This document shows positions 1 through 64,000 of a stretch of DNA of 64,000 bases, in pieces. The notes under the pieces are model-generated. The model did not search any database. It had not been told where the DNA came from and saw nothing but the letters and a program-made list of their open reading frames with translations. How positions within the stretch are numbered: position 1 is the stretch's first letter; each line of letters begins with the position of its first letter. The position numbers were made by a program, and so were the translations under genes. The DNA comes from Citricoccus sp. CH26A. GTDB lineage: Bacteria; Actinomycetota; Actinomycetes; Actinomycetales; Micrococcaceae. Where the stretch lies: positions 1 through 64,000 of the forward strand of contig NZ_AFXQ01000005.1 in the NCBI RefSeq assembly GCF_000224415.1, given 5' to 3'.

Positions 1-566
1 GGACCTGGCGCCAGCGCCTGGCCGGCATGCGGTCCTACCCCTCGAAGCGGCAGGTCGCCCAGTTCATGGAGGGCACGGTGCAGCCCGCCCTGGCGGACGT
101 CCTGCGCGAGTTCACGGCCCAAGGCTACGAGGCCACCTTGGACCTCACCCCGGACCCCGCATCCACGATCTCCGGGCACAAGCTCACGGTCACCATCCCG
201 GAGCATCGCGGCTTCCAGTACCACGCCCAAGTGGTCGAGGCGCCCGTGCCGAAGTTCGGTGGCCGTGGCTCGATGTCCCGCGCCACGGACGTGTACTACC
301 GCATCGAGGTGTTCGCCCAGACCGGCTCCGAGGGCTATGACCTCTACGGCGTCACCCGGCAGCAGGTCATCGACGACGTGTTGGACCGCTACGAGGCACA
401 CCTCGGGTTCCTGACGTACACCCACGAGCACGACTACGCCTCAATGCTCACCCCGGCACCGGCCGTCACCGGCGCCATGCCCGCGGTCACCGCCCCGGAG
501 ACGGCCGCCGAGGTGACCGAGGACGCGGTGGAGATCCGGGAGAAACTCGACGGCCAGGAGGACTGA
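1..566 (+). CDS. betT: BetT-type BCCT choline transporter, C-terminal part only
   Basis: The window opens inside this gene; the first whole codon is at base 3 and the stop TGA is at 564-566, leaving about 187 residues. What is visible is the long cytoplasmic tail that distinguishes BetT-like members of the betaine/choline/carnitine transporter family: a TWRQRLAGM stretch that would follow the last membrane helix, then an alpha/beta domain with FMEGTVQPALADVL, DVYYRIEVF and YDLYGVTRQQVIDDV. In this family the tail senses osmotic strength and gates choline uptake for glycine-betaine synthesis. The last 40 residues are Ala/Thr/Glu-rich and probably unstructured. The membrane domain lies off the left edge, so substrate is inferred from the tail alone. 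Confidence 0.75.
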   Translation, partial: TWRQRLAGMRSYPSKRQVAQFMEGTVQPALADVLREFTAQGYEATLDLTPDPASTISGHKLTVTIPEHRGFQYHAQVVEAPVPKFGGRGSMSRATDVYYRIEVFAQTGSEGYDLYGVTRQQVIDDVLDRYEAHLGFLTYTHEHDYASMLTPAPAVTGAMPAVTAPETAAEVTEDAVEIREKLDGQED

Positions 567-992
567 CTGATGCCTGCAGAAGCTGTACTGCCTCAGTACG
601 GCGCATCAAACGGAGCACCACCGCGGTACCGATCATCCACCTGCTCACCGAGACGTGGAGTCGGGATCCACCGGTTCCCATAGGGGCCGTCTAGATCCCC
701 GATTATCACGGCGGTACCCCGGCGGGTCCTGGAATGGGCCAGCTCCAATGCCCTCTACCAAGCCCCCATCACGGCCTCGGCCAAGCCCGCGATACCCTGA
801 GAATCCCCGGTGGTGCACTGACCGGTTGAGACCACCTTGGTTTGATGCGACGCTGAAACGCGGTCCTCGACGACAACTTGAGGTCTGTCAGGTTCCCCGG
901 ATTCTCGGGGATGTGAATCACAGAGATAAGCGGCCGACTTTTCGCAGAGCTATCTGACCGCTTGCGTCTAATCGTGTTCGCAAGGGGATCGG
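567..992. other. gene-free stretch after betT
   Basis: No convincing gene. Short open frames on both strands have Arg/Pro/Ser-rich translations and no ribosome site. A small hairpin, GTACTG-CCT-CAGTAC at 585-599, lies just after betT and might be a weak terminator. Bases 891-915 carry a single sequence resembling a type I-E CRISPR repeat, but with no second copy in the same orientation. The stretch is less G+C-biased than its neighbours. Confidence 0.4.
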
Positions 993-1574
993 TCAACGGC
1001 GCACCCGATAGCGCAGGTGAAGCACCCGGTTGCCCTGAATCACCACCTCGGGATCCTCCAGTAGGTGTTGTGCGTGGACGGAGCCGAAGTAGGGCTTGCC
1101 GGTCCCGAACACGACGGGTACGACGTCCATGCGCACCTCGTCGACCATGCCCGCGGCCAGCACCTGACCGCCGACCTCGCCTGCGGCGACCTCGACGATG
1201 CGGTCACCGGCGAGCTCCTGGGCGGTGGCCACGGCGGCCTCGACGCCGTCGACGAAGCGAAACGGCGCCTCGGGGTCCCAGCTCTCGGGCCTGCCCCGAT
1301 GGGTCACGACGACCACGTGGTCGACTCCGGCCGGAGGCATCCCGTCCCAGCCGTCCGTCAGGTCGAAGACGTGGCGGCCGGCGATGGTCACCCCGATCTG
1401 GTCCCAGTACGGCCGGGTGTAGTCGTAAGAGGTCTGTGACACCGTCAACACGCCGCTGTCGTCCAACGGGACGTCACCGCTGGACAACCAGTCGAACAGG
1501 GGTCCGGGCTGGTCGTGCTCGTCCGCGATGAACCCGTCCACCGATACCGAGGCGTACAGGACGACCTTGCCCAT
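993..1574 (-). CDS. dihydrofolate reductase / RibD C-terminal family oxidoreductase
   Basis: A 193-residue protein beginning MGKVVLYASVSVDGFIA, the hallmark start of RibD_C/DHFR-like reductases, which bind NADPH at an N-terminal strand and the AGEVGGQVLAAGMVDEV glycine-rich turn near residue 140. The C-terminal VVPVVFGTGKPYFG segment is also typical. The family's real substrates are mostly unknown; few members reduce dihydrofolate. The open frame reaches 1787, but the start at 1574 has a good GAGGAGG ribosome site a few bases upstream, and family homology begins there. It stands alone between betT and a small plus-strand ORF, so context gives no pathway. Confidence 0.85.
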   Translation of the reverse strand: MGKVVLYASVSVDGFIADEHDQPGPLFDWLSSGDVPLDDSGVLTVSQTSYDYTRPYWDQIGVTIAGRHVFDLTDGWDGMPPAGVDHVVVVTHRGRPESWDPEAPFRFVDGVEAAVATAQELAGDRIVEVAAGEVGGQVLAAGMVDEVRMDVVPVVFGTGKPYFGSVHAQHLLEDPEVVIQGNRVLHLRYRVRR

Positions 1575-1726
1575 GGGCCCTCCTCTGGTCTGGGATGCCC
1601 CCAAGGTAGCGCGTGGTGGGCTTACCGCTCTAGGAAGAAATGAATCGTCTGACAGCGGCCAGCAGGAGCGTTGCACTCGGACTGACGGTGCGGCCGTCAT
1701 GCACCTATTGAGGCAAGATCGGGTGC

Positions 1727-1945
1727 ATGGGTACTCGAAGCACCTACGTGACCGAGACGATTCAGGCCTATCTGATCGGCGTGGCAATCCTGCTTGTCGG
1801 CGTCGGGCTATTAGTGGGGGACATCGTCATTCCACGCAGCACTCTGGGCGGAGGCCTGTTGATCCTGGCGGGCGTCTGCTATCTGGCCAGCGCGCTGCTG
1901 CGGTTCCGACGTCGGTCCTCACAACAGACAGAGACGGGAGCGTGA
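1727..1945 (+). CDS. small membrane protein, unknown
   Basis: A 72-codon frame encoding two hydrophobic stretches (about residues 13-34 and 41-58) separated by an Asp/Ile/Pro turn, ending in an Arg-rich tail (RFRRRSS). The pattern suggests a two-helix membrane protein with a cytoplasmic C-terminus. I recognise no family. The ribosome site is weak (a GGG a few bases before the ATG) and codon bias is good but not extreme, so it could also be non-coding. No operon partner: the genes on either side run on the minus strand. Confidence 0.4.
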   Translation: MGTRSTYVTETIQAYLIGVAILLVGVGLLVGDIVIPRSTLGGGLLILAGVCYLASALLRFRRRSSQQTETGA

Positions 1946-2190
1946 GCACTACGGCGGCGCGGGTGATGGCCCTCGGCGGACGATCGCGCACGCCGATCAG
2001 CCTGCGGGACGCGGTCCGAGGATGGTCCGAACAATGGGCGCATCGCCCGGTTGCGACAAATGCACGCACCAGGTTGAGGTCCGGTGGTCCCTCTGACATC
2101 GAGGCAGCAGCGTGGGCGGCGTCTTCGGCCAAGATCTCGACGACGGCTCGGCACGTGAGCGGCAATGGGCTGCTCCTTTTTCACCGAGGC

Positions 2191-2225
2191 CGGGCCGGGC
2201 TCCGATAACTTCGGAGCCCGGCCCG
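2191..2225 (-). terminator. hairpin after the AraC/GyrI regulator
   Basis: Perfect 15-bp stem: CGGGCCGGGCTCCGA at 2191-2205, loop TAACT, and the complement at 2211-2225. It begins 9 bases past the stop codon of the minus-strand regulator gene. There is no T-run on that strand, so termination strength is uncertain, but position and perfection argue for a terminator. Confidence 0.65.
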
Positions 2226-2233
2226 CGCCCGGT

Positions 2234-3115
2234 TCAGGCGCGCTCGATGGGGAACCAGATCTCACACGTCGACGTGGAGAAGTCTGGGGCACGGTCGAGC
2301 ACCGAGACAATAGACGGTCCGGGGCGCAGCCGCCACGGGTTCGAGGGGAACCATTCTGTTGCGGACGCCGCATACGCCTCTTGCAGAGCCTCCGGGTGAG
2401 CGCCGGAGGTACGGAAGATCACCCACATACCCGCGTCCACGACGATCGTGTCGAGGTCCTCGGGAATCCGGGTCTCGGCGCTGACCGCCACGCCGTGCAG
2501 ATAGGTCAGTTCACTTCCCTCGGCGTAGTCAGGGTCAAGGCCAGCACTGACCTGCAACAGCCCCAACGGGCTGGTGTTGCTGAGACCCTTGAGACGCTCA
2601 TGCTCGGAAGCGGGCAGAGACTCGACGTGCCGCTGGATGTGCGGGTTGACGCCCTCGTGGATCAGCGGCACACGTGCAGCGTGGCCGATCAAGCGGAAGT
2701 CGGGTCGTGCAACGATTCGGGCATCCACTGGAGTGCTCCCTTCGACGGTCAGGCGAAACCTGAGTAGCGGTTGACTGCGAAGGGGGCCACCATGGCGACG
2801 GACGAATCCGTGGCTCACCCCATGCACGGAACGGAACGCTCGCCCGAAGGCTTCCGTCGAACCGTATCCGTAGCGCACGGCGACGGCGAGCAGATCCTCA
2901 TCCCCGACGAGATCGGCCGCAGCGACGGTCATACGCCTCCGCCGCACGTAGTCGGACACCGGCATTCCAGCCAGCGACGAGAACATCCGACGCGCGTGGT
3001 AACCCGTCGTTCCCATCGCTGCCGCGAGTTCGTCGATGTCCAGGTCCTCACCGAGGTGCTGCTCAATTTCATCGATGAGGCGGTTGAGGATTTCGATCAT
3101 GGTCATTCCCTTCAC
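2234..3115 (-). CDS. AraC-family regulator with GyrI-like effector domain
   Basis: A 293-residue one-component regulator. Residues about 10-108 form the double helix-turn-helix of AraC/XylS proteins (LDIDELAAAMGTTGYHARRMF, then a second helix pair ending YGYGSTEAFGRAFRSVHGVS). Residues about 130-290 match the GyrI-like/effector-binding fold seen in Rob and SbmC, which binds amphipathic small molecules. This layout usually controls stress or drug-resistance genes. The start is ambiguous: GTG at 3115 and ATG at 3106 both lie within a repeated GAAGGG purine tract, so either could be used. No obvious target is adjacent; autoregulation or remote control is likely. Confidence 0.85.
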   Translation of the reverse strand: MKGMTMIEILNRLIDEIEQHLGEDLDIDELAAAMGTTGYHARRMFSSLAGMPVSDYVRRRRMTVAAADLVGDEDLLAVAVRYGYGSTEAFGRAFRSVHGVSHGFVRRHGGPLRSQPLLRFRLTVEGSTPVDARIVARPDFRLIGHAARVPLIHEGVNPHIQRHVESLPASEHERLKGLSNTSPLGLLQVSAGLDPDYAEGSELTYLHGVAVSAETRIPEDLDTIVVDAGMWVIFRTSGAHPEALQEAYAASATEWFPSNPWRLRPGPSIVSVLDRAPDFSTSTCEIWFPIERA

Positions 3116-3640
3116 CCTTCACCCTCGTCGAAGCGGGGTCTCCTTCGCCCGACTTCCCCGGATCGATTCTGTCGGATCAGCACCACGCCCTCCGCTGGGC
3201 GGAGAGCAGTAGCCTCTGCCCATCGCCCGAGCAAGAACGTCCCGTCAACCAACCCCCACCGGGCACCCCACACGTGACCTGTACGAACAACACTTCCCCT
3301 CCCGAGGTGTCCCGTTAGGCCCCGACCGGTGAACCCTCCCGATGACGGGGCGGCATACGAAGCACGCCCGAACAGGCCGTCCTGACGCGCCGAGTCATGC
3401 CCATCGCAGTGACTCCAGCCGCGCGCTCCCCGCCGCCATACCCCCTCAAACGACGTTCGACTCCTGAGGAGGGGCTCTGGGTCCCGGCAAACGGTGCTTG
3501 TCGTGACTGTTGGCGCGAAGTGAGGGTGGCGGGGGTGAACTACGGAGACGAGCGGTCAGGTCTGGCAGGTGTTGATAGGCGGCGCATGCGATCGGCTCAG
3601 CCGCGTTTATTGGCGACCCCGTCGTAGTCCTGGACGTCAT
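3116..3640. other. gene-free stretch between regulator and MHS carrier
   Basis: About 525 bases with no supported gene. Open frames here lack ribosome sites and have Arg/Pro/Ser-rich translations. The left part should hold the promoter of the minus-strand AraC-family gene. Nothing else stands out until the strong hairpin at 3641. Confidence 0.4.
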
Positions 3641-3680
3641 GGGACGGCCCCAGAAGATCCGTCTCTTCTGGGGCCGTCCC
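3641..3680 (-). terminator. strong hairpin terminator after the MHS carrier
   Basis: Perfect 17-bp inverted repeat: arms 3641-3657 (GGGACGGCCCCAGAAGA) and 3664-3680, with a 6-base loop TCCGTC. It lies 45 bases past the stop of the minus-strand carrier. Bases TCT near the loop give it an A/T-containing apex typical of intrinsic terminators in high-G+C genomes. Confidence 0.8.
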
Positions 3681-3725
3681 CTACGGCGAGGCGGTGCTGT
3701 GCGGTTGTCTGACAGGGGTGGCGGT

Positions 3726-5108
3726 TCAGCGGCTGACGGCGCCGTGAGCCTCGGGGTGGTGGACCGGTGCGCCGAGCTGGTCCAGTGGGGTGCGGTAGGT
3801 TTCCTTGGCCCAGAGTGCGCCGATGGTGGCGATGATCGAAGAGCCGGCCACGATCCAGGCCGCCGGTCCCCAGTTGGCCGGGTCGCCGCCGACCAGGGCG
3901 GTGCCGAGGGTGGGGGTGAAACCGGCGCAGAGGATGCCGATCTGCAGGCCGATGGCCATGCCGGAGTAGCGCACCCGGACGTTGAACAGTTCGGGGAACC
4001 AGCCCGGGTAGATGGAGTTCGACGCCGCGTAGGTGCCGGCGGTGATCAGGGTGCTGGCCAGGAAGATCATGGCGATGTTCCCTGTGGAGAGCACGTTGAA
4101 GTAGACGAAGATCAGCACGGCCGAGCCCGCGACCCCGCCGATGAACATCGGCTTGCGTCCGACCCGGTCCGAGATCGCGGCGAACAGGGGCTGGGTGAAG
4201 ATCGCCAGGGCGTTGCCCAGGATGCTCACCCACAGCATGGTCGCGGCCGGGATACCCACCACCTGGGTGGCGTAGGCCAGACCGAAGGCCTGCATGAAGG
4301 TGTTCGTCACGACCTGGAAGGACATCAGCGTGACCTGGAAGAACTGGGCCGGGTGGGTCCGGAACATCTCGGCGAAGGGCAGCTTCACCAGGTCCTTGTG
4401 CTCGGCCTTCTGCTCGAAGACCTCGGGCTCCTCCAGCGACCGGCGGACCAGGTAGGCCACGACCAGCACGACGAGCGAGAGCCAGAACGGGATGCGCCAG
4501 CCCCACGCCAACCGCGCCTCCTCGGACATGGCCGCCACGGGCAGGAAGGCCAGGGAGGCCAACACGATGCCGGCGGAGATGCCACTCATCGCGAAGCTGG
4601 GGAAGAACGCCCTGCGCCCGACCGGAGACTCCTCCATGGTCAACGCCGCGGCCCCGGCGGTCTCGCCACCGGCAGAGAGCCCCTGCAGGACGCGCATCGA
4701 CACCAGCAGGATCGGCGCCCAGTACCCGGCCGTCTCGAAGTCCGGGAGCATACCGATCAAGAACGTCGCCGCCCCCATCAGCACCAAGGTCATCACCAGT
4801 GTGTTCTTGCGTCCGATCTTGTCCCCGAGATGGCCGAAGACGAAGGCGCCCAGCGGGCGGAAGACGTACCCGACCCCGAAGATCGCGAAGGACTGGATCA
4901 GGGCCACGGTCGGGTCCCCAGCCGGAAAGAAGATCTGGCTGAAGATCAGGGATGCGGCGGTGGCGTAGATGAAGAAGTCGTAGTACTCCAGCGCCCCGCC
5001 CAGGAAGGCGGCCAGGGAGGCCTTGCGGGCACGCTTGAGCTGATGCTGTTCCGCAAGCGAATCGACGGCGGGGGCGGACGAGGTGCCCGCGGGTGAAGGG
5101 GTGGACAT
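3726..5108 (-). CDS. MFS carrier of the MHS family, probable shikimate/quinate uptake
   Basis: A 460-residue, 12-helix member of the metabolite:H+ symporter (MHS) branch of the major facilitator superfamily, which includes ShiA, KgtP and ProP. Diagnostic features are the first-helix motif LEYYDFFIYATAA (about residues 40-52), the motif-A loop GHLGDKIGRKNT (92-103) and its second-half counterpart SDRVGRKPMF. The first 30 residues are polar and cytoplasmic. It diverges from an IclR regulator and a QsuD-like quinate/shikimate dehydrogenase, so shikimate or quinate is the most likely cargo; sequence alone cannot exclude another organic acid. Closed by a strong hairpin at 3641-3680. Confidence 0.85.
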   Translation of the reverse strand: MSTPSPAGTSSAPAVDSLAEQHQLKRARKASLAAFLGGALEYYDFFIYATAASLIFSQIFFPAGDPTVALIQSFAIFGVGYVFRPLGAFVFGHLGDKIGRKNTLVMTLVLMGAATFLIGMLPDFETAGYWAPILLVSMRVLQGLSAGGETAGAAALTMEESPVGRRAFFPSFAMSGISAGIVLASLAFLPVAAMSEEARLAWGWRIPFWLSLVVLVVAYLVRRSLEEPEVFEQKAEHKDLVKLPFAEMFRTHPAQFFQVTLMSFQVVTNTFMQAFGLAYATQVVGIPAATMLWVSILGNALAIFTQPLFAAISDRVGRKPMFIGGVAGSAVLIFVYFNVLSTGNIAMIFLASTLITAGTYAASNSIYPGWFPELFNVRVRYSGMAIGLQIGILCAGFTPTLGTALVGGDPANWGPAAWIVAGSSIIATIGALWAKETYRTPLDQLGAPVHHPEAHGAVSR

Positions 5109-5237
5109 CAGGGTGACTCCTGCTGATCAGAATCGGTGGGGTGGGTCCGCCCGCGGGTGTGCCCTCGGGCCCGGTGGGAGTGGCAAGGACTTGAGCTCCG
5201 ATGATGACAGCCACACCCCGTAGTTCATTTCATTTAT

Positions 5238-5274
5238 TGGCAACTGTTGCTGCATTCTGGTTTACGAGTATGCT
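5238..5274. promoter_or_regulatory. divergent promoter and candidate IclR operator
   Basis: The palindrome GCAAC-T-GTTGC (5240-5250) sits between the divergent carrier and regulator. For the plus strand, TTGCTG (5247-5252) and TATGCT (5269-5274) are spaced 16 bases apart. For the minus strand, TTGCCA (complement of 5238-5243) could act as a -35 box. The palindrome overlaps both -35 boxes, the expected place for a regulator controlling both directions. Confidence 0.55.
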
Positions 5275-5305
5275 GTGAGGCACAACACGTGTCAAGGAGG
5301 AAGCT

Positions 5306-6067
5306 ATGGCGGCCGCGAAATCCGGTACCGCGACCAAGGTGCTGGATCTGCTCACCCTGCTGGGGGACTATCCGGACGGGGCCACCGCCGGCGAGATCGC
5401 CGAGGCCACGGGTCACCCGTTCAGCACCGCCTATCGGTTGGTGAACACGCTGGTGGAGGCGGATTTCGTCACCTATGACCCCTTGGACAAGCGTTACCGG
5501 CTGGGGGTGCGCCTGTACCAGCTGGGCCAGAAGGTCGCCCACCAGCGCGGGTTCGATGGGGCGGCCGAGCCCATCCTGCGCCAGCTCACCCAGGAAACCG
5601 GGGAGAGCTCGGTGCTGCACGTCCTGGACGGCGACCGCAGCCTTACCGCCCTCAAGGTGGACGGACCCCAGTTCCGCACGACCACCGACCCGGGCGACCG
5701 GGCACCGCTGCACACCATCGCCTCGGGCAAGGTCCTGCTCGCCTTCGCCGACCCCGGCACCAGGGAACACCTGCTCGAGACCATTGACCTCACTCCGCGC
5801 ACCGAGCACTCGGTCACCGACCGCGAGGAACTGCGCCGCCAGATCGAACAGGTCCGCCAGCAGGGCTGGGCCGGGCAGTCAGAGGAGAACGATATGGGCA
5901 TGGCCGGCATCGCCGTGCCCGTGCTCTCCCCTGCCCACCGACTGATCGGCGCGGTCACCCTGGCCGCCCCGATCTTCCGCACCAGCCTAGATGGGCTGGA
6001 GGAACACCTGTCAGCCCTCCGCCAGGCCGCAGAGCGGCTGGCCGCGGAACTGCCCGCCCGCCCCTGA
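5306..6067 (+). CDS. IclR-family regulator of the quinate/shikimate module
   Basis: A 253-residue protein with an N-terminal winged helix (about residues 8-65; TAGEIAEATGHPFSTAYRLVNTL is the recognition part) and a C-terminal IclR effector-binding domain (about 80-250). An AAGGAGGAAGCT ribosome site precedes the ATG. It is divergent from the MHS carrier and 64 bases upstream of the dehydrogenase gene in the same direction, so it most likely senses an aromatic-pathway acid and controls both. In Corynebacterium the comparable qsu genes are under a LysR protein, QsuR, so an IclR regulator is a different solution. Effector assignment is inference. Confidence 0.88.
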   Translation: MAAAKSGTATKVLDLLTLLGDYPDGATAGEIAEATGHPFSTAYRLVNTLVEADFVTYDPLDKRYRLGVRLYQLGQKVAHQRGFDGAAEPILRQLTQETGESSVLHVLDGDRSLTALKVDGPQFRTTTDPGDRAPLHTIASGKVLLAFADPGTREHLLETIDLTPRTEHSVTDREELRRQIEQVRQQGWAGQSEENDMGMAGIAVPVLSPAHRLIGAVTLAAPIFRTSLDGLEEHLSALRQAAERLAAELPARP

Positions 6068-6131
6068 GCGACCCGTGGCCACAGCCACGATTCGCCTACA
6101 GCCGCCTGTACCGCCCCCTCCGAGGAGTTCC

Positions 6132-7040
6132 ATGAGCACCACGTCCGAGTCCTACCTGGTGGGGCTGATCGGGTCCGGCATCACCGCCAGCACCTCCCCC
6201 GCCCTGCACGAGGCCGAGGCCCGCCACCACGGCCTGCATTACCTCTACCGCCCCATCGACCTCGACCTCATCGGCCGCCCGGCCGAGGGCGTCGGCGAGT
6301 TGCTGGACGCCGGCCGCGACCTGGGATTCAACGCCTTCAACATCACCCATCCCTGCAAGCAACTCGTCCTGCCCCACCTCGACGAGCTCTCCCCCGAGGC
6401 CGCCGCCCTGAAGGCGGTCAACACCGTGCTCATCCGCGACGGGCGGTTCATCGGCCACAACACCGACCAGTCCGGTTTTGCCGCCGGACTGGCCACCGAA
6501 CTGTCCGACGCCCCCAAGGACACGGTGGTCCAGCTCGGCACCGGTGGGGCAGGCTCCGCGGTGGCCGCCGCGCTGCTGAGCGAGGGCGTGCAGCACCTGT
6601 ACCTGGTCGACGTCGCCCCTGCCCGCGCCACCGAACTCGCCCACGCCATGAGTGCCATGTTCCCCGGCCAGACCGTGGACGCCGCCACCACCGCGGACCT
6701 GCCCGGACTGGTCCCGGCCGCTGACGGCATCGTCAACGCCACCCCGGTGGGCATGCACCACCACCCCGGTGCTCCCCTCGACACCGGGTTACTCGATGGC
6801 ACCCAGTGGGTGGCCGAGGTGATCTACCTTCCGGTGGACACCGACCTCATCGTGGCCGCACGCGCGGCCGGTTGCCGCGTCCTCGACGGTGGGCACATGG
6901 CCGTCGGTCAGGCCGTAGACGCCTTCCGACTCATCACCGGCATCGAACCCGACCGCCCCCGCATGCGCGCCCACTTCCTGGAGATACTCGAGACCCGGCC
7001 CGGCGCGGCCCAGAATCGAACGCTTCAAGCCCAGGCGTAG
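6132..7040 (+). CDS. qsuD: quinate/shikimate dehydrogenase, QsuD-like
   Basis: A 302-residue AroE-superfamily enzyme. The substrate loop GSGITASTSPALHE near the N-terminus is closer to catabolic QsuD-type dehydrogenases than to biosynthetic AroE. The catalytic pair is present: Lys76 in NITHPCKQ and Asp112 in GHNTDQSG. The nucleotide site GTGGAGSA (about 137-144) opens the Rossmann half. The family oxidises quinate or shikimate with NAD to 3-dehydroquinate or 3-dehydroshikimate, feeding protocatechuate degradation. Start chosen at 6132 because a GAGGAG site is 4 bases upstream and homology begins there, although the frame is open from 5991. One odd residue: Cys in THPCK, where the Corynebacterium enzyme as I recall has Tyr. 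Confidence 0.88.
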   Translation: MSTTSESYLVGLIGSGITASTSPALHEAEARHHGLHYLYRPIDLDLIGRPAEGVGELLDAGRDLGFNAFNITHPCKQLVLPHLDELSPEAAALKAVNTVLIRDGRFIGHNTDQSGFAAGLATELSDAPKDTVVQLGTGGAGSAVAAALLSEGVQHLYLVDVAPARATELAHAMSAMFPGQTVDAATTADLPGLVPAADGIVNATPVGMHHHPGAPLDTGLLDGTQWVAEVIYLPVDTDLIVAARAAGCRVLDGGHMAVGQAVDAFRLITGIEPDRPRMRAHFLEILETRPGAAQNRTLQAQA

Positions 7041-7223
7041 ATCCCCGCGGCGCGCCAGGATCTCCTTGCCCCGCAGATCCGGCCGGCCACCATGGCGGGC
7101 TCGCCACGCTCACAGCGGGACAGGCACCCTCGGACTGGCACACTGACAAGGGCACGCGCAGCGCGATGGTCCGGTTCGGCATCAGTCCAGCGCCCGCTGC
7201 CCACAGCCCCGAAGGAGACCGCC

Positions 7224-8519
7224 ACGAACCGCTCGCCAGCACTGCGCCCCGCCCTGCCCTGGGTCATCGCGGGCATCGTCGTCCTCGCCCTGAACCTGCG
7301 CGCCCCCATCATCGCGCCGACTGCCGTGCTCGGTCCGATCCAGGCCGACACCTCACTCAACGCCGTCGGCGCCGGCCTGTTGACGGGCCTGCCGGTCCTG
7401 ATCTTCGCCCTGGCCACCCCGCTGGCCACCCGATGGATCCGCCGCTTCGGCCCCGAGGCGGTCGTCCTGCTATGCCTGTCCGGTGTGCTCGCGGGCACCG
7501 TCATCCGCTCCACGGGTCCGGCCTGGGTGGTACTGGCCGGGACTGCGGTCATCGGCGTCGCGATCACCCTGGGCAACATCGCCGTGCCGGTGATCATCCG
7601 GCGGGACGTGCCCTGGCGCCAGGTGTCCCTGGCCACCGGCGCGTACTCGGCGGCCATGAACGTCGGTTCCATGCTCACGTTGTTGGTCACCGCGCCCCTG
7701 GCCGAGGCCGTGGGCTGGCGCTGGGCGATCGCGGCCTGGGCAGTCCTCACCGCCATCGGGCTGGCCTACTGGCTGTGGTGGTCCCGGCGCCTGCGCACCC
7801 GGGCCGCCGCCACGCCGGAACCTGGCCCCACCGACGCTTCGCCGGGCACCTCCGCGGACGGCGTCCGGGACACCCCGACGCCGGCAGGCGCCTCCGCCAC
7901 CGGTCCAACCCCGGCCACGGGGGCGGTTCCGGGCCCGGGCGCCGGCCGGCCCCGCTTCCGGCTGATCATCGTCCTGCTCACCGTGGCCTTCTGCGGGCAG
8001 TCCGGGGCCTACTACGCCACCACCACCTGGCTGCCGACCCTGCTGAGTGATGCCATGGGGTTGGCCGCGGGAGCCTCGGGTGCCACGGCGTCGCTGTTCC
8101 AGGTGGCGGCCATCGTGGGGGCCTTCGGCGTGCCGGTGCTCGCGCTCCGGGCCCGCGGGCTCTGGGTCCCGGTGGCCGTGATGGGAGTGCTCTGGATCAT
8201 CCTGCCCCTGGGCCTGCTCCTGGCCCCGGAGGCCTACGTGCTGTGGTCCATCATCGGCGGCATCGCCCAGGGCGGCGGGTTCACCGCCATCTTCTCCATC
8301 ATCGCCCGGGTGGCCTCCACCGACGCAGAGGCCGCCTCCGGTTCGGCGTGGGTGCAGACCGGTGGTTACCTGGTCGCCACGATCACCCCGCCCCTGGCCG
8401 GCTGGCTGAACGCGACCTCTGGTGGCTGGACCGCTCCCCTGCTGCTGGTGCTGGTCCTGACCGTCATGTTCTGCACCGGCGGTCTCCTGGCTGCGCGGCT
8501 GGCCCAGCGACCCTCGTGA
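7224..8519 (+). CDS. CynX/NimT-like MFS carrier
   Basis: A 12-helix major facilitator of the CynX (cyanate) / NimT (nitroimidazole) branch, recognisable from the first-helix motif LNLRAPIIAPTAVLGPI and the tandem six-helix halves. A Pro/Ala/Gly/Thr-rich cytoplasmic linker of about 60 residues joins the halves (bases 7790-7955). The first in-frame ATG (7092) would add 44 polar, Arg-rich residues unlike the family and has no ribosome site. A strong GAAGGAG at 7211-7217 sits 6 bases before an in-frame ACG at 7224, directly before the conserved part, so an ACG start is proposed. It follows the dehydrogenase by about 180 bases; substrate unknown. Confidence 0.75.
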   Translation, partial: TNRSPALRPALPWVIAGIVVLALNLRAPIIAPTAVLGPIQADTSLNAVGAGLLTGLPVLIFALATPLATRWIRRFGPEAVVLLCLSGVLAGTVIRSTGPAWVVLAGTAVIGVAITLGNIAVPVIIRRDVPWRQVSLATGAYSAAMNVGSMLTLLVTAPLAEAVGWRWAIAAWAVLTAIGLAYWLWWSRRLRTRAAATPEPGPTDASPGTSADGVRDTPTPAGASATGPTPATGAVPGPGAGRPRFRLIIVLLTVAFCGQSGAYYATTTWLPTLLSDAMGLAAGASGATASLFQVAAIVGAFGVPVLALRARGLWVPVAVMGVLWIILPLGLLLAPEAYVLWSIIGGIAQGGGFTAIFSIIARVASTDAEAASGSAWVQTGGYLVATITPPLAGWLNATSGGWTAPLLLVLVLTVMFCTGGLLAARLAQRPS

Positions 8520-8859
8520 GCCCGGGGCAGGGGTGCCTCAGAGAGTGTGCGCGCCGGTGCCGGTGCCGAGTAGATCGGGTCAAGAGGGTCCTGCCGATGC
8601 CGGGTTGCCCTCGTGCAACCGCGAAACCAGACTGCGCAGAACCGCCGTTTCCATCGGACAGTCACAGGGCTCCCCGGGTTGCCGTCCGCGGCCACCTCCT
8701 GAGTTCCGTGCCGCCACCTTCTCTCCGCACGCCTTTGCCGGCGGCCATAGTGCTACGGGCTCGGCGAACCGGTCACTTCCCCGGGGCAAGCAGTCGGCCC
8801 GGCCCCCGAAACACCGTGCCGTTCTTGTGCTGCGCCTGTCCCCTACAGGGAAATCAGTA
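8520..8859. other. gene-free stretch between convergent genes
   Basis: 340 bases between the convergent CynX-like and LysR genes. No frame has both coding-like composition and a start site. A small hairpin CCTGT-CCCCT-ACAGG at 8835-8849 may help end transcription. Nothing else is seen. Confidence 0.4.
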
Positions 8860-9837
8860 CTAGAGCGCGTGAGGCGCCCGCACCGGTTCGCCGTCCGGAG
8901 CCGCCTCAGTCCAGGATTGCTGCGTCCGATCGGCAGCCCAGTGCAGGGCCTTGGCCACAGCGTCCATGGCCGGGGTGTAGGTCCGTCGCGCCAACGTGGC
9001 GATGTAGATCGACCGCGTCGGGACCTGGTCCGTGGCGCTGAAGGAGACGGCCTGCACGTCGGGACGGTTGCGGTCCACGGCCAGTCGGGGAACCATGGCA
9101 ATGCCCACGCCGGCGGCGACCATGGCCGCGATCTCCTGATAGTCATGTGCCTGGTAGACCACGTTGGGTTCGAATCCCGCAGAGTGGCAACTGCGGTACA
9201 ACGCTTCGGCCGCCGGATGGTCCGCCGCGCGGACTATCCACCGTTGGGACCGCAGTGAACCCAGCAGGGCGCCTTCCTGGCTCACTTCGCGGTCCGCTGG
9301 CAACAACAGCATGGTCGGATCGTCCATGAGGGGTTGTAGCGTCAGGGACCTTTCCGTGTCCTCGGTCCATTCGTAGCTCCACAGGGTCGCCATCTCGACC
9401 TCGCTGGAGTTGAGCATGTCTATGAGCTGTGGCCGGTTGGCCGAGCGCACCTGCACGTCGATGTCCGGCCACCGCAGATGGAACTCCTTCAGTGCCTCGG
9501 AGAGGATCGAGGCGCTGACCGTAGGGAAGGAACCGAGCCGCACGGTGCCGTGCTGCAGCCCCCGCAGGGCCTCGAGGTCGCCGCGTGCTGCCCGCATCTC
9601 CCGGCGGAACAACCGGGCGCGGGAGACCAGCACCTCTCCGGCCGCGGTCAAGCTCACCCCGCGCGGCATCCGCACCAGTACCGGTTGCTTGATGGACCTC
9701 TCGAGCTTGCTGATCCGCTGGGACGCAGCGGAGGCGGTCATTCCGGCCAGGTCCGCCCCACCGGTCAGTGACCCCTCGTCCGCGATGTCGAGGAGCAGGA
9801 ACAGCGTCACCACGTCAAAGATGGACGACTGGCTCAT
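8860..9837 (-). CDS. LysR-family regulator of the carrier/isomerase module
   Basis: A 325-residue LysR-type regulator: winged helix at about residues 8-66 (GGADLAGMTASAASQRISKLE is the recognition region) and a two-lobe substrate-binding domain from about 95 on (GTVRLGSFPTVSASIL to GVGIAMVPRLA). It diverges from the MatC-like carrier and PrpF-like gene, the standard LysR arrangement for substrate-induced activation. Two GTGATCTGC repeats in the intergenic promoter are candidate contacts. The inducer is probably the carboxylic acid the carrier imports, but this is inference. Confidence 0.88.
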   Translation of the reverse strand: MSQSSIFDVVTLFLLLDIADEGSLTGGADLAGMTASAASQRISKLERSIKQPVLVRMPRGVSLTAAGEVLVSRARLFRREMRAARGDLEALRGLQHGTVRLGSFPTVSASILSEALKEFHLRWPDIDVQVRSANRPQLIDMLNSSEVEMATLWSYEWTEDTERSLTLQPLMDDPTMLLLPADREVSQEGALLGSLRSQRWIVRAADHPAAEALYRSCHSAGFEPNVVYQAHDYQEIAAMVAAGVGIAMVPRLAVDRNRPDVQAVSFSATDQVPTRSIYIATLARRTYTPAMDAVAKALHWAADRTQQSWTEAAPDGEPVRAPHAL

Positions 9838-9903
9838 CCGGGCACTTCCCTCCTGTGACTACCTGAATTAAGCGTACCTAAATAGTCCCTTAGAAAGCTT
9901 ACA

Positions 9904-9939
9904 TTGTACTGAAGTGATCTGCGCCATAATGTGATCTGC
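9904..9939 (+). promoter_or_regulatory. promoter of the MatC-like carrier with repeated half-sites
   Basis: TTGTAC (9904-9909) and TAATGT (9927-9932) are separated by exactly 17 bases, a good sigma-70-type promoter in an unusually A/T-rich patch. The 9-base repeat GTGATCTGC occurs twice, at 9914-9922 (in the spacer) and 9931-9939 (across the -10 box), 17 bases apart. Candidate LysR contacts. Confidence 0.6.
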
Positions 9940-10059
9940 ACGACGTTGAGCCGCCACGAGGAGACCGCCCCAGGCGGAGCCCGAGCGGTCTCGTTCCCGG
10001 GACGGGGGACCTGCCCGATTGGTCAACCGTGCATCACCCAGAGGTCAAGGACAAACACC

Positions 10060-11499
10060 ATGAGTTCAGTAGAGATACTTCCCCTCGTCGCCTTGCTGGC
10101 GATGTTCGTCATCGCCAGCATCCTGCCCGTGAACATCGGCATCCTCGGCTTTATCGGGGCTTTCGCGGTCGGGGCGATGGTCCTGGGCTACGACGACAAG
10201 GAGATCCTCTCCGCGTTCCCCAGCTCGATCGTGCTGACGATCATTGGCGTGACGTACTTCTTCGGCATGGCCAACAAGAACGGCACCATCGACCTGATGG
10301 TCAACTCGTGCATCCGGGCGGCGCGGGGCCGGGTGCGGATCGTCCCCTGGGTCTTCTTCGCCGTCGCCTCGGTGCTCACCGCACTGGGCACGTTCACCCC
10401 GGCAGCCGTAGCGCTGCTGTCCCCGGCGGCCATGTCCTTCGCCGCCAAGGTCCGGATGAGCCCGCTGGTGATGGGCATCATGCTGATCAACGGGGCCCAT
10501 GCCGGCGCCTTCTCTCCTATCTCCGTCTCCGGTGTGCTGGTGCGAGGCATGGTGGAGAACAACGGCATGACGGTTGACCCGTGGGCGCTGTTCTTCGCCA
10601 GCTACGGAATCAACACCCTGCTCTCCATCCTGACCATCGTGGTCTATGCCCTGCTCGCCCGGACCCGTGACCTCGGCTTCAGTTCCCTGGGCAGCCCGGG
10701 GGCGGCAAGCGGTCCCGCACTGAGGGGAGCCTCCTCACGGCGCGGCGGCGGCTCGCTCGCCCGGCGGGGCACCGGCGGCGGCCCTGGCGCATGCCCCGGC
10801 GGGGTCGGCACCGCATCGCAAGCCACGGCCACGGCCGTACTGACCCGCCCGAGCGACCTCGACGCCTTCGAGGCCGAGTTCGTGGAGAAGCCGTCCGTGA
10901 CGTGGGTACAAAAACTCACCTTGGCGCTCATCACGGTCCTGTTGGTGCTGGTCCTGGTGTTCCAGCTGCCGGTCAGCTTCGTGGCCATCACCGCCGGAGC
11001 CGTGCTCGCCCTCACCGATCTCAAGGGACAGAAAGACGCCCTGGCCGGCATCAGCTGGTCCACGGTCCTGCTCGTGGCGGGCATGATCACGTACATCTCC
11101 GTCCTGGAAGAACTCGGCACCATCGATCACGTGGCCCACCTGGCCATCACTCTCGGCACCCCGCTGTTGGTGGCCCTGGTGCTGTGCTACGTCATCGGCA
11201 TCACGTCGGCCTTCGCCTCGTCGACCGCCCTGCTGGCCGCCATCATCCCGCTGGCCCTGCCGCTGCTGGAGACCGGCGCCCTTCCGGTCGTCGGTGTCGT
11301 GGCCGCACTGTCGATCGCCGCGACCGTCGTGGACGTCTCGCCGTTCTCCACGAATGGCGCCCTGGTCCTGGCCAACGCCCAGGGCATCGACCGCAGCGTC
11401 TTCTATCGCCAACTGATCGTCAATGCCGGGCTGGTGGTGCTCATCGCCCCGGCCATCTGCTGGACGTTGATGGTCTGGCTGCCCACGCTGGTCGCCTGA
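10060..11499 (+). CDS. MatC-like dicarboxylate carrier
   Basis: A 479-residue polytopic membrane protein. The first ~200 residues match the MatC N-terminal family (ILPVNIGILGFIGAFAVG, then NGTIDLMVNSCIRAARGRVRIVPW, then NGAHAGAFSPISVSGVLV), named from the malonate carrier of rhizobia. The second half is an ion-transporter-superfamily bundle with the re-entrant DVSPFSTNGALVLA motif. Between halves is a Gly/Arg/Ala/Ser-rich linker of about 55 residues (bases 10690-10850), unusually long and G+C-rich. The frame is open from 9931 but homology starts at ATG 10060. It lies 134 bases upstream of a PrpF-like isomerase and divergent from LysR, so a di- or tricarboxylate (aconitate, oxalomesaconate, malonate) is likely. 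Confidence 0.8.
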   Translation: MSSVEILPLVALLAMFVIASILPVNIGILGFIGAFAVGAMVLGYDDKEILSAFPSSIVLTIIGVTYFFGMANKNGTIDLMVNSCIRAARGRVRIVPWVFFAVASVLTALGTFTPAAVALLSPAAMSFAAKVRMSPLVMGIMLINGAHAGAFSPISVSGVLVRGMVENNGMTVDPWALFFASYGINTLLSILTIVVYALLARTRDLGFSSLGSPGAASGPALRGASSRRGGGSLARRGTGGGPGACPGGVGTASQATATAVLTRPSDLDAFEAEFVEKPSVTWVQKLTLALITVLLVLVLVFQLPVSFVAITAGAVLALTDLKGQKDALAGISWSTVLLVAGMITYISVLEELGTIDHVAHLAITLGTPLLVALVLCYVIGITSAFASSTALLAAIIPLALPLLETGALPVVGVVAALSIAATVVDVSPFSTNGALVLANAQGIDRSVFYRQLIVNAGLVVLIAPAICWTLMVWLPTLVA

Positions 11500-11633
11500 T
11501 CCGCCTTTAGCACGGCGAAACACCTCTGAACATTCTCAACATGGTCCTTCAGTCGGTTTCTCGGCACAGTGAAGGGCGGACCTGAGACACCACCAGCATT
11601 CAGCGAACGTGGTCTCGGTAGGAAAGGCACACC

Positions 11634-12776
11634 ATGTACACCATTCGAGGCACCTGGATGCGCGGTGGAACCAGTAAGTGCTGGCTCTTCAACGCCGTGG
11701 ATATCGACCCGCTGGTGAGCAGCGTCGGGGACCTGGACACCATCCTCACCTCGGCCTTCGGCTCTGGGGACCCCCGGCAGCTGGACGGCATCGGTGGGGG
11801 CAGCTCCACCACGTCCAAGGCCGCCATCGTGCGCAGGTCGAACCAGCAGGGGATCGACATCGACTACCTGTTCGCCCAGGTCGCAATCGCTGAGCGCACC
11901 GTGGAATGGGGCAGCAACTGCGGAAACTGCGCCACCGCGATCGGGCTCTACGCCGTGCAGGCCGGACTGGTCCCGGTCCAGGGGGACACCACCCGGGTCC
12001 GGATGCGCAACGAGAACACCGGAGCCGTCTTGGTCGCCGAGGTCGCCACGGCCGGCGGCCGGGTCCCCTACGACGGTGACGCCACAGTCCCCGGGGCAAC
12101 CGCACCCGGAGTGCCCGTCGGCCTGACCTTCGAGAACCCCGCCGGCAGCCCTGCGCACCTGTTGCCCACCGGCAGCCCCGTCGACGTGCTCCAGCCCGGA
12201 CGGGCCCCGTACCGCGCCACACTGGTCAGCGCCGGGGCCCCGGCGGCCCTGGTCGACCCCCGCAACACGGACCTCGGACTGCACGGGGCCGAGTCCCCTC
12301 GGGACATGACCGCTGCGGTTCCCGCCCTGGTGTCCTTGCGCCGTGAGGCAGCACTGCAGATGGGACTGTCCCGCCCCGAGGACCCGATCACGCACGCGAT
12401 CCCCAAGATCGGCGTGGCGAGCCCCGCCGTGGACTACACCACCACCTCCGGAGACAGGATCAGCGCCGGGGACTACGACGTCTCGATCCGCATGCTCTCG
12501 ATGATGGCTCCGCACCCGGCCATCGGGCTGACCTCCGCCGTCGCCGCGGCCGCGGCCGCGTCCGTACAAGGCACCATCATTGACAGGCTCACCGCTCACC
12601 GCATATCCCGCTCCTCCTTGCGGATCGGCACGGCCGCGGGGATCATCCCCGTGGATATCTCAACGGATGACAACGGCAACCTCACCGGGGTGACCCTGCA
12701 CCGGGCTGCTCGCCGCATCGCCACAGCCGAACTCTTCGTCTCACCCCTGGTCCGGGAACTGGCCCACAGCGCCTGA
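11634..12776 (+). CDS. prpF: PrpF-family aconitate isomerase / 4-oxalomesaconate tautomerase
   Basis: A 380-residue member of the PrpF family, close to its usual length of about 390. Visible signatures: MRGGTSK at residues 9-15, the Gly/Ser run GIGGGSSTTSKAA (52-64), and SNCGN with Cys96, one of the residues that move a proton between carbons. Known members isomerise 2-methyl-aconitate (propionate catabolism) or tautomerise 4-oxalomesaconate (GalD, gallate pathway). Ribosome site AGGAAAGG. No methylcitrate genes are nearby; the partners are a MatC-like carrier and LysR, which suggests that a tricarboxylate is imported and isomerised before entering the TCA cycle. The exact substrate cannot be read from sequence. 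Confidence 0.85.
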   Translation: MYTIRGTWMRGGTSKCWLFNAVDIDPLVSSVGDLDTILTSAFGSGDPRQLDGIGGGSSTTSKAAIVRRSNQQGIDIDYLFAQVAIAERTVEWGSNCGNCATAIGLYAVQAGLVPVQGDTTRVRMRNENTGAVLVAEVATAGGRVPYDGDATVPGATAPGVPVGLTFENPAGSPAHLLPTGSPVDVLQPGRAPYRATLVSAGAPAALVDPRNTDLGLHGAESPRDMTAAVPALVSLRREAALQMGLSRPEDPITHAIPKIGVASPAVDYTTTSGDRISAGDYDVSIRMLSMMAPHPAIGLTSAVAAAAAASVQGTIIDRLTAHRISRSSLRIGTAAGIIPVDISTDDNGNLTGVTLHRAARRIATAELFVSPLVRELAHSA

Positions 12777-13186
12777 TCGTCCAGAGCCCTTCCGGCCATA
12801 GCCCAGGGACAACCAGAGTTTCCCGGGCTCCCGGGAAGAGTGCCGTCGCCATAGCTGCGCCGTCTTGCCTCCCATGCCTGCCTCATTCACGAGCGTCTCC
12901 AGTACCCGAGACATGTCGAGTGGCTGAAATGACGGCCGCAGGGCAAGTGTGGGTGAAGCGCGTCGTTTTCGGCAGTCACCGGCACGGGCCTCACAAGGGG
13001 TGGCGATTGCAGGCCCAGGTGGTCTCTCGGTGACTCCGGGACACGGAACCAGTGGTGTTCCAGCGGCGGCCACCGAAGATCGTCGCGGGCATCCGGGATT
13101 CACAGCACCGCTGCACTAGAACTGCAGGGGGTTGTTGTGCCCATAATCATTGACCATCCGCAGAGCGCGGAGAATGGAGGAACGCC
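12777..13186. other. gene-free stretch after prpF
   Basis: 410 bases with no supported gene. An imperfect hairpin around 12820-12837 (TTCCCGGG and CCCGGGAA almost abutting) may end the carrier-isomerase transcript. The right end should carry the promoter of the 27-codon membrane peptide. Confidence 0.4.
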
Positions 13187-13270
13187 ATGCGTGGTAGCAG
13201 TCTTGTCTGGACCATCGTCGGGATCCTGGTGGCCATCGCCCTGATCATCTGGATCGTCTCGGCTCTGTAG
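13187..13270 (+). CDS. 27-residue single-helix membrane peptide
   Basis: A short frame of 28 codons including TAG. The product starts MRGSSLVWT and is otherwise one hydrophobic helix (VGILVAIALIIWIV) ending SAL. It has a textbook GGAGG site 6 bases before the ATG, and its codons are G/C-ending, which is unlikely by chance for so short a frame. One positive residue at the N-terminus predicts an N-in orientation. Such peptides often modulate transporters or respond to membrane stress; no family is recognised. A small hairpin follows at 13286-13303. Confidence 0.65.
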   Translation: MRGSSLVWTIVGILVAIALIIWIVSAL

Positions 13271-13432
13271 AACCCGGTTCTCCACGCCCACCCCCTCGTG
13301 GGCTGCGCGGTGCCGGAGAAGCCGGAGACGATGACGTCGGCGTGCCCCGTGGTCGTGCCCCAAGGGGCGGCGAAACCCGCCCCGTGGCCGGCGGTGACTT
13401 GGACCCGGACCAGCAGGCCCCCTCCTTTGGCC

Positions 13433-14602
13433 CTACGACACGGCGGCCGGCGTTCCCTGGGGGGTGTCGTCCTCTGGGCGCGGCGTGACGAGCGACTCCG
13501 AGGGGCCGGACGGGGCCTGGTGGGTCGCGTCCAATGCGGCGGTCATGACGTCGCCGAGGCTGTGCCGTTCGGCGTAGACCTCACGCTGGTACTGGGAACC
13601 GGTGCCCTCGCGCAGGATCTTCGCGACCCCGGCCTCGATCGACGACCGCTCCCCGTATTCGGCCAGCACCGGACCCACGACGTGGAGCAGGCGGATCATG
13701 ACGTCCCCGGCCGGAGCGGGGGTGCCGGTGGCCGGATCGATCAACTCTCCGGCGATCCCGTTGCGGCTGGCCTGCCAGGACCAGGCCCGCAGCAGCGCGG
13801 CCGGCACGGGCATGGCCGGGGCCCCGTCGGCCCAGGCCCGGGCGACCGTCTCCACCAGGGCGCGGGTGAGGGCGGCGATCACCGCGGCATGGTGCGCGTC
13901 CAGGCAGACGTCGGCCACCCGGATCGCCACGGTCGGGTGGTGCTCGGACAGGCGGGCGTCGAAGTAGAGCATGTCCGCGTCCACCGGCACCTGGGTGTCC
14001 AGCAGGGCCGACCGGTAGTGGTCGTAGGCGTCCGGGGAACCGAAGACATCGGTGGGCCCGGCGGTGGGCCACCGGGACCACACCTGGTAGCGGTACGAGG
14101 CGAACCCGGTGTCGTCCCCGTGCCAGAACGGGGAGTTCGCGCTCAGGGCCAGCAGGGTCGGCAGCCAGACCCGGATCCGGTCCAGCACCGCCACGCCCTC
14201 GGCGCGGGAGTCGACGCCCACGTGGATATGGAAGCCGTTGGTGAGCTGTTCGGCCGCGGTGAGACCGAACTTCGTGGCGATCCTGCGGTGGCGCAGGCCC
14301 GGCACCGGGTGCGGGGAGACCGGCCCCAGCGCCGTGGGCAGGGCCACCACGCGTCCGCCCACCCGGGCGGCGGCCCGCTCAGCCAGCGCGCGCCCGTCAC
14401 GGATGGAGGCCAGCTGCCCGGCCAGGGTGGTCTGGGGCGGGGAGATGACCTCGAGCTGCTCCTCCTGCAGTTCCTCGCTCACCTGGTGGCCGGTAGGCGC
14501 CGGCTCGTCCTGCAGGGCGGCGGCCCAGTCCCCGGCCGGCAACGGTTCGCCGGTGCCGGCATCGACCAGCAAGAGTTCTTCTTCAACACCGAAGGTGCGC
14601 AT
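13433..14602 (-). CDS. YbdK-type carboxylate-amine ligase (glutamate-cysteine ligase family 2)
   Basis: A 389-residue enzyme beginning [20 protein letters not shown], the nucleotide/metal-binding opening of YbdK-type GCS2 ligases. The rest keeps family blocks such as [37 protein letters not shown] and [19 protein letters not shown]. These enzymes join glutamate and cysteine weakly, or an unknown carboxylate and amine, with ATP. The frame is open to 14668, but ATG 14602 has a GAGGAG site 8 bases upstream and begins the homology. Actinobacteria make mycothiol rather than glutathione, so a role in another gamma-glutamyl metabolite is plausible. It stands alone. Confidence 0.87.
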
Positions 14603-14953
14603 GGAGGGTCTCCTCGTCCGGCCTGCCCCTTGTCCCCCACTACGGAGGGTGCGGAGCAAGCGGCACACCCACGGGCGAACGCAATACTCTACGTGTACTG
14701 ACTACATGTTCGCTGGGAAGACCACCCCCGCGCTCCGGTCCCTGGGGATCAGGGGGCACTGGGTGCGGCGTCCGTTCCCCACCCCCGACGCATCACCTGG
14801 GGTGGGCCGGTCGTGCACGACCGGGGGCGGGGTGGCCGCCGGCGGTCGCCGGGGCATGCGTTCGCCAGGAGGAAACCACCGGCCGGAGGGTTCCCCGTGG
14901 ACACGCAGGGACATAGGGTGAGAGGACTTGATCGCCGACAGAAGGGAGTGCCC
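14603..14953. other. gene-free stretch, csbD promoter region
   Basis: 350 bases between divergent genes. An A/T-rich patch near 14685-14705 (TACTCTACGTGTACTGACTACA) is split here as TACTCTACGT and GTACTGACTACA and could carry the ligase promoter. TAGGGT about 35 bases before the CsbD start is a candidate -10 box. Otherwise nothing is seen. Confidence 0.4.
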
Positions 14954-15145
14954 ATGGGACTCGGAGACAAGATCAGCAATGCGACCGACAAGGTTGTTGG
15001 AGGTGCCAAGGACAAGATTGGCGATGCCACCGACAACCCCGACCTGCAGGCAGAGGGCAAGGCCCAGAACGCCGAGGGCCATGCCAAGCAGGCTGGCGAG
15101 AACGTCAAGGACGCTGCCAAGGACCTCAAGGACGGCCTGAAGTAG
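14954..15145 (+). CDS. CsbD-family stress-response protein
   Basis: A 63-residue, highly charged protein (MGLGDKISNATDKVVGGA, then AKDKIGDATDNPDLQAEGKA and a Lys/Asp/Ala-rich tail ending LKDGLK). This is the CsbD pattern: short amphipathic repeats with the DNPDLQAEGK core. CsbD genes belong to the general stress regulon in Bacillus; function is unknown, possibly membrane or DNA protection. Start at 14954 follows AAGGGAG. The frame is open further upstream, but that part is non-homologous. Closed by the hairpin at 15171-15208. Confidence 0.9.
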   Translation: MGLGDKISNATDKVVGGAKDKIGDATDNPDLQAEGKAQNAEGHAKQAGENVKDAAKDLKDGLK

Positions 15146-15170
15146 ACCGGCACACCCTCTGAACCAGCGG

Positions 15171-15208
15171 CTGCGGCCCCGGAACCCGTCATGGGTCCGG
15201 GGCCGCAG
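15171..15208. terminator. bidirectional terminator between csbD and alcohol dehydrogenase
   Basis: Arms CTGCGGCCCCGG (15171-15182) and CCGGGGCCGCAG (15197-15208) with an inner ACCC/GGGT pair and one bulged A. It lies 26 bases past csbD and 44 bases past the end of the convergent dehydrogenase gene, so it can serve both. Confidence 0.75.
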
Positions 15209-15251
15209 TGCGTTCCCGCGGAGGATCCCTCCGTGGGCGGCCCCTGCCCTG

Positions 15252-16370
15252 TCAGGCCTGGCCGATGCGCAGCACGGGCTTGATGGTGGTGCCGGACTTG
15301 CTGTCCGCGAAGGCGTCCTCCACCTGGTCGAAGCCGTAGAACTGCACGAGCTCGTCGAACGGGAACCGGCCCTGCTGGTAGAGCTTGATCAGTGCGGGGA
15401 TGAGCTCCTGGGAGGTGCCCGAGCCGCCGAGCGTGCCGACCACGCGCTTGCCCCACAGCGCGCCGAGGTGGTCCAGGCTGAAGCGGGCCCCGGCCGGGGC
15501 GCCGCCGATGAGGATGAGCGTGCCGAGCATGCCCACGGCCTCGGCGGCCTCCTCGATGACGGGGATGACACCGGTGCAGTCCAGGGCGTAGTCGGCCGGG
15601 CCGCCGCAGATCTCCCGGATGCGCTCCAGTGCGTTCTCGTGCAGCGAGTTGATGACGTGGGTGGCGCCGTAGCGGGTGGCCAGCTCGAGCCGGGAGTCGT
15701 GCAGGTCGATCGCGATGATGGTGGTGGCCGGGGTGTTCCGGGCGGCCATGACGGCGGCCAGCCCGACGGCGCCGGCCCCGTAGACCACGAGCGATTCCCC
15801 CGCCCGCGGCCGGGCGGTGTTCAGGACGGCCCCGGCACCGGTGGTGATGCCGCAGGCGAGCACCCCGACCAGGTCCAGCGGGACGTCCTTGTCCACCGTG
15901 ACCAGCGCGTTGGCGTTGGCCAATGAGTAGGTGGCGAAGGAGGACTGGCCGAAGAAGTGGCCGGAGAGCGGGGAACCGTCCGCGCGGGTGTAGGCGGAGG
16001 TGCCGGCCTGGGGCCCGATGAACCGCCGGCCGCTGACCACGGCCGGGCCGAGCAGTTCGCAGTAGCGGTGCTCGCCGCGGCGGCAGTTGCGGCACTGCCC
16101 GCAGTAGGGCCAGCCCATGATGACATGGTCACCGACCGCCACGGAGGTGACACCCTCGCCGACGGCCTCCACCACGCCGGATCCCTCGTGGCCGAGGACG
16201 CCCGGCAGCGGCAGCGGCATGTCACCGGCCTGGGTGATCGCGTCCGTGTGGCAGACGCCCGAGGCCACCACCCGCACCAGGGCCTCGCCCGGGCCAGGTT
16301 GCTGCAGTTCCAGTTCCTCCGTGACGAAGGGGGCGTTGGTCTCCTCGACGACGAGGGCTTCGATCTTCAT
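15252..16370 (-). CDS. zinc-dependent (aryl-)alcohol dehydrogenase
   Basis: A 372-residue medium-chain dehydrogenase. Catalytic zinc ligands: Cys40 (GVCHTD), His61-Glu62 (GHEGSG) and Cys173 (LACGITTG). The four structural-zinc cysteines are at 90, 93, 96 and 104 (CGQCRNCRRGEHRYC). The Rossmann site is VVYGAGAVGLAAV. The closest pattern is the class III/aryl-alcohol (XylB-like) group, which oxidises benzyl-type or long-chain alcohols with NAD. The start at 16370 has a GGAG site. Its divergent neighbour is an aldehyde dehydrogenase, so the pair would take an alcohol to an acid. A second, broken copy of its 3' end lies at 18627-18735. Confidence 0.9.
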   Translation of the reverse strand: MKIEALVVEETNAPFVTEELELQQPGPGEALVRVVASGVCHTDAITQAGDMPLPLPGVLGHEGSGVVEAVGEGVTSVAVGDHVIMGWPYCGQCRNCRRGEHRYCELLGPAVVSGRRFIGPQAGTSAYTRADGSPLSGHFFGQSSFATYSLANANALVTVDKDVPLDLVGVLACGITTGAGAVLNTARPRAGESLVVYGAGAVGLAAVMAARNTPATTIIAIDLHDSRLELATRYGATHVINSLHENALERIREICGGPADYALDCTGVIPVIEEAAEAVGMLGTLILIGGAPAGARFSLDHLGALWGKRVVGTLGGSGTSQELIPALIKLYQQGRFPFDELVQFYGFDQVEDAFADSKSGTTIKPVLRIGQA

Positions 16371-16680
16371 GGGGAACTCCCTGGGTAGGTATAGGTCAAT
16401 AGCGTCACGAGTGACGAGCACGATGGGCGTCGTGCCTCGTTGAAGGGGCGGCACTCGCTCTGATCGTGACTCCGGACACGCTAAGCCGTGCAGACCCTCA
16501 TGAGCACGGGGTAACCGCCGCCCTTGACGCGGCCATGGCCACTTGATTCACTATCAAGAGAGTGATTTGCCTCACAGCAGCCTCAGCCGCTGCCCTGTCT
16601 CATGAAGAATCCCGGTTCTCATCAGCCGTCGTTACTTCCCGGCCAGTCCCCCTGCCTATTCCTGTCCCGAAAGAGGCACC
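16371..16680. promoter_or_regulatory. divergent promoter region of the alcohol and aldehyde dehydrogenases
   Basis: 310 bases without a gene. An imperfect inverted repeat (ATTCACT at about 16546-16552 against AGTGATT at 16561-16567) is a possible operator for an unlinked regulator. No regulator gene is adjacent, so control must come from elsewhere or be constitutive. Confidence 0.35.
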
Positions 16681-18210
16681 ATGACCGACACCAGCACCAG
16701 CCCTCGCCCCGCGGCATCGACCGAGGCCCCGGTCCGCACCCCGCTGTTCTACGGCGGCCGCGAACATCCGGCGGAGCGCACGCTGACGATCACCAACCCG
16801 GCCCGCCCCTCCGAGGTGGTCGGAGAGGCCGCCGCCGCCACCCGGGAGCAGGCCCTGGAGGCCGTGGCCGCGGCCAAGGCCGCCTTCCCGGCCTGGGCCG
16901 GTCTCTCCGCTGTAGAACGCGCGGCACACCTGGCCGAGGCCGCGGACGCGATCATGCAGGACTCCGAGACCGAGGCCGGGATCCTGTCCGCCGAGAACGG
17001 CAAGGTCGTGGGTGAGTCCACCTTCGACCTGATGGGAATGGTCCAGCGCACCGAGCTCGCCTGCGGCCTGGTCGAGGAGGTCGACGCCGTCGAGGCCCTG
17101 CCCGGCCCGCCCACCGAGGTACTCGTCTCCCACAAGCCCATGGGCGTGGTGACCATCATCGTCCCGTTCAACTGGCCCATCGCCATCCTCGGCGCCTCGC
17201 TGCCCTACGCCCTGATGGCCGGGAACACCGTGGTGGTCAAGCCGCCGCCCTCCTGCCCGCTGGCCACCACCCGCGCCGTGCAGCGCATGGCCGAGCGGTT
17301 GCCGGTCGGGGTGCTCAACGTGGTCACCGGCGAGGACGCCGAGATCGGCGAGGCCCTGGTCTCCAACGAGGACGTGGCCAAGGTCTGCTTCACCGGCTCC
17401 GTGCGCGGTGGCAAGCGCATCATGGCCATGGCCGCCGAGTCCCTGACCAATGTCACCCTGGAGCTGGGCGGCAATGACGGGGTGCTGATCCTGCCCGACG
17501 CCGAGTTCACCGAGCAGGGCCTGGACCTGCTGTTCATGGGGATCTTCGGCACCACGGGCCAGGTGTGCATGAACGCCAAGCGCATCTACGTCCACTCCTC
17601 CAAGCGGGACGAGCTGGTCGCCGAGCTCACCCGGCGCCTGGAGCAGGTGCAGATCGGCCCGGCCTCGGACCCGGCCACCACCATGGGCCCGTTCCACCAG
17701 AAGGCCCAGCTGGAGTTCGTCACCGAGCTGGTCCGGGAGGCCAAGGACTCCGGCGCCGACGTCCGGGAGTTCGGGCAGCTGCCCGAGGGTGACTGGGCGG
17801 AGGGCAACTTCATGCGCCCCTCGCTCGTCCTGGACCCGGACCCCTCCCTGCGCGTGGTCACCGAGGAGCAGTTCGGTCCGACCATCCCGATCATCACCTT
17901 CGAGGACGTCGAGGACGGCATCCGGATGGTCAACGACACGCAGTACGGCCTGTGCAACTCGGTGTGGACGTCGGACGAGCAGACCGCCCGCGAGGTGGGG
18001 TCCCGGCTGCAGGCCGGTTACGTCTTCCACAACACCCACGGGCCGGCCCTGCTGGACCAGCGCGCCCCCTTCGGCGGCATCAAGCAGTCCGGCATCGGCC
18101 GCGAGATGGGCACCATCGGACTGCGGAACTTCCAGGAACCGCACGCCCTCGGGCTCCTCAAGGCCGGTGGCCCTGCCTCGGACGCCGAGGAGGCCCCGCC
18201 GGCCGCCTGA
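16681..18210 (+). CDS. aldehyde dehydrogenase
   Basis: A 509-residue NAD(P)-dependent aldehyde dehydrogenase of full length. Active-site residues are in place: FNWPIAILGASLP (oxyanion Asn), Glu261 in LELGGND, Cys296 in TGQVCMNAKR, and the C-terminal APFGGIKQSGIGREMG loop. The first 25 residues are Thr/Ser/Ala-rich and probably flexible. It most likely oxidises the aldehyde made by the divergent zinc alcohol dehydrogenase to a carboxylic acid in the cytoplasm. Substrate range cannot be read. Glu-Leu-Gly-Gly-Asn instead of Gly-Gly-Lys after the Glu is seen in several betaine-aldehyde-unlike subfamilies. A long hairpin follows at 18230. Confidence 0.9.
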   Translation: MTDTSTSPRPAASTEAPVRTPLFYGGREHPAERTLTITNPARPSEVVGEAAAATREQALEAVAAAKAAFPAWAGLSAVERAAHLAEAADAIMQDSETEAGILSAENGKVVGESTFDLMGMVQRTELACGLVEEVDAVEALPGPPTEVLVSHKPMGVVTIIVPFNWPIAILGASLPYALMAGNTVVVKPPPSCPLATTRAVQRMAERLPVGVLNVVTGEDAEIGEALVSNEDVAKVCFTGSVRGGKRIMAMAAESLTNVTLELGGNDGVLILPDAEFTEQGLDLLFMGIFGTTGQVCMNAKRIYVHSSKRDELVAELTRRLEQVQIGPASDPATTMGPFHQKAQLEFVTELVREAKDSGADVREFGQLPEGDWAEGNFMRPSLVLDPDPSLRVVTEEQFGPTIPIITFEDVEDGIRMVNDTQYGLCNSVWTSDEQTAREVGSRLQAGYVFHNTHGPALLDQRAPFGGIKQSGIGREMGTIGLRNFQEPHALGLLKAGGPASDAEEAPPAA

Positions 18211-18229
18211 GGCCAGAGGCCCTACGGCA

Positions 18230-18288
18230 CACACGTGCGGCGCCGGTCATCGCCCCTCGCCAGGGGCAGTGGCCGGCGCCGTCGTGTG
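18230..18288 (+). terminator. hairpin after aldehyde dehydrogenase
   Basis: Outer arms CACAC...GGCGCCGG (18230-18246) and CCGGCGCC...GTGTG (18273-18287) enclose a small inner hairpin GCCCCT/AGGGGC. It begins 20 bases after the stop codon. Confidence 0.65.
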
Positions 18289-18626
18289 CACCAGAGCAGT
18301 GAAACGTGCCCGCAGCGCCCTCGCGGCTTCCCGATGAAGCCTCTGTCATCGCTGAGAGGACATCGCACCCTGCGCACCCGCCCGGACCAGTCCTCTCAGT
18401 GATGACGGACGGGTACGCGACCCTGTACCGTCGCCGGGGACCTGGAGGGCAGGTCCGTGGCGGTGAACGCCGTGAAGGGCCTGCACGAGGCGGCCATCCG
18501 ACAGTCCGCTGGGGTTTCCCGGACCAGGCCATGGAACGCGGCGCCCAGGCCACCGAGGATGCCGGGATCATCGCCGATGCGGACAAGGGCCTGGAGGGAC
18601 TCGTGGTGGACGTGCAGGAGTAGGCC
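18289..18626. other. stretch with coding-like but unassigned sequence
   Basis: No intact gene. Bases about 18455-18620 have codon-like composition in two plus-strand frames (VAVNAVKGLHEAAIRQSAG in one, AMERGAQATEDAGI and DKGLEGLVVDVQE in another). This suggests a frameshifted remnant of an unrecognised gene. It directly precedes the alcohol-dehydrogenase fragment, so both may be debris of one old insertion. Confidence 0.35.
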
Positions 18627-18735
18627 CCACCTGATCGAAGCCGTAGAACTGCACGAGCTCGTCGAAGGAGAACCGGTCCTGCTGGTAGAGCGTGATCAAT
18701 ACCGGGACGAGATCCTGCGAGGTGCCCGAACGACC
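18627..18735 (-). pseudogene. fragment of a zinc alcohol dehydrogenase (3' end)
   Basis: Translated on the minus strand this gives GTSQDLVPVLITLYQQDRF followed by SFDELVQFYGFDQV. That is nearly the same as GTSQELIPALIKLYQQGRF and PFDELVQFYGFDQV near the C-terminus of the intact dehydrogenase at 15252-16370. At DNA level about 109 bases align with the intact gene around 15325-15430 at roughly 84% by eye. There is no start, no catalytic part and the reading frame runs into unrelated sequence. It is a relic of a second, diverged dehydrogenase copy or of a partial duplication. Confidence 0.85.
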
Positions 18736-18755
18736 ATCGCGTACCTTGGCCTGTT

Positions 18756-19964
18756 GTGACCCAACCCCTTCCGCACTCCGCACCGCAGCCCGTCCCGGCG
18801 GATCACGACGCCGGCCCTCGCCCCACTCGGCCGCCGGCCGGCGTCGCCCTGGCCTCCTTCACCTCCAGCTTCGACCGCTTCGCGGTCTCCCCGCTGCTGG
18901 TGGTGCTCGCCACGGACCTGGGCGCATCCCTCGCCCAGGCCCTGGCGGTGGCCGGCGTCTACTTCCTGGCCTACGGGTTCACGCAACCGGTCTGGGGCAC
19001 CCTGTCCGACCGGTTCGGCCGGATGCGGTTGATGCGCGTGGCACTGCTCGGTGCCGCGGTCACGGGGATCCTCTCGGCCCTCGCGCCGAACCTCGCCCTG
19101 CTGATCGTGGCCCGCGCCCTGGCCGGGGTCTTCTTCGGCGGGATCATCCCCACTGCCATCACGTATATCGGGGACACCGTCCCCGGCCCGCACCGGCACG
19201 GCGCGCTGGCGGACAACATGTCCGCGGTCGCCGTGGGCACCGCGCTGGCCACCGCCGCGGCCGGTTTCATCGGCGAGACCGTGGGCTGGCGGTTGATGTT
19301 CGCGATCCCGCCCGTGCTCGCCCTGTCCTGCCTGCTCGCGCTGCGCGGCCGGTCCGACCCCGGGCTCGCGGAACCCACCGGGCTCTGGCGCGCGATCACC
19401 ACGGCATTGTCCGACCGGTGGATGCTGCTGATCATGGTCCTGGTGTTCACCGAGGGCGCCGTGGTGCTCGGCATCCTCACCCTGCTCGCCCCCGCCCTGC
19501 AGGACCAGGGCCTGGACGCGACCACCGCCGGACTGGCCGTGGCCACCTACGGCCTGTCCACCCTGGTCTCGAGCCGCCTCGTCCGCCCGTTGGCCCGGCG
19601 CCTGTCCCGGCCGGTGATCATGGCCCTCGGCGGGGCGGGGCTGGTGGCCGGGTACGCCGCCGTTGCCGTCCACGTCTCGGTGGGCACCGTGGTGGCCGCC
19701 GCCCTGCTGCTCGGCTGGACGTGGGCGCTGTTGCACACCTCCCTGCAGGCCTGGGCCACCGAGGTGCTGCCCGCCCTGCGCGGCACCGCCGTCGCGCTGT
19801 TCGCTTCCTCCCTGTTCGCCGGCAGCGCCGTGGGCACCCTGGCCGCCGGTCCCTTCGCGGACGCGGGCCAGTGGTCCGGGCTGTTCGGCGTCACCGCGGC
19901 GGTCGCCGCTGTGCTCGTGGTGGCCGCCGTGGCGGGGCGGCGAGCGCACCTGCGCTCACCCTGA
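18756..19964 (+). CDS. MFS transporter (DHA1-like)
   Basis: A 402-residue, 12-helix major facilitator with a GTG start. Motif A is clear (GTLSDRFGRMRLMRVAL, about residues 85-101) and the helix-5 region carries GFIGETVGWRLMFAIPPVLAL. The N-terminal 30 residues are Pro/His/Ala-rich. The overall pattern is drug or small-metabolite efflux; substrate unknown. A TACCTT box lies 8 bases before the GTG without a ribosome site, so the message may be nearly leaderless. That box borders the end of the dehydrogenase fragment. It starts a same-strand run with a serine hydrolase and an FAD monooxygenase. Confidence 0.85.
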   Translation: MTQPLPHSAPQPVPADHDAGPRPTRPPAGVALASFTSSFDRFAVSPLLVVLATDLGASLAQALAVAGVYFLAYGFTQPVWGTLSDRFGRMRLMRVALLGAAVTGILSALAPNLALLIVARALAGVFFGGIIPTAITYIGDTVPGPHRHGALADNMSAVAVGTALATAAAGFIGETVGWRLMFAIPPVLALSCLLALRGRSDPGLAEPTGLWRAITTALSDRWMLLIMVLVFTEGAVVLGILTLLAPALQDQGLDATTAGLAVATYGLSTLVSSRLVRPLARRLSRPVIMALGGAGLVAGYAAVAVHVSVGTVVAAALLLGWTWALLHTSLQAWATEVLPALRGTAVALFASSLFAGSAVGTLAAGPFADAGQWSGLFGVTAAVAAVLVVAAVAGRRAHLRSP

Positions 19965-20046
19965 GGCCTTCCGGCCCGTCCGCGGTGATCGGTACGCTCC
20001 TCGGACGCGAGGCGCGCGTCATGAGCGCGCGGAGACGGAGGAGACC

Positions 20047-21234
20047 ATGGCCGGGACCGCCGACGCTGCTGAGCCCACCGCACGCCTCGAGGGGTTCCTG
20101 CAGCGGCTCGTCGAGGACGGAACGGTGCCCGGGGCCGTTCTCGTCGTCAGCGGCGCCGGCACATCCTGGGAGGGCTCCACGGTGGTGTGCGCCGGATCCA
20201 TGGCCGAGGACGGCCCGCCCATGCGCCCGGATGCGCTCATGCGTATCCAGTCCATGACCAAGCCCCTCACCGCCGCGGCGACCCTGCTCGCGGTGCAGGA
20301 GGGTGAGCTCCGCCTGGAGGACCCCGTCCTGCGGTGGCTGCCCGAACTGGCCGACCGCACGGTCCTGCGGGCCCACGATGCCGAGCTGTCCGACGTCGTG
20401 CCCGCGGACCGCGAGATCACCGTGCGGGACCTGCTGGTCAACGGCTGCGGTTACGGCATGGAGATGACGGACTCTCCCCTGGCCCGGCGCATGATGGACC
20501 TGGGGGTCTCGGCCAGCCCGGACCAGACGGTGGACGTGGGCGCCGACGAATGGCTGCGACGCCTGGCCACCCTTCCGCTGGCGCACCAGCCCGGAGAGGG
20601 CTTCCGCTACCACCACGGCTTCAGCGTGCTCGGCATCCTGCTGCAGCGGATGGCCGGCGTGGGACTCCAGGACCACCTGGACCGCGTGCTCTTCTCACCC
20701 CTGGGGATGGAGGACACCTCCCTGTGGGTGCCGCCGGAGAAGGCCTCCCGCCTGCCGGCCGCCTTCCGCCGCGTGGACGGGAAGCTGCGGGAGACCGAGC
20801 CGCTCGGCGGGGGCTTCTACGTGGGCGAGCCGGCCTTCGACACCGCCCATGGTGAGCTCGTCTCCACGGCCCGGGACTACCTGCGGTTCGCCCGCATGCT
20901 CGCCGACGGCGGACGCCATGCGGGACACCGATTCCTGGATGCCGTGCTCGTGGCCGAGATGACCCGCGACCAGGTGGCCCCGCAGGCCAAGACCCCCGAG
21001 AGCATGATCCCCGGGTTCTGGGACACGACCGGGTGGGGCTATGGCATCTCCGTGGAGACCTCCGGGGACCATCCCGGGCGCCTGGGCTGGTCCGGCGGCC
21101 AGGGCACGACCTTCCTCATCGACCCGGACGGCACGATCGTCGTCTTCCTCAGCCAGGTCGAGGCGGACGAGAGGATGGGCGCCGTGTTCCAGGCGGTGCA
21201 CGGACTGGCGGCGGGTCCGGGACTGCCACAATGA
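20047..21234 (+). CDS. class C beta-lactamase-fold serine hydrolase
   Basis: A 395-residue enzyme of the beta-lactamase/esterase (PF00144-type) fold. The nucleophile tetrad Ser69-Met-Thr-Lys72 (QSMTKPLTAAA) is present, with a Tyr-containing YHHGFS block around residue 190 in the place of Tyr-x-Asn. WSGGQGTTF near the C-terminus is the likely third motif. There is no signal peptide, so it is probably a cytoplasmic esterase or transacylase, not a drug-resistance enzyme. ATG 20047 with GGAGGAG upstream is chosen over a longer frame overlapping the MFS gene. It ends 4 bases before the monooxygenase gene, implying coupled translation. Confidence 0.87.
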   Translation: MAGTADAAEPTARLEGFLQRLVEDGTVPGAVLVVSGAGTSWEGSTVVCAGSMAEDGPPMRPDALMRIQSMTKPLTAAATLLAVQEGELRLEDPVLRWLPELADRTVLRAHDAELSDVVPADREITVRDLLVNGCGYGMEMTDSPLARRMMDLGVSASPDQTVDVGADEWLRRLATLPLAHQPGEGFRYHHGFSVLGILLQRMAGVGLQDHLDRVLFSPLGMEDTSLWVPPEKASRLPAAFRRVDGKLRETEPLGGGFYVGEPAFDTAHGELVSTARDYLRFARMLADGGRHAGHRFLDAVLVAEMTRDQVAPQAKTPESMIPGFWDTTGWGYGISVETSGDHPGRLGWSGGQGTTFLIDPDGTIVVFLSQVEADERMGAVFQAVHGLAAGPGLPQ

Positions 21235-21238
21235 GCGC

Positions 21239-22330
21239 ATGAACACCGCCACGATCGTCGGCGCGGGCATCGCCGGACTGGCCACCGCCACCGCGCTGCA
21301 CCACGCCGGGTGGCACGTCACCGTCCTGGAACGCGAACGGTCCCTCTCCACGGCCGGGACCCAGCTGGGCATCTGGCCTGGCGCCTGGCGCACCCTGGTC
21401 TCCCTCGGCGTCGCCGGGCGGTTGGCCCCCGCGGCCGGCAGCGGCCCGATGAGCCCCGGCGTCGGGACCTCCGGCGAGGCGACCGGCGGGGTCTCCGGCG
21501 GCCGGATCCTGCGGCCCGACGGCACCGTCCTGGCCCAGCTCAGTCTCCGCGGCCGGGGCCCCGGCCTGCACCTGGTCCCGCGGATGACCCTCCTCGAGGC
21601 ACTGCTCGCCGGCCTGCCCGAGGGCACCGTGCGCTTCTCCACCCCCGTGGGACCGGACGCCCCCGCCCCGCCGTCGGACGTCGTCGTGGGTGCGGACGGG
21701 ATCAACAGCGCCGTGCGTGCCGCGGCGTTCCCGGCAGCCCGCGTGTCCGACGCCGGCCTGGTCGCCTTCCGCGGCGTGGCGCCGGTGCCCAGCGGGGGTG
21801 CCGACGAGACGTGGGGCGCGGAACTGCTGTTCGGGACCAGCCCGTTCCCCGGCGGTGGCACCAACTGGTACGCGTGCCTGCCGCTGGAGCGGGCCGGTTC
21901 CCGGGCCCAGGACCCGCTGACCGTGATGCGCCGGGAGTTCGCCGGCTGGCACGCCGGCGTACAACGGGTGCTCGAGGCCGTCTCCCCCGCGTCGATCGAC
22001 CGCCGCCGGCTGAAGTGGTCGCAGCCGATGCCCTCCTACGTCTCGGCCAATACGGTGCTGGTGGGCGACGCCGCGCACGCGATGCTGCCGCACCTGGGCC
22101 GCGGGGGTGGGGAGGCACTGACCGACGGGCTGGTGCTGGCCGAGTCCCTGGTGGGTGCCCCGACCGTCGCCGAGGGCCTGCGCCGTTATGACGATGCTCG
22201 GCGCGCACCGACCCAGCGGATCGTGCGGGCCTCGGCGCTGATGGCCCGGGTCAGCAACAGGACCCGCCGCACCGGGGCCCGGGACCTGGCCGTGCGGGCG
22301 CTCGGGAACCTGGTGACGCTGCGCGGCTGA
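21239..22330 (+). CDS. FAD-dependent monooxygenase
   Basis: A 363-residue flavoprotein of the salicylate-hydroxylase/UbiH type. The FAD dinucleotide fold is at the very start (ATIVGAGIAGLATATALHHAG), the DG motif is VVVGADGINSAVR near residue 150, and the second FAD motif is VLVGDAAHAMLPHLGRGGGEAL near 280. It would hydroxylate a small aromatic or similar compound with NAD(P)H and O2. Start at 21239, 4 bases after the upstream hydrolase stop, supports an operon with the hydrolase and perhaps the MFS carrier. This gives a carrier-esterase-hydroxylase set whose substrate is unknown. Confidence 0.87.
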   Translation: MNTATIVGAGIAGLATATALHHAGWHVTVLERERSLSTAGTQLGIWPGAWRTLVSLGVAGRLAPAAGSGPMSPGVGTSGEATGGVSGGRILRPDGTVLAQLSLRGRGPGLHLVPRMTLLEALLAGLPEGTVRFSTPVGPDAPAPPSDVVVGADGINSAVRAAAFPAARVSDAGLVAFRGVAPVPSGGADETWGAELLFGTSPFPGGGTNWYACLPLERAGSRAQDPLTVMRREFAGWHAGVQRVLEAVSPASIDRRRLKWSQPMPSYVSANTVLVGDAAHAMLPHLGRGGGEALTDGLVLAESLVGAPTVAEGLRRYDDARRAPTQRIVRASALMARVSNRTRRTGARDLAVRALGNLVTLRG

Positions 22331-22441
22331 GCCCTGCCCGGCGTGGCGTGCGTCCCCGGTACGGTGGCGCCTCCCCTGTTGCGGGAGCGCCCGGAGCGGG
22401 ACACTGGAGGCGTCCCTGTGCCCTGCGGACGAAAGAGGCCG

Positions 22442-22744
22442 ATGTTTCCCGCGCTCGTGGTCCTTCTGCTGATCCTGTTCGTCGCCGTGGGCGCCTCGCT
22501 GCTGACGTGGTCGAGCATGCGCGACGTCCGGGAGGAGGGGGCCGCGATCGAGCGGCGGGGCCAGCTGGACCGGCGCGAACGCACCCTGGCCGCCGTCGCC
22601 CTCTACGAGCAGGCCGATCGCATGGAGGCGGAGGCCAGGGCCCTGGAGGAGGCCGGGTTCAGCGCGGCCCGGCAGGCCCTGGACAGCGCCGCCGAGATGC
22701 GGGCCCTGGCCCGGCGCCTGGAAGCCGACGCATACCAGGGGTGA
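22442..22744 (+). CDS. small membrane-anchored coiled-coil protein
   Basis: A 100-residue protein: one N-terminal helix (FPALVVLLLILFVAVGASLL) followed by about 75 residues rich in Glu, Arg and Ala with heptad-like spacing (IERRGQLDRRERTLAAVALYEQADRMEAE is written here in parts: IERRGQLDRRERT, LYEQADRMEAEARALEE). This predicts a cytoplasmic coiled coil. The frame is open further upstream, but ATG 22442 follows a GAAAGAGG site and starts the hydrophobic helix. No family recognised. It is 111 bases downstream of the monooxygenase and may share its transcript. Confidence 0.65.
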   Translation: MFPALVVLLLILFVAVGASLLTWSSMRDVREEGAAIERRGQLDRRERTLAAVALYEQADRMEAEARALEEAGFSAARQALDSAAEMRALARRLEADAYQG

Positions 22745-22832
22745 CCCGGCATCCGGACAGACATCGTGGCGACGCGGGCACGACGGCGACGCGGGCGGCG
22801 GTGAGCGGACGCGCGCCGCGCGGCGGTGGGCG

Positions 22833-24305
22833 TCAGGACACGCGCGTGGGCTCCCTCGACTCCTGGTCCTGCAGGTAGGCGTCCCGCTCCTCCAGCTCCC
22901 GGCGGACCTGGGCCTCGTGCAGGGCGCGCGTGGCGGCGTGCTCCGGGTTGCGGCGCAGCACGAGGTACCCGATGCCGAGAGCGACGAACCACAGCGGGGT
23001 GACGACCAGGGCCGCCAGGGTGTCGGCCTGGGTGGTCAGCGCCCAGATGATGAACGCGAAGAAGGCCAGCACCACGTAGGGCATGAACGTCCCACCGGGC
23101 ATCTTGAACGCGCTCACCGCGTGCAGCTGCGGGCGGCGACGGCGGTAGACGAGATAGCTGACGAGGATGATCGACCATACGAACATGAAGCAGAGCGCGG
23201 ACACCGAGGTCACCAGGGTGAAGGCCTCCGCGACACCACCCTCCGCGTAGAGCAGGGCCACGCCGGCCAGCAGGAACATGCAGGAGAACAGCAGCGCGTT
23301 CTTCGGGACCTTCCGGGAGGACAGCCGGCCAAAGGCCTTGGGGGCATCACCCTCCTGGGCCAGGCCGTAGACCATGCGCGAGGTCGAGTAGATCCCCGAG
23401 TTCGCCGAGGACGTCGCGGAGGTCAGGACGATGAAGTTCACGACCCCGGCCGCGCCGACCAGCCCGGCCAGGGCGAACATGCCCACGAACGGGGACTCCT
23501 CCGCGCTGTAGGCGGTCCAGGGCTTCACGGCCATCAGGATGATGAGGGCACCCACATAGAACAGCAGGATGCGCACCGGGATGGAGTTGATCGCCCGGGG
23601 CAGGTTCTTCTCCGGGTCCTTGGCCTCGGCGGCGGTGGTGCCGACCAGCTCGATGCCGACGAAGGCGAAGACCGCGATCTGGAACCCGGCGACGAAGCCC
23701 ATGAAACCGGTGGGGAACATCCCGCCCTCGGTCCACAGGTTGGAGAACGCCGCCCGGGTGCCGTCGGACTCGAAGCCGGTGATGATCATGCCCAGGCCCA
23801 CGACGATCAGCGCCAGGATGGCCACGATCTTGATCAGGGCGAACCAGAACTCGGTCTCGCCGAACGCCTTCACCGAGGGCAGGTTCAGCCCGACCAGGAG
23901 GACGATGCAGGCCACCGCGGGGATCCAGAGCGGCAGGTCCCCCCACCAGAAGGACACGTAGTGGGCAATCGCGACGACGTCGGCGATCCCGGTGACCACC
24001 CAGCAGAACCAGTAGGTCCACCCGGTGAAGAAGGCCGCCCAGGGCCCGAGAAGGTCCCCGGCGAAGTCGGAGAAGTTCTTGTAGTCCGTGTTGCTCAGCA
24101 GCAGCTCACCCATGGCGCGCATGACGAAGAACAGCATGAAGCCGATGATCATGTAGACGAAGATCACCGAGGGTCCGGCGACCGCGATGGTCTTGCCCGA
24201 GCCCATGAACAGGCCGGTGCCGATCGCGCCTCCGATGGCGATCAGCTGGATGTGACGGTTGGACAATGCCCGTTCGAGGTGGGGCGCTTGCGGGTTTTCG
24301 CTCAT
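22833..24305 (-). CDS. cycA: CycA-type D-serine/D-alanine/glycine permease
   Basis: A 490-residue, 12-helix amino acid/polyamine/organocation permease. It follows E. coli CycA very closely along its length: LSNRHIQLIAIGGAIGTGLF, FFVMRAMGELLLSN, GWTYWFCWVVTGIADVVAI, AFVGIELVGTTAAEAKDPEK and TSATSSANSGIYSTSRM. CycA imports glycine, D- and L-alanine and D-serine by proton symport. The gene lies 103 bases downstream of serine dehydratase on the same strand, behind a tandem glycine riboswitch, which supports glycine or serine as cargo. The last 35 residues form a charged cytoplasmic tail. Confidence 0.92.
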   Translation of the reverse strand: MSENPQAPHLERALSNRHIQLIAIGGAIGTGLFMGSGKTIAVAGPSVIFVYMIIGFMLFFVMRAMGELLLSNTDYKNFSDFAGDLLGPWAAFFTGWTYWFCWVVTGIADVVAIAHYVSFWWGDLPLWIPAVACIVLLVGLNLPSVKAFGETEFWFALIKIVAILALIVVGLGMIITGFESDGTRAAFSNLWTEGGMFPTGFMGFVAGFQIAVFAFVGIELVGTTAAEAKDPEKNLPRAINSIPVRILLFYVGALIILMAVKPWTAYSAEESPFVGMFALAGLVGAAGVVNFIVLTSATSSANSGIYSTSRMVYGLAQEGDAPKAFGRLSSRKVPKNALLFSCMFLLAGVALLYAEGGVAEAFTLVTSVSALCFMFVWSIILVSYLVYRRRRPQLHAVSAFKMPGGTFMPYVVLAFFAFIIWALTTQADTLAALVVTPLWFVALGIGYLVLRRNPEHAATRALHEAQVRRELEERDAYLQDQESREPTRVS

Positions 24306-24408
24306 GAGGAGCCTCTTCCCAGTGATGATCGACGTATGGGCGTGGGATGGCCCCGGGTCGGTGATCCGGAGTCTTGCCCGAGGGATTATCGCCCGCGGGC
24401 GTCGAGTC

Positions 24409-25839
24409 TCAGCATTCGACGACGTTGACGGCCAGTCCGCCCAGGGCCGTCTCCTTGTACTTGTGGCTCATGTCCTTGCCGGTCTCACGCATGGTGACGA
24501 TGACCTCGTCCAGGCTGACCCGGTGGGTGCCGTCACCCCACATCGCCATCTTGGCCGCGTTGATCGCCTTGGCCGCGGCGATCGCGTTGCGCTCGATGCA
24601 GGGGATCTGCACGAGTCCGCCGATGGGGTCACAGGTCAGGCCGAGGTTGTGCTCCATGGCGATCTCCGCGGCGTTCTCCACGTGGGCGGGTGAACCACCG
24701 AGGACCTCCGCCAGGCCGGCGGCCGCCATGGAGGAGGCCGAACCGACCTCACCCTGGCAGCCGACCTCGGCGCCCGAGATGGAGGCCTGCTCCTTGTACA
24801 GCACACCCACCGCCGCGGCGGCCAGGAGGAACCGGTTGACGATCTGCTCCCGCGCGACGCGGAGCGCCTCGGGCCCCCGGGCGGCCGCGTCGACGGCGGC
24901 CGGGGAGTAGTGGGTGGCGTAGAACAGCACTGCCGGGATGATGCCGGCGGCCCCGTTGGTGGGGGCGGTGACGACCCGGCCGCCCGAGGCGTTCTCCTCG
25001 TTGACCGCCAGCGCGACCAGGTTGACCCACTCCTGCCAGAACTTCGGGTCCCGGTCCGGGTCCTCTTCGCGCAGGCGGCGGTGCCACTCCGGGGCCCGGC
25101 GGGCGACGTTCAGTCCACCCGGCAGCAGGCCGGTGCGCCGCAGGCTCGAGTCCTTGCACTCCTCCATCACGGTCCAGATGTGCAGCAGCCCGGCGCGGAT
25201 CTCGTCCTCGGTCCGCCGGGTCCGCTCGTTGGCCAGCATGACCTCGCTGATGTCCATCCCGGTGGCGTGGCAGTGCTCCAGGAGTTGCTGGGCGGTGCGG
25301 AACGGGTGGGGCACCGTGGCCCCGGACGCCTCCTGCTGGTCCCCGCCGGCGTCCTCCTCGTCCTCGCGGACGATGAAACCGCCGCCCACGGAGAACCAGG
25401 TCTCATCCGCCAGGACGGAGCCCTCGGCGTCCAGCGCCTGGAACCGCATGCCGTTGGTGTGCCGATCGAGCACGGTCAGCGGGTGCTGGACCATGTCCTC
25501 CACCCCGTAGGGCAGGTCCTTGCCCGCCCCGAGGGCGGAGCACAGGCGCAGGGTCCCGGTGGCGTCGATGTCGGCCAGCCGCTCCTCGACCTGGTCGGGC
25601 AGGATGAGCTCCGGATCGTAGCCCTCCAGCCCGAGCAGGATCGCGGTGAAGGTGCCGTGGCCGCGACCGGTGGCCGCAAGGGATCCGTAGATATCCAAGC
25701 GCAGGTCGGCGGTGCGCTCCAGGAGGTCCCCGGCGACCAGGGTCTCGGCGAACCGGCGCGCGGCCCGCATGGGACCGACGGTGTGCGAACTGGAGGGACC
25801 GATGCCGACGGTGAACAGGTCGAAGACGCTGATGCTCAT
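24409..25839 (-). CDS. sdaA: L-serine ammonia-lyase (iron-sulfur serine dehydratase)
   Basis: A 476-residue single-chain serine dehydratase of the iron-sulfur type. The beta-domain opening [21 protein letters not shown] is intact, as is the catalytic half with [14 protein letters not shown]. The three cluster cysteines are in [22 protein letters not shown] and QIPCIERN; the serine C-terminal tail VNVVEC ends in Cys as in E. coli SdaA. It converts L-serine to pyruvate and ammonia using a [4Fe-4S] cluster as Lewis acid. It is second in a minus-strand unit led by a tandem glycine riboswitch, with a 45-codon ORF upstream and a CycA-type permease downstream. Confidence 0.95.
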
Positions 25840-25855
25840 GGTGTTGTCCCGGGCC

Positions 25856-25993
25856 TCAGCGCCCGGCTCCGATCGGGTCGAGGTCCGGGTGGGCAGCGGT
25901 CACGGCCGCGTACCGGCCCGGCCCGACCACACGGTCGGTGAGGGTGGCGTCGGGCAGGTCGAAGGCGTTCCGAAGAACGGGGGTGATCGGCAT
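25856..25993 (-). CDS. 45-residue ORF between glycine riboswitch and sdaA
   Basis: A short frame ([18 protein letters not shown], then [20 protein letters not shown]) with a GGAG site 7 bases before its ATG and strongly G/C-ending codons, ending 16 bases before sdaA. I recognise no family. It may be a small regulatory protein, a translated leader that passes the riboswitch decision to sdaA by coupled translation, or the stub of a deleted glycine-cleavage gene. Codon bias and ribosome site make real translation likely; its role is unknown. Confidence 0.55.
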
Positions 25994-26054
25994 GAGGGAA
26001 CTCCAGGCTTCTGCGCGGTGTCCGCGCGCTGTCCGTGTGTTCCTCCCCGATCTG

Positions 26055-26240
26055 TAGCTCGGCCTGAGAGTTTCCATCCCACCCGGGCGGGACTTGCTCC
26101 TTCGGCGAACGCGGAGGATGCCGCGCTACTTTCCAGATGTGCCTCGATGCGGCGGTACGGGGGCCTGAGAGTTTCCTGGGGAGGATTTGCTCCTACGGCG
26201 CCCGACCGGTGCTGCTGGACGGGACTCTCCCGCCGCACTC
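26055..26240 (-). ncRNA. tandem glycine riboswitch
   Basis: Read on the minus strand, two aptamers follow one another. The first opens with GGCGGGAGAG, then GCCGTAGGAGCAAAT and closes with AACTCTCAGGCC. The second has GCCGAAGGAGCAAGT and closes with AACTCTCAGGCC. The paired (G)GAGCAA and CTCTCAGGC elements repeated in tandem are diagnostic of the glycine (gcvT) riboswitch. It lies in the leader of the 45-codon ORF, sdaA and cycA, so glycine should control serine breakdown and glycine/serine uptake. In most bacteria this switch controls glycine-cleavage genes. Confidence 0.93.
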
Positions 26241-26269
26241 AACGGCTCTTCGGTTGTGACTGCGCTCAC

Positions 26270-26298
26270 ACCTTAGCGGTGCGCCGCGTTTCTGGCAA
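26270..26298 (-). promoter_or_regulatory. promoter of the riboswitch-sdaA-cycA unit
   Basis: On the minus strand TTGCCA (complement of 26293-26298) and TAAGGT (complement of 26270-26275) are separated by exactly 17 bases. The predicted transcript would begin near 26262, some 20 bases before the first riboswitch aptamer. Confidence 0.7.
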
Positions 26299-26315
26299 CA
26301 CGGCCGTGACGTTCC

Positions 26316-26840
26316 GTGACGATCGGATCCGCCAACGAGGTGGACGAGTTCGCCCGCGGGTTCGGCGTGGAGATCAACCCGGACCGCACCGACATCACCG
26401 GACTGGCCGTCGGCGACTGCTTCAACGGGTTCGAGGACGTGGGCAATGCCGTGACCACCGTGGACTGCACCGAGGAACACGACTCCGAGTTGCTCCACGT
26501 GGTCACCGTGCCCGAGTCCGTGAACGAGTTCCCCGGCGAGCACCGGGAACACCTCTGGCTCGAACCCGAGGACGCATGCCTGGGGACGGCGTTCGAGGAC
26601 TACGTCGGGGAGCCGTACGAGTCCTCAGGCTGGGACGTATACACGTTCCGACCCACGGAACGAGCCTGGGCCGAGGGAGACCGCACCATCCAGTGCGTGG
26701 TCTACAGCCTGGAGGGCGAGTCCTGGACGGGCAGCCCCTCCACGGGCGACGCCGAGGTCATCCCCTTCGTGGGACCGGACGATGCGCCCTTCGAGGCACC
26801 GGCGACCACGTCCCCGGACACCGACCCCGTCGAGAGCTGA
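26316..26840 (+). CDS. septum-formation-domain protein, apparently lacking its membrane anchor
   Basis: A 174-residue acidic protein. VGDCFNGFEDVGNAVTTVDC and TEEHDSELLHVVTVPES, with later Cys residues (EDACLG, IQCVVYS), match the extracellular septum-formation domain of actinobacterial membrane or secreted proteins, where paired cysteines form disulfides. The first possible start (GTG 26316) comes right after an in-frame stop at 26307, and no signal peptide or helix precedes the domain. There is also no ribosome site. Either the N-terminal anchor has been lost, or the true start and anchor were removed when the divergent riboswitch promoter region formed. Function unknown. Confidence 0.6.
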   Translation: MTIGSANEVDEFARGFGVEINPDRTDITGLAVGDCFNGFEDVGNAVTTVDCTEEHDSELLHVVTVPESVNEFPGEHREHLWLEPEDACLGTAFEDYVGEPYESSGWDVYTFRPTERAWAEGDRTIQCVVYSLEGESWTGSPSTGDAEVIPFVGPDDAPFEAPATTSPDTDPVES

Positions 26841-26902
26841 CCCGCCCACCACGGCGGCCGGAGCCGGCTCGCCGACCGCGCGAGCGGTCGACGACGGCGG
26901 CG

Positions 26903-28618
26903 CTACCGGGACCGCAGTGCGGGTGCATGGCTCCGCTCGGGCGCGGAGTCACCCGCGGGCTCGTGGTTCGAGCCGGGCATGACGATCGAGAGGCTGCCCG
27001 TGGCCAGCGGTTCGGACTCCACCGTCCGCTCGATCCGGGTGGCCAGCGGCTTCTCCGTGACGAACACCAGCAGGACGGCGGCGATCAGGCCCAGCGGCGC
27101 GATCCACAGGAAGATCGGGGTCAGGGCGTCCGAGTAGGCGGTGATCACCAGGTCGTGCAGCGGATCCGGCAGGGCGGACACCGCGGCCGGGGTCAACGAC
27201 TCCGCACTGCCCATCTGGCCTGCACCCGCCGAGGGCAGTCGCTCGACCAGCAGCCCGGCCAGCCGCGAGGCGAACAGGCTGCCGACCAGGGAGGAGCCCA
27301 GGGTGGCGCCGATCTGGCGGAAGTAGTTGTTGGAGGCCGTGGCGGTGCCGACCATGGTGACGGGGAAGGTGTTCTGCACGATCAGCACGAGGTTCTGCAT
27401 GGACAGGCCGAGGCCCATCCCCAGCAGGGCCATGTAGCCGCAGGCCATCCAGAGGGGCTGGTGCGGGTCCATCAGGGACAGCAGGACCAGGGCGACGGCG
27501 ATGACCAGCGCGCCCACCACGGGGTACCACTTGTACTTGCCGTACCGGGAGATCAACGCCCCGGACGCCGTCGAGGTGAGCAGCATGGCACCCATCATGG
27601 GGATCATCGCCAGGCCGGCGACGGAAGCGTCCAGGCCGAAGGACATCTGCAGGTACGTGGGCATGTACCCGAGGGCGCCGAACATGGCCACGCCGATGAA
27701 CAGGCCGGCCACGGTGGTCAGCACGAAGTTGGTCTCGCGGAACAGGGACATCGGGATCAGGGGCTCGGCGGTGCGCCGTTCGACCAGCACGAAGACGACG
27801 CCGGCCACGACGGTCACGGCGATCAGGCCCAGGATGACCGGGTCGGACCACGCGTAGGTGCCACCGCCCCAGGTGGTGACCAGCACCAGGGCGGTGGTGG
27901 CGACGGCGATCAGGGACATCCCGTACCAGTCCAGGGTCGGGCGACCGTGGCGGTGGCGGGGCAGCTTGAGGAAGAAGATCGCGGCCAACAGGGCCAGCAC
28001 GCCGATCGGGATGTTGATCCAGAAGGCCCAGCGCCAGCCGGGTCCGTCCGTGAACCACCCGCCGAGCAGGGGGCCCACCACGGAGGCCAGGGCGAACACC
28101 CCGCCCATGACGCCCATGTACTTGCCGCGCTCCCGGGCGGGGACCACGTCGGCAATGGCCGCCTGGGCCAGGATCATCAGTCCACCACCGCCGATGCCCT
28201 GGATGACGCGGGACAGGATCAGCATGCCCATGTCCCCGGCCAGGCCGCCGACCACGGAGCCAAGCATGAACAGGCTGATCGCGGCGATGAGCAGCGGCCT
28301 GCGGCCGATCTGGTCACCGACCTTGCCGTAGATCGGCATGACGATGGTGGTGGCCAGGATGTAGGCGGTGATGACCCACACCATCTGGCTCACCCCGTTG
28401 AGCTCGCCCACGATCGTGGGCAGGGCCGTGGCGAAGACCGTCTGGTTCAGCGCGGCCAGCAGCATCGCCAGCATCAGGCCGACGAAGAGCGGGACGAGCG
28501 TCCCCGGGGGGATCGTCGAATCGGCCTCGGCCCGGTTCGGGGACGCACCGGAGGCGCCGGCCTTCGTCGAGGCGGTGGCGGTGGGACTTCGACGGCGGTC
28601 GCGGGGGGTCTGGGTCAT
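26903..28618 (-). CDS. DHA2-type (EmrB/QacA) multidrug MFS exporter
   Basis: A 571-residue, 14-helix drug:H+ antiporter-2 protein. Signatures: LNQTVFATALPTIVGEL in helix 1, GKVGDQIGRRPLL (motif A), RVIQGIGGGGLM, and motif C VFALASVVGPLLGG. The first 40 residues and last 45 are polar. The start ATG at 28618 overlaps the stop of the upstream TetR gene by 4 bases (ATGA) and has an AGGAAG site, so translation is coupled. The longer open frame reaching 28798 runs inside the TetR gene and is rejected. It most likely exports a toxic hydrophobic compound whose presence is sensed by the TetR partner. Confidence 0.92.
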   Translation of the reverse strand: MTQTPRDRRRSPTATASTKAGASGASPNRAEADSTIPPGTLVPLFVGLMLAMLLAALNQTVFATALPTIVGELNGVSQMVWVITAYILATTIVMPIYGKVGDQIGRRPLLIAAISLFMLGSVVGGLAGDMGMLILSRVIQGIGGGGLMILAQAAIADVVPARERGKYMGVMGGVFALASVVGPLLGGWFTDGPGWRWAFWINIPIGVLALLAAIFFLKLPRHRHGRPTLDWYGMSLIAVATTALVLVTTWGGGTYAWSDPVILGLIAVTVVAGVVFVLVERRTAEPLIPMSLFRETNFVLTTVAGLFIGVAMFGALGYMPTYLQMSFGLDASVAGLAMIPMMGAMLLTSTASGALISRYGKYKWYPVVGALVIAVALVLLSLMDPHQPLWMACGYMALLGMGLGLSMQNLVLIVQNTFPVTMVGTATASNNYFRQIGATLGSSLVGSLFASRLAGLLVERLPSAGAGQMGSAESLTPAAVSALPDPLHDLVITAYSDALTPIFLWIAPLGLIAAVLLVFVTEKPLATRIERTVESEPLATGSLSIVMPGSNHEPAGDSAPERSHAPALRSR

Positions 28619-29238
28619 GAAAGCTTCCTGTAGAGGTCTTGGAACAGTTCGATCGCGTCGAGGACGGCCTCCGGCTCCAGCTGTCCGGTGGGCAGCGGGC
28701 CCTGGGCCATGATCACGTAGCGCAACGGGGTGCCCGCCGCGGTGGTCAGCATCCGGGCGGTGTCCTCGACCCCGTGCCCGTGCAGTCCCTGCGACCACTC
28801 CGGATGGCCGGCCATCGCCGCGGCGAGCGCGCGTTGGACGAGGTCCTCACACTCCAGGGACAGTTCCCGGCGCCGGATGAGCAGGTGCGGGAACTTGGCG
28901 AACAACCGGCCCCGGCGCTCGACGTCCCCCTCGGCGTAGGCGCTGCGGCTGACGCCGAGCATCAGCTCCGTGGTGCGGCGCAGCAGGCCGTCCCCGTCCA
29001 GGAATCCCTCGGGCAGTTCCGGGGGCTGGGGGCTGCGGACGCCGAGGATGGCGTCCTCCTTGGTGGGGAAGTAGTTGAAGAAGGTCCGCTGGGACACTCC
29101 GGCCTCGCTGGCGATGGCCTCGACGGTCACGCAGGGGATGTCCTCGTCCAGGGCCAGTCCGGCGGCTGCGTCGTGGATGAGATTCCACGTCTCGAGCTTT
29201 TTGCGCTCGCGCAGGGAGAGGGTATCCGCAGGGGTCAT
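28615..29238 (-). CDS. TetR-family repressor of the DHA2 exporter
   Basis: A 207-residue regulator. The N-terminal helix-turn-helix covers about residues 8-58 (LRERKKLETWNLIHDAA, then IASEAGVSQRTFFNYFPTKED). The C-terminal part is the variable ligand-binding and dimer domain. It is the first gene of a two-gene unit with the exporter (4-base overlap). A near-perfect palindrome at 29257-29281, just upstream, is the probable operator for autorepression. Start 29238 chosen; the frame is open to 29274 but would run into the operator and promoter. Confidence 0.9.
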   Translation of the reverse strand: MTPADTLSLRERKKLETWNLIHDAAAGLALDEDIPCVTVEAIASEAGVSQRTFFNYFPTKEDAILGVRSPQPPELPEGFLDGDGLLRRTTELMLGVSRSAYAEGDVERRGRLFAKFPHLLIRRRELSLECEDLVQRALAAAMAGHPEWSQGLHGHGVEDTARMLTTAAGTPLRYVIMAQGPLPTGQLEPEAVLDAIELFQDLYRKLS

Positions 29239-29256
29239 GGACCATATTTTTGCACG

Positions 29257-29281
29257 ACTGCATGTTGTGCACAACTGCAGT
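29257..29281. promoter_or_regulatory. TetR operator (palindrome)
   Basis: The centre GTTGTGCACAAC (29264-29275) is a perfect 12-base palindrome. It is flanked by ACTGCA on the left and TGCAGT on the right, with one extra T breaking the left arm. It lies 19-43 bases before the TetR start and overlaps the probable promoter, the usual place for a repressor site. Confidence 0.8.
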
Positions 29282-29339
29282 GATCTGGCCCACGCTGCCC
29301 GTCACGGCGCGCACGCGGACCCCTCCGACGGCCGAAGGC

Positions 29340-29389
29340 CAAAGGATGACCCGGAACACCCCGCATCGGGCGTTCCGGGTCATCCTTTG
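29340..29389 (-). terminator. strong hairpin after the hydroxycarboxylate carrier
   Basis: Perfect 18-bp arms at 29340-29357 (CAAAGGATGACCCGGAAC) and 29372-29389, with a further CCCG/CGGG pair inside the loop. It lies 24 bases past the end of the minus-strand carrier. On that strand the stem begins and ends in A/T-rich bases. Confidence 0.85.
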
Positions 29390-29413
29390 ACCTCTGGATA
29401 CTCGGGGTGAGGA

Positions 29414-30865
29414 TCAGCCGACCAGCAGCGGCACCATCAGCGAGGTGACGAACAGCACCAGGGTGCCGCCGATGCGGTTGGTGATGGCCGCGAACGGCAT
29501 GAGGTGCATGCGCTCGGATGCGCTGAGGACGGAGACGTCGCCGGATCCGCCGGTGTCCGCCATGACCAGGCCGGGCACGATCGCCGACTCCACGAAGTTG
29601 AACTTCACCAGCCAGCCGATGACGCCGGCGGAGAGCCCGGCCACGAGCACGCACAGGAACGTCAGGACGATGAAGGACGGATCGGCCAGGGAGACGAGGA
29701 CCTCGTCGATCTTGATGTAGGTCAGGGAGACCCCCACGAGCAGGGCCGGGACCAGGACGGCGTTGATCAGCTCTCCCCAGTCGGTGGCGGAGGCCTCGAG
29801 GTCCTTCGGCAGCCACCCGGTCAGCTTCAGGACCACCATGATGATGATCGCCCAGGCGTAGGGATGCAGGAACTCCAGGTACGCGCCCAGCAGTTCACCG
29901 ACCACGAAGATCACCGCGGCGAACAGAAGGCCCTTGCCGAGCGCGATGTACGTGGAGGTGTCGGCCTTCTTCGGCATCGACAGCTCGCCGCGCGTGCCCT
30001 GGACGCGCATCAGGTCGCCGTTGCCGCTGAAGCCCAGGAACAAGGTCGGCCGGTTCTTGCCGATGCCGTTGAGCAGCCCGGCGATGATGATGCAGAAGAC
30101 GTTGGCCAGCACGACGGCGGACATCAGGTCGCCCATGAACGCGGAGGCGTCCTGGCCGGTGCGGGAGGCGTACATCTCGGACATGGGCAGGGCGCCCAGG
30201 CCGAGGCCGCCGGCCATGATCGGCGCGGCCACCAGCAGGATGCCCTCGATGAACCCCCTGCCGAACAGCAGGGACACCAGCCCGATCACCACGAACGTGG
30301 CCACCATGGTGCCCACCACGGGCACGGCGAACCGCGGGCCGGCCTTGACCAGCAGTGCGCGCGGCATGCCGAGGATGGAACCGGCGATGATCGCCATGAC
30401 GAAGAAGTCCAGGAAACCCTGCTCGTCGATGAAGGTGCCGGCCACGGTGATGATCGGTTCCGGGATGGCACCGAAGTAGGCCAGCGTGGCGGGGGCGAAG
30501 GTGCAGAGGATGGTCGGCAGGCCGTAGTCCCGGATCAGGGGGACCCGGTTGCCGAGCCAGATGAACAACCCGCCCAGCAGAATGGTCACCGCGAAGCCGG
30601 AGAGCATGGACGGTGCCAGGACCCCGGTGGCGGCGGCCGTGAGCACGACGCCGGCCATCACCAGGTAGAGCGCGATCGGCACGCTGGCGATCCGTTTCCA
30701 TGACGCCCCCGCGTAGTGGACACCCGGGCGGCCGTCGACGTCGTTGGCGACAGGGTGGCCCAGGCCGCCCTCGGACGCGGGATCGGTCCCGGCAGTGAGC
30801 TCCTGCTCGATCGCCTCGCGATCGCCGTGAGACTCCGTGGTCTCGTCGGTGGAGGTGGTGGACAT
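29414..30865 (-). CDS. 2-hydroxycarboxylate transporter (CitS/MleP family)
   Basis: A 483-residue polytopic carrier of the 2HCT family. Both re-entrant-loop signatures are present: PIMAGGLGLGALPMSEMYAS in the first half and ADTGGSGDVSVLSASERM in the second, followed by FAAITNRIGGTLVLF with the substrate-binding Arg. About 60 polar residues precede the first helix. Known members use sodium or protons to import citrate, malate or lactate, all of which carry a 2-hydroxy-acid group. It is the last gene downstream of a CoA-transferase and a lyase, so citramalate or a related 2-hydroxy acid is the likely cargo. A strong hairpin follows. Confidence 0.9.
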   Translation of the reverse strand: MSTTSTDETTESHGDREAIEQELTAGTDPASEGGLGHPVANDVDGRPGVHYAGASWKRIASVPIALYLVMAGVVLTAAATGVLAPSMLSGFAVTILLGGLFIWLGNRVPLIRDYGLPTILCTFAPATLAYFGAIPEPIITVAGTFIDEQGFLDFFVMAIIAGSILGMPRALLVKAGPRFAVPVVGTMVATFVVIGLVSLLFGRGFIEGILLVAAPIMAGGLGLGALPMSEMYASRTGQDASAFMGDLMSAVVLANVFCIIIAGLLNGIGKNRPTLFLGFSGNGDLMRVQGTRGELSMPKKADTSTYIALGKGLLFAAVIFVVGELLGAYLEFLHPYAWAIIIMVVLKLTGWLPKDLEASATDWGELINAVLVPALLVGVSLTYIKIDEVLVSLADPSFIVLTFLCVLVAGLSAGVIGWLVKFNFVESAIVPGLVMADTGGSGDVSVLSASERMHLMPFAAITNRIGGTLVLFVTSLMVPLLVG

Positions 30866-30943
30866 GGCAGTCCCTTTCGTCAGGTGGGGGTGAGGATAGC
30901 GGGCCCCTGAGAGCCCGGGGGCCCGGGATGCCCGGGGTGAAGG

Positions 30944-31819
30944 TCAGGCGTGGGAGGGTTCGGCGAGCCGGGGGGCCGTGGCGAGCAGGTTCCGGGCCAG
31001 GGCGGTCACCTCGGCCAGCGCGGCCTCGTCGATCCCGGTCTGGTGCCCGGCGGCGTGCAGGTGGCGGACCAGCTCCCCCGTGGAGAGGTTGCCGGCCGCG
31101 CCCGGGGCGAAGGGGCAGCCGCCGTACCCTCCGAGGGCGGCGTCGAAGCGGGTGATGCCCCGCTCGATCGCGGCGTCCACGGTGGCCAGGGCCTGACCGT
31201 GGGCGTTGTGCAGGTGCAGGTAATAGGTCAGGCCCGGTTCACCGGCGAGCACGTGGTCGAGGCTGGCGATCAGCTCGTCCGTGGGCGTGGTGCCCAGGGT
31301 GTCGGCCAGGCCGATGTCCGTGACGCCCATGGCCTTGAAGGACCGGACCATCCACAGCAGGTGCTCCGGATCGATCGCGCCCTCGAACGGGCAGGTGAAC
31401 GCGGTCGAGATGCCGGCGAAGAAGTCCACGCCGGGATGGGCCGCCACCTGCTCCCCCAGTCCCGCCAGGGCCTGTTCGATCCCCTGCCCGGCGTTGGCCG
31501 AGGAATGCGCCTGGCTGGCGGAGGTGACGATCTGCACGTGCCGGGCCCCGGCCGCCACCGCCCGCTCCACGCCCCGGCCGTTGAGCGTCAGGACGGTGAG
31601 CTCCGCCGTCGTGCCCTGCTGGAGGGACCGCAGGACCTCCTCGGCCCCTGCCATCTGCGGAACCCGCTTGGGGTTGACGAAGCTGGCGACCTCCATCCGC
31701 CGCACGCCCGCCGCGGTGATGGCCGCGCCGATCTCGACGCGCTGCGCGGGAGTCAGGGTGACGCGCTCGTCCTGGAGGCCGTCGCGCAGGAAGACGTCGG
31801 TGACCTGGATGGCGGTCAT
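30944..31819 (-). CDS. HMG-CoA-lyase-like enzyme, candidate citramalyl-CoA lyase
   Basis: A 291-residue TIM-barrel lyase. VFLRDGLQDERVTLTPAQRV carries the family's metal-binding Arg-Asp pair, YLHLHNAHGQALA the two histidines, and LGGYGGCPFAPGAAGN the Gly-Gly-Cys-Pro signature with the catalytic Cys. Members split 3-hydroxy-3-methylglutaryl-CoA, or in some bacteria (R)-citramalyl-CoA to acetyl-CoA and pyruvate. Its start shares one base with the CoA-transferase stop (TGATG), so the two are co-translated. No leucine-degradation genes are nearby, and the carrier downstream is for 2-hydroxy acids, which favours the citramalyl-CoA reaction. A longer open frame to 32728 is a shadow. Confidence 0.87.
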   Translation of the reverse strand: MTAIQVTDVFLRDGLQDERVTLTPAQRVEIGAAITAAGVRRMEVASFVNPKRVPQMAGAEEVLRSLQQGTTAELTVLTLNGRGVERAVAAGARHVQIVTSASQAHSSANAGQGIEQALAGLGEQVAAHPGVDFFAGISTAFTCPFEGAIDPEHLLWMVRSFKAMGVTDIGLADTLGTTPTDELIASLDHVLAGEPGLTYYLHLHNAHGQALATVDAAIERGITRFDAALGGYGGCPFAPGAAGNLSTGELVRHLHAAGHQTGIDEAALAEVTALARNLLATAPRLAEPSHA

Positions 31820-33063
31820 CAGCGCACCGCCTCGGTGCCGATGGCGGACGCGGCGGCGATCTGGTCCTCGTCGAACCCTGCGACCTCGCGCAGCACCTGT
31901 TCGGTGTGCTCGCCCAAGTCCGGACCGATCCAGGCGACCCGGCCGTCGTGGCCGGGGATCTTGGGGACCACGCCGGGGAAGCGGATCAGCTCCGGTTCGT
32001 CCTCGATGACGACCTCGTGGGTCTCGATCATGCCGCGGGCGATGTAGTGCTCGTCCTGGGCGATCGACGGGGCGTCGTACACCGGGCCGGCCGGCACGCC
32101 CTCCTCGCTGAGCACGTCCAGGACCTCCTTGAGCGGGCGGGCGCCGGTCCACTCGGAGATGACGCCGTTGAGCTCCTCCTCGCGGGCGCCGCGGGCCTCG
32201 GTGGTGGTCAGGGTCTCGTCCTCGGCCAGGTCCGCACGGCCCACGGCGCGCATCAGGCGCTTGAACACGGAGTTGGAGTTGCCGCCGATGACCACCTCGA
32301 GGCCGTCCCCGGTCGGGTAGGAACCGGTGGGCACCACGCCGGGCAGTCGGCCGCCGGTGCGCTTGCGGACCATGCCGTAGGCGTCGTAGTCCGGGACGAG
32401 GGACTCCAGCAGGCTGAACACGCCCTCGTAGAGGGCCACGTCCACGACCTGCTGGCCACGGGTGTCCCCGCCGCGGGCCTTCTGGAGCATGAGCATCAGG
32501 GCACCGATGACCCCGTAGAGTCCGGCGACGGTGTCTCCCATGGAGGCGGCAGCGCGGCCGGCCGGGCGGTCCGGCTCCCCGGTGATGTAGCGCAACCCGG
32601 CGAAGGACTCGGCCGAGCTGCCGAATCCGGCCCGGTCCTTGTAGGGGCCGGTCTGGCCGTAGCCGGAGATCCGGACCATCACCAGGTCCGGGTTCTGGGC
32701 CATCAGCTCCTCCGGGCCCAGCCCCCACTTCTCCAGGGTTCCGGGCCGGAAGTTCTCGATCACGACGTCGGCGCTCGCCGCCATCCTCAGCACGGCCTCG
32801 CGGCCGAGCTCGCTGCGCAGGTCCAGGGCGACGGACTTCTTGTTGCGGCCCATGGTGCGGAACAGCATCGAGGTCTGGCCCCGGGTCTTGCGCCAGTCGC
32901 GCAGCTCGTCGCCACCGGCGGGGCGCTCGATCTTGATGACCTCGGCACCGAAGTCGCCGAAGAGGCGGGCCGCGAACGGGGCGGCGATGAAGCTGCCGAG
33001 TTCGATGACGCGGATGCCCTCCAGGGGCAGGGTGTTCGTCCCGGTATTGATGGCTTCGCTCAC
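31819..33063 (-). CDS. CaiB/BaiF (class III) CoA-transferase
   Basis: A 414-residue class III CoA-transferase: PLEGIRVIELGSFIAAPFAAR at the N-terminus (first 20 typical residues), DFGAEVIKIERPAGGD, KKSVALDLRSELGRE, and the catalytic Asp in ASMGDTVAGLYG near residue 170. It would move CoA from an acyl-CoA (for example succinyl-CoA) to a carboxylic acid. GTG 33063 is chosen over an upstream ATG at 33090 because a GGGAGGA site precedes it. It leads the operon transferase-lyase-carrier, and a perfect 21-base palindrome lies 19 bases upstream. By analogy with the succinyl-CoA:citramalate transferase next to a citramalyl-CoA lyase in Chloroflexus, citramalate is a reasonable substrate. Confidence 0.9.
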   Translation of the reverse strand: MSEAINTGTNTLPLEGIRVIELGSFIAAPFAARLFGDFGAEVIKIERPAGGDELRDWRKTRGQTSMLFRTMGRNKKSVALDLRSELGREAVLRMAASADVVIENFRPGTLEKWGLGPEELMAQNPDLVMVRISGYGQTGPYKDRAGFGSSAESFAGLRYITGEPDRPAGRAAASMGDTVAGLYGVIGALMLMLQKARGGDTRGQQVVDVALYEGVFSLLESLVPDYDAYGMVRKRTGGRLPGVVPTGSYPTGDGLEVVIGGNSNSVFKRLMRAVGRADLAEDETLTTTEARGAREEELNGVISEWTGARPLKEVLDVLSEEGVPAGPVYDAPSIAQDEHYIARGMIETHEVVIEDEPELIRFPGVVPKIPGHDGRVAWIGPDLGEHTEQVLREVAGFDEDQIAAASAIGTEAVR

Positions 33064-33081
33064 GCGATATCCTCCCGCTCG

Positions 33082-33102
33082 GTTTCCCATCAGATGGGAA
33101 AC
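33082..33102. promoter_or_regulatory. 21-base palindromic operator before the CoA-transferase operon
   Basis: Arms GTTTCCCATC (33082-33091) and GATGGGAAAC (33093-33102) are perfectly complementary around a central A. A further GTGGGAA half-site occurs just upstream at about 33115. Position (19 bases before the start) and symmetry fit an IclR-type repressor or activator site for the neighbouring regulator. Confidence 0.8.
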
Positions 33103-33336
33103 GCTTGCTATTTAGTGGGAAGACAGTAGCAATGAGTGATCGGGCTCACAACACCCCGTGTCAATGTTCTTCGACGCCGCAGGTCAGGCCTGGCCTCCGG
33201 GCGCGGGAACCCGGGACGTCCACGGTCCGGGGCCGGTGCTCCGCGGCACCGCCCACGAGCGCGGGGCCACTCAGGGCGGGCGTCACCGGGGGCGGGCGTC
33301 ACGGGGGGGCGCCATCGGGGGTGGGCACCCCCGGCC

Positions 33337-33993
33337 TCAACTGAGACGCAGGGTCTCCATGACCTCCGCGAGATGCTCCGCCGCCTCGACGGTCAGGGGC
33401 CCGAAGTCCTCTCCGGGGCTGCCCACCACCCGGGCCAGCGGCACGGCGACGCAGACGGCCCCGAGCAGTTCGCCCCGGACGGTCACCGGCGCGCTGACGG
33501 AGCCCAGTCCCGGGGTGCGCATCCCCACGGACTCCACCCAGCCCCGCTCCCGGACCGAGGCCAGGGCCTCGTCCTCGGCGGCGAGCAACCGCCCCGCCGA
33601 TCCCGCGGGCAGGGGTTGACGGGTCCCCGGGGGCAGGGTGGCCCGCAGCGTGTGCGTGCTGTCCACGCTGGCCAGGCACAACCGGTCCCCGCCCCGCCGC
33701 ACCCACAACTGGGAGGTCTCACCGGTCCGGTCACGGAGCGCGGTGAGGATGGGCAGTGCGGCGTTCTCGAGGGCGGACCGGACGAAGCGGCCGCCGCGGC
33801 GGAACCGGCCGTCCGGATCACGGCGCAGGAACTCCAGTTCGGCCATCGACAGGGCGAGCCGGTGCACCGTGGACACGGACAGCTCCGTGCGGCGGGCGAT
33901 GTCGCTCGCGGAGGCCGGGCCGGCCTCCACGGCGTCGAGGATGGCGGCCACCCGCTCCAGCATGCGGTTGCCACCACCCTCACGTTCGCTCAT
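33337..33993 (-). CDS. IclR-family regulator of the hydroxycarboxylate operon
   Basis: A 218-residue protein, somewhat short for the family. The winged helix spans about residues 8-65 (ASASDIARRTELSVSTVHRLA) and the effector domain follows, ending GELLGAVCVAVPLARV. It is upstream of the CoA-transferase on the same strand with a 273-base gap holding the 21-base palindrome. A TAAGAT box ends exactly 6 bases before the ATG, with no ribosome site, so the message is probably leaderless. It is the obvious candidate to bind the palindrome and sense the imported acid. Confidence 0.88.
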   Translation of the reverse strand: MSEREGGGNRMLERVAAILDAVEAGPASASDIARRTELSVSTVHRLALSMAELEFLRRDPDGRFRRGGRFVRSALENAALPILTALRDRTGETSQLWVRRGGDRLCLASVDSTHTLRATLPPGTRQPLPAGSAGRLLAAEDEALASVRERGWVESVGMRTPGLGSVSAPVTVRGELLGAVCVAVPLARVVGSPGEDFGPLTVEAAEHLAEVMETLRLS

Positions 33994-34037
33994 GCACTCA
34001 TCTTAGAGAGCGGGGAGGGAGCCTTCTCCCCACACCA

Positions 34038-34057
34038 CCCTCCACCGCAACGGAGGG
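34038..34057 (-). terminator. small hairpin after the ThDP enzyme
   Basis: CCCTCC (34038-34043), loop ACCGCAAC, GGAGGG (34052-34057). It lies just past the end of the minus-strand gene. Short and without a T-run, so only a weak call. Confidence 0.4.
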
Positions 34058-34060
34058 CGG

Positions 34061-35839
34061 TCAGTCCACGGGCAGCGGCCGCGGCGCGGGCTGCGCACCG
34101 GCCATGGACTCCGCCATGTACTCGGCCACCACGTTGCGCGAGATCGGCAGGTCCAGCACGAACACGCCCTCGGCACCCCGGGCCACCCAGTCCTTCAGGG
34201 CATCCAGGTCGGTCAGGCTGCGGGCCTTGACGCCCTCGGCCCCGAAGGCGCGCCCGACGGCGGCGAAGTCCACCTCCTCGATGAGCATCGCCTCCTCGTC
34301 CAGGCCCCGGACGGCGTACTGGTGCAGTTCGGCCCCGTAGGCGGCGTCGTTGAACACGACCACCACGCCGGAGCGGGCCTGGCGCACGAAGCTCTCGAGA
34401 TCGGCCAGGGCCATCAGCCCGCCACCGTCGCCGGTGACGAGCACCGTGGTGCGCTCCGGCCGGGCCGCGGCGGCACCCACGGCGGACGGGAAGCCCAGCC
34501 CGATCGACTGGAACGCCGTGCCGACGAACGTATGGGAGCGCGCGTCCGGCACCGAGCACATCAGGGGCACCCAGCCGATGAAGTGGCCGCCGTCCTGCAC
34601 GAAGGTCCGTTCGGCCGGCAGGATCTCCTCCAGCGCCAGGGCCATGGACCGCGGGTTCAGCCGGCCGTCCTCGGCGAGTCCGTCCTCCACGGACCCGTCG
34701 GCCCTCACCGTCTCCAACCTCGGGGCCGCCGGGATGGGCTGCCGGGCGCGCCAGCCGCCGTCGGGACGGCCGTTCTCGTCCGGCGTGGCACCCAGCGCCG
34801 CCGCCAGGGCGCCCAGGGCTACCCCGGCGTCGGACACCAGGAAGTGATCGGTGCGCTCGTGGCGCTTCCAGTCCCGCGTGTCGACCTGCAGCACGGTCGC
34901 CTCGGCTCCGAAGAGGGTGCCGTAACGCAACTGGAACGGGTTCATCCCGGCGCCGACGACGAGCACGACGTCGGCCTGGCGCATGATCTCCGCGCGGTCC
35001 AGCCGCGCGAAGCCGCCGGCGATGCCCAGGTCGCCCTCGGGCCCGGCCACGTTGCGGGCCATCACGGAGGTCGCGATGAAGGCTCCCAGCCCGTCGGCCA
35101 GCCGGCGCAGGGCCTCCGGCGCCCCGGGGGAGTCCACGACACCGCGGCCGGCGACGATCAACGGGCGCTCGGCGCCGTGCAGGGCGGCCAGGAAGGGAGC
35201 GAGCTCGGCACCAGTCGGGACCGGCAGGGACCCGTGGAGGGGCGCCTCGACCGTCGGTCCGTCCGACCCGGTGGCGCCGCGCACCGGCGCCTCGACCAGG
35301 TCATAGGGGATGGCGACCACGATGGGCCGGGACTCGGCACGGGCGCGGGCGTAGGCATCGCGCACCTGGGCGGCGGGGTCGTGGTCGTTCAGGCGGACGG
35401 TCTCGACGCCGGCCGCGGCCGCCATGCCGACCTGGTCCACGTCGAAGAAGCGCGGACCGGTGGTGGGGGCATCCCCGATGATCAGCACCAGCGGGATGCG
35501 CGCCAGGGCGGACTCGGCCAGGGCGGTCAGGGTGTTCGTGAACCCGGCGCCGTAGGTGACCGTGGCGGTGGCGAGCCGTCCCGACGCGCGGAAGGCGGCG
35601 TCCGCGGCCGCGACGGCGCCCGCCTCGTGCCGGACGGTGACGAAGGGGAAGCCCGTGCTGGTCAGCTCGCTGATCAGGTGGGCGTTGCCGTTGCCCATCA
35701 GTCCGAACAGGAGGGTGTCCTGCTCGCGGACGACCCGCGCGACGGCCTGGGGGACGGTGGGGACGCGGGTCTCACCGGCGGCGCCGGGCTCCTGCACGGC
35801 GTGGGCGGTGGTCGGGCGGGCATCGGCGACTGCGGTCAT
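34061..35839 (-). CDS. thiamine-diphosphate enzyme of the acetolactate-synthase superfamily
   Basis: A 592-residue ThDP-dependent enzyme with the three-domain order of this superfamily. The activating Glu is in VRHEAGAVAAADAAF (about residue 72), the middle domain carries LIVAGRGV, and the ThDP/Mg motif is GDGGGLMALADLESF with the closing Asn in VVFNDAAYGAE. It lacks an obvious FAD-binding arginine set and has no small regulatory subunit gene nearby, so a catabolic decarboxylase, carboligase or acetolactate-synthase-like role is possible. An Lrp-type regulator lies directly upstream, and phased repeats sit in its promoter. Substrate cannot be assigned. Confidence 0.85.
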   Translation of the reverse strand: MTAVADARPTTAHAVQEPGAAGETRVPTVPQAVARVVREQDTLLFGLMGNGNAHLISELTSTGFPFVTVRHEAGAVAAADAAFRASGRLATATVTYGAGFTNTLTALAESALARIPLVLIIGDAPTTGPRFFDVDQVGMAAAAGVETVRLNDHDPAAQVRDAYARARAESRPIVVAIPYDLVEAPVRGATGSDGPTVEAPLHGSLPVPTGAELAPFLAALHGAERPLIVAGRGVVDSPGAPEALRRLADGLGAFIATSVMARNVAGPEGDLGIAGGFARLDRAEIMRQADVVLVVGAGMNPFQLRYGTLFGAEATVLQVDTRDWKRHERTDHFLVSDAGVALGALAAALGATPDENGRPDGGWRARQPIPAAPRLETVRADGSVEDGLAEDGRLNPRSMALALEEILPAERTFVQDGGHFIGWVPLMCSVPDARSHTFVGTAFQSIGLGFPSAVGAAAARPERTTVLVTGDGGGLMALADLESFVRQARSGVVVVFNDAAYGAELHQYAVRGLDEEAMLIEEVDFAAVGRAFGAEGVKARSLTDLDALKDWVARGAEGVFVLDLPISRNVVAEYMAESMAGAQPAPRPLPVD

Positions 35840-35902
35840 GGCGGCGTTCCTCGTCTCGGGGCATCAGGACTCTCGAGAAGGAGTGTGACCGGCCATCCGG
35901 CG

Positions 35903-35946
35903 CTGTGCAATCAGCCGGCCGACGGCTGGCCAGTCTGTGCAATCTG
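35903..35946. promoter_or_regulatory. phased direct repeats upstream of the ThDP gene
   Basis: The 10-base word CTGTGCAATC occurs at 35903-35912 and again at 35935-35944, 32 bases apart, which is three helical turns. Related TCTGACC words follow at about 35943 and 35973. Same-face repeats are typical of Lrp/AsnC octamer binding, and an Lrp gene starts just beyond. Confidence 0.55.
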
Positions 35947-35984
35947 ACCGGTTCCCTGCCCCCGAGGGTGGACAGTCTGACCAG

Positions 35985-36464
35985 TCAGTCGGCGGAGGCC
36001 GCCACCGCGTGCAGCAGTGGCAGCGTCCGGCCCTGCTCGTGGGTGCGCAACGCCAGCGCGGAGGAGGTCCGCGCGACGCCGGGGACCTGCGAGATCCGGT
36101 CCAGCACGTCCTGCAGGTCCTGGCCGTTGCGGGCCACCACACGCAGGTGCAGGTCGTGGTCACCGGTGACCGTGTAGAGGTCGGTGACCTCGGGGATGGC
36201 GGAGAGGATCGCCTCGGTGACCGGCTCGTGCCCGACGTGCTGGTTGATGTCCACGGAGCAGAACGCCACGAGGTCGTAGCCGAAGCCCGCCGGGTCCACC
36301 TGGGGGACGATCGCGCTGATCACGCCGGCCGCCTGCAGCCGTGCCAACCGGCTGGTGACCGTCCCCCGGGCCACGCCGAGGCGCCGCGCGCACTCGAGCA
36401 CGGGCAGTTGCGGCGAGTCGGTCAGCAGTTGGATGAGCCGGGCGTCGAGGTCATCGGGGCGCAT
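35985..36464 (-). CDS. Lrp/AsnC-family regulator
   Basis: A 159-residue feast/famine regulator: helix-turn-helix at about residues 5-60 (CARRLGVARGTVTSRLARLQ) and an AsnC ligand domain at about 70-150 (VTDLYTVTGDHDLHLRVVARN). Such proteins form octamers and sense amino acids or keto acids. It lies 145 bases upstream of the ThDP enzyme on the same strand, with phased repeats between, so it probably controls that gene. CAGGAT 6 bases before the ATG and no ribosome site again suggest a leaderless message. Confidence 0.9.
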   Translation of the reverse strand: MRPDDLDARLIQLLTDSPQLPVLECARRLGVARGTVTSRLARLQAAGVISAIVPQVDPAGFGYDLVAFCSVDINQHVGHEPVTEAILSAIPEVTDLYTVTGDHDLHLRVVARNGQDLQDVLDRISQVPGVARTSSALALRTHEQGRTLPLLHAVAASAD

Positions 36465-36506
36465 GCCCTCATCCTGCCACCGTCCACGGGCGAGGCGGGC
36501 GGCCGG

Positions 36507-36959
36507 TCAGCGGCCGTGCAGCGCGTTGAGCTGGTCCGCGGCGGACTGGACGGCCTCCTGGGCGGAGGGCTCGTCGTCGTGCTGGTGGCCGCCCTGCTCA
36601 CCGGCCTGCTCCTCGGCCAGCCGCCGCACCTCGGCGATGTCCAGGCCCTTGACCTGGTCCAGCAGCTGGTCGAGCGCGGAACCGGGCAGGGCACCGGCCT
36701 GGGAGAACACCAGCACGCCGCCGCGGAAGGCCATCAGCGTGGGGATGGAGGTGATGCCGGCCATGGCGGCCAGCTGCTGCTCCGCCTCAGTGTCCACCTT
36801 GGCGAAGACGACGTCCGGGTGCTGCTCCGAGGCGGCGTCGAACACGGGGGCGAACTGGCGGCAGGGACCGCACCAGGCGGCCCAGAAGTCCACGAGGACG
36901 GTGTCATTCTCGGCAACGGTGGTGCCGAAGCTGTCGACGGTGAGGTCTACGGTGGCCAT
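36507..36959 (-). CDS. thioredoxin with C-terminal extension
   Basis: A 150-residue protein. The first ~105 residues are a canonical thioredoxin: VLVDFWAAWCGPCRQFAPVF with the CGPC redox pair, FAKVDTEAEQQLAAMAGI, and the cis-proline in SIPTLMAF. The last ~40 residues (EEQAGEQGGHQHDDEPSAQE and on) are acidic and His/Gln-rich, unlike normal thioredoxin, which ends near residue 108. The extension might bind metal or mediate partner contact. Start 36959 follows a GAAGGA site. Actinobacteria carry several thioredoxins; this one is not next to a reductase gene. Confidence 0.9.
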   Translation of the reverse strand: MATVDLTVDSFGTTVAENDTVLVDFWAAWCGPCRQFAPVFDAASEQHPDVVFAKVDTEAEQQLAAMAGITSIPTLMAFRGGVLVFSQAGALPGSALDQLLDQVKGLDIAEVRRLAEEQAGEQGGHQHDDEPSAQEAVQSAADQLNALHGR

Positions 36960-37168
36960 GGGGGTCCTTCCGGATCGAATCGGGGCTCCCAGTCTCAGCG
37001 GCTCCCGCACCCCGGATATTCCCCCACGCCGCCCCACTCATCCTGGGATGGACATCTCCCCGGTCCCTGCCGGGATGATGCGTCCATCGTGACCGGAGGA
37101 ACTGGCGAGACGAGCCGCTCCGGCCGATCCGGGCGCCACCGGATCGCTCCCGACGCCGGCCGGCCGCC

Positions 37169-37633
37169 TCAGGGGTGCGAGCGCACCAGCTCGGAGAGGA
37201 TGCGGGCCAGCTCGGCCCGGTCCTCCTCGGACAGCACGGAGAAGTAGTCCCCGGCCTGCCGGCGCCGTTCCTCACGGACCTGCTCGCGCACTCGGGTGCC
37301 GTCCTCGGTGAGCACGATGCGCGTGGCCCGCCGGTCGGCGGGGTCGGGCCGCCGCTCGACGAGCCCCTGGTCCTGCAACTGGTCGATCACCTCGGTGGCC
37401 GAGCGCGGGGCGATCCGCAGCCTCTCGGCCAGGTCCTTCAGGCGCAGCCCCTCGGCGGCACCGTCCGCGGCGGCCACTCCCCCGGCCACGGCCTGCAGCG
37501 CCCGGAACTGGTACGGCGTCAGGCCGAATGGCGCCAACTGCTCGCCCCAGCCGCGGCGTAGTCGCCGGAAGGCGACGTGCATGAGGTCACCGAGCTCGGG
37601 CGGGGAGGCGGGGGAATCAGCGGGGACCGGCAT
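37169..37633 (-). CDS. MarR-family regulator of the divergent ABC exporter
   Basis: A 154-residue winged-helix protein: LTPYQFRALQAVAGG, LRLKDLAERLRIAPRSATEV as recognition helix, and the wing LVERRPDPADRRATRIVLTEDG, all typical of MarR. It diverges from a multidrug-type ABC exporter, and a perfect 19-base palindrome lies in the shared promoter. Two starts are possible: 37642 (adds MPR) or 37633. The latter is preferred because TAGGAT, which can act as a -10 box or, less well, as a ribosome site, lies 7 bases before it. The long open frame upstream to 38158 is a shadow of the exporter gene. Confidence 0.88.
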   Translation of the reverse strand: MPVPADSPASPPELGDLMHVAFRRLRRGWGEQLAPFGLTPYQFRALQAVAGGVAAADGAAEGLRLKDLAERLRIAPRSATEVIDQLQDQGLVERRPDPADRRATRIVLTEDGTRVREQVREERRRQAGDYFSVLSEEDRAELARILSELVRSHP

Positions 37634-37653
37634 GCGTGGCATCCTACGCGAGA

Positions 37654-37683
37654 TTGACCTGCAACCTCTTAGTGAGGTAACCT
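37654..37683 (+). promoter_or_regulatory. promoter of the ABC exporter
   Basis: TTGACC (37654-37659) and TAACCT (37678-37683) separated by 18 bases. The -10 box is inside the MarR palindrome, so repressor binding would block transcription. Confidence 0.7.
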
Positions 37684-37688
37684 CACTA
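37670..37688. promoter_or_regulatory. MarR operator (19-base perfect palindrome)
   Basis: TAGTGAGGT and ACCTCACTA flank a central A. It lies 28-37 bases from the MarR starts and 54 bases before the ABC exporter start, overlapping the exporter's -10 box. MarR-family dimers bind sites of this length and symmetry. Confidence 0.85.
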
Positions 37689-37741
37689 CATCCCCACCCC
37701 CGACCTCGCCACGGAGGCCCCTCACGAAGGAGCGCCCACCC

Positions 37742-39694
37742 ATGAGTTCCCCCACCACCTCCCTCACGGCCCCCGCCACCCCGGGCACCGCGCCCGGCCG
37801 CGGCGGCAGCGGTCGAGGGCCCACACGGCCCGACCCCGCGGACCGGGCGCAGCTGAGGCGCCACCCCGTCTCCCTGCGCCGCATCGCGGCCCTCTTCGTC
37901 CCGCACCGGGCGACCATTGCCGTCGTGGTCCTGCTGATCACCGTCTCCTCCGTCGTCAACCTGGCCCAGCCGTTCCTGGTGCGCGGCGTCATCGACGACG
38001 CCCTGCCGCACCAGGATGTCCCCCTGCTCTCGGCCCTCACCGCCGCCATGGTGCTGGTCGCCGCCCTCACCGCGGCCATCGGCGTGGTCCAGACCTGGAT
38101 GGCCACGAGGATGGGCCAGCGGGTCATGCACACCCTGCGCGTGGACCTCTTCACCCACCTGCAGAGGCAGTCGCTGTCCTTCTTCACCCGGACCCGTGGC
38201 GGTGAGGTCCAGTCCCGCCTCACCAACGACATCGCGGGCATGCAGTCCGTGGTCACCTCCACGGCCACCGGTGTCGCCACCAACGTCACGACCACCGTCG
38301 CCACCGCGGTCGCCATGGTCGCCCTGTCCCCGCAGCTGTCCCTGATCTCATTGCTGGTGCTGCCCCCGGCCATCTGGCTCTCCCGCAAGGTCGCGCTGAT
38401 CCGCCGCAAGGTCACCGACGAACGCCAGCAGACCCTGGCCGCCCTGCACACCCAGGTCGAGGAGGGCCTGTCCGTCTCCGGCGTGCGGCTGGCCAAGACC
38501 CTGGGCACCACCACCCGCGACGCCGCCCGCTTCACCGATCGCTCCGAGGCCCTGATCGACCTGGAGATGCGCTCGCAGCTGGCCGGCCGCTGGCGGATGG
38601 CGACCATGCAGGTCGTCTTCGCCGCGATCCCCGCGGTCATCTACCTCGCGGCCGGCTTCCCCGCGACCTCCGGGGGGATGACCATCGGCACGCTCGTGGC
38701 GTTCACAGCACTGCAGGGCACCGTGTTCCGTCCCGTGATGGGCCTGCTGAACATCGGCGTCCAGTGGGTCACCGCCCTGGCCTTCTTCTCCCGCATCTTC
38801 GAGTACCTGGACCTGGACCCGCAGGTCAGGCCGCCGGCCGATCCGGTCCCGCTGGACCCGGAGCGGGTGCGCGGCGAGGTCCGCTTCGAACGGGCCTCCT
38901 TCACCTACGACGACGGCGCCGCCCCCGCCACGGGTGCGTCACCCACCGGTGGGCGCCCGGTCCTGGACCGCATCGACCTGGTGATGCCCGCGGGGTCCAC
39001 GACCGCCGTCGTCGGCTCGACCGGCTCCGGCAAGTCCACCCTGGCCTCCCTGCTGCCCCGGTTGCACGACGTCACCGCGGGGCGGGTCACGATCGACGGG
39101 GTCGACGTGCGCGAGATCGACCCGGAGGTGCTGTCGAGGATCGTCGGGGTGGTCTCCCAGGAGACGTACCTGATCCACGCCACCGTGCGGGAGAACCTGC
39201 TGCTGGCCGACCCGGACGCCACCGACGCCAGGCTCTGGGAGGTGCTCGGTGCGGCGTCCCTCGCGGACACCGTCGCCGCCCTGCCCGAGGGACTGGACAC
39301 GGTGGTGGGCGCCCGCGGCCACCGCTTCTCCGGGGGTGAGCAGCAGCGGCTGGCGATCGCCCGGACTATCCTGCGCAACCCGCCGGTGCTGGTGCTGGAC
39401 GAGGCCACCTCCGCCCTGGACAACACCACCGAGGCCCGCGTGCAGGCCGCACTGGACCGGTTGGCGGTGGGCCGGACCACGCTGATGATCGCCCACCGGC
39501 TGTCCACCGTGACCGGGGCCGACCAGGTGGTGGTGCTGGAGGGCGGACGGATCGTGGAACAGGGCGACCCCGCCGGGCTGCTGGCCGCCGGCGGGCCGTT
39601 CGCCACCCTGGCCGCGCACCGCGAGGACGGGCGCACTCCCGGCACGAGCGCCGGCCACGCCCACGGCAGGGACCGGGTCGAGACCCTGGCCTGA
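37742..39694 (+). CDS. ABC exporter, fused permease and ATPase
   Basis: A 650-residue half-transporter. Residues about 45-335 are a six-helix type-IV exporter membrane domain; about 360-610 are the ATPase with Walker A VVGSTGSGKSTLASLL, the Q-loop VSQETYLI, signature FSGGEQQRLAIAR, Walker B VLVLDEATSALD and the switch His in IAHRLSTV. The first 35 residues are Pro/Gly/Thr-rich. It functions as a homodimer exporting lipids, peptides or drugs. The GAAGGAG site before ATG is strong. Control by the divergent MarR protein through the palindrome at 37670 suggests induction by a toxic compound. Confidence 0.93.
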   Translation: MSSPTTSLTAPATPGTAPGRGGSGRGPTRPDPADRAQLRRHPVSLRRIAALFVPHRATIAVVVLLITVSSVVNLAQPFLVRGVIDDALPHQDVPLLSALTAAMVLVAALTAAIGVVQTWMATRMGQRVMHTLRVDLFTHLQRQSLSFFTRTRGGEVQSRLTNDIAGMQSVVTSTATGVATNVTTTVATAVAMVALSPQLSLISLLVLPPAIWLSRKVALIRRKVTDERQQTLAALHTQVEEGLSVSGVRLAKTLGTTTRDAARFTDRSEALIDLEMRSQLAGRWRMATMQVVFAAIPAVIYLAAGFPATSGGMTIGTLVAFTALQGTVFRPVMGLLNIGVQWVTALAFFSRIFEYLDLDPQVRPPADPVPLDPERVRGEVRFERASFTYDDGAAPATGASPTGGRPVLDRIDLVMPAGSTTAVVGSTGSGKSTLASLLPRLHDVTAGRVTIDGVDVREIDPEVLSRIVGVVSQETYLIHATVRENLLLADPDATDARLWEVLGAASLADTVAALPEGLDTVVGARGHRFSGGEQQRLAIARTILRNPPVLVLDEATSALDNTTEARVQAALDRLAVGRTTLMIAHRLSTVTGADQVVVLEGGRIVEQGDPAGLLAAGGPFATLAAHREDGRTPGTSAGHAHGRDRVETLA

Positions 39695-39771
39695 GTCCGT
39701 CCGCGGTCGCGCGCAGGCCGGCCGGGCGGTGCGCTTCCCCATTCCCCGGTGCGGAATCTTCCCTCCTGACG

Positions 39772-39800
39772 TTGCCGGATCCCGCCGCCCGGCGTAGATC
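39772..39800 (+). promoter_or_regulatory. promoter of the SDR gene
   Basis: TTGCCG (39772-39777) and TAGATC (39795-39800) with a 17-base spacer, giving a leader of about 100 bases before the short-chain dehydrogenase start. Confidence 0.5.
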
Positions 39801-39909
39801 TGGTTCCAGAACATCCACCGCACATCCACCGTGAGGACCTCCGGAGGACCATCCGCCTGCAGGACCTGGTCCCCCCGAGCCGGCCTCCGCCGTGAACGAG
39901 GAGATCCCC

Positions 39910-40671
39910 ATGTCCCAGCGCGTACTCGTCACCGCCGGCGCCTCCGGCATCGGACTGGCCATCGCCCGGGCCTTCGTCGCGAACGGTGACCGCGTCCACA
40001 TCGCGGACATCGACCCGGATGCCGTCGAGGCCGCCCTGGCCGAGCACCCGGGTCTCACCGCCTCCGTGGGCGACGTGTCCCGGGCCGCCGACGTCGACGC
40101 CATGATGGCCGACGTCCGCTCGGAGCTCGGCGGGTTGGACGTGCTGGTCTCCAACGCCGGCATCGCCGGCCCCACCGCGCCCGTGGAGGACTACGACCCG
40201 GACGCCTGGGCCGCCGTCGTGGACGTCAACCTCAACGGCACCTTCGAGGTGGCCCGCAAGGCCGTTCCGCTGCTGAAGGAGAACGGGCGCGGTTCGATCA
40301 TCGTCATGTCCTCCCTGGCCGGGCGCTTCGGCTACCCGAACCGGATCGCCTACGCCACCACCAAGTGGGGCCTGGTCGGGTTCACCAAGACCCTGTCCCT
40401 GGAGCTCGGCCCCCACGGGATCACGGTGAATTCCATCCACCCCGGTGGCGTCAACGGACCCCGCCTGGAGAGGGTGTTCGAGGGCCGTGCCCAGGCCTCC
40501 GGTCGCAGCGTCGAGGAGGAGCGGGAGGCAGCCCTGGAGAACCAGGCCATCAAGTCCTTCACCGACCCGGCCGACATCGCCGCCCTGGCCGTGTTCCTGG
40601 CCAGCCCTGCCGCCCGGACCATCTCCGGCCAGCAGCTGAACATCGACGGGGACTCCAAGGCAGCGCAGTGA
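39910..40671 (+). CDS. short-chain dehydrogenase/reductase
   Basis: A 253-residue classical SDR. Cofactor motif VTAGASGIGLAIA at the N-terminus; an acidic ADIDPD turn after the second strand suggests NAD rather than NADP; NAG in VSNAGIAGP; the catalytic pair is Ser134/135 (MSSLAG) and Tyr148-x-x-x-Lys (YATTK). TISGQQLNIDGD is the usual C-terminal dimer motif. GAGGAG lies 6 bases before ATG 39910, which is therefore preferred over the in-frame ATG at 39892. Substrate is some alcohol, sugar or 3-hydroxyacid; context gives no clue. Confidence 0.9.
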   Translation: MSQRVLVTAGASGIGLAIARAFVANGDRVHIADIDPDAVEAALAEHPGLTASVGDVSRAADVDAMMADVRSELGGLDVLVSNAGIAGPTAPVEDYDPDAWAAVVDVNLNGTFEVARKAVPLLKENGRGSIIVMSSLAGRFGYPNRIAYATTKWGLVGFTKTLSLELGPHGITVNSIHPGGVNGPRLERVFEGRAQASGRSVEEEREAALENQAIKSFTDPADIAALAVFLASPAARTISGQQLNIDGDSKAAQ

Positions 40672-40723
40672 CCACCCTCCGGGCGGGGGCGGCTGACGGC
40701 CACGACGCGTGCTTGACGGCCCG

Positions 40724-40740
40724 GTCAACCCCGGGTTGAC
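40724..40740. promoter_or_regulatory. 17-base palindrome before the carboxypeptidase
   Basis: GTCAACCC-C-GGGTTGAC is perfectly symmetric and lies 117 bases before the secreted carboxypeptidase. It could be an operator or part of the SDR terminator. No cognate regulator is linked. Confidence 0.4.
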
Positions 40741-40856
40741 TTGGGTGATCCGCGTCACACGCCCCCGGGTGGCAGGCCTCCGTCCTCATGGTGGTTCCCC
40801 GTAGAACCCGCCGCGCCCCGGCCCCCACCCGGCCGGGGCCGTCCCGAGAGGATGCC

Positions 40857-41975
40857 ATGACCCGCTCATCACACTCCGCACCGCACGCCTCCGCGCCACA
40901 CTCCTCCGGCTCGCAGCGTTACCCGCGCCCCCGGGGCCGCCGGCTGGCCGCCCTCACCCTCGCCGCCGGCCTGGCGCTGGGGTCCGGGCTGGCGGCCCCA
41001 CCGGCCTTCGCCGTGGGCAAGGGACCGAACTACGGCGGCAACGAGACCATCAACACCTCGATCCTCACCACCTACGACGAGCTGGTGGCGGAGTTGCACA
41101 CACAGGAGGCCAAGCAACCGGCCATGGAGCTGGAGGTCATCGGGCAGACCGTGAAGGGCCGGGACATCCACCTGGTCAAGTACCTCTCCGACCCGCAGAA
41201 CCCGACCATCCTCTACCTGACCCAGCAGCACGGCAACGAGCAGCTCACCACGGAGGGAGCGCTGTCCTTCATCAGGTCGCTCGGCACCGGCAAGAACCAG
41301 GGCGTGCTGGACGGGGTCAACATCCTCGTGGTGCCGATGCTCAACGCGGATGGTGCCATGGGTGACGTGGACTTCTCCCTGGACGACTACATCGCGTCCG
41401 GGGACCGTCACCTGACCCGGTACAACGCCCACGAGGTGGACCTGAACCGGGACCACATCGCCAAGGTCGAGCCGGAGACTCGGGCCCTGCACGAGAACGT
41501 GCTGCAGGCCTACGACATCGACTACATGATCGACCTGCACCACCAGGGTTCCCGGTCCCAGGCCGACGGTGAACTGGTCTCCGGGTCGATCCTGCATCCG
41601 ACCACCCCGAATGTGGACGCCGAGGTCCTGGACGGGTCCAAGCGACTCGGCTCGATCGTCCACGGCGCCATCGAGCCGACCGGCTGGGGCCACCTGGGCA
41701 AGTACGTGGGCGGCGCCACCGAGAACATCGCGCGCAACGGCATCGCCGTGGAGTACGGCATCTCCACGCTGCTGTTCGAGATGCGCGGGATGTCCGACCA
41801 CTCCAACCCCGGTTCCGTCCTGGGCCAGAAGTCGAACGGTTACCTGATCAAGCAGACCGTGACCACGCTGGAGTCCACGGCACGCGCGATCGCCGACGGG
41901 TCGATCGAGGCCGCGGACACCACCTTCTGGAACACCTTGACGGCGCAGTCGAACGCGGGGTGGCCCGCCGAGTAG
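40857..41975 (+). CDS. secreted M14-family zinc carboxypeptidase
   Basis: A 372-residue pre-protein. Residues 1-52 form a long signal peptide: a basic region (RYPRPRGRRLAAL), a hydrophobic core (LAAGLALGSGLAA) and a cleavage site AFA. The mature part is an M14 carboxypeptidase with zinc ligands His125 and Glu128 (QQHGNEQ) and His228 (DLHHQG), and catalytic Glu308 in LLFEMRGMS. IGQTVKGRDIHLVKY is the typical lead-in. It would trim C-terminal residues from peptides outside the cell, or modify cell-wall peptides. A GAGAGGA site precedes ATG. The very strong hairpin at 42001 ends the transcript. Confidence 0.9.
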   Translation: MTRSSHSAPHASAPHSSGSQRYPRPRGRRLAALTLAAGLALGSGLAAPPAFAVGKGPNYGGNETINTSILTTYDELVAELHTQEAKQPAMELEVIGQTVKGRDIHLVKYLSDPQNPTILYLTQQHGNEQLTTEGALSFIRSLGTGKNQGVLDGVNILVVPMLNADGAMGDVDFSLDDYIASGDRHLTRYNAHEVDLNRDHIAKVEPETRALHENVLQAYDIDYMIDLHHQGSRSQADGELVSGSILHPTTPNVDAEVLDGSKRLGSIVHGAIEPTGWGHLGKYVGGATENIARNGIAVEYGISTLLFEMRGMSDHSNPGSVLGQKSNGYLIKQTVTTLESTARAIADGSIEAADTTFWNTLTAQSNAGWPAE

Positions 41976-41998
41976 CCTGGCCGCCCTCACCGGCTGCC

Positions 41999-42054
41999 GG
42001 TCGATGGATGGCGCGGAGCCCCGGGGTCCGGGTGCTCCGCGCCATCCATCGACC
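41999..42054. terminator. very long hairpin between convergent genes
   Basis: A perfect 21-bp stem, arms 41999-42019 and 42034-42054 (left core TCGATGGATGGCGCGGAGC), loop of 14 bases. It lies 23 bases past the carboxypeptidase and 55 bases past the convergent HdeD-like gene, serving the former and possibly both. Confidence 0.85.
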
Positions 42055-42108
42055 ACCGGCCCCGCTGGGCGCGCCGTCAGGCCCGACGGGCGTCAGCAGG
42101 GCGGATCG

Positions 42109-42699
42109 TCACACGCGGCGCACCCGGAAGGCGCTGATGATGGTGATCAGCCCGAACACCACGCCGTAGATCCCGACGACGAGCACCAGGGCACCCAGCG
42201 CGACGAGCGGGTTCACGAACATGACGACCGCCAGCACGATCGCGACGACCACGTTGATCAGGCCCAGGAAACTGCCCCACTTCCCGGATCGGCGGTCGGT
42301 GATCTCGAGCAGGCCGCGCACCGCCAGGCCGATGGCGAGGATCCACAGCACGGCGACCCCGCCCACCACGGCCACGGCATAGGGGAAGACCACCAGGGCC
42401 AGGCCGGCCAGGATCGCCGCCACCCCGCCGAGCAGGGGCATCCCCCACCGGCGGCCGGTACTCTTGCGCTGGCCCGCGATCGCGCAGCCGGTGACCCCGT
42501 CCAGGACGAGCCAGATCCCGATGACGATGCTCAGCGCCGCGGCTGCGGCTCCCGGCATGAAGACCATGACGAGGCCGAAGACCAGGGCGAGGACACCGCG
42601 GACGAGCAGCCACCAGAAGACCGTCGCCCTGAGGTCGTCCCTCGCCCGGCCGAGGGCGTCCCAGCCCTCCGCTCGGCGGTTGTCAGTGCCCCTGGCCAT
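42109..42699 (-). CDS. HdeD-family (DUF308) membrane protein
   Basis: A 196-residue membrane protein with six predicted helices arranged as the repeated pairs of the HdeD/DUF308 family (LVRGVLALVFGLVMVFMP, LSIVIGIWLVLDGVTG, GVAAILAGLALVVFPYAV, VVAIVLAVVMFVNPLVAL). HdeD in E. coli belongs to an acid-resistance island; function elsewhere is unknown. The N-terminal 25 residues are polar and charged. GGGAGG precedes the ATG. It lies next to a catalase, so stress response is plausible. Confidence 0.88.
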   Translation of the reverse strand: MARGTDNRRAEGWDALGRARDDLRATVFWWLLVRGVLALVFGLVMVFMPGAAAAALSIVIGIWLVLDGVTGCAIAGQRKSTGRRWGMPLLGGVAAILAGLALVVFPYAVAVVGGVAVLWILAIGLAVRGLLEITDRRSGKWGSFLGLINVVVAIVLAVVMFVNPLVALGALVLVVGIYGVVFGLITIISAFRVRRV

Positions 42700-42959
42700 G
42701 ACGGACCTCCCTCACACGTCCTGGTCCGATCCCGGTCTCGTTCCGGACCACCCCGCCCCACCCCGGTGCCGGTACCGGCCCCATCGTCTCCCTCGCGCCC
42801 ATCGTCCCACTCTCCCGACCTCACGCGCAGGACCCCGTCCGCGAGGTCTTGCCCGCAGGGCTCACCTGCCGCACACTTCCCGCCGGTCACTTCTGGCCAA
42901 GACCCCCCGCCCCCTGTCTACGGTGGTCGGAGCCCTTACCTACGGCGAAAGGCAACACC

Positions 42960-45182
<2,223 letters not shown>

Positions 45183-45267
45183 GCCGGGGGAACCGGCCGC
45201 CGGGTGGGTGGCGCTGATTGTCAGGCGATACCCAGCCGGCACCCGGCCGGTTCCCACGACCGTCGCC

Positions 45268-45366
45268 TACGGTGGGAAGCACCTCATCAAGGTGCGAGTG
45301 ATGACAGAGGGCCCCGGGCCCGGCGATGCGTTCCCCTCACGCAGCCGGACTACCCGGGGCCCTGCC
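45268..45366 (+). ncRNA. structured repeat element, copy 1 (candidate small RNA)
   Basis: Copy 1 of a three-copy family. TACGGT (45268-45273) resembles a -10 box; the conserved core starts 9 bases later at 45283. Hairpin 1: TCATCA (45284-45289) pairs with TGATGA (45299-45304). Hairpin 2: AGGGCCCCGGG (45308-45318) with CCCGGGGCCCT (45353-45363), enclosing CCGGC/GCCGG and TGCGT/ACGCA with loop TCCCCTC (45332-45338). It lies between katE and the MBL gene in the same direction, and could be a small RNA, a katE terminator or a mobile repeat. Confidence 0.6.
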
Positions 45367-45465
45367 CTTGCCGGTGCTTGGCGGCCGCTCCTCCCCCGCC
45401 CCCTCCTTCCCCCTACGGTGGGGAACAGTGACCGCAGGACACCCCCGGAGGACACAGGAGGAACC

Positions 45466-46209
45466 ATGTTGACCCAGGACATCGCCCCCGGCGTACACCT
45501 GATCGACCACGCGCACGTCAACTGCTACCTGGTCGAGGACGACGACGGCGTGACCCTGGTCGACGCCGGACTGCCCGGGGTCTGGACCGAACTGGGCCGG
45601 GCGATCCGCGCGATCGGCCGCCGCCCGGAGGAGGTCAGGGCGCTCGTGCTCACCCATGCGCACTTCGACCACGTGGGAGTGGCCCGGCGCCTCGTGCACC
45701 GCCTGGGCGTACCGGTGTACGCGCACCGCGCCGAGCGCACGCTGGCCGCGCACCCCTACCGGTACGCCCACGAGAACCCCCGCGCCGCCTACCCGCTGAA
45801 GCACCCCCGGGCCGTGCCGATCCTCACGGCCATGCTGGCCGGCGGCGCCCTGGCCGTGAAGGGCACACGGGTCACGGACGACCTCGAGGCCGGGGACATC
45901 GTGCCGGTGCCCGGCAGGCCCCGGGTCGTCGAGAGCCCGGGCCACACCCACGGCCACTGTGCCCTGCACCTGCCGGACCGCGACGTGCTGCTGAGCGGGG
46001 ACGCCCTTGTGACCCTGGACCCCTACACCGGGGAGACCGGCCCGCGGATCGTGGCGGGTGCGGCCACCGCGGACAGCGCCCTGGCGCTGCGCTCACTCGA
46101 CGCGCTGGCGGCCACCGGCGCCACGCTCGTCCTGCCCGGTCACGGTGAACCCTGGCGCGGCGGCGTGGCCTCCGCTGTGGAGGAGGCCCGGCGGCACGGT
46201 GCCGCCTGA
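45466..46209 (+). CDS. metallo-beta-lactamase-fold hydrolase
   Basis: A 247-residue MBL-fold enzyme. The metal motif is His64-Ala-His66-Phe-Asp68-His69 (LTHAHFDHVG), with further ligands in ESPGHTHGH, LSGDALV and LPGHGEPW. These match glyoxalase II-like and general MBL hydrolases; substrate unknown. The AGGAGGAACC site before ATG 45466 is strong. The frame is open upstream to 45208, but that segment is only a reading of the repeat element. TACGGT at 45414-45419 is a likely -10 box, so it probably has its own promoter. Confidence 0.88.
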   Translation: MLTQDIAPGVHLIDHAHVNCYLVEDDDGVTLVDAGLPGVWTELGRAIRAIGRRPEEVRALVLTHAHFDHVGVARRLVHRLGVPVYAHRAERTLAAHPYRYAHENPRAAYPLKHPRAVPILTAMLAGGALAVKGTRVTDDLEAGDIVPVPGRPRVVESPGHTHGHCALHLPDRDVLLSGDALVTLDPYTGETGPRIVAGAATADSALALRSLDALAATGATLVLPGHGEPWRGGVASAVEEARRHGAA

Positions 46210-46326
46210 GCCGTCCCGCGGTCGGTCACCCGGCCGTGTCCGCCCGACCCATCCGATCCGCCCGATCCCGGACGGGGTCCGGCCACCCCCTCGTGACGGG
46301 GTCCGGACCATGACTACGCTGGACGC

Positions 46327-47844
46327 ATGAGCCGCACCACCCCCGCCCTCGCCCTGCAGGCTCGATTCGCCACCGACCTGCCCGAACTGGCGATCCCGTG
46401 GCGTGCCGAGGACACCCCGGAGCCCCGGTTGCTGGTCCTCAACGAGCCGCTGGCCGCGGAGCTCGGGCTGGACGCGGAGTGGCTGCGCACCCCCGAGGGG
46501 CTGCGGTTCCTCACCGGCACCGGCATGGGTCCCGACGCCGGCACTGCCGCGAGTGCGGGGGGCACCTCCCCCGTCGCACTCGGCACGCCCGTCGCCCAGG
46601 CCTACGCCGGACACCAGTTCGGGGTGTACGTCCCGCGCCTCGGAGACGGTCGCGCCCTGCTGCTCGGTGAACTGGGCGCCGGGAACGGCGATCACGGACA
46701 CCTGCGGGACCTGCACCTCAAGGGATCGGGGCCCACGCCCTTCGCCCGCGGCGGGGACGGCCGGGCCGCCGTCGGACCCATGCTGCGCGAGTACGTCGTC
46801 AGCGAGGCGATGCACGCCCTGGGCATCCCGAGCACCCGCTCCCTGGCGGTGGTCGGCACCGGACGGAGCGTGCTGCGCGAGGACGGGCCGCTGCCGGGGG
46901 CGCTGCTCGCCCGGGTGGCGGCCAGCCACCTGCGGGTGGGCAGCTTCCAGTACGCCCGCAGTCTCGAGGACCCCACCGTGCTGCGCCGCCTGACCGGGCA
47001 CGCGATCGCCCGGCACCACCCGGAGGCCGCGGACGCGGACAACCCACCCCTGGCCCTGTTCCGGGAGGTGGTCTCGGCCCAGGCCTCGCTCGTGGCGCAG
47101 TGGTTGCTGGTGGGTTTCGTCCACGGGGTGATGAACACGGACAACATGACCATCTCGGGCGAGACCATCGACTACGGGCCGTGCGCCTTCATGGACAGCT
47201 TCGACCGCGCGGCCGTCTACAGCTCCATCGACACGGCCGGACGCTACGCCTACGGGAACCAGCCCGCGATCGCCCAGTGGAACCTGGCCCGTTTCGCCGA
47301 GGCCCTGCTGCCGGAACTCCACGAGGACCCGAACGTGGCGGTCGAGCTCGTCACGGCCGTCCTGGAGGAGTTCTCCGGCCGGTTCAGCGACGCCTTCGCG
47401 GCCGGGATGCGCCGCAAGCTCGGGCTGGACGCGGACGTCGACGCCCAGGTGTCCGGCCCGCTGGCCGACAAACTGCTCGCCCTGCTGCAGCAGGACCACG
47501 TCGACCTCACCGGGTTCTTCCGCCGGCTGGGCCAGGCCGCGCGCGGCGACGCCGGGCCGGCCCAGGCGGTGTTCACGGACCGGCCCGCCTTCGACGCCTG
47601 GCTCCAGCGGTGGCGGGCCCTGGCGCCGGACCCGGACCTGATGGACCGGTCCAATCCCGTCTACATCCCGCGCAACCACCTCGTGGAGGAGGCGCTCGCC
47701 GCGGCGCAGGCGGACGACGTCGGGCCCCTGGAGGGCCTGCTGGCGGCCGTGACGCGGCCGTTCGAGGAGCGGCCCGGGCTCGAGCGCTACGCCGAGGGCC
47801 CGCCCGAGGACTTCGGTCGCTACCGCACCTTCTGCGGCACCTGA
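46327..47844 (+). CDS. selO: SelO (YdiU) protein adenylyltransferase
   Basis: A 505-residue pseudokinase-fold enzyme of the SelO/YdiU family. Blocks include [78 protein letters not shown] (written in part: [14 protein letters not shown]) and the N/D metal residues within it. SelO flips ATP in its active site and attaches AMP to Ser/Thr/Tyr of redox proteins, under oxidative stress. TACGCT ends exactly 6 bases before the ATG with no ribosome site, suggesting a leaderless message. The nearby catalase fits an oxidative-stress theme. Confidence 0.93.
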
Positions 47845-47863
47845 GGCCCCGGTCGACCGACGG

Positions 47864-48397
47864 TCACGGAGTGCGGTCCACCGGGACCACCCGAACCTCG
47901 GCGAGCCGGCCGTCCTGTACGAGCGCGGTCATCATGGTGCACCGGGGCTGACGCCGGCGGTCCGTGGGCGAACCGGGGTTGAGCAGCCGAAGCCCCGGGT
48001 TCGCCGTGTCCGCCCCGGCCACGGTGTCCCAGGGGATGTGACTGTGGCCGAAGACCAGGACGTCCACGTCGCCGAAGGCCAGCGCCATCCGGCGCTCGCG
48101 CCCGCGGGCCGCGCCGGTCTCGTGCGTCATCGCGAACCGGACGCCGCCGATCTCCACGCGCGCCACCTCCGGGAGACGCTCGCGCAGTCCGGGCCCGTCG
48201 TTGTTGCCCCACACGCCCACCAACCGGCGGGCCCGGGACTCCAGCTCGTCCAGCACCTCCGGGACCTGCCAGTCCCCGGCGTGGAAGACGACGTCGGCCT
48301 CGTCGACCGCCTGCCACACCTGGGCCGGCAGGGCGCGCGCCCGGTTGGGGACGTGGGTGTCGGCCAGGAGCAGGAGGCGGACCGGGGCGGTGGACAT
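47864..48397 (-). CDS. YfcE/MJ0936-type metallophosphoesterase
   Basis: A 177-residue calcineurin-like phosphoesterase of the small YfcE group. Metal ligands: [10 protein letters not shown] (Asp12, His14), FHAGDW, GNNDGP, MTHE and VFGHSHIP. It probably hydrolyses a phosphodiester; the native substrate is not known for the family. It converges on SelO with a 19-base gap. TAACCT ends exactly 6 bases before the ATG, with no ribosome site, so this message too is likely leaderless. Confidence 0.9.
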
Positions 48398-48528
48398 GGG
48401 GCAAGGTTAGCGCCGGCCGCAGGGGTGTCCGGTGGCAGACGGCGCTCAGCACTGCAAGGATGAGTCCTGACTGCGCGCAGCACTGCCGGGCGTGGTCACG
48501 TGACCCTCGTGACATGGAAGGAGACCGG

Positions 48529-50775
48529 GTGCCCATTCCCGAGACCGATTCCCAGGGTGACGGGGGCGTCCCCGCGGACATCCCCGTGCCCACCGCCGAC
48601 GTGGACACCCCCGCGGACGTCAACTATGACGAGGTCTTCTACCCGGCCCGGCCCCGTGCCGCCCGTCCGAGGGCGCGCCGCAACCAGCAGTTCGGGGCGG
48701 CCAAGCCTCCCTTCGAACCGGTGGGGACGAACCCGGCCTACGTCCAGTGGCTGCGCGGGCAGTCCATGCTGGGGGACGCCAAGACGCTGGGCCGCCAGCT
48801 GTCCGGCCAGGCCAGCATGTGGCAGCACGCCTACGCCCGCCCCGATCCGCGGCGCGCCGTGGAGGCCGCCAGCGTGTGGGTGACCTCGTATCCGCTGGCC
48901 GTCATCACGGAACCCGGGCAGTCCTTCCTGGGCGCCCTGGGCAAGCCCGCCCTGTGGGACGCCTTCGCGCAGATCGGCATCACCGCGATCCACACCGGTC
49001 CCCTGAAACGGGCCGGGGGGCTGGACGGATGGAATTACACCCCCAGCGTGGACGGCCATTTCGACCGCATCAGCATGGCCATCGATCCCCTGTTCGGCAC
49101 CGAGGACGAGTTCCGCGCGATGTGCGCCGTGGCCAGGGACCGTGGCGGGACGGTCATCGATGACATCGTGCCCGGTCACACCGGCAAGGGCGCGGATTTC
49201 CGGCTGGCCGAGATGAACTACCGGGACTATCCCGGCCTGTTCCACATGATCGACATCCCGGAGTCGGACTGGCACCTGCTGCCCGAGGTCCCCGCCGGGA
49301 AGGACTCGGCCAATCTCGACCGGGAGTCCGAGCGCGCCCTGCAGGACGCGGGGTACATCATCGGGGAGCTGCAGCGGGTGATCTTCTACGAGCCCGGGGT
49401 CAAGGAGACCAACTGGAGTGCGACCCGGCCCGTGCTGGACACCGAGGGCACACTGCACCGCTGGGTCTACCTGCACTACTTCAAGGACGGGCAGCCGTCC
49501 CTGAACTGGCTCGACCCGACGTTCTCGGGCATGCGCATGGTGATGGGTGACGCGCTGCACTCCCTGCTGGACCTGGGCGCCGGTGCGCTGCGCCTGGACG
49601 CCAACGGTTTCCTGGGCGTGGAGAAGGGGGCGGACCAGGGGGCCGGCTGGTCCGAGGGCCATCCCCTGTCCGAGGCGGCGAACCAGCTCCTGGGGTCCAT
49701 GGTGCGCAAGGTCGGCGGCTTCACCTTCCAGGAGTTGAACCTGTCCATCGACGACATCAAGACGACGTCCATGACCGGCCCGGACCTGTCCTACGACTTC
49801 GTCACGCGGCCGGCCTACCACCATGCCCTCGTCACGCAGGACACGGAGTTCCTGAGGCTGACCCTGCGCGAGGCCCTGGCCATCGGCGTCGACGCCGCCA
49901 GCCTGGTTCACGCCCTGCAGAACCACGACGAGCTCACCTACGAGCTCATCCACTTCGCCGTGCGGCACCGGGACCGGGAGTTCGAGCTCGGCGGGCGGAC
50001 CCTCACCGGCGGGGAGCTCGCGGAGCACATCCAGTCGACCCTGCGCGAGCGGATCACCGGGCCGGCGGCTCCCTACAACCTGACCTTCACGACCAACGGG
50101 ATCGCGTGCACGACGGCCAGCGTGGTCACCGCGGCCCTGGGGATCACCGACCTGGACCAGATCAGCGACGACCAGCTCGAGCAGGTCCGCCGCGGACACC
50201 TGCTGCTGGCGATGTACAACTCCCTGCAGCCCGGGGTCTTCGCCCTGTCCGGGTGGGACCTGCGGGGTGTGCTCCCGGTGCCCCGGGAGCAGGTCGCCGA
50301 GCTGATCGCCCAGGGAGACACCCGGTGGATCAACCGCGGTGCTCACAACCTGATGGGCATGGCCCCCGAATCCCGGTCCTCCGGCTCCGGCCTCCCCCGC
50401 GCCCGGAGCCTGTACGCGCCGATCCCGGACCAGTTGACCGACGAGGACTCCTTCGCCCGCCGGCTCGCACGCATCCTCGAGGTCCGGAAGGAGCACGGCA
50501 TCGCCGCCGGGGAGCTCCTCGACGTCGCGACCGCGTCCCACCCCGCGCTGCTGGCCCTGGTGCAGCGCACCGCGACCGGGCAGTTGGCGGTCACCGTGCT
50601 GAATTTCTCCACGGACATCGTCACGGCCACGGTCCGGTCGGACCACCTCGCCCAGGACAGCGTGGTGATCGATGCCTTCACCGAGGAGGTCTGCGGGACC
50701 GTCGGCGGGGACCAGGACTTCGAGATCACACTTCCGGCGCACGAGGGGACGCTCCTGATCCTCGAGACGCCGTGA
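48529..50775 (+). CDS. GH13 enzyme, trehalose-synthase-like maltosyl/glucosyl transferase
   Basis: A 748-residue alpha-amylase-superfamily protein. The catalytic triad is readable: nucleophile Asp357 (LRLDANGF), acid/base Glu402 (FQELNLS) and transition-state Asp467 ([10 protein letters not shown]). A C-terminal beta-sandwich ([17 protein letters not shown]) follows the barrel. The overall look is of the maltose alpha-D-glucosyltransferase (trehalose synthase) or a related branch; sucrose-acting activity cannot be excluded. GTG 48529 is chosen because GAAGGAG ends 5 bases before it; ATG 48514 lies too close to that site. The ~70 N-terminal residues are Pro/Asp-rich and unlike known members. 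It is not clustered with other trehalose genes. Confidence 0.8.
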
Positions 50776-50919
50776 TGCGCGCCTGACGCTGCCGGGTCAT
50801 CTTTCGTCCTCCAGTTGCCCGGATCGGGCCGGCGTCGGGAACAATGGGACGAAACGGGACCGGGACGCGGTCAGCACCGCGCGGCCGACCGGCCCCACCC
50901 CCTTGCTGGAAGGACCCCC

Positions 50920-52230
50920 GTGGCAGAACACCAGTTCGGCTTCCGTACCCGCGCCCTGCACGCCGGCGCCGTCCCCGACGCCGTGCACGGATCCCGCGCC
51001 GTGCCGATCCACCAGACCACTTCCTACGTCTTCGAGTCCGCCCAGGACGCCGCGAACCTGTTCGCGCTGCAGAAGTACGGCAATATCTACTCCCGGATCG
51101 GCAACCCCACGGTCGCCGCGTTCGAGGAGCGGATGGCCTCGCTGGAGGGCGGCATCGGGGCGGTCGCGACGGCGTCCGGCATGGCCGCGGAGTTCGTCAC
51201 CTTCGCTGCCCTCTGTCAGGCGGGGGACCACATCGTGGCCTCCTCCAAGCTCTACGGCGGCACCATCACCCAGCTCGACGTCTCGCTGCGCCGGTTCGGG
51301 ATCGAGACCACGTTCGTGAACTCGATGGAGGCCGAGGACTTCGCCGCGGCCATCCAGCCGAACACCAAGGCCGTCTACACCGAGGTCGTGGCCAACCCCT
51401 CCGGGGACATCGTGGACCTGCCCGGCCTGGCCAGGGTGGCCCACGCCGCCGGCGTCCCGCTCGTGGTGGACTCCACGCTGACCCCGCCGTACCTGATCCG
51501 CCCGTTCGAGCACGGGGCGGACATCATCATCCACTCGGCCACCAAGTTCCTCGGCGGGCACGGCACCACCCTGGGCGGCGTCGTCGTCGAGTCCGGGCTC
51601 TTCCCGTGGGACAACGGCAGGTTCCCGTCCATGACCGAGCCGGTCCCCTCCTACGGGGACGTCTCCTGGTGGGGCAACTTCGGCGAGTACGGCTTCCTGA
51701 CCAAGCTGCGCTCGGAGCAGCTGCGTGACTTCGGCCCTGCCCTCGCGCCGGCCTCGGCCCAGCAGCTGATGATCGGCATCGAGACCCTGGCCCAGCGCAT
51801 GGACGCCCACCTGGCCAACGCCCAGCGGGTGGCCGAGTGGCTCGAGGCCGACGATCGGGTCAGCTGGGTCAACTACGCGGGCCTGCCGTCCCACCCCCAC
51901 TACGAGCGGGGCAGGGAGCTGCTGCCGCTGGGCGTGGGCTCCGTGTTCAGCTTCGGCGTGAAGGGCGGGCGCGACGCCGGGGCCGAGTTCATCTCGAACC
52001 TGCAGCTGGCCAGCCACCTGGCCAACATCGGCGACGCCAAGACCCTCGTGCTGCACCCGGCCTCCACCACGCACCAGCAGCTGACCGCCGAGCAGCTCGT
52101 GGCCGGCGGCATCCCGGAGGACCTGATCCGCATCTCGGTGGGCATCGAGGACGTCGAGGACATCCTCTGGGACCTGGACCAGGCCCTGGAGGCCGCCGTG
52201 AACGCCGCCCTGAAGGAGGCCGCCAAGTGA
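50920..52230 (+). CDS. metY: O-acetylhomoserine sulfhydrylase (MetY)
   Basis: A 436-residue PLP enzyme of the Cys/Met metabolism family. ALHAGAVPDAVHGSRAVPIH and YSRIGNPTVAAFEERMASLE open the cofactor site; Lys209 in HSATKFLGGHGTT holds PLP; NAQRVAEWLE and LIRISVGIEDVEDI close it. The long GDVSWWGNFGEYGFLTK insert is typical of O-acetylhomoserine sulfhydrylase rather than cystathionine enzymes. It makes homocysteine from O-acetylhomoserine and sulfide. GTG start with a GGAAGGA site. The next gene overlaps its stop by 4 bases. Confidence 0.92.
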   Translation: MAEHQFGFRTRALHAGAVPDAVHGSRAVPIHQTTSYVFESAQDAANLFALQKYGNIYSRIGNPTVAAFEERMASLEGGIGAVATASGMAAEFVTFAALCQAGDHIVASSKLYGGTITQLDVSLRRFGIETTFVNSMEAEDFAAAIQPNTKAVYTEVVANPSGDIVDLPGLARVAHAAGVPLVVDSTLTPPYLIRPFEHGADIIIHSATKFLGGHGTTLGGVVVESGLFPWDNGRFPSMTEPVPSYGDVSWWGNFGEYGFLTKLRSEQLRDFGPALAPASAQQLMIGIETLAQRMDAHLANAQRVAEWLEADDRVSWVNYAGLPSHPHYERGRELLPLGVGSVFSFGVKGGRDAGAEFISNLQLASHLANIGDAKTLVLHPASTTHQQLTAEQLVAGGIPEDLIRISVGIEDVEDILWDLDQALEAAVNAALKEAAK

Positions 52231-52742
52231 GCACCGTTCTGCCCGACCGCACCTGGACCGGACCGTCCGCGCCGGAGCGCCTGGCGCTGCTGCGCCAGAC
52301 CGAGTCGATCGCCATCGTCGGCGCCTCGGACAAGCCCGCCCGCGCGTCGTACTTCGTGGCGACCTACCTGCTGTCCTCGACCACCTTCCGGGTCTACTTC
52401 GTCAATCCGATCCTGGCCGAGCAGGGCAAGCAGATCCTCGGCCACCCGGTGTACGCCTCGCTGAAGGACCTGCCGGAGGTCCCGGACCTCGTGGAGGTCT
52501 TCCGCAAGTCCGAGGACACCCCGGGCATCGTGGAGGAGTCCCGCGAGGCCGGTGCGAAGGCCGTCTGGCTGCAGCTGGGCATCTGGAACGAGGAGGCCGC
52601 CCACCTGGCGGAGTCCCACGGGATGGACATCGTGATGGACCGCTGCGTGAAGATCGAGCACGCCCGCTTCCACGGCGGCCTGAACCTCGCCGGCTTCAAC
52701 ACCGGCGTGATCTCCTCCCGGCGCCAGGAACTGGACCGCTGA
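52227..52742 (+). CDS. CoA-binding domain protein (YccU-like)
   Basis: A 171-residue single-domain Rossmann protein of the CoA-binding (YccU) family: SIAIVGASDKPARASYFVATYL, FVNPILAEQGKQILGHPVY, and later VWLQLGIWNEEAA and VMDRCVKIEHARF. The GTG start overlaps the metY stop (GTGA), with GAAGGAGG just upstream, so it is co-translated. Fixed pairing with metY is frequent in actinobacteria and suggests a role in sulfur amino-acid synthesis, perhaps handling an acyl-CoA or acetyl donor. Function is not established. Confidence 0.9.
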   Translation: MSTVLPDRTWTGPSAPERLALLRQTESIAIVGASDKPARASYFVATYLLSSTTFRVYFVNPILAEQGKQILGHPVYASLKDLPEVPDLVEVFRKSEDTPGIVEESREAGAKAVWLQLGIWNEEAAHLAESHGMDIVMDRCVKIEHARFHGGLNLAGFNTGVISSRRQELDR

Positions 52743-52749
52743 TCCCGCC

Positions 52750-52786
52750 GGCGGCGGCCGCGCCCCGTCTCGGGGCGGCCGCCGCC
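52750..52786 (+). terminator. hairpin after metY operon
   Basis: GGCGGCGGCC (52750-52759) and GCCCCG (52762-52767) pair with CGGGGC (52771-52776) and GGCCGCCGCC (52777-52786), loop TCT, two bulged bases. It starts 8 bases past the CoA-binding gene stop. Confidence 0.75.
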
Positions 52787-52808
52787 GATGGGCCCCTCAT
52801 GGGCCCGG

Positions 52809-53264
52809 TCAGAAGGTCAGCAGCGACTTGACCACTCCGGCGGGCCCCCTCATCGGGACGAGACGGGCCACGGCCTTGACGTTGTCCAGTCGCTTGGGCC
52901 GGAGGTTTCGCGCCCTCTGCAGTTCGCCGTGCTGGGCGCCCAGCACGATCACGGCCCCGGCGAAGGCGGGGATGGTCCACTGCAGCAGCCGAAGCTGCTC
53001 CTGGGCCTCCTGCAGCTCCGGGGAGGCGGTGAGCGAGGGTTCGGTGGCGCCCTGAGCACCCTGCTGGGTCACGTAGCGGCCCTTGTTCTCCCAGAGGATC
53101 GGCGCCCAGGTGCCCAGGTGCGCGGCGAAGGCCGCTGTCTACACGGGTGCCCAGCGCTTCCAGCCCAGGCTGAAAGGCCCCTCACCCGAACGGCCCGCGT
53201 TCACCGGGTTCCAGCGCCATGACTGCGGCTGCCAGACACGGGGGCCTTCCCACCGGCCGGTCTC
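52809..53264 (-). pseudogene. decayed gene with in-frame TAG, product unknown
   Basis: Read on the minus strand in one frame, protein-like sequence runs from 53264 (GRWEGPRVWQPQSWRWNPV, then RSGEGPFSLGWKRWAPV) to a single TAG at 53139-53141. It then continues as TAAFAAHLGTWAPILWENKG and on through a helix (LQWTIPAFAGAVIVLG) to a normal stop at 52809. Composition and codon bias are alike on both sides of the TAG. No start codon precedes the first part, which ends at another stop beside the recQ start. A gene of 87 codons from GTG 53072 could still be expressed. I recognise no family; it may be a truncated membrane protein. Confidence 0.6.
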
Positions 53265-53277
53265 CTAGAGTGAGGGG

Positions 53278-54906
53278 ATGACGACGACTCCGACGGACGT
53301 CCACCGGCTCGCCCACGAGGTCTTCGGCTGGGAGGAATTGCGCCCCAGCCAGGCCGAGGCGGTGGAGGCCGCGGTGTCCGGCCGGGACGTGCTCGCCGTG
53401 ATGCCGACCGGTTACGGGAAGTCGGCCGTCTACCAGTTGGCCGCGCTGATGGCGGACGGGCCCTGCGTGGTCGTCTCCCCGCTGATCGCCCTGCAGGCGG
53501 ACCAGCGCGACGGCCTCAATGAGCTGGCCGAGAGGGCCCCGACGCACGCGGTGGCCATCAACTCCTCCGTCCCCGCCCGCGAACAGGAGAGTGCCTGGCA
53601 GGCCCTGGAGGACGGGGCGGCGAAGTTCGTGTTCCTGACGCCCGAACAGCTGGCCAAGGACGCAGTCCTGGAGCGGTTGCGGGCCCTCCGTCCGGCTTTC
53701 CTCGTGGTGGACGAGGCGCACTGCGTCTCCTCCTGGGGCCATGACTTCCGGCCGGACTACCTGCGCCTCGGCGCCTCCCGGGACCGGATGGGCTCACCGG
53801 TCATCATCGCGCTCACCGCCACCGCCTCGACCCCGGTACGGGAGGAGATCGTGGAGGGGCTGGTCCTGTCCGATCCGTTCGTCATCGCTCTGGGCTTCGA
53901 CCGGCCCAACCTGCACCTGGCCGTGCACCGGCACCACGAGGACCACCACAAGCACGAGGCCGTCCTGGAGCAGGTGGCCGGCCTGCCGCGCCCGGGACTG
54001 CTCTACACGGCCACGCGTCGCGCGGCCGAGGACTACGCCGAACGCCTCGCCGAGCGTGGCCTGACGGCCCGGGCCTATCACGCCGGCCAGAAGACCGCGC
54101 TGCGGGATGAGACCCTGGAGCTGTTCCTGGACGGCGGACTGGACGTGGTGGTGGCGACCAGCGCATTCGGCATGGGGATCGACAAGGCGGACGTGCGGTT
54201 CGTGGTGCACGCCGACATCACCGACTCCCTGGACACCTACTACCAGGAGGCCGGCCGCGCCGGACGCGACGGCGAGGACGCCCGGGTGGTGTTGCACTAC
54301 CGCAGCGAGGATCTCGGCCTGCGCAGCTTCTTCAGCTCCCAGCAGGCGGACCAGGAGGTGGTGAGCGCCGTCGTCAGGGAACTGCAGCGAGCGGACGGCC
54401 CGGTGCGGCTGACCCACCTGAAGGAGGCCGTGGAGGTGAGCGCCCGGCGTGTCACCGGCACGGTCAACCTGCTGCAGGCCGCCGGCGCCGTGGCCTCCAC
54501 CCGGGAGGGACTGCTGCTGATGGACAGGGTGGGTCCGAAGACGGCTGCACGGCTGGCCGAGGAGACGGCCGAGCGGCTGGAGCGGATTGACCGCTCACGC
54601 ATCGAGATGATGCGCGGGTACGCCGAGACGGACGGGTGCCGCCGCCAGTACCTACTGGGATACTTCGGCGAGGAACTCGCGGACCCCTGCGGCAACTGCG
54701 ACAACTGCGATGACGGCACCGCCGTGGACCTGACGCACGACGACGACCGGTTCCCCCTGCAGAGCGCGGTGACCCACCGGGAGTGGGGACCGGGGATCGT
54801 GATGAGCGTGGACGAGGACCGCCTCACCGTGCTGTTCGAGGAGCAGGGCTACCGGACCCTGTCCCGGGATGCCGTGGAGGAACAGGACCTGCTCCACCCG
54901 GCATGA
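53278..54906 (+). CDS. recQ: RecQ-family DNA helicase
   Basis: A 542-residue superfamily-2 helicase. RPSQAEAVEAAVSGRD, Walker A MPTGYGKS (Lys48), DEAH box VVDEAHCVSSWGHDFRPDY with Asp145, LTATAS, and the motif VI block YYQEAGRAGRDGEDARV are in order. The zinc domain CRRQYLLGYFGEELADPCGN is followed by CDNCDD. The C-terminal HRDC domain of E. coli RecQ is missing; instead about 50 residues (HREWGPGIVMSVDEDRLTV) form a small SH3-like end. TAGAGT ends 6 bases before ATG, with GAGGGG in between, so it may be leaderless. It unwinds DNA in repair and replication restart. Confidence 0.93.
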   Translation: MTTTPTDVHRLAHEVFGWEELRPSQAEAVEAAVSGRDVLAVMPTGYGKSAVYQLAALMADGPCVVVSPLIALQADQRDGLNELAERAPTHAVAINSSVPAREQESAWQALEDGAAKFVFLTPEQLAKDAVLERLRALRPAFLVVDEAHCVSSWGHDFRPDYLRLGASRDRMGSPVIIALTATASTPVREEIVEGLVLSDPFVIALGFDRPNLHLAVHRHHEDHHKHEAVLEQVAGLPRPGLLYTATRRAAEDYAERLAERGLTARAYHAGQKTALRDETLELFLDGGLDVVVATSAFGMGIDKADVRFVVHADITDSLDTYYQEAGRAGRDGEDARVVLHYRSEDLGLRSFFSSQQADQEVVSAVVRELQRADGPVRLTHLKEAVEVSARRVTGTVNLLQAAGAVASTREGLLLMDRVGPKTAARLAEETAERLERIDRSRIEMMRGYAETDGCRRQYLLGYFGEELADPCGNCDNCDDGTAVDLTHDDDRFPLQSAVTHREWGPGIVMSVDEDRLTVLFEEQGYRTLSRDAVEEQDLLHPA

Positions 54907-54912
54907 GCCCGT

Positions 54913-54947
54913 GCCCCCGGCAGCAGACGCGAACGCGTGCCGGGGGC
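54913..54947. terminator. hairpin between recQ and the small basic protein gene
   Basis: GCCCCCGGCA (54913-54922) pairs with TGCCGGGGGC (54938-54947). It lies between convergent genes, 7 bases past the recQ stop and 17 bases past the end of the small gene. Confidence 0.7.
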
Positions 54948-54963
54948 GCGGGATGCGGCGGGG

Positions 54964-55182
54964 TCAGGGCCGGCGGGTCGTGCCCGAGGGGCCGCCGCGG
55001 CCGAGGAAGCGCTGGGCCATGCCGATGAGCCCGCTCGATCCCGACCGACGGCGTCCGCCCTGGGCACCCCGGTTCTTCGTGCCGTACTGGCGCAGGGCGT
55101 CCGTGCCCTGGCCGATGAGCCGCCGCCCCTCCGGGCTGTTGGCGTAGTTGCGGGCCCGGTTGAACAGGTTCTTCAATGCCAT
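54964..55182 (-). CDS. small basic protein, unknown
   Basis: A 72-residue, strongly basic protein: MALKNLFNRARNYANSPEGR, then LIGQGTDALRQYGTKNRG and an Arg/Gly-rich tail ending RGGPSGTTRRP. An AGGAGG site precedes the ATG. The first half looks like an amphipathic helix pair, the second half disordered. It may bind nucleic acid. I recognise no named family. Two copies of a structured repeat lie upstream on the same strand. Confidence 0.65.
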   Translation of the reverse strand: MALKNLFNRARNYANSPEGRRLIGQGTDALRQYGTKNRGAQGGRRRSGSSGLIGMAQRFLGRGGPSGTTRRP

Positions 55183-55291
55183 GGTGTCCTCCTGATGGTC
55201 GTCGGCTGGACGGTAGTCCCCGAGTATTGCCTCTATGGGACCGATGCGCCAAGGAGGTCGGACCGGGGCTCCGCTCCGACCGGGGGCACGA

Positions 55292-55402
55292 GCAGGGCCC
55301 CGGGTATCCGGCTGCGGAGGGGAATCGCATACGCCGGGCCCGGGGCCCCTGTCATCACTCGCACCTTCATCACTCGCACCTTGATGAGGCTCCTTCAGCG
55401 TA
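55292..55402 (-). ncRNA. structured repeat element, copy 2 (with 15-base duplication)
   Basis: Minus-strand copy of the family at 45268. The -10-like TACGCT is the complement of 55397-55402; the core is 55292-55388. It carries an exact tandem duplication of TCATCACTCGCACCT (55352-55366 and 55367-55381), doubling hairpin 1. Hairpin 2 and its TCCCCTC loop are retained; the inner stem has lost one pair on one side but still forms TGCG/CGCA. Confidence 0.6.
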
Positions 55403-55500
55403 GGGGCCGTACTTGTGGGGAAACCGGGTGGAGACTGTGAGATCGCTGGCAGTCCTGGCAGGAGGGCAGCGGCTGAGGACTGCCCTGCGCCTCAGGACAT
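55403..55500. other. spacer between repeat copies 2 and 3
   Basis: About 100 bases without a gene. It holds an inverted arrangement of CAGTCCTGGCAGGAGGGCAG and a GGACTGCCCTGC, a possible weak hairpin at 55450-55490. No coding signal. Confidence 0.35.
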
Positions 55501-55601
55501 GGCAGGGCCCCGGGTAGTCCGGCTGCGTGAGGGGAACGCAATCATGCCGGGCCCGGGGCCCTCTGTCATCACTCGCACCTTGATGAGGTGGCTCCAGCCT
55601 A
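55501..55601 (-). ncRNA. structured repeat element, copy 3
   Basis: Minus-strand copy, nearly identical over its core (55501-55587) to copy 1. The only clear core difference is ATGATTGCG in place of GATGCG before the loop, which leaves the TGCGT/ACGCA stem intact. TAGGCT (complement of 55596-55601) takes the place of TACGGT, 8 bases before the core. Confidence 0.6.
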
Positions 55602-55659
55602 GGAAGCAGACGTGAGAATGGACCGGATACCAGCTGGGAGGTTGCTGGGAGCGGTCCCG

Positions 55660-56448
55660 TCAGCCGAGGATGTCGGTCCGGCGGTTGGCCAGCACGGGCA
55701 GGAAGGACCGGACCTCGTCGATGCGCTCCCGGGTGACGTCGGCGGTGGCGATCGCCTCGCCCTCCTCGGTGAGGGACGCCACGGGGATGGCCAGCGGGTC
55801 CACGATCGTCGAGTGCCCGATGGTGGTGTCACTGCGGGTGTCGGCGGCCACCACCCAGACGGTGTTCTCCACCGCGCGGGCCTTGAGCAGGGTCTGCCAG
55901 TGATCGACCTTGTGGTCGCCCGCGAACCAGGCGGCCGGCACCAGCAGCACGTCGGCCCCGCCCACGGCCAGGGCCCGGGCCACCTCGGGGAAGCGCAGGT
56001 CGTAACAGGTCATCATGCCGAAACGCAGCCCGCCGATCTCCACGACGGACAGGTCCCGCACGCCCGGGGTGATCCGGTCGGACTCCTTGTACTTGAAGGC
56101 GTCGTAGAGGTGCATCTTGCGGTACTTGTCCATGATCCTGCCGGTGGCGTCCACCGCGACGAGCGTGTTGAACGGCCGGTCGGTGCCCGAGGGCTCGTAC
56201 CCGCCGGCGACGATGGCGATCTGCAGGTCCGCGGCGATCCGGGTGAGGTCGCGCACGAAGCTGGACCAGCCGGCGTCGACGGACTCGGCGAACGAGCCGG
56301 CCACGTGCCGGACCGTGAACATGGACTCCTCGGGGAACAGGATGAGCCCGGCCCCGTCGTCCCGGGCCTGGCGCGCCAGCCGTTCCATGGTGGCGACGTT
56401 CTCTGCGGCCACTCCGGTGGGGCGGAATTGTCCGACGCTGATCCTCAT
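55660..56448 (-). CDS. nitrilase-superfamily carbon-nitrogen hydrolase
   Basis: A 262-residue amidase with the Glu-Lys-Cys triad of the nitrilase superfamily: LILFPEESMF (Glu), KYRKMHLYDAF (Lys) and MMTCYDLRFPEVAR (Cys). WKENTVWVV-like RAVENTVWVVAAD follows. The sequence looks like the deaminated-glutathione amidase/omega-amidase branch (Nit2-like), which repairs damaged metabolites such as alpha-ketoglutaramate. The start at 56448 is preceded by GAGGAG about 9 bases upstream. The following minus-strand neighbour upstream is an SRPBCC protein 41 bases away, so they may be co-transcribed. Confidence 0.9.
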   Translation of the reverse strand: MRISVGQFRPTGVAAENVATMERLARQARDDGAGLILFPEESMFTVRHVAGSFAESVDAGWSSFVRDLTRIAADLQIAIVAGGYEPSGTDRPFNTLVAVDATGRIMDKYRKMHLYDAFKYKESDRITPGVRDLSVVEIGGLRFGMMTCYDLRFPEVARALAVGGADVLLVPAAWFAGDHKVDHWQTLLKARAVENTVWVVAADTRSDTTIGHSTIVDPLAIPVASLTEEGEAIATADVTRERIDEVRSFLPVLANRRTDILG

Positions 56449-56489
56449 GGGCCCGTGCTCCTCGACTTCTCCGGCGGTGTCCTCCCACC

Positions 56490-56882
56490 CTAGTCCCCGG
56501 CCGGCCGGACCAGCCGGCGCAGGGGCCATCGCGTAAACGGCGCGTAGGGCGCCACCAGCACCCCGGGCCCGTCCAGGTCGACGCCGGCCCGGGTGCCGGT
56601 GCCCTCGGCCGCCAGGTCGTGGAACAGGATGAGCCGGCTGCCGGGCACCCACACGGTCCAGGACCAGGTGCACCGCGCCGGGTCGACGGAATCGATCCGG
56701 AACGGCACCCTGAGGCCCGCGGGCCCGTGGACGGTCCCCCGGGCCCCGGGGTGGATCACCTCGCCGTCGGCCTCGACCCGGCGGATGTGCGGCGCCCACC
56801 CCGGCCAGGCGTCGAACCGCTGGTACCGCGTCCATGCCACCTCCGGTGAGACGGCCCCGTGGACCTCGACGCGACGATGCAT
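56490..56882 (-). CDS. SRPBCC (polyketide-cyclase/START-like) protein
   Basis: A 130-residue protein of the SRPBCC hydrophobic-pocket fold: VSPEVAWTRYQRFDAWPGWA, then RRVEADGEVIHPGARGTVHG and TWSWTVWVPGSRLILFHDL. The family binds lipids or aromatic molecules or acts as a cyclase. ATG 56882 is preferred; an in-frame ATG at 56903 would add MHWHDGR. No clear ribosome site precedes either. It heads a short minus-strand pair with the nitrilase gene and is divergent from an aromatic-type monooxygenase. Confidence 0.8.
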   Translation of the reverse strand: MHRRVEVHGAVSPEVAWTRYQRFDAWPGWAPHIRRVEADGEVIHPGARGTVHGPAGLRVPFRIDSVDPARCTWSWTVWVPGSRLILFHDLAAEGTGTRAGVDLDGPGVLVAPYAPFTRWPLRRLVRPAGD

Positions 56883-57019
56883 GCGGCCATCGTGCCAGTG
56901 CACGGGCCGGCGCGGAAGGTCCGGGCCCGTAGCGGGTCCCGCCGGGGACGGAGGAGCACCCTGCGGGGCAAGCGCCCCCGCCCATGGAACGGCGACGGGC
57001 CCCGCCCTACCCTGAGGTC

Positions 57020-58765
57020 ATGCCTGCTGCCGGCACCCCGGATCCCCTCGCGTCCTCCCCGCGCTCCTCCCCGCCTCCACGCGCCGTGGCCACGGACGTG
57101 CTCGTCGTGGGCGCCGGACCCACCGGGCTGATGGCAGGGGCCTGGTGTGCCCGGCTCGGGCTGCGGGCCGTCGTCGTGGACGCCAAGGCCGGGCCGACCC
57201 GCGAGTCCCGCGCCCTGGGCCTGCAGTCCCGCTCGTTGGAGGTGTATCGGCAACTCGGGCTGGCGGATGCCGTGGAGCGGGCGGCCGTCCCGGCCCGTGA
57301 CATCAGTCCCGGCATCGGCCGCAGGCTGCTCGGCACCGTGCACTTGGACCAGGTGGGCCACCGGATCACGCCGTTCCCGGGACTGCACATCCTGGAGCAG
57401 AGCGCGAACGAACGGATCCTCGCCGAGCACCTGGCCACTCTGGGGCGACCGGTCGCCTGGGGGTACTCCTTCCGGTCCCTGGAGACGACGCCGGAGGGCC
57501 GGGCCGTGGTCGATCTCGAGTCCTCCGCCGGTCCGGTGAGGGTCCGTGCCCGGTACGTCATCGCCGCCGACGGCGCCTCCTCCCCCGTCCGGCACGCGCT
57601 GGGGACGGACTTCGAGGGGACCACCAGCCCGTTCGAGTTCTACGTGCTGGACGCGCTCGGCGTGCACGGGACCGGTGACGGCATCGAGGTCCACTTCTCG
57701 GCGGAGCACTTCGCGCTCTGCTTCCCGATGGGCCGGGACGAGCAGGGCCGGCGCCGGGCCCGGCTCCTGGGCATCCTGCGCGCGCCCGGGGCCGGCTCGG
57801 AGGCGCCCGACGCCGGCCCGCGCGCGATCGAGGCCCGGGCTCGGCCCATCCTGTCCGGCACGTTCGGCATCACCTACGCGGACACCGCGTGGGCCAGCCG
57901 CTACCGGGTGCACCACCGGGTGGCGGCCGCCTTCCGCACCGGCGCCGTGTTCCTAGCCGGTGACGCCGCCCACATCCACTCCCCCGTGGGGGCCCAGGGG
58001 ATGAACACCGGCCTGCAGGACGCACAGAACCTGGTGTGCCTGCTCGCCGACGTCATCGCCGGCCGTGCGGACGAGGCGGCACTGGACCGCTACGAGACCG
58101 AGCGCCGGCCCGTGGCGCTGACCCTGACTCGCACCACCGACCGCGTGTTCGCGGCGGTGACCTCCCTGAGTCCGGTGGCCAGGATCGTTCGCTCGGTGGT
58201 GGTCCCGGTGGTGCTGCCCGTGGTGCTCCGGCTGATACCCCGGTCACCGGCGGGCGGCCGGTTCTTCGGCTACCTCTCCCAGGTCAGGATCCATTACTGG
58301 ATGGGGCCGGGTGGCAGGCCCGCTCCGGGCCAGCGACGTGGGCGGGTGCTGGGCCGTCGCCTGCCCTGGGTGCCCGACGCCGGCCACGCCGGTCCGGTGC
58401 CCGGCGGCGACGGGCGCGGGGACAACCACGAGGCCCTCAACCACCCGGTGTGGCAGGTGCACGCCTACGGACCGGCCGCCGTGCGGGGCGCCCGCGAGCT
58501 GGCCGAACGGCACCGGGACAAGGCCGCCGGCGTGGCCCGGCCGACGTCGGGAGGACGGCCCTCCCGCGCGGACCCGGAGCGGGGTGCCGGGGAACCGGAG
58601 GCGCCGGAGCTGCCGGTGTACGCATTCCGGGCGGCACCGGAGCAGGGGCTGCCCGACGGGACCGCCGTGCTCGTCCGCCCGGACGGCTTCGTCGCGGAGG
58701 TGCTGAGCGCGCCCGCACCGGAATCCGTGCCTTCCCGCCCCGTGGCGAGTACCTTACGGACGTGA
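57020..58765 (+). CDS. FAD-dependent aromatic hydroxylase (PheA/TfdB/MhpA type)
   Basis: A 581-residue group-A flavoprotein hydroxylase. After a Pro/Ser-rich lead, the FAD fold is DVLVVGAGPTGLMAGAWC (about residue 27 on), the DG motif is YVIAADGASSPVRHAL, and the second FAD block is FLAGDAAHIHSPVGAQGMNT. A ~150-residue C-terminal thioredoxin-like region, low in complexity, follows as in phenol hydroxylases. It would add oxygen to a phenolic compound using NAD(P)H. TACCCT ends exactly 6 bases before the ATG. A plus-strand alpha/beta hydrolase follows at 30 bases and could act on the ring-cleavage or ester product. Confidence 0.88.
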   Translation: MPAAGTPDPLASSPRSSPPPRAVATDVLVVGAGPTGLMAGAWCARLGLRAVVVDAKAGPTRESRALGLQSRSLEVYRQLGLADAVERAAVPARDISPGIGRRLLGTVHLDQVGHRITPFPGLHILEQSANERILAEHLATLGRPVAWGYSFRSLETTPEGRAVVDLESSAGPVRVRARYVIAADGASSPVRHALGTDFEGTTSPFEFYVLDALGVHGTGDGIEVHFSAEHFALCFPMGRDEQGRRRARLLGILRAPGAGSEAPDAGPRAIEARARPILSGTFGITYADTAWASRYRVHHRVAAAFRTGAVFLAGDAAHIHSPVGAQGMNTGLQDAQNLVCLLADVIAGRADEAALDRYETERRPVALTLTRTTDRVFAAVTSLSPVARIVRSVVVPVVLPVVLRLIPRSPAGGRFFGYLSQVRIHYWMGPGGRPAPGQRRGRVLGRRLPWVPDAGHAGPVPGGDGRGDNHEALNHPVWQVHAYGPAAVRGARELAERHRDKAAGVARPTSGGRPSRADPERGAGEPEAPELPVYAFRAAPEQGLPDGTAVLVRPDGFVAEVLSAPAPESVPSRPVASTLRT

Positions 58766-58794
58766 CGGCGAAGCCACGGACCCGGGAGGTCGTC

Positions 58795-59622
58795 ATGGGA
58801 CGGCATGTGCAGGCGGGTGATGTGCGGGTCTGGACCGAGCAGGTCGGTGACGGGCCCGACGTGCTGCTGATCGGCGGGCTCGGGGACACGGTGGAGTCGT
58901 GGCAGTTCCAGTTGGACGGGCTGGCGGACCGCTACCGGATCACCGCGTTCGACAACCGCGGTGCCGGGCGGACGGCGAGGCCGCCTGGAGAACTGACCCT
59001 CGCGGCGATCGCCGACGATGCGGCCGCGGTGCTGGATTCACTGGACATCGACTCGGCCCACGTGGCCGGGTTCTCCGGCGGGAGCCTCATCGCCCAGGAA
59101 CTGGCACTGCGGCACCCCCACCGGGTGCGCAGCCTGGTGCTGCAGAGCACCTTCGCCGCCGCCGACGAGTACATGCGGACCCAGTTCCGGGCCCTTCACT
59201 GGCAGGCCGAGCTAGCTCCGGGTCCGCGGGAATTCCTGGAGGGCTTCTTCATCTGGGTGTACACCCCCAGGGCCCACAACGACGGGACGGTGGCCCGCTT
59301 CATCGACGACGTCATGGTGTTCCCCTACCCACAGGGCACCGAGGACTTCCGCGCGTTCGCCGACGCCTGCCTCGCCCATGATGCGCGGGGCCGGCTGGGC
59401 GGGATCTCCGTCCCGACGCTCGTGCTGGCCGGCGGTGCGGACGCGCTCACCCGCCCGGACCTGGGCCGGGCGGTCGCCGCGGAGATCCCCGGCGCCCTGT
59501 TCGAGGTGATGGACGGCGAGGCGCACCAGCCGTTCCAGGAGGTCCCGGAGGCCTGGAACGCCCGGGTGCATGCCTTCTGGCAGGACACCGGGCGGCAGTC
59601 TGCGGACCCGGGGCGGGGCTGA
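58795..59622 (+). CDS. alpha/beta hydrolase
   Basis: A 275-residue alpha/beta-fold hydrolase. Nucleophile Ser94 in the elbow GFSGGS; HG-like oxyanion loop LIGGLGDTVESW; acid in VLAGGADALTRPDLG; base His244 (GEAHQPF). FDNRGAGRTARP is the family's strand-4 motif. It resembles 3-oxoadipate enol-lactonase and meta-cleavage hydrolases. ATG 58795 has a GGGAGG site; an alternative GTG at 58762 would overlap the hydroxylase gene by 4 bases. It is probably co-expressed with the upstream FAD hydroxylase in breakdown of an aromatic compound. Confidence 0.88.
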   Translation: MGRHVQAGDVRVWTEQVGDGPDVLLIGGLGDTVESWQFQLDGLADRYRITAFDNRGAGRTARPPGELTLAAIADDAAAVLDSLDIDSAHVAGFSGGSLIAQELALRHPHRVRSLVLQSTFAAADEYMRTQFRALHWQAELAPGPREFLEGFFIWVYTPRAHNDGTVARFIDDVMVFPYPQGTEDFRAFADACLAHDARGRLGGISVPTLVLAGGADALTRPDLGRAVAAEIPGALFEVMDGEAHQPFQEVPEAWNARVHAFWQDTGRQSADPGRG

Positions 59623-59631
59623 CCCCGGGGG

Positions 59632-60927
59632 TCAGTCCTCGATGAGGTCGCGGACCTGGACCACCTGGTCGCGGCCGGGGCCCACGCCGATCGCGGAGAT
59701 CCGGGTGCCGGACATCTTCTCCAGGGCCAGGACGTAGTCACGTGCGTTGGCCGGCAGGTCGTCCATCGTGCGGGCGCCGGAGATGTCCTCGGTCCAGCCG
59801 TCGAAGTACTCGTAGACCGGCTGGGCGTGGTGGAACTCGGTCTGGGTCATCGGCATGTCGTCGTGCCGCACCCCGTCCACCTCATAGGCCACGCACACCG
59901 GGATTCGCTCGATGCCGGTGAGCACGTCCAGCTTCGTCACGAAGTAGTCGGTGAAGCCGTTGATGCGGGTGGCGTGGCGGGCCATGACGGCGTCGTACCA
60001 CCCGGTGCGGCGGGGCCGGCCGGTGTTCACGCCGAACTCGCCGCCCACGGTGCGCAACCGGGTGCCCATGCCGTCCTCGTCGAACAGCTCGGTGGGGAAG
60101 GGGCCGGAGCCCACGCGGGTGGTGTAGGCCTTGACGATCCCGATGGTGCGGGTGAAGCGGGTCGGGCCGATGCCGGCGCCCACGGAGGCCCCGCCCGCCG
60201 TCGGGTTGGAGCTGGTGACGAACGGGTAGGTGCCGTGGTCCACGTCCAGGTAGGTGGCCTGGCCGCCCTCCATCAGCACGACCTTGCCCTCGTCCAGGGC
60301 GTCGTTGAGCAGGATCGTCGAGTCCACGACCATCGGGCGCAGCCGCTCGGCGAAGGACAGGAAGTACTCGGCGATCTCGTCCACCGTGATGGCCCGGCGG
60401 TTGTAGAGCTTGACCAGCAGCTCGTTCTTCTGCCGCAGGGCGCCCTCGATCTTCTGCCGCAGGATCGACTCGTCGAACACGTCCTGGACGCGGATGCCCA
60501 GGCGCCCGACCTTGTCCATGTAGGTGGGGCCGATGCCGCGGCCGGTGGTGCCGATGGCGCGCTTGCCGAGGAAGCGCTCGGTCACCTTGTCCATGGTCTG
60601 GTGGTACGGGGCCACCAGGTGGGCATTGGCGGAGATGCGCAGGTGGTCACAGCGCTGGCCGCGGGACTCGAGGCCGTCGATCTCCTCGAACAGTGCCTCG
60701 AGGTTCACCACCACGCCGTTGCCGATCACGGGCACGGCGTTCGGGGACAGGATGCCGGCCGGCAGCAGCTTCAGCTCGAACTTCTCGCCGCCCACGACCA
60801 CGGTGTGCCCGGCGTTGTTGCCGCCGTTGGGCTTGACCACGTAGTCGACCCGGCCGCCGAGCAGATCGGTGGCCTTGCCCTTGCCTTCGTCGCCCCACTG
60901 GGCGCCGACGATCGCGATTGCTGGCAT
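59632..60927 (-). CDS. purA: adenylosuccinate synthetase
   Basis: A 431-residue PurA of normal length. [20 protein letters not shown] (GTP loop with catalytic Asp), [51 protein letters not shown] and [12 protein letters not shown] follow the family order. It joins IMP and aspartate with GTP to give adenylosuccinate, an essential step to AMP. Start 60927 has an AGGAGA site 9 bases upstream. The 3' end converges on the alpha/beta hydrolase; the palindrome TGACCCC-G-GGGGTCA (59620-59634) spans both stop regions and may end transcription. Confidence 0.97.
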
Positions 60928-61145
60928 GAGTGCATCTCTCCTGAGCAGGCCGGAGGGATGTTCCCGCCCGGCCCTCGACATGGAAAACGCCCCCGGCGAG
61001 CGGTCCGACGGGGTCATCCCGGGACTCGACCGTGTGGTACATCACCTGAGGGCCTTACATCGGGAGTTTACCAGCCGTCGCCGGGGCCCTCCCGACGACG
61101 GCCACGCACCGTCACGCCGCACGACGCCGTGGGACCGCCGCCGGA

Positions 61146-61580
61146 CTAGGGGGCCTTCTCCGCGTAGGCGCGGAACTCCTCCAGCTGGGTGGCCTCGGCG
61201 TCGGCGAGCGCGGTGGCCAGGTCCTCGGCCTCGTCGTGCAGGTCCTGGACGGAGCGAACGGCCACCCGCAGCTGCACCCGGGTCCAGTCACCGTCCGGGA
61301 GCAACAGGTAGCCGTACTCCACGCGCAGGTCCGAGTCGTCCGTGCCGTTGACCATGGTCAGGCCGTGGCCCGGGTCGAACGTGGACAGGGTGTACTGGCG
61401 TTCGTGCCCGCCGGCCACATAGGTGAGCTCCTGGCCCGGGCCCACCGGCCCGTTGACGTGCATCTCGTCCACTCCGGGCAGCCAGACGGGCGCGGCCGCC
61501 CAGTCCGTGAGCAGCTCCCAGACCCGCCCGGTGGGCAGGTGGACCACGATCTCGTCCTCGAGGGCGGTGAACGTCTCCAT
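61146..61580 (-). CDS. SRPBCC-family protein
   Basis: A 144-residue protein of the SRPBCC fold: TALEDEIVVHLPTGRVWELL, VWLPGVDEMHVNGPVG, and later GHGLTMVNGTDD and VEYGYLLLPDGDWTRVQL. The ligand is unknown. The frame stays open up to 63194, but only this part is homologous; the rest shadows the fatty-acid carrier. It lies about 220 bases upstream of purA on the same strand. A conserved Trp/Pro-rich start suggests a lipid- or polyketide-binding role; no partner indicates which. Confidence 0.82.
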   Translation of the reverse strand: METFTALEDEIVVHLPTGRVWELLTDWAAAPVWLPGVDEMHVNGPVGPGQELTYVAGGHERQYTLSTFDPGHGLTMVNGTDDSDLRVEYGYLLLPDGDWTRVQLRVAVRSVQDLHDEAEDLATALADAEATQLEEFRAYAEKAP

Positions 61581-61775
61581 GCCTGAATCCTGACGGGCGA
61601 CGCCGGGGGACGGAAGGGCGCATGGGCGGGCGATCCTGGGTGACCGGGAAGGGGTGGATTGACCGGGGCATGGTCCCTCCATACCGTGAGAGGCGTCACG
61701 CTCGAGGCTGCAGGATCCCCTGCACGCCCCACCTGCCCGCCGCCGGGATACGGCGGCAGATGAGGAGACCGCACC

Positions 61776-63164
61776 ATGTCCAGCGCGCCCGGTAGCACCG
61801 AGACCCGTCCTCGCAAGGAGGGGACGCCCCTGTCCCGGGCCATGCGCCCCATCAACAACGTGGTGGAGCGGTTCATCCCCTCCGCCCTCGTGTTCTCGAT
61901 CGCCCTGACGTTCATCGTCGCGATCCTGGCCCTGATCCTCACCGACACCGGGCCGGCCGACCTGATCCTGTACTGGGGCGACGGCCTGGCCGGGCTGCTG
62001 TCCTTCATCACGCAGATGGCGCTGATCCTGCTGCTCGGGCACATCCTGGCCAACACGGGACCGGTCCGCCGGCTGCTCGCCTTCCTGGGGAGCGTCCCGA
62101 GCTCGCCGTTGATGGCGTACGTCTTCGTCTTCGTGGTGGCCGCCGTCGCCAGCCTCATCACGTGGGGCCTGGGGCTGGTGGTCGGCGGGCTGCTCGCCCG
62201 GGAGGTCGCCTACCAGGGCCGCGAGCGCGGGATGAAGCTGCACTTCCCCATGCTGGTGGCCTCGGGCTTCGCCGGGTTCGTGGTCTGGCACATGGGCTAC
62301 TCGGCCTCCGGTCCCCTGACGGCCGCGACGGAGGGCTCGTTCCTCATCGAACCGCTGGGCGGGGAGACGCTGCCGATCACCGAGACCGTCTTCTCCTCGT
62401 GGAACATGATCGCCGCCGTCGCGACCATCCTGGTGGTGGGCCTGGCCCTGTTCCTGGTGGCCCCGCGCCCCGGGGACAGGATCAAGGAACTGGAGATCGA
62501 CGCCCGGGAGCACGCCGACGACGGACAGGAGGAGATCGTCACCCCGGCCGACCGGCTGGACGCCAGCCGGGTGGTGACCCTGCTGCTGGGCCTGATGCTC
62601 ACGGCCTACCTGGTCCTGCACTTCGCCCAGGGCGGCACGCTGACCCTGGACACCGTGAACTGGTCCTTCCTGGCCCTGATCCTGCTCCTGGTGCGCAACC
62701 CCTTCGAGTTGATCGCCCTGACGAAGAACGCCGCCTCCAACGTGGGCGAGATCCTGCTGCAGTTCCCCCTCTACGCGGGCATCCTGGGCCTGATGACCGG
62801 TTCCGGACTGATCCAGGTGTTCTCGGACGCCTTCGTGGCGATCTCCACCCCGGTCACCTTCGGGTTGCTGGCCTTCCTGTCCGCGGGCCTGGTGAACTTC
62901 TTCGTCCCCTCGGGCGGCGGACAGTTCGCGGTGCAGGGCCCGATCATGCTCTCGGCCGGCGCCGAGCTCGGCGTGGACCCGGCGGTCACGATCATGGCGG
63001 TGTCCTACGGTGACCAGTGGACCAACATGGTCCAGCCGTTCTGGGCCATTCCGCTGCTGGCGATCGCCGGGCTGAAGATGCGGGACATCCTGGGGTACAC
63101 CACGGTGGTGCTGATCGCCTCCGGCCTGGTCTTCGGCGGGACGCTGTTGCTCGTCTCGCTGTAG
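61776..63164 (+). CDS. AtoE-type short-chain fatty acid transporter
   Basis: A 462-residue carrier of the AtoE family, with 11-12 hydrophobic segments. Blocks include PINNVVERFIPSALVFSIAL, LLLGHILANTGPVRRLL, GLVNFFVPSGGGQFAVQGP and SYGDQWTNMVQPFWAIPLL. The NFFVPSGGGQ loop is the family signature. AtoE imports acetoacetate or short-chain fatty acids. GAGGAG lies 9 bases before the ATG. The next gene, 130 bases on, is phasin-like with its own promoter, hinting that imported acids feed storage polymer. Confidence 0.9.
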   Translation: MSSAPGSTETRPRKEGTPLSRAMRPINNVVERFIPSALVFSIALTFIVAILALILTDTGPADLILYWGDGLAGLLSFITQMALILLLGHILANTGPVRRLLAFLGSVPSSPLMAYVFVFVVAAVASLITWGLGLVVGGLLAREVAYQGRERGMKLHFPMLVASGFAGFVVWHMGYSASGPLTAATEGSFLIEPLGGETLPITETVFSSWNMIAAVATILVVGLALFLVAPRPGDRIKELEIDAREHADDGQEEIVTPADRLDASRVVTLLLGLMLTAYLVLHFAQGGTLTLDTVNWSFLALILLLVRNPFELIALTKNAASNVGEILLQFPLYAGILGLMTGSGLIQVFSDAFVAISTPVTFGLLAFLSAGLVNFFVPSGGGQFAVQGPIMLSAGAELGVDPAVTIMAVSYGDQWTNMVQPFWAIPLLAIAGLKMRDILGYTTVVLIASGLVFGGTLLLVSL

Positions 63165-63212
63165 GGGCCCGGGGGTGATCCCCGGGGTGGACACGGTCGG
63201 CGGCGCGCGGGC

Positions 63213-63243
63213 TTGAAAAAGTTAGCAGTACGTTGCTAACTTT
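63213..63243 (+). promoter_or_regulatory. phasin promoter overlapped by a palindromic operator
   Basis: TTGAAA (63213-63218) and TAACTT (63237-63242) with an 18-base spacer form the promoter. The inverted repeat AAAGTTAGCA (63218-63227) and TGCTAACTTT (63234-63243) overlaps the spacer and -10 box, so a repressor there would block transcription. The patch is A/T-rich for this genome. Confidence 0.75.
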
Positions 63244-63294
63244 GTTAACCGGCAGGCACCACCGCTGCCAGGGACATCAACGCGAGGAGACACC

Positions 63295-63867
63295 ATGGCT
63301 GCAACCACCACCGCCGACCAGGCCCAGGCCACCGCCGACCAGGCCACCCAGACCACCACCACCATGCTGGAGGAGACCCTCGATCGCTTCGAGGAGAACT
63401 CCGAGCGCCTCACCCAGATGGTCGAGGACGCCGCCAAGCGCTTCGAGGAGAACTCCGAGCGCGTCAAGGCGTTCAACACCGAGATGATGGAGTCGGCCAA
63501 GGCCAACAGCCGCGTCGTCGTCGACAACTACGCCAAGGCCGCCAAGATGGCCGAGGAGACCACCAAGCGCCTCCAGGAGAACTCCGAGCACGTCGCCAAG
63601 ATGACCCAGGAGGCCGCCAAGAGCTTCCAGGAGAACTCCGCGCGGGTGCACGAGGTCAACTCGGCGATGATGGACTCCTCCAAGTCCGGCAGCCGCCTCG
63701 TCGTGGACAACTACGCCCAGGCCGCCCGCAGCGTGTTCGCCGTGCAGCGCCAGATGGTCGACGCCGCCCAGGTCCAGTGGGTCCAGGACGCCGCCGTCAC
63801 CCAGATCCGGTTCGCCGAGGACGTCACCGCCGCGTGGACCCGGGCCGCCCGCGCACTGCTGAAGTGA
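63295..63867 (+). CDS. phasin-like coiled-coil protein
   Basis: A 190-residue, almost wholly helical protein rich in Ala, Glu, Asn and Lys. It contains two similar repeats: RFEENSERVKAFNTEMMES and FQENSARVHEVNSAMMDS, each followed about 15 residues later by SRVVVDNYAKAA or SRLVVDNYAQAA. FEENSER and LQENSEH recur as shorter units. This pattern and length resemble phasins, which coat polyhydroxyalkanoate granules and are bound by their repressor. It has a palindromic operator upstream, and a terminator closes a one-gene unit. A GAGGAGAC site precedes the ATG. No PHA synthase lies in the window, so the role is inferred. Confidence 0.75.
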   Translation: MAATTTADQAQATADQATQTTTTMLEETLDRFEENSERLTQMVEDAAKRFEENSERVKAFNTEMMESAKANSRVVVDNYAKAAKMAEETTKRLQENSEHVAKMTQEAAKSFQENSARVHEVNSAMMDSSKSGSRLVVDNYAQAARSVFAVQRQMVDAAQVQWVQDAAVTQIRFAEDVTAAWTRAARALLK

Positions 63868-63897
63868 ACTGAGCGGCACTGACCTGACGTCAGCGCC

Positions 63898-63931
63898 AGA
63901 GGGGCCCTACCGATCGAGGTAGGGCCCCTCT
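63898..63931 (+). terminator. intrinsic terminator of the phasin-like gene
   Basis: 14-bp stem: AGAGGGGCCCTACC (63898-63911), loop GATCGA, and the complement 63918-63931, followed by further T bases (63932-63933). It starts 31 bases past the stop codon. Confidence 0.88.
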
Positions 63932-64000
63932 TTCGTCGTGCTCTCGTCGTGCCGGCCACGGCCGGTCCCCCCCGAGGGACGGTGCGGCAGGGCGGTCAAC

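Follow-up and report, generated by a model that had tools for sequence, protein, structure and literature searches.

What is a tandem glycine riboswitch doing in front of a serine dehydratase gene and a permease gene, with a 45-codon open reading frame (ORF) between switch and genes? This arrangement lies in a 64,000-nt stretch of Citricoccus sp. CH26A DNA, which was analysed as a whole and is referred to as the window. The probable answer is that the locus is a worn-down gcvP-gcvT-gcvH-glyA-sdaA-cycA operon, in which the control unit survived and the genes from gcvP to glyA were lost, leaving the first codons of gcvP as the beginning of a 45-codon ORF in front of sdaA; this fossil ORF would relay the switch to sdaA. 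Several elements of this account can be read from the sequence itself: a glycine switch is present, 28 codons stem from gcvP, relatives have the operon order, a genome of the same genus has an intermediate locus, and a block of ~280 nt is shared with other loci; the regulatory steps are proposed on top of these. In the following, C19, C36, C50, C56 and C65 denote contigs of the window's own genome (G000), G numbers such as G007 denote other genomes and L numbers denote loci.

Layout of the locus

On the minus strand, a promoter-like site is followed by a palindrome, two glycine aptamers, the leader, the ORF, 16 nt, sdaA, 103 nt and cycA. Both aptamers, aptamer 1 at 26143-26242 (-) and aptamer 2 at 26042-26146 (-), score above the RF00504 gathering score of 32 (64.6 bits, E 4e-11, and 52.8 bits, E 1.1e-10, the latter with the stretch searched alone), and by sequence they form a tandem glycine riboswitch. 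The window-wide Rfam search returned aptamer 1 alone, while aptamer 2 was found when searched separately; its 4-nt overlap with aptamer 1 and its lower score appear to be the reason. Further downstream lie the predicted expression platform at 25985-26052 (-), a predicted fold that includes a hairpin at 26027-26013; the Shine-Dalgarno sequence GGAG of the ORF at 26001-26004 (-); the 45-codon ORF at 25856-25993 (-), with its ATG at 25993, its stop ending at 25856 and codons 1-28 at 25993-25910; sdaA at 24409-25839 (-), which encodes an L-serine ammonia-lyase of the one-chain type (TIGR00720, 645 bits, cut-off 345); and a gene for a cycA-type D-serine/D-alanine/glycine permease at 22833-24305 (-) (NF008272, 754 bits, cut-off 732). 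The first-pass annotation had described a tandem glycine riboswitch ahead of ORF, sdaA and cycA, and the matches to Rfam, TIGR00720 and NF008272 place all parts where it had put them. The closest named sdaA locus, 95% identical, is found on a contig of Citricoccus sp. WCRC_4 (L008); it is treated as one with the sdaA locus of G006, sdaA being at the same place.

A promoter with 17-base spacing had also been proposed. The hexamers are readable as TTGCCA-N17-TAAGGT at 26270-26298 (-), with the -35 element at 26298-26293 and the -10 element at 26275-26270, but no promoter came out of a strict scan of 25300-29800 for the sigma-70 consensus. By the consensus of actinobacterial promoters the site is plausible; its counterpart in L008 reads TTGCCA-N17-TAGGGT. 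A scan of the leader found no intrinsic terminator. Between sdaA and cycA, another promoter-like sequence, CTGAGA-N16-GATAAT, is present at 24412-24385 (-) (9/12, shuffles mean 0.1), and cycA may thus have its own transcription start too. At 26316-26872 (~557 nt), the window carries an ORF of the septum-formation type, whose match to PF13845 is confined to the C-terminal part of that family; this stretch is missing from L008, where its two flanks lie ~30 nt apart.

Between promoter and aptamers lies a CRP/GlxR-type palindrome that the first-pass annotation did not mention, TGTGAGCGCAGTCACA at 26255-26270 (no strand assigned), which overlaps the last base of the -10 hexamer. The CRP/GlxR consensus is TGTGA-N6-TCACA, and this is its sole perfect match in the window; in the 3.47-Mb genome, perfect matches occur at 9 places (0 for the reversed-pattern control), two of which, in the window and on C36, precede glycine switches. 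Among 59 parsed leaders (75 given, 4 dropped beforehand), 20 carry the palindrome at 9 or 10 of 10 positions; it is present (at least 9/10) in all 8 leaders of the window's clade in the switch tree described below and in 0 of the genus's 8 gcvP1 leaders. C65 carries a gene for a CRP homologue, whose closest matches in the PDB are regulators of the CRP/FNR family such as 3mzh, 3d0s (M. tuberculosis CRP) and 4byy (C. glutamicum GlxR). Having a matching site at its promoter, and with a CRP homologue encoded in the same genome, the locus shows the sequence features of a CRP/GlxR-controlled promoter, and such control is putative; the position of the palindrome over the -10 hexamer suggests repression. 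This suggests that a cAMP-type regulator and the glycine switch control the locus together.

Operon remnants in front of sdaA

In related genomes, sdaA typically has a different neighbourhood. Among the best 80 related sdaA loci of a longer list, with upstream genes judged within the fetched flank, 65 have gcvP/gcvT/gcvH or glyA upstream of sdaA; the other 15 comprise eight with the switch pattern within 600 nt upstream, four with neither and three with too little upstream sequence. In the window, no gcv or glyA gene lies between switch and sdaA, and the 45-codon ORF is all that is found there. An intermediate layout exists in G007, a genome of the same genus, which has the switch, a 46-codon ORF starting MTITSLRP, gcvH, glyA, sdaA and cycA in this order; the start of its ORF is gcvP-like (12/15 bases). 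As read from its gene order, the G007 locus has lost gcvP and gcvT and kept gcvH and glyA, and a further step of erosion seems to be represented by the window and L008. The window locus would then be derived from an actinobacterial gcv-glyA-sdaA operon under a glycine switch without being a member of that group. The initial statement that the glycine-cleavage system does not follow the switch is correct for the genes now found there, but it misses the gcvP-gcvT-gcvH-glyA-sdaA operon from which the middle has been removed.

Several irregular loci were encountered among the relatives. In L060 (Arthrobacter Leaf337), the start of sdaA is repeated and joined by an N, probably an assembly fault, and the same is probable for contig C221 of G006 (L172), a mirror-image gcv-glyA-sdaA contig. 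In L074 (Herbiconiux daphne), the sdaA gene behind a glycine switch starts at 3501 with ATC where ATG is expected; the gene may use a rare start codon or begin elsewhere, or the sequence may be wrong here.

The origin of the ORF can be traced within the same genome, in which gcvP is present twice. One copy, gcvP1, lies on C50 and has a switch of its own in front; the other, gcvP2, is part of gcvP2-gcvT2-gcvH2 on the 4.6-kb contig C19, whose sequence starts within a switch. C19 could be a contaminant. A single DNA alignment joins leader and ORF of the window to leader and start of gcvP2. It scores 158, whereas 200 plain shuffles reach 48 at most, and it has two gaps of one base each in the leader, the first 27 codons being ungapped; the ORF alone scores 60 (shuffle maximum 44). 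A stricter control was an ungapped comparison from the ATG with 6,470 open starts in stretches of the own genome (the window and six loci). Here, gcvP2 ranked first for the window ORF, with 39/60 and 54/84 bases agreeing (runner-up 35 and 45), and also for the L008/G006 ORF (39 and 52; runner-up 35 and 45). The gcvP2 motif ADRHIGPG appears in the window ORF as TDRVVGPG.

As a protein, the ORF resembles GcvP no more than it resembles chance hits: in tblastn with the ORF, the own GcvP start ranked under several chance hits, and the case for a gcvP origin therefore rests on DNA. A protein search with the ORF against 99 genomes, the own one included, gave matches at E up to 0.1 in 25, with only the own genome and G006 below 0.01, and neither Pfam nor NCBIfam returned a family at E up to 1. 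The ORF had first been described as having no known relatives, a description that the top rank of the gcvP2 start among 6,470 overturns. On the strength of the DNA sequence, codons 1-28 derive from the decayed 5' end of gcvP and the ORF is a gcvP fossil. Similarity to gcvP2 fades after ~28 codons, and the source of the later codons is uncertain. The tail of glyA was tried as a source of the 3' part, by protein HMM (17/500 and 11/500 shuffles equally good) and by DNA (4/300 and 9/300 shuffles equally good); the outcome is suggestive, and this origin is not claimed.

Expression platform and use of the ORF

In the predicted fold, the 3' strand of P1 of aptamer 2, GAUCGG (26052-26047), pairs with codons 2-3 of the ORF, CCGAUC (25990-25985), and GGAAC (26043-26039) pairs with GUUCC (26001-25997) beside the ribosome site. 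From the P1 3' strand onward, this closed fold has a predicted energy of -31.0 kcal/mol; the AUG is predicted to be unpaired in it (0.97) and the ribosome site to be partly paired. Since P1 of aptamer 2 and the closed fold share bases, the two would be mutually exclusive. When the 12 coding bases were shuffled, 1/100 shuffles were as stable in the window, 2/100 in L008 (G006) and 5/100 in gcvP2; this fraction was 0.05 or less in 6 of the 37 leaders folded, which had been chosen from 54. The 55 parsed leaders (20 others could not be parsed, 4 were dropped beforehand) include 28 with a complete stem of the GGAAC/GUUCC type; its covariation is not above that of shuffles (272/1000 equally good), and in the window the stem alone is not significant (p 0.47). 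Judging from these predicted folds, translational control is likely, and because of the role of gcv the switch would be ON in glycine.

These elements could control the locus in the following manner: A CRP/GlxR homologue on the palindrome would limit transcription by its position over the -10 hexamer. Without glycine, the 3' strand of P1 would be engaged with codons 2-3 and GGAAC would pair beside the ribosome site, so that translation is held down. Glycine would favour P1 and open the start of the ORF. Ribosomes ending the ORF may then restart 16 nt further on at sdaA, and the mRNA preserved by translation would also serve cycA. The ORF peptide itself would have no function, and only its start and stop would matter.

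The spacing of ORF and sdaA bears on the restart step and fits a hand-over of the regulated start like that shown for uPPE2 (see below). In eight loci leading from a switch to sdaA, the first ORF stops 16, 16 and 12 nt before sdaA, overlaps it by 10 and 4 nt or, in three (L010, L050 and L076), is in frame with it, sdaA of L010 having its own ribosome site as well; the 12-nt gap, in L060, was measured to the first of the two repeated sdaA starts. The ninth such locus, L074, has no ORF between switch and sdaA. In L086 and L087 (Microbacterium), a tandem glycine switch is followed by an ORF of 15 or 18 codons, with an overlap of 10 or 4 nt between it and the sdaA start, and as a coupling layout this is, on sequence grounds, clearer than that of the window. 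The window's ORF stop and sdaA start are separated by a 16-nt gap without overlap, unlike in an upstream-ORF relay of the uPPE2 kind. Coupling is not general, since the gene behind the first ORF has its own ribosome site in G007, L198 and L203, where 45, 100 and 5 nt, respectively, separate the two. A missing Shine-Dalgarno sequence at sdaA was considered as an argument for coupling and dropped, the relatives being alike: the energy of the ribosome site is -3.7 compared with a median of -3.9 in 62 relatives. Coupling of the switch to sdaA via the fossil ORF ranks as the likeliest use of the ORF, with about even chances on mixed evidence.

The peptide shows little sign of being selected. Between window and L008, 19 of the 45 codons differ, 3 of them silently and 16 with a change of amino acid; compared with this one close relative, dN/dS amounts to ~1.8 for the ORF (0.222/0.126) versus 0.13 for sdaA (0.024/0.190). 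An in-frame 6-nt difference in L008 leaves the frame intact, and start, stop and 16-nt junction are identical. The peptide thus drifts without purifying selection, while start and stop may not be free to do so. Codon bias, initially taken as a sign of a real gene, is not supported in that role by a dN/dS of ~1.8 against one close relative, and of the conservation of the ORF, the lack of which had been named beforehand as refuting, the start has kept its part and the peptide has not. It is very improbable that the ORF codes for a small protein with a function in glycine/serine metabolism: its open frame, its good ribosome site and the frame kept through the 6-nt difference would fit, but so high a share of amino acid changes (16/19 differing codons) does not, nor do the single other genome with a match below E 0.01 (G006, among 99 with the own one included) and the lack of a Pfam or NCBIfam family match. 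Hardly credible at all is an independent recruitment, in which a glycine switch was placed before sdaA and the likeness of ORF and gcvP arose by chance. It would account for the fading of the similarity after ~28 codons and for a 3' part without proven source, but not for gcvP2 being first of 6,470 starts, for leader and ORF aligning with gcvP2 in one alignment or for the intermediate layout in G007.

A more serious contender, possible though somewhat doubtful, accepts the fossil and takes it for a passive remnant, with sdaA starting on its own ribosome site and the switch acting on the whole mRNA (e.g. via Rho or decay). The free drift of the ORF (dN/dS ~1.8) would be expected of a remnant, as would an sdaA ribosome site about as strong as the relatives' median (-3.7 vs -3.9) and the uncoupled first ORFs of G007 and L198; moreover, reading frames stay open by chance in GC-rich DNA. 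The junctions argue against it: at five loci with a switch before sdaA, among which are two related pairs, the end of the ORF lies no more than 16 nt ahead of the sdaA start or overlaps it, in three further loci the ORF is in frame with sdaA, and window and L008 agree in every base of start, stop and 16-nt junction. The relay through the fossil ORF is retained as the preferred reading.

Shared control block and known systems

The control unit of the window recurs elsewhere. Homologous blocks of 267 to 306 nt, with 81 to 84% identity, are found on C36, in G003, at two loci of G007 and in a Kocuria MAG; their 5' edge coincides with the palindrome or precedes it by up to 9 nt (in the Kocuria MAG, it lies 23 nt after the palindrome's first base), and their end lies from 4 nt upstream to 14 nt downstream of the start codon's first base. 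This block of ~280 nt, comprising palindrome, aptamers, ribosome site and start, elsewhere precedes cycA, gcvH or an uncharacterised gene. In a tree of 59 switches and 213 columns, with bootstrap not settled and gcvP2 left out as only the end of its switch is present, the window falls into an 8-row clade (98/98) that holds no gcvP row and otherwise consists of L008 sdaA, C36, C76 of G006, G003, the gcvH-glyA-sdaA-cycA and cycA loci of G007 and sdaA of the Kocuria MAG. The gcvP1 switches of the genus, including that of C50, form a separate clade (98/85). Such a family of switch copies within one genome makes direct comparison possible.

The first gene behind the switch is gcvP at 34 of 51 loci (window and L008 not among them), cycA at 5, gcvH at 2, gcvT at 1, an SdaC-type transporter gene at 3, that of a C36-type protein at 3 and another gene at 3; at 17 order-level loci (two repeats dropped), it is gcvP at 12, gcvT at 3, cycA at 1 and none of the queries at 1. 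In six pairs of recipient gene and gcvP start, 9 to 12 of the first 15 coding bases agree, compared with 4 to 9 of 15 in a control of six unrelated starts against four gcvP starts; L198 and L203 have no gcvP-like first codons (4/15 bases). The cycA gene of G007 begins MTTTQARPASET, the gcvP2 counterpart being MTITPARPTAAE, and cycA of L189 and L213 begins MTIH. A tentative interpretation is that the ~280-nt cassette has been copied around the genomes of the genus and re-wires genes by handing over a regulated start codon, the first gcvP codons travelling along since the P1 3' strand has codons 2-3 as its pairing partner. Hand-over might take two routes, in-frame fusion (cycA of G007; the gene of C36, C76 and G003) or a short coupling ORF (sdaA of the window).

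Glycine switches were also seen in front of other genes. On C36 (L119), C76 of G006 (L171) and C26 of G003 (L179), a tandem switch with a CRP-type palindrome precedes the gene of a protein of 114 residues or slightly more (MTNARA...), which has no match in Pfam and in NCBIfam only a weak AmaP hit (E 0.14, C36 protein). On C56 (L117), in G007 (L169) and on C149 of G006 (L173), a tandem switch stands directly before a serine/threonine transporter of the SdaC/stp kind; that of C56 reaches 449 bits with TIGR00814, under the cut-off of 526. A DUF5058 membrane protein, perhaps an unrecognised transporter of glycine or a relative, follows a glycine switch in L184 (G008) and L200 (G023), and a single glycine aptamer lies upstream of a methylenetetrahydrofolate reductase-like gene in L216 (G034 C45:39092).

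An orphan leader ORF thus becomes a readable fossil, and a testable rule can be formulated: to be transferred to another gene, a translation-acting riboswitch has to bring its start codon along. Past operon surgery would consequently be recognisable by short ORFs or unusual N-termini right after such switches.

Among known systems, the riboswitches of the glycine cleavage system of Streptomyces griseus (Tezuka and Ohnishi 2014) reportedly exert, by the title of that work, activating control in an actinobacterium; their target genes differ from those of the window. Another published glycine-switch sdaA is alike in having sdaA under the switch, with no short ORF described in the available part of that source and no cycA in its main text. 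A limited literature search returned nothing that joins glycine riboswitch, serine dehydratase and Actinobacteria, or glycine riboswitch, cycA and serine, and a limited search on duplicated or fused riboswitch leaders returned none on the point by title and abstract start; PMC1262725 contains no glycine, gcv or serine term.

According to the portion of PMC12452182 at hand, a Streptomyces gcvT-gcvH-glyA-sdhA operon, sdhA being a serine dehydratase gene, is preceded by adjacent glycine aptamers, and translational platforms are said to be preferred in Actinomycetota. An sdaA gene under a glycine switch is thus not new in itself. The window shares with that operon, as excerpted there, the adjacent glycine aptamers in front of an operon with an L-serine dehydratase; it differs in that gcv and glyA are absent, a gcvP 5' remnant is present, cycA follows and a CRP-type palindrome precedes the switch. 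The relay itself may be compared with uPPE2, which is under the B12 riboswitch of M. tuberculosis ppe2 and in which, in the extract of PMC11260477 consulted, stops placed 3 or 7 codons early lowered expression gradually. Both loci have a switch-controlled short ORF before the regulated gene and are candidates for termination-reinitiation. Measured against that extract, the window locus would respond to glycine instead of B12, is presumed to be ON instead of OFF and has a 16-nt gap instead of an AUGA overlap, and its ORF is traceable to a lost gene.

Follow-up and report, generated by a model that had tools for sequence, protein, structure and literature searches.

Introduction

The actinobacterial 6C RNA is named for two stem-loops, each typically carrying six C (PMC4046766). 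Its mycobacterial member B11 represses eccB4, and a G-tract in the eccB4 5' UTR is complementary to the C loops of B11 (PMC10470900). In Listeria monocytogenes, LhrC1-5 form a multicopy small RNA with UCCC loop motifs, all copies of which depend on LisRK, and which impedes translation of its target (PMC4132741). Mcr7 of Mycobacterium tuberculosis, a small RNA and the most prominent PhoP target, is complementary to the 5' end of tatC mRNA; it is about 350 nt long and predicted only in the M. tuberculosis complex (PMC4038636). PhoP of M. tuberculosis itself binds direct repeats of the 7-bp sequence TCACAGC separated by a strict 4-bp spacer, and binds more tightly when three or four repeats stand in a row (PMC4832192).

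Hardly any regulatory RNA of the Micrococcaceae (Arthrobacter, Micrococcus, Kocuria, Rothia, Nesterenkonia, Glutamicibacter, Citricoccus) is described in the literature searched. We analysed a repeated element in a 64,000-nucleotide stretch of Citricoccus sp. CH26A, hereafter the window. Judged from sequence, this element very probably encodes a small regulatory RNA. The predicted family is most likely of the PhoP-activated, C-rich-loop kind, and is not described in the sources that we searched, which cover the literature in part.

Results

Copies in the Citricoccus genome

The original prediction had placed three copies of a structured element in the window, and all three were found again, with the neighbours given below.

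45281 to 45366, plus strand: copy 1, predicted small RNA (start placed by the -10 box, end by the hairpin)
55290 to 55390, minus strand: copy 2, predicted small RNA with the AGGTGCGAGTGATGA motif doubled (fold, alignment, position scan)
55501 to 55589, minus strand: copy 3, predicted small RNA (fold, position scan)
42957 to 45182, plus strand: long catalase gene, upstream neighbour of copy 1 (PF00199, PF18011)
45466 to 46209, plus strand: gene for a metallo-beta-lactamase-fold hydrolase, downstream neighbour of copy 1 (PF00753)
55660 to 56430 (start approximate), minus strand: carbon-nitrogen hydrolase gene, upstream neighbour of copies 3 and 2 (shared by related loci)

Copies 1 and 3, reported as almost identical, share 97% identity; between copies 1 and 2 the figure is 93%. 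The core coordinates first proposed for the element stood, but its upstream start did not, as each copy also has four half-sites spaced by 11 bp further 5'. Searching the whole 3.47 Mb genome brought the total to four, with one copy on another contig (G000:C45:23460-23544) whose stem differs and whose UCCCCUC loop is identical to that of the window copies. Copy 2 contains a 15-nt internal tandem duplication of AGGTGCGAGTGATGA (55354-55382, minus strand), and the double motif occurs in ten related copies at eight loci, Citricoccus and a Micrococcus record among them.

Other signals were seen in the window. A second CCTACGGTGGGGA box, resembling the -10 region of copy 1, stands at 45413-45425, directly 5' of the metallo-beta-lactamase-fold gene, and may be that gene's own promoter. 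A glycine riboswitch aptamer (RF00504, 64.6 bits) lies at 26143-26242 on the minus strand.

Distribution and synteny

By DNA search of 59 relatives, the element was present in all genomes of the same genus and in most other genera of the family. A sequence model, R1, was then available from 80 promoter-plus-leader regions; it matched 138 of 149 Micrococcaceae genomes and 31 of 32 genera. The many copies anticipated in other Micrococcaceae were indeed found. The 32nd genus gave a weak R1 match (E 0.04) with complete anatomy, at the syntenic proC locus. R1 matched only Micrococcaceae when 395 genomes of the class were searched, and a pattern allowing three mismatches occurred outside the family at about the rate of its reversed control (396 genomes of the order). 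Copies number one to nine per genome.

The exact 14-mer AAGGTGCGAGTGAT was found in 91 of the 149 genomes and 24 of the 32 genera (one match for the reversed control pattern), its apparent invariance being inflated by selection, as the 14-mer itself had served to find most copies. Variants do exist: R1 recovered GGTGTGAGTGAT, for example, and one further copy reads GGTGCGAGTGCT. When named genomes were scanned with CTCATNAAGGTGCGAGTGAT, the matches listed included Arthrobacter, Nesterenkonia, Glutamicibacter, Paeniglutamicibacter, Paenarthrobacter, Kocuria, Micrococcus, Zhihengliuella, Rothia, Auritidibacter, Tersicoccus, Psychromicrobium and Citricoccus. Also among the matches listed was one short MAG contig labelled Acidobacteria (L079), which carries the proC/element locus and is probably a misbinned Micrococcaceae contig.

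The gene order trkA, proC (divergent), element, ppx (opposite strand) is syntenic in 55 loci from many genera, and in each of the 50 regions with an identified ppx, this gene lies on the strand opposite to the element. Copies 2 and 3, like copies in related loci, follow a carbon-nitrogen hydrolase gene. Tandem copies are common, at a typical spacing of 149-282 bp, each with its own promoter and hairpin.

Promoter architecture and candidate regulator

A TANNNT box had been noticed upstream of each core. The three boxes were confirmed, together with the half-sites that precede them:

45268 to 45273, plus strand: -10 box TACGGT of copy 1 (position scan, family register)
55402 to 55397, minus strand: -10 box TACGCT of copy 2 (position scan)
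55601 to 55596, minus strand: -10 box TAGGCT of copy 3 (position scan)
45219 to 45258, plus strand: PhoP-type half-sites of copy 1, TGTCAGG, ACCCAGC, ACCCGGC, TCCCACG (position scan, 11-bp periodicity, same repeats at phoP)
55412 to 55451, minus strand: PhoP-type half-sites of copy 2, TGCCAGC, TCACAGT, ACCCGGT, CCACAAG (position scan)
55611 to 55650, minus strand: PhoP-type half-sites of copy 3, TCCCAGC, TCCCAGC, ATCCGGT, TCTCACG (position scan)

The box is kept across the family, TAnnnT being in register in 199 of 203 copies. Counted from A0 of AAGG, it starts at -21 or -20 in 191 of the 203, and ACCTC starts at -8. No -35 hexamer appeared in the 203 aligned promoters; where it would be stand up to four TCMCAGS-like half-sites spaced by 11 bp. 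In 116 non-redundant promoters, pairs of CCAG/CACA-type half-sites numbered 39, 31 and 18 at 11, 22 and 33 bp, respectively. The remaining common spacings (2, 9, 20 and 13 bp) seem to arise from overlaps between hits to this loose motif. All three window copies have their four half-sites in exact 11-bp register.

The half-sites of copy 1 overlap a long inverted repeat (45186-45257) that lies 3' of the catalase gene and is probably its terminator hairpin. If it is, termination and PhoP binding would use common DNA. The same inverted repeat attracts false miRNA matches in a relaxed Rfam search. The promoter half of R1 alone matched at two further places (L260, at G040:C5:998406, and G012:C14:25380), which are possibly other PhoP-type promoters.

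The PhoP orthologue of this genome scores 285 bits against M. tuberculosis PhoP, versus 180 bits against the next PDB protein, PrrA. Four of six base-contact residues are identical (E215, S216, Y217 and Y220), with N212 replaced by S and V213 by I. An orthologue occurs in 148 of 149 Micrococcaceae genomes, and because nearly all genomes have one, its presence is uninformative as a discriminator. Just upstream of the phoP start codon of this genome, CACAGCAAACGTTCAGGAAATGCTCAGC comprises three half-sites 11 bp apart, and of the 11 OmpR-type regulator loci in the genome, phoP is the sole one with three consecutive sites. Across 31 genera, 17 of 32 phoP upstream regions had at least two sites in register versus 1.6 expected (maximum 6 in 300 shuffles, 0 in reversed sequences), while about half of the regions, including two of the same genus, carried no recognised repeat.

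Thus the features by which a PhoP-controlled sRNA would be recognised were found here: repeats 11 bp apart upstream of a -10 box, an orthologue, and a box at phoP itself. Since the orthologue is present and the same repeats stand at the phoP promoter, PhoP control is the best inference for the element promoter, and we consider it quite likely. An alternative is that another OmpR-type regulator acts on both the sRNA genes and phoP.

A conserved 5' leader

Every copy follows a common plan, in which the predicted RNA begins with ACCUCAUNAAGGUGCGAGUGAU. The UCAUCA/UGAUGA hairpin first proposed for the start of the core can form in the window copies, but it is not a family trait: an exact form was present in 26 of 225 leaders, and shortened 4-bp pairings were about as frequent as in shuffles. 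What is conserved instead is the hairpin ACCU(CAUCA)AGGU, the pattern ACCU(3-7 nt)AGGU being present in 214 of 219 distinct leaders versus 25% of shuffles. Leader variants include compensatory exchanges, such as ACACCTCAAGGTGT replacing GCACCTCAAGGTGC. In copy 1, the leader features are:

45281 to 45293, plus strand: conserved 5' hairpin ACCU-CAUCA-AGGU (leader survey versus shuffles)
45289 to 45302, plus strand: near-invariant motif AAGGTGCGAGTGAT, partly in the hairpin and then single-stranded (family pattern searches)

A small ORF starting from the GUG after AAGGUG was considered in a quick test and is unsupported, as in most cases the reading frame runs on beyond its first codons and into the hairpins.

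3' hairpins and the C-rich loop

The leader is followed by one or two hairpins, and 3' sequences are largely unrelated between genera. The long GC hairpin with a UCCCCUC loop described for the window copies was recovered in each:

45308 to 45363, plus strand: long GC hairpin of copy 1, probably also a terminator (fold)
45332 to 45338, plus strand: constant C-rich loop UCCCCUC of copy 1 (fold, family loop survey, position scan)
55294 to 55349, minus strand: long GC hairpin of copy 2, loop UCCCCUC at 55323-55317 (fold, position scan)
55504 to 55562, minus strand: long GC hairpin of copy 3, loop UCCCCUC at 55535-55529 (fold, position scan)

All three copies fold better than dinucleotide shuffles, with z of -3.5, -2.8 and -3.0 for copies 1, 2 and 3. 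Of 150 non-redundant copies, 102 had CCCC within a hairpin loop and none had GGGG there. With stricter criteria and more copies, an entire run of at least four C fell within a hairpin loop in 85 of 193. By these two counts about one third to one half of non-redundant copies have no C4 loop, so the C loop is not universal. Its consensus is UUCCCC(C), with AAC or UCA as the commonest continuation, and among relatives most C4-C6 runs are in one loop.

Compensatory changes around a kept loop had been anticipated. Hairpin flanks paired with a mean energy of -36.4 kcal/mol with their own partner versus -20.7 kcal/mol when swapped between copies, in a set chosen by folding and hence biased toward own pairs. 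Because own flanks pair better than swapped ones, the stems appear to change with compensation, being exchanged between copies, while the C-rich loop is usually retained. A C motif unpaired in a loop while the stems vary, as in C-rich-loop antisense sRNAs, is therefore present, though not in every copy.

The 10 nt 3' of the main hairpin are T-rich in the family (32% versus 19%); the copies of this genome have weak U-tracts. Exact GAGGGGAA before ATG was found 12 times versus 0 in the control, as is expected for any sequence like a Shine-Dalgarno. We claim no target, because these matches include a coding motif reading as glgC and the antisense of copy 3.

Comparison with known RNA families

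Neither the window nor 18 related loci gave an Rfam match on the element at gathering thresholds, and relaxed E-values yielded nothing relevant on it except sub-threshold 6C. The 6C gathering score is 47 bits; the window had no 6C match at that score, and the best on any copy was 33.4 bits. In place of two hairpins with six C each, the copies of this genome have one C-loop hairpin with four C. Literature searches on the motif string and on Micrococcaceae sRNAs found nothing on the element, with partial coverage, so that it may be described elsewhere. Several Micrococcaceae genera also contain 6C-like RNAs (L321, L323, L326) with several C-rich-loop hairpins, two of the three below the Rfam cut-off.

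Discussion

We judge it very likely that the element is a real structured, transcribed unit. Family-wide copies, the register of the promoter, and a loop kept while stems are exchanged all speak for the small RNA reading of the original prediction. Its alternative, a mobile or REP/MITE-like palindromic repeat that is incidentally a transcription terminator, is now very improbable, being disfavoured by the conserved promoters, the syntenic loci and the unrelated 3' sequences. The clustering of several near-identical copies in 10 kb of this genome, a strong palindrome and the frequency of tandem copies would suit a mobile repeat. Yet the best-conserved part is the promoter with the 22-nt leader and not the palindrome, genomes hold few copies, and the high copy number, scattered non-syntenic sites and conserved ends or palindrome of REP/MITE sequences were not found. 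Synteny of the proC-ppx copies across many genera means that the element is more than a mobile repeat. Equally improbable is that it acts in cis on the gene downstream, as a riboswitch or attenuator leader. Copy 1 does precede a same-strand gene by about 100 nt and combines a structured 5' end with a terminator-like hairpin. However, the downstream genes vary by copy and genus and are often on the opposite strand, as with ppx, tandem copies each have a promoter and hairpin, and no Rfam riboswitch matched the element.

Two further explanations accept an RNA of its own and differ on its kind. That it is a divergent branch of the 6C family, and not separate, seems unlikely. The plan is the same, hairpins with C-rich loops; the Rfam 6C model scored two copies in the genus below threshold, at 33.4 and 25 bits, and true 6C loops in Micrococcaceae read CCCCCAA, like many loops of the element. 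But no copy reaches the gathering score, copy 1 has no 6C match even at E 10 and four other loci have none, and 6C-like loci exist separately in the same genomes (G010, G011, G016), where they do not have the GGUGCGAGUGAU leader. Somewhat less improbable, though still doubtful, is a CsrB-like RNA that titrates a protein, in which the near-invariant AGGUGCGAGUGAUGA would bind a regulator and the C loop would be secondary. This motif is the least variable part and is doubled in 10 copies, and some copies have no C loop; against this, no binder of the motif is known, and the C loop is the sole other fixed sequence, in the classical position for pairing. No CsrA is known from actinobacteria.

Our full reading, stand-alone genes for PhoP-activated, C-loop antisense sRNAs, is likely overall, with antisense action by the C loop, taken alone, somewhat favoured. 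Each copy would produce, as an independent gene, a small RNA about 85-140 nt long. A dimer or higher oligomer of PhoP, an OmpR-type response regulator with a role in stress, would sit on the 11-bp half-sites, in place of a -35 element, and recruit RNA polymerase to the TAnnnT box, transcription starting at or near the A of ACCUC. The near-invariant 5' module, the ACCU/AGGU hairpin with GCGAGUGAU, is perhaps a protein site or a stability element. One or two hairpins would then present, usually, a UUCCCC(C) loop, the last of them ending transcription. The C loop would pair with G-rich stretches at ribosome-binding sites and block translation, and several copies, often in tandem, could raise the dose or split the target set. 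More tentatively, and with odds that we put well below even, the family could form a PhoP regulon of modular sRNAs, in which a constant promoter-plus-leader cassette (ACCUCAUNAAGGUGCGAGUGAU) is joined to varied C-loop stems and the leader docks an RNA-binding protein in an Hfq-like role. For genome annotation, the work supplies a model of a gene that recurs without being annotated.

Among known systems, the promoter resembles the M. tuberculosis PhoP box in having TCACAGC-like direct repeats 11 bp apart upstream of the -10 box; it differs in that the half-sites of the Micrococcaceae element are degenerate (TCMCAGS), with up to four in a row. The nearest in kind are the 6C RNA, LhrC and Mcr7, the last two best seen as probable functional analogues. 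With 6C RNA (RF01066) the element shares an actinobacterial hairpin RNA with C-rich loops; unlike it, the element has a fixed 5' hairpin with the GGUGCGAGUGAU motif, PhoP-type promoters and several copies, its C4-C6 loops are usually in one hairpin, and its Rfam score is below the cut-off. Mcr7, compared by description and not by sequence alignment, is a PhoP-linked small RNA, as the element is predicted to be, but one of about 350 nt predicted only in the M. tuberculosis complex, versus about 85-140 nt for the element. LhrC1-5 are similar in being multicopy, in their C-rich loop motifs and in a link, predicted for the element, to one two-component system, whereas the phylum and the regulator are other, no sequence relation is known, and it is the element whose stems are replaced between copies.
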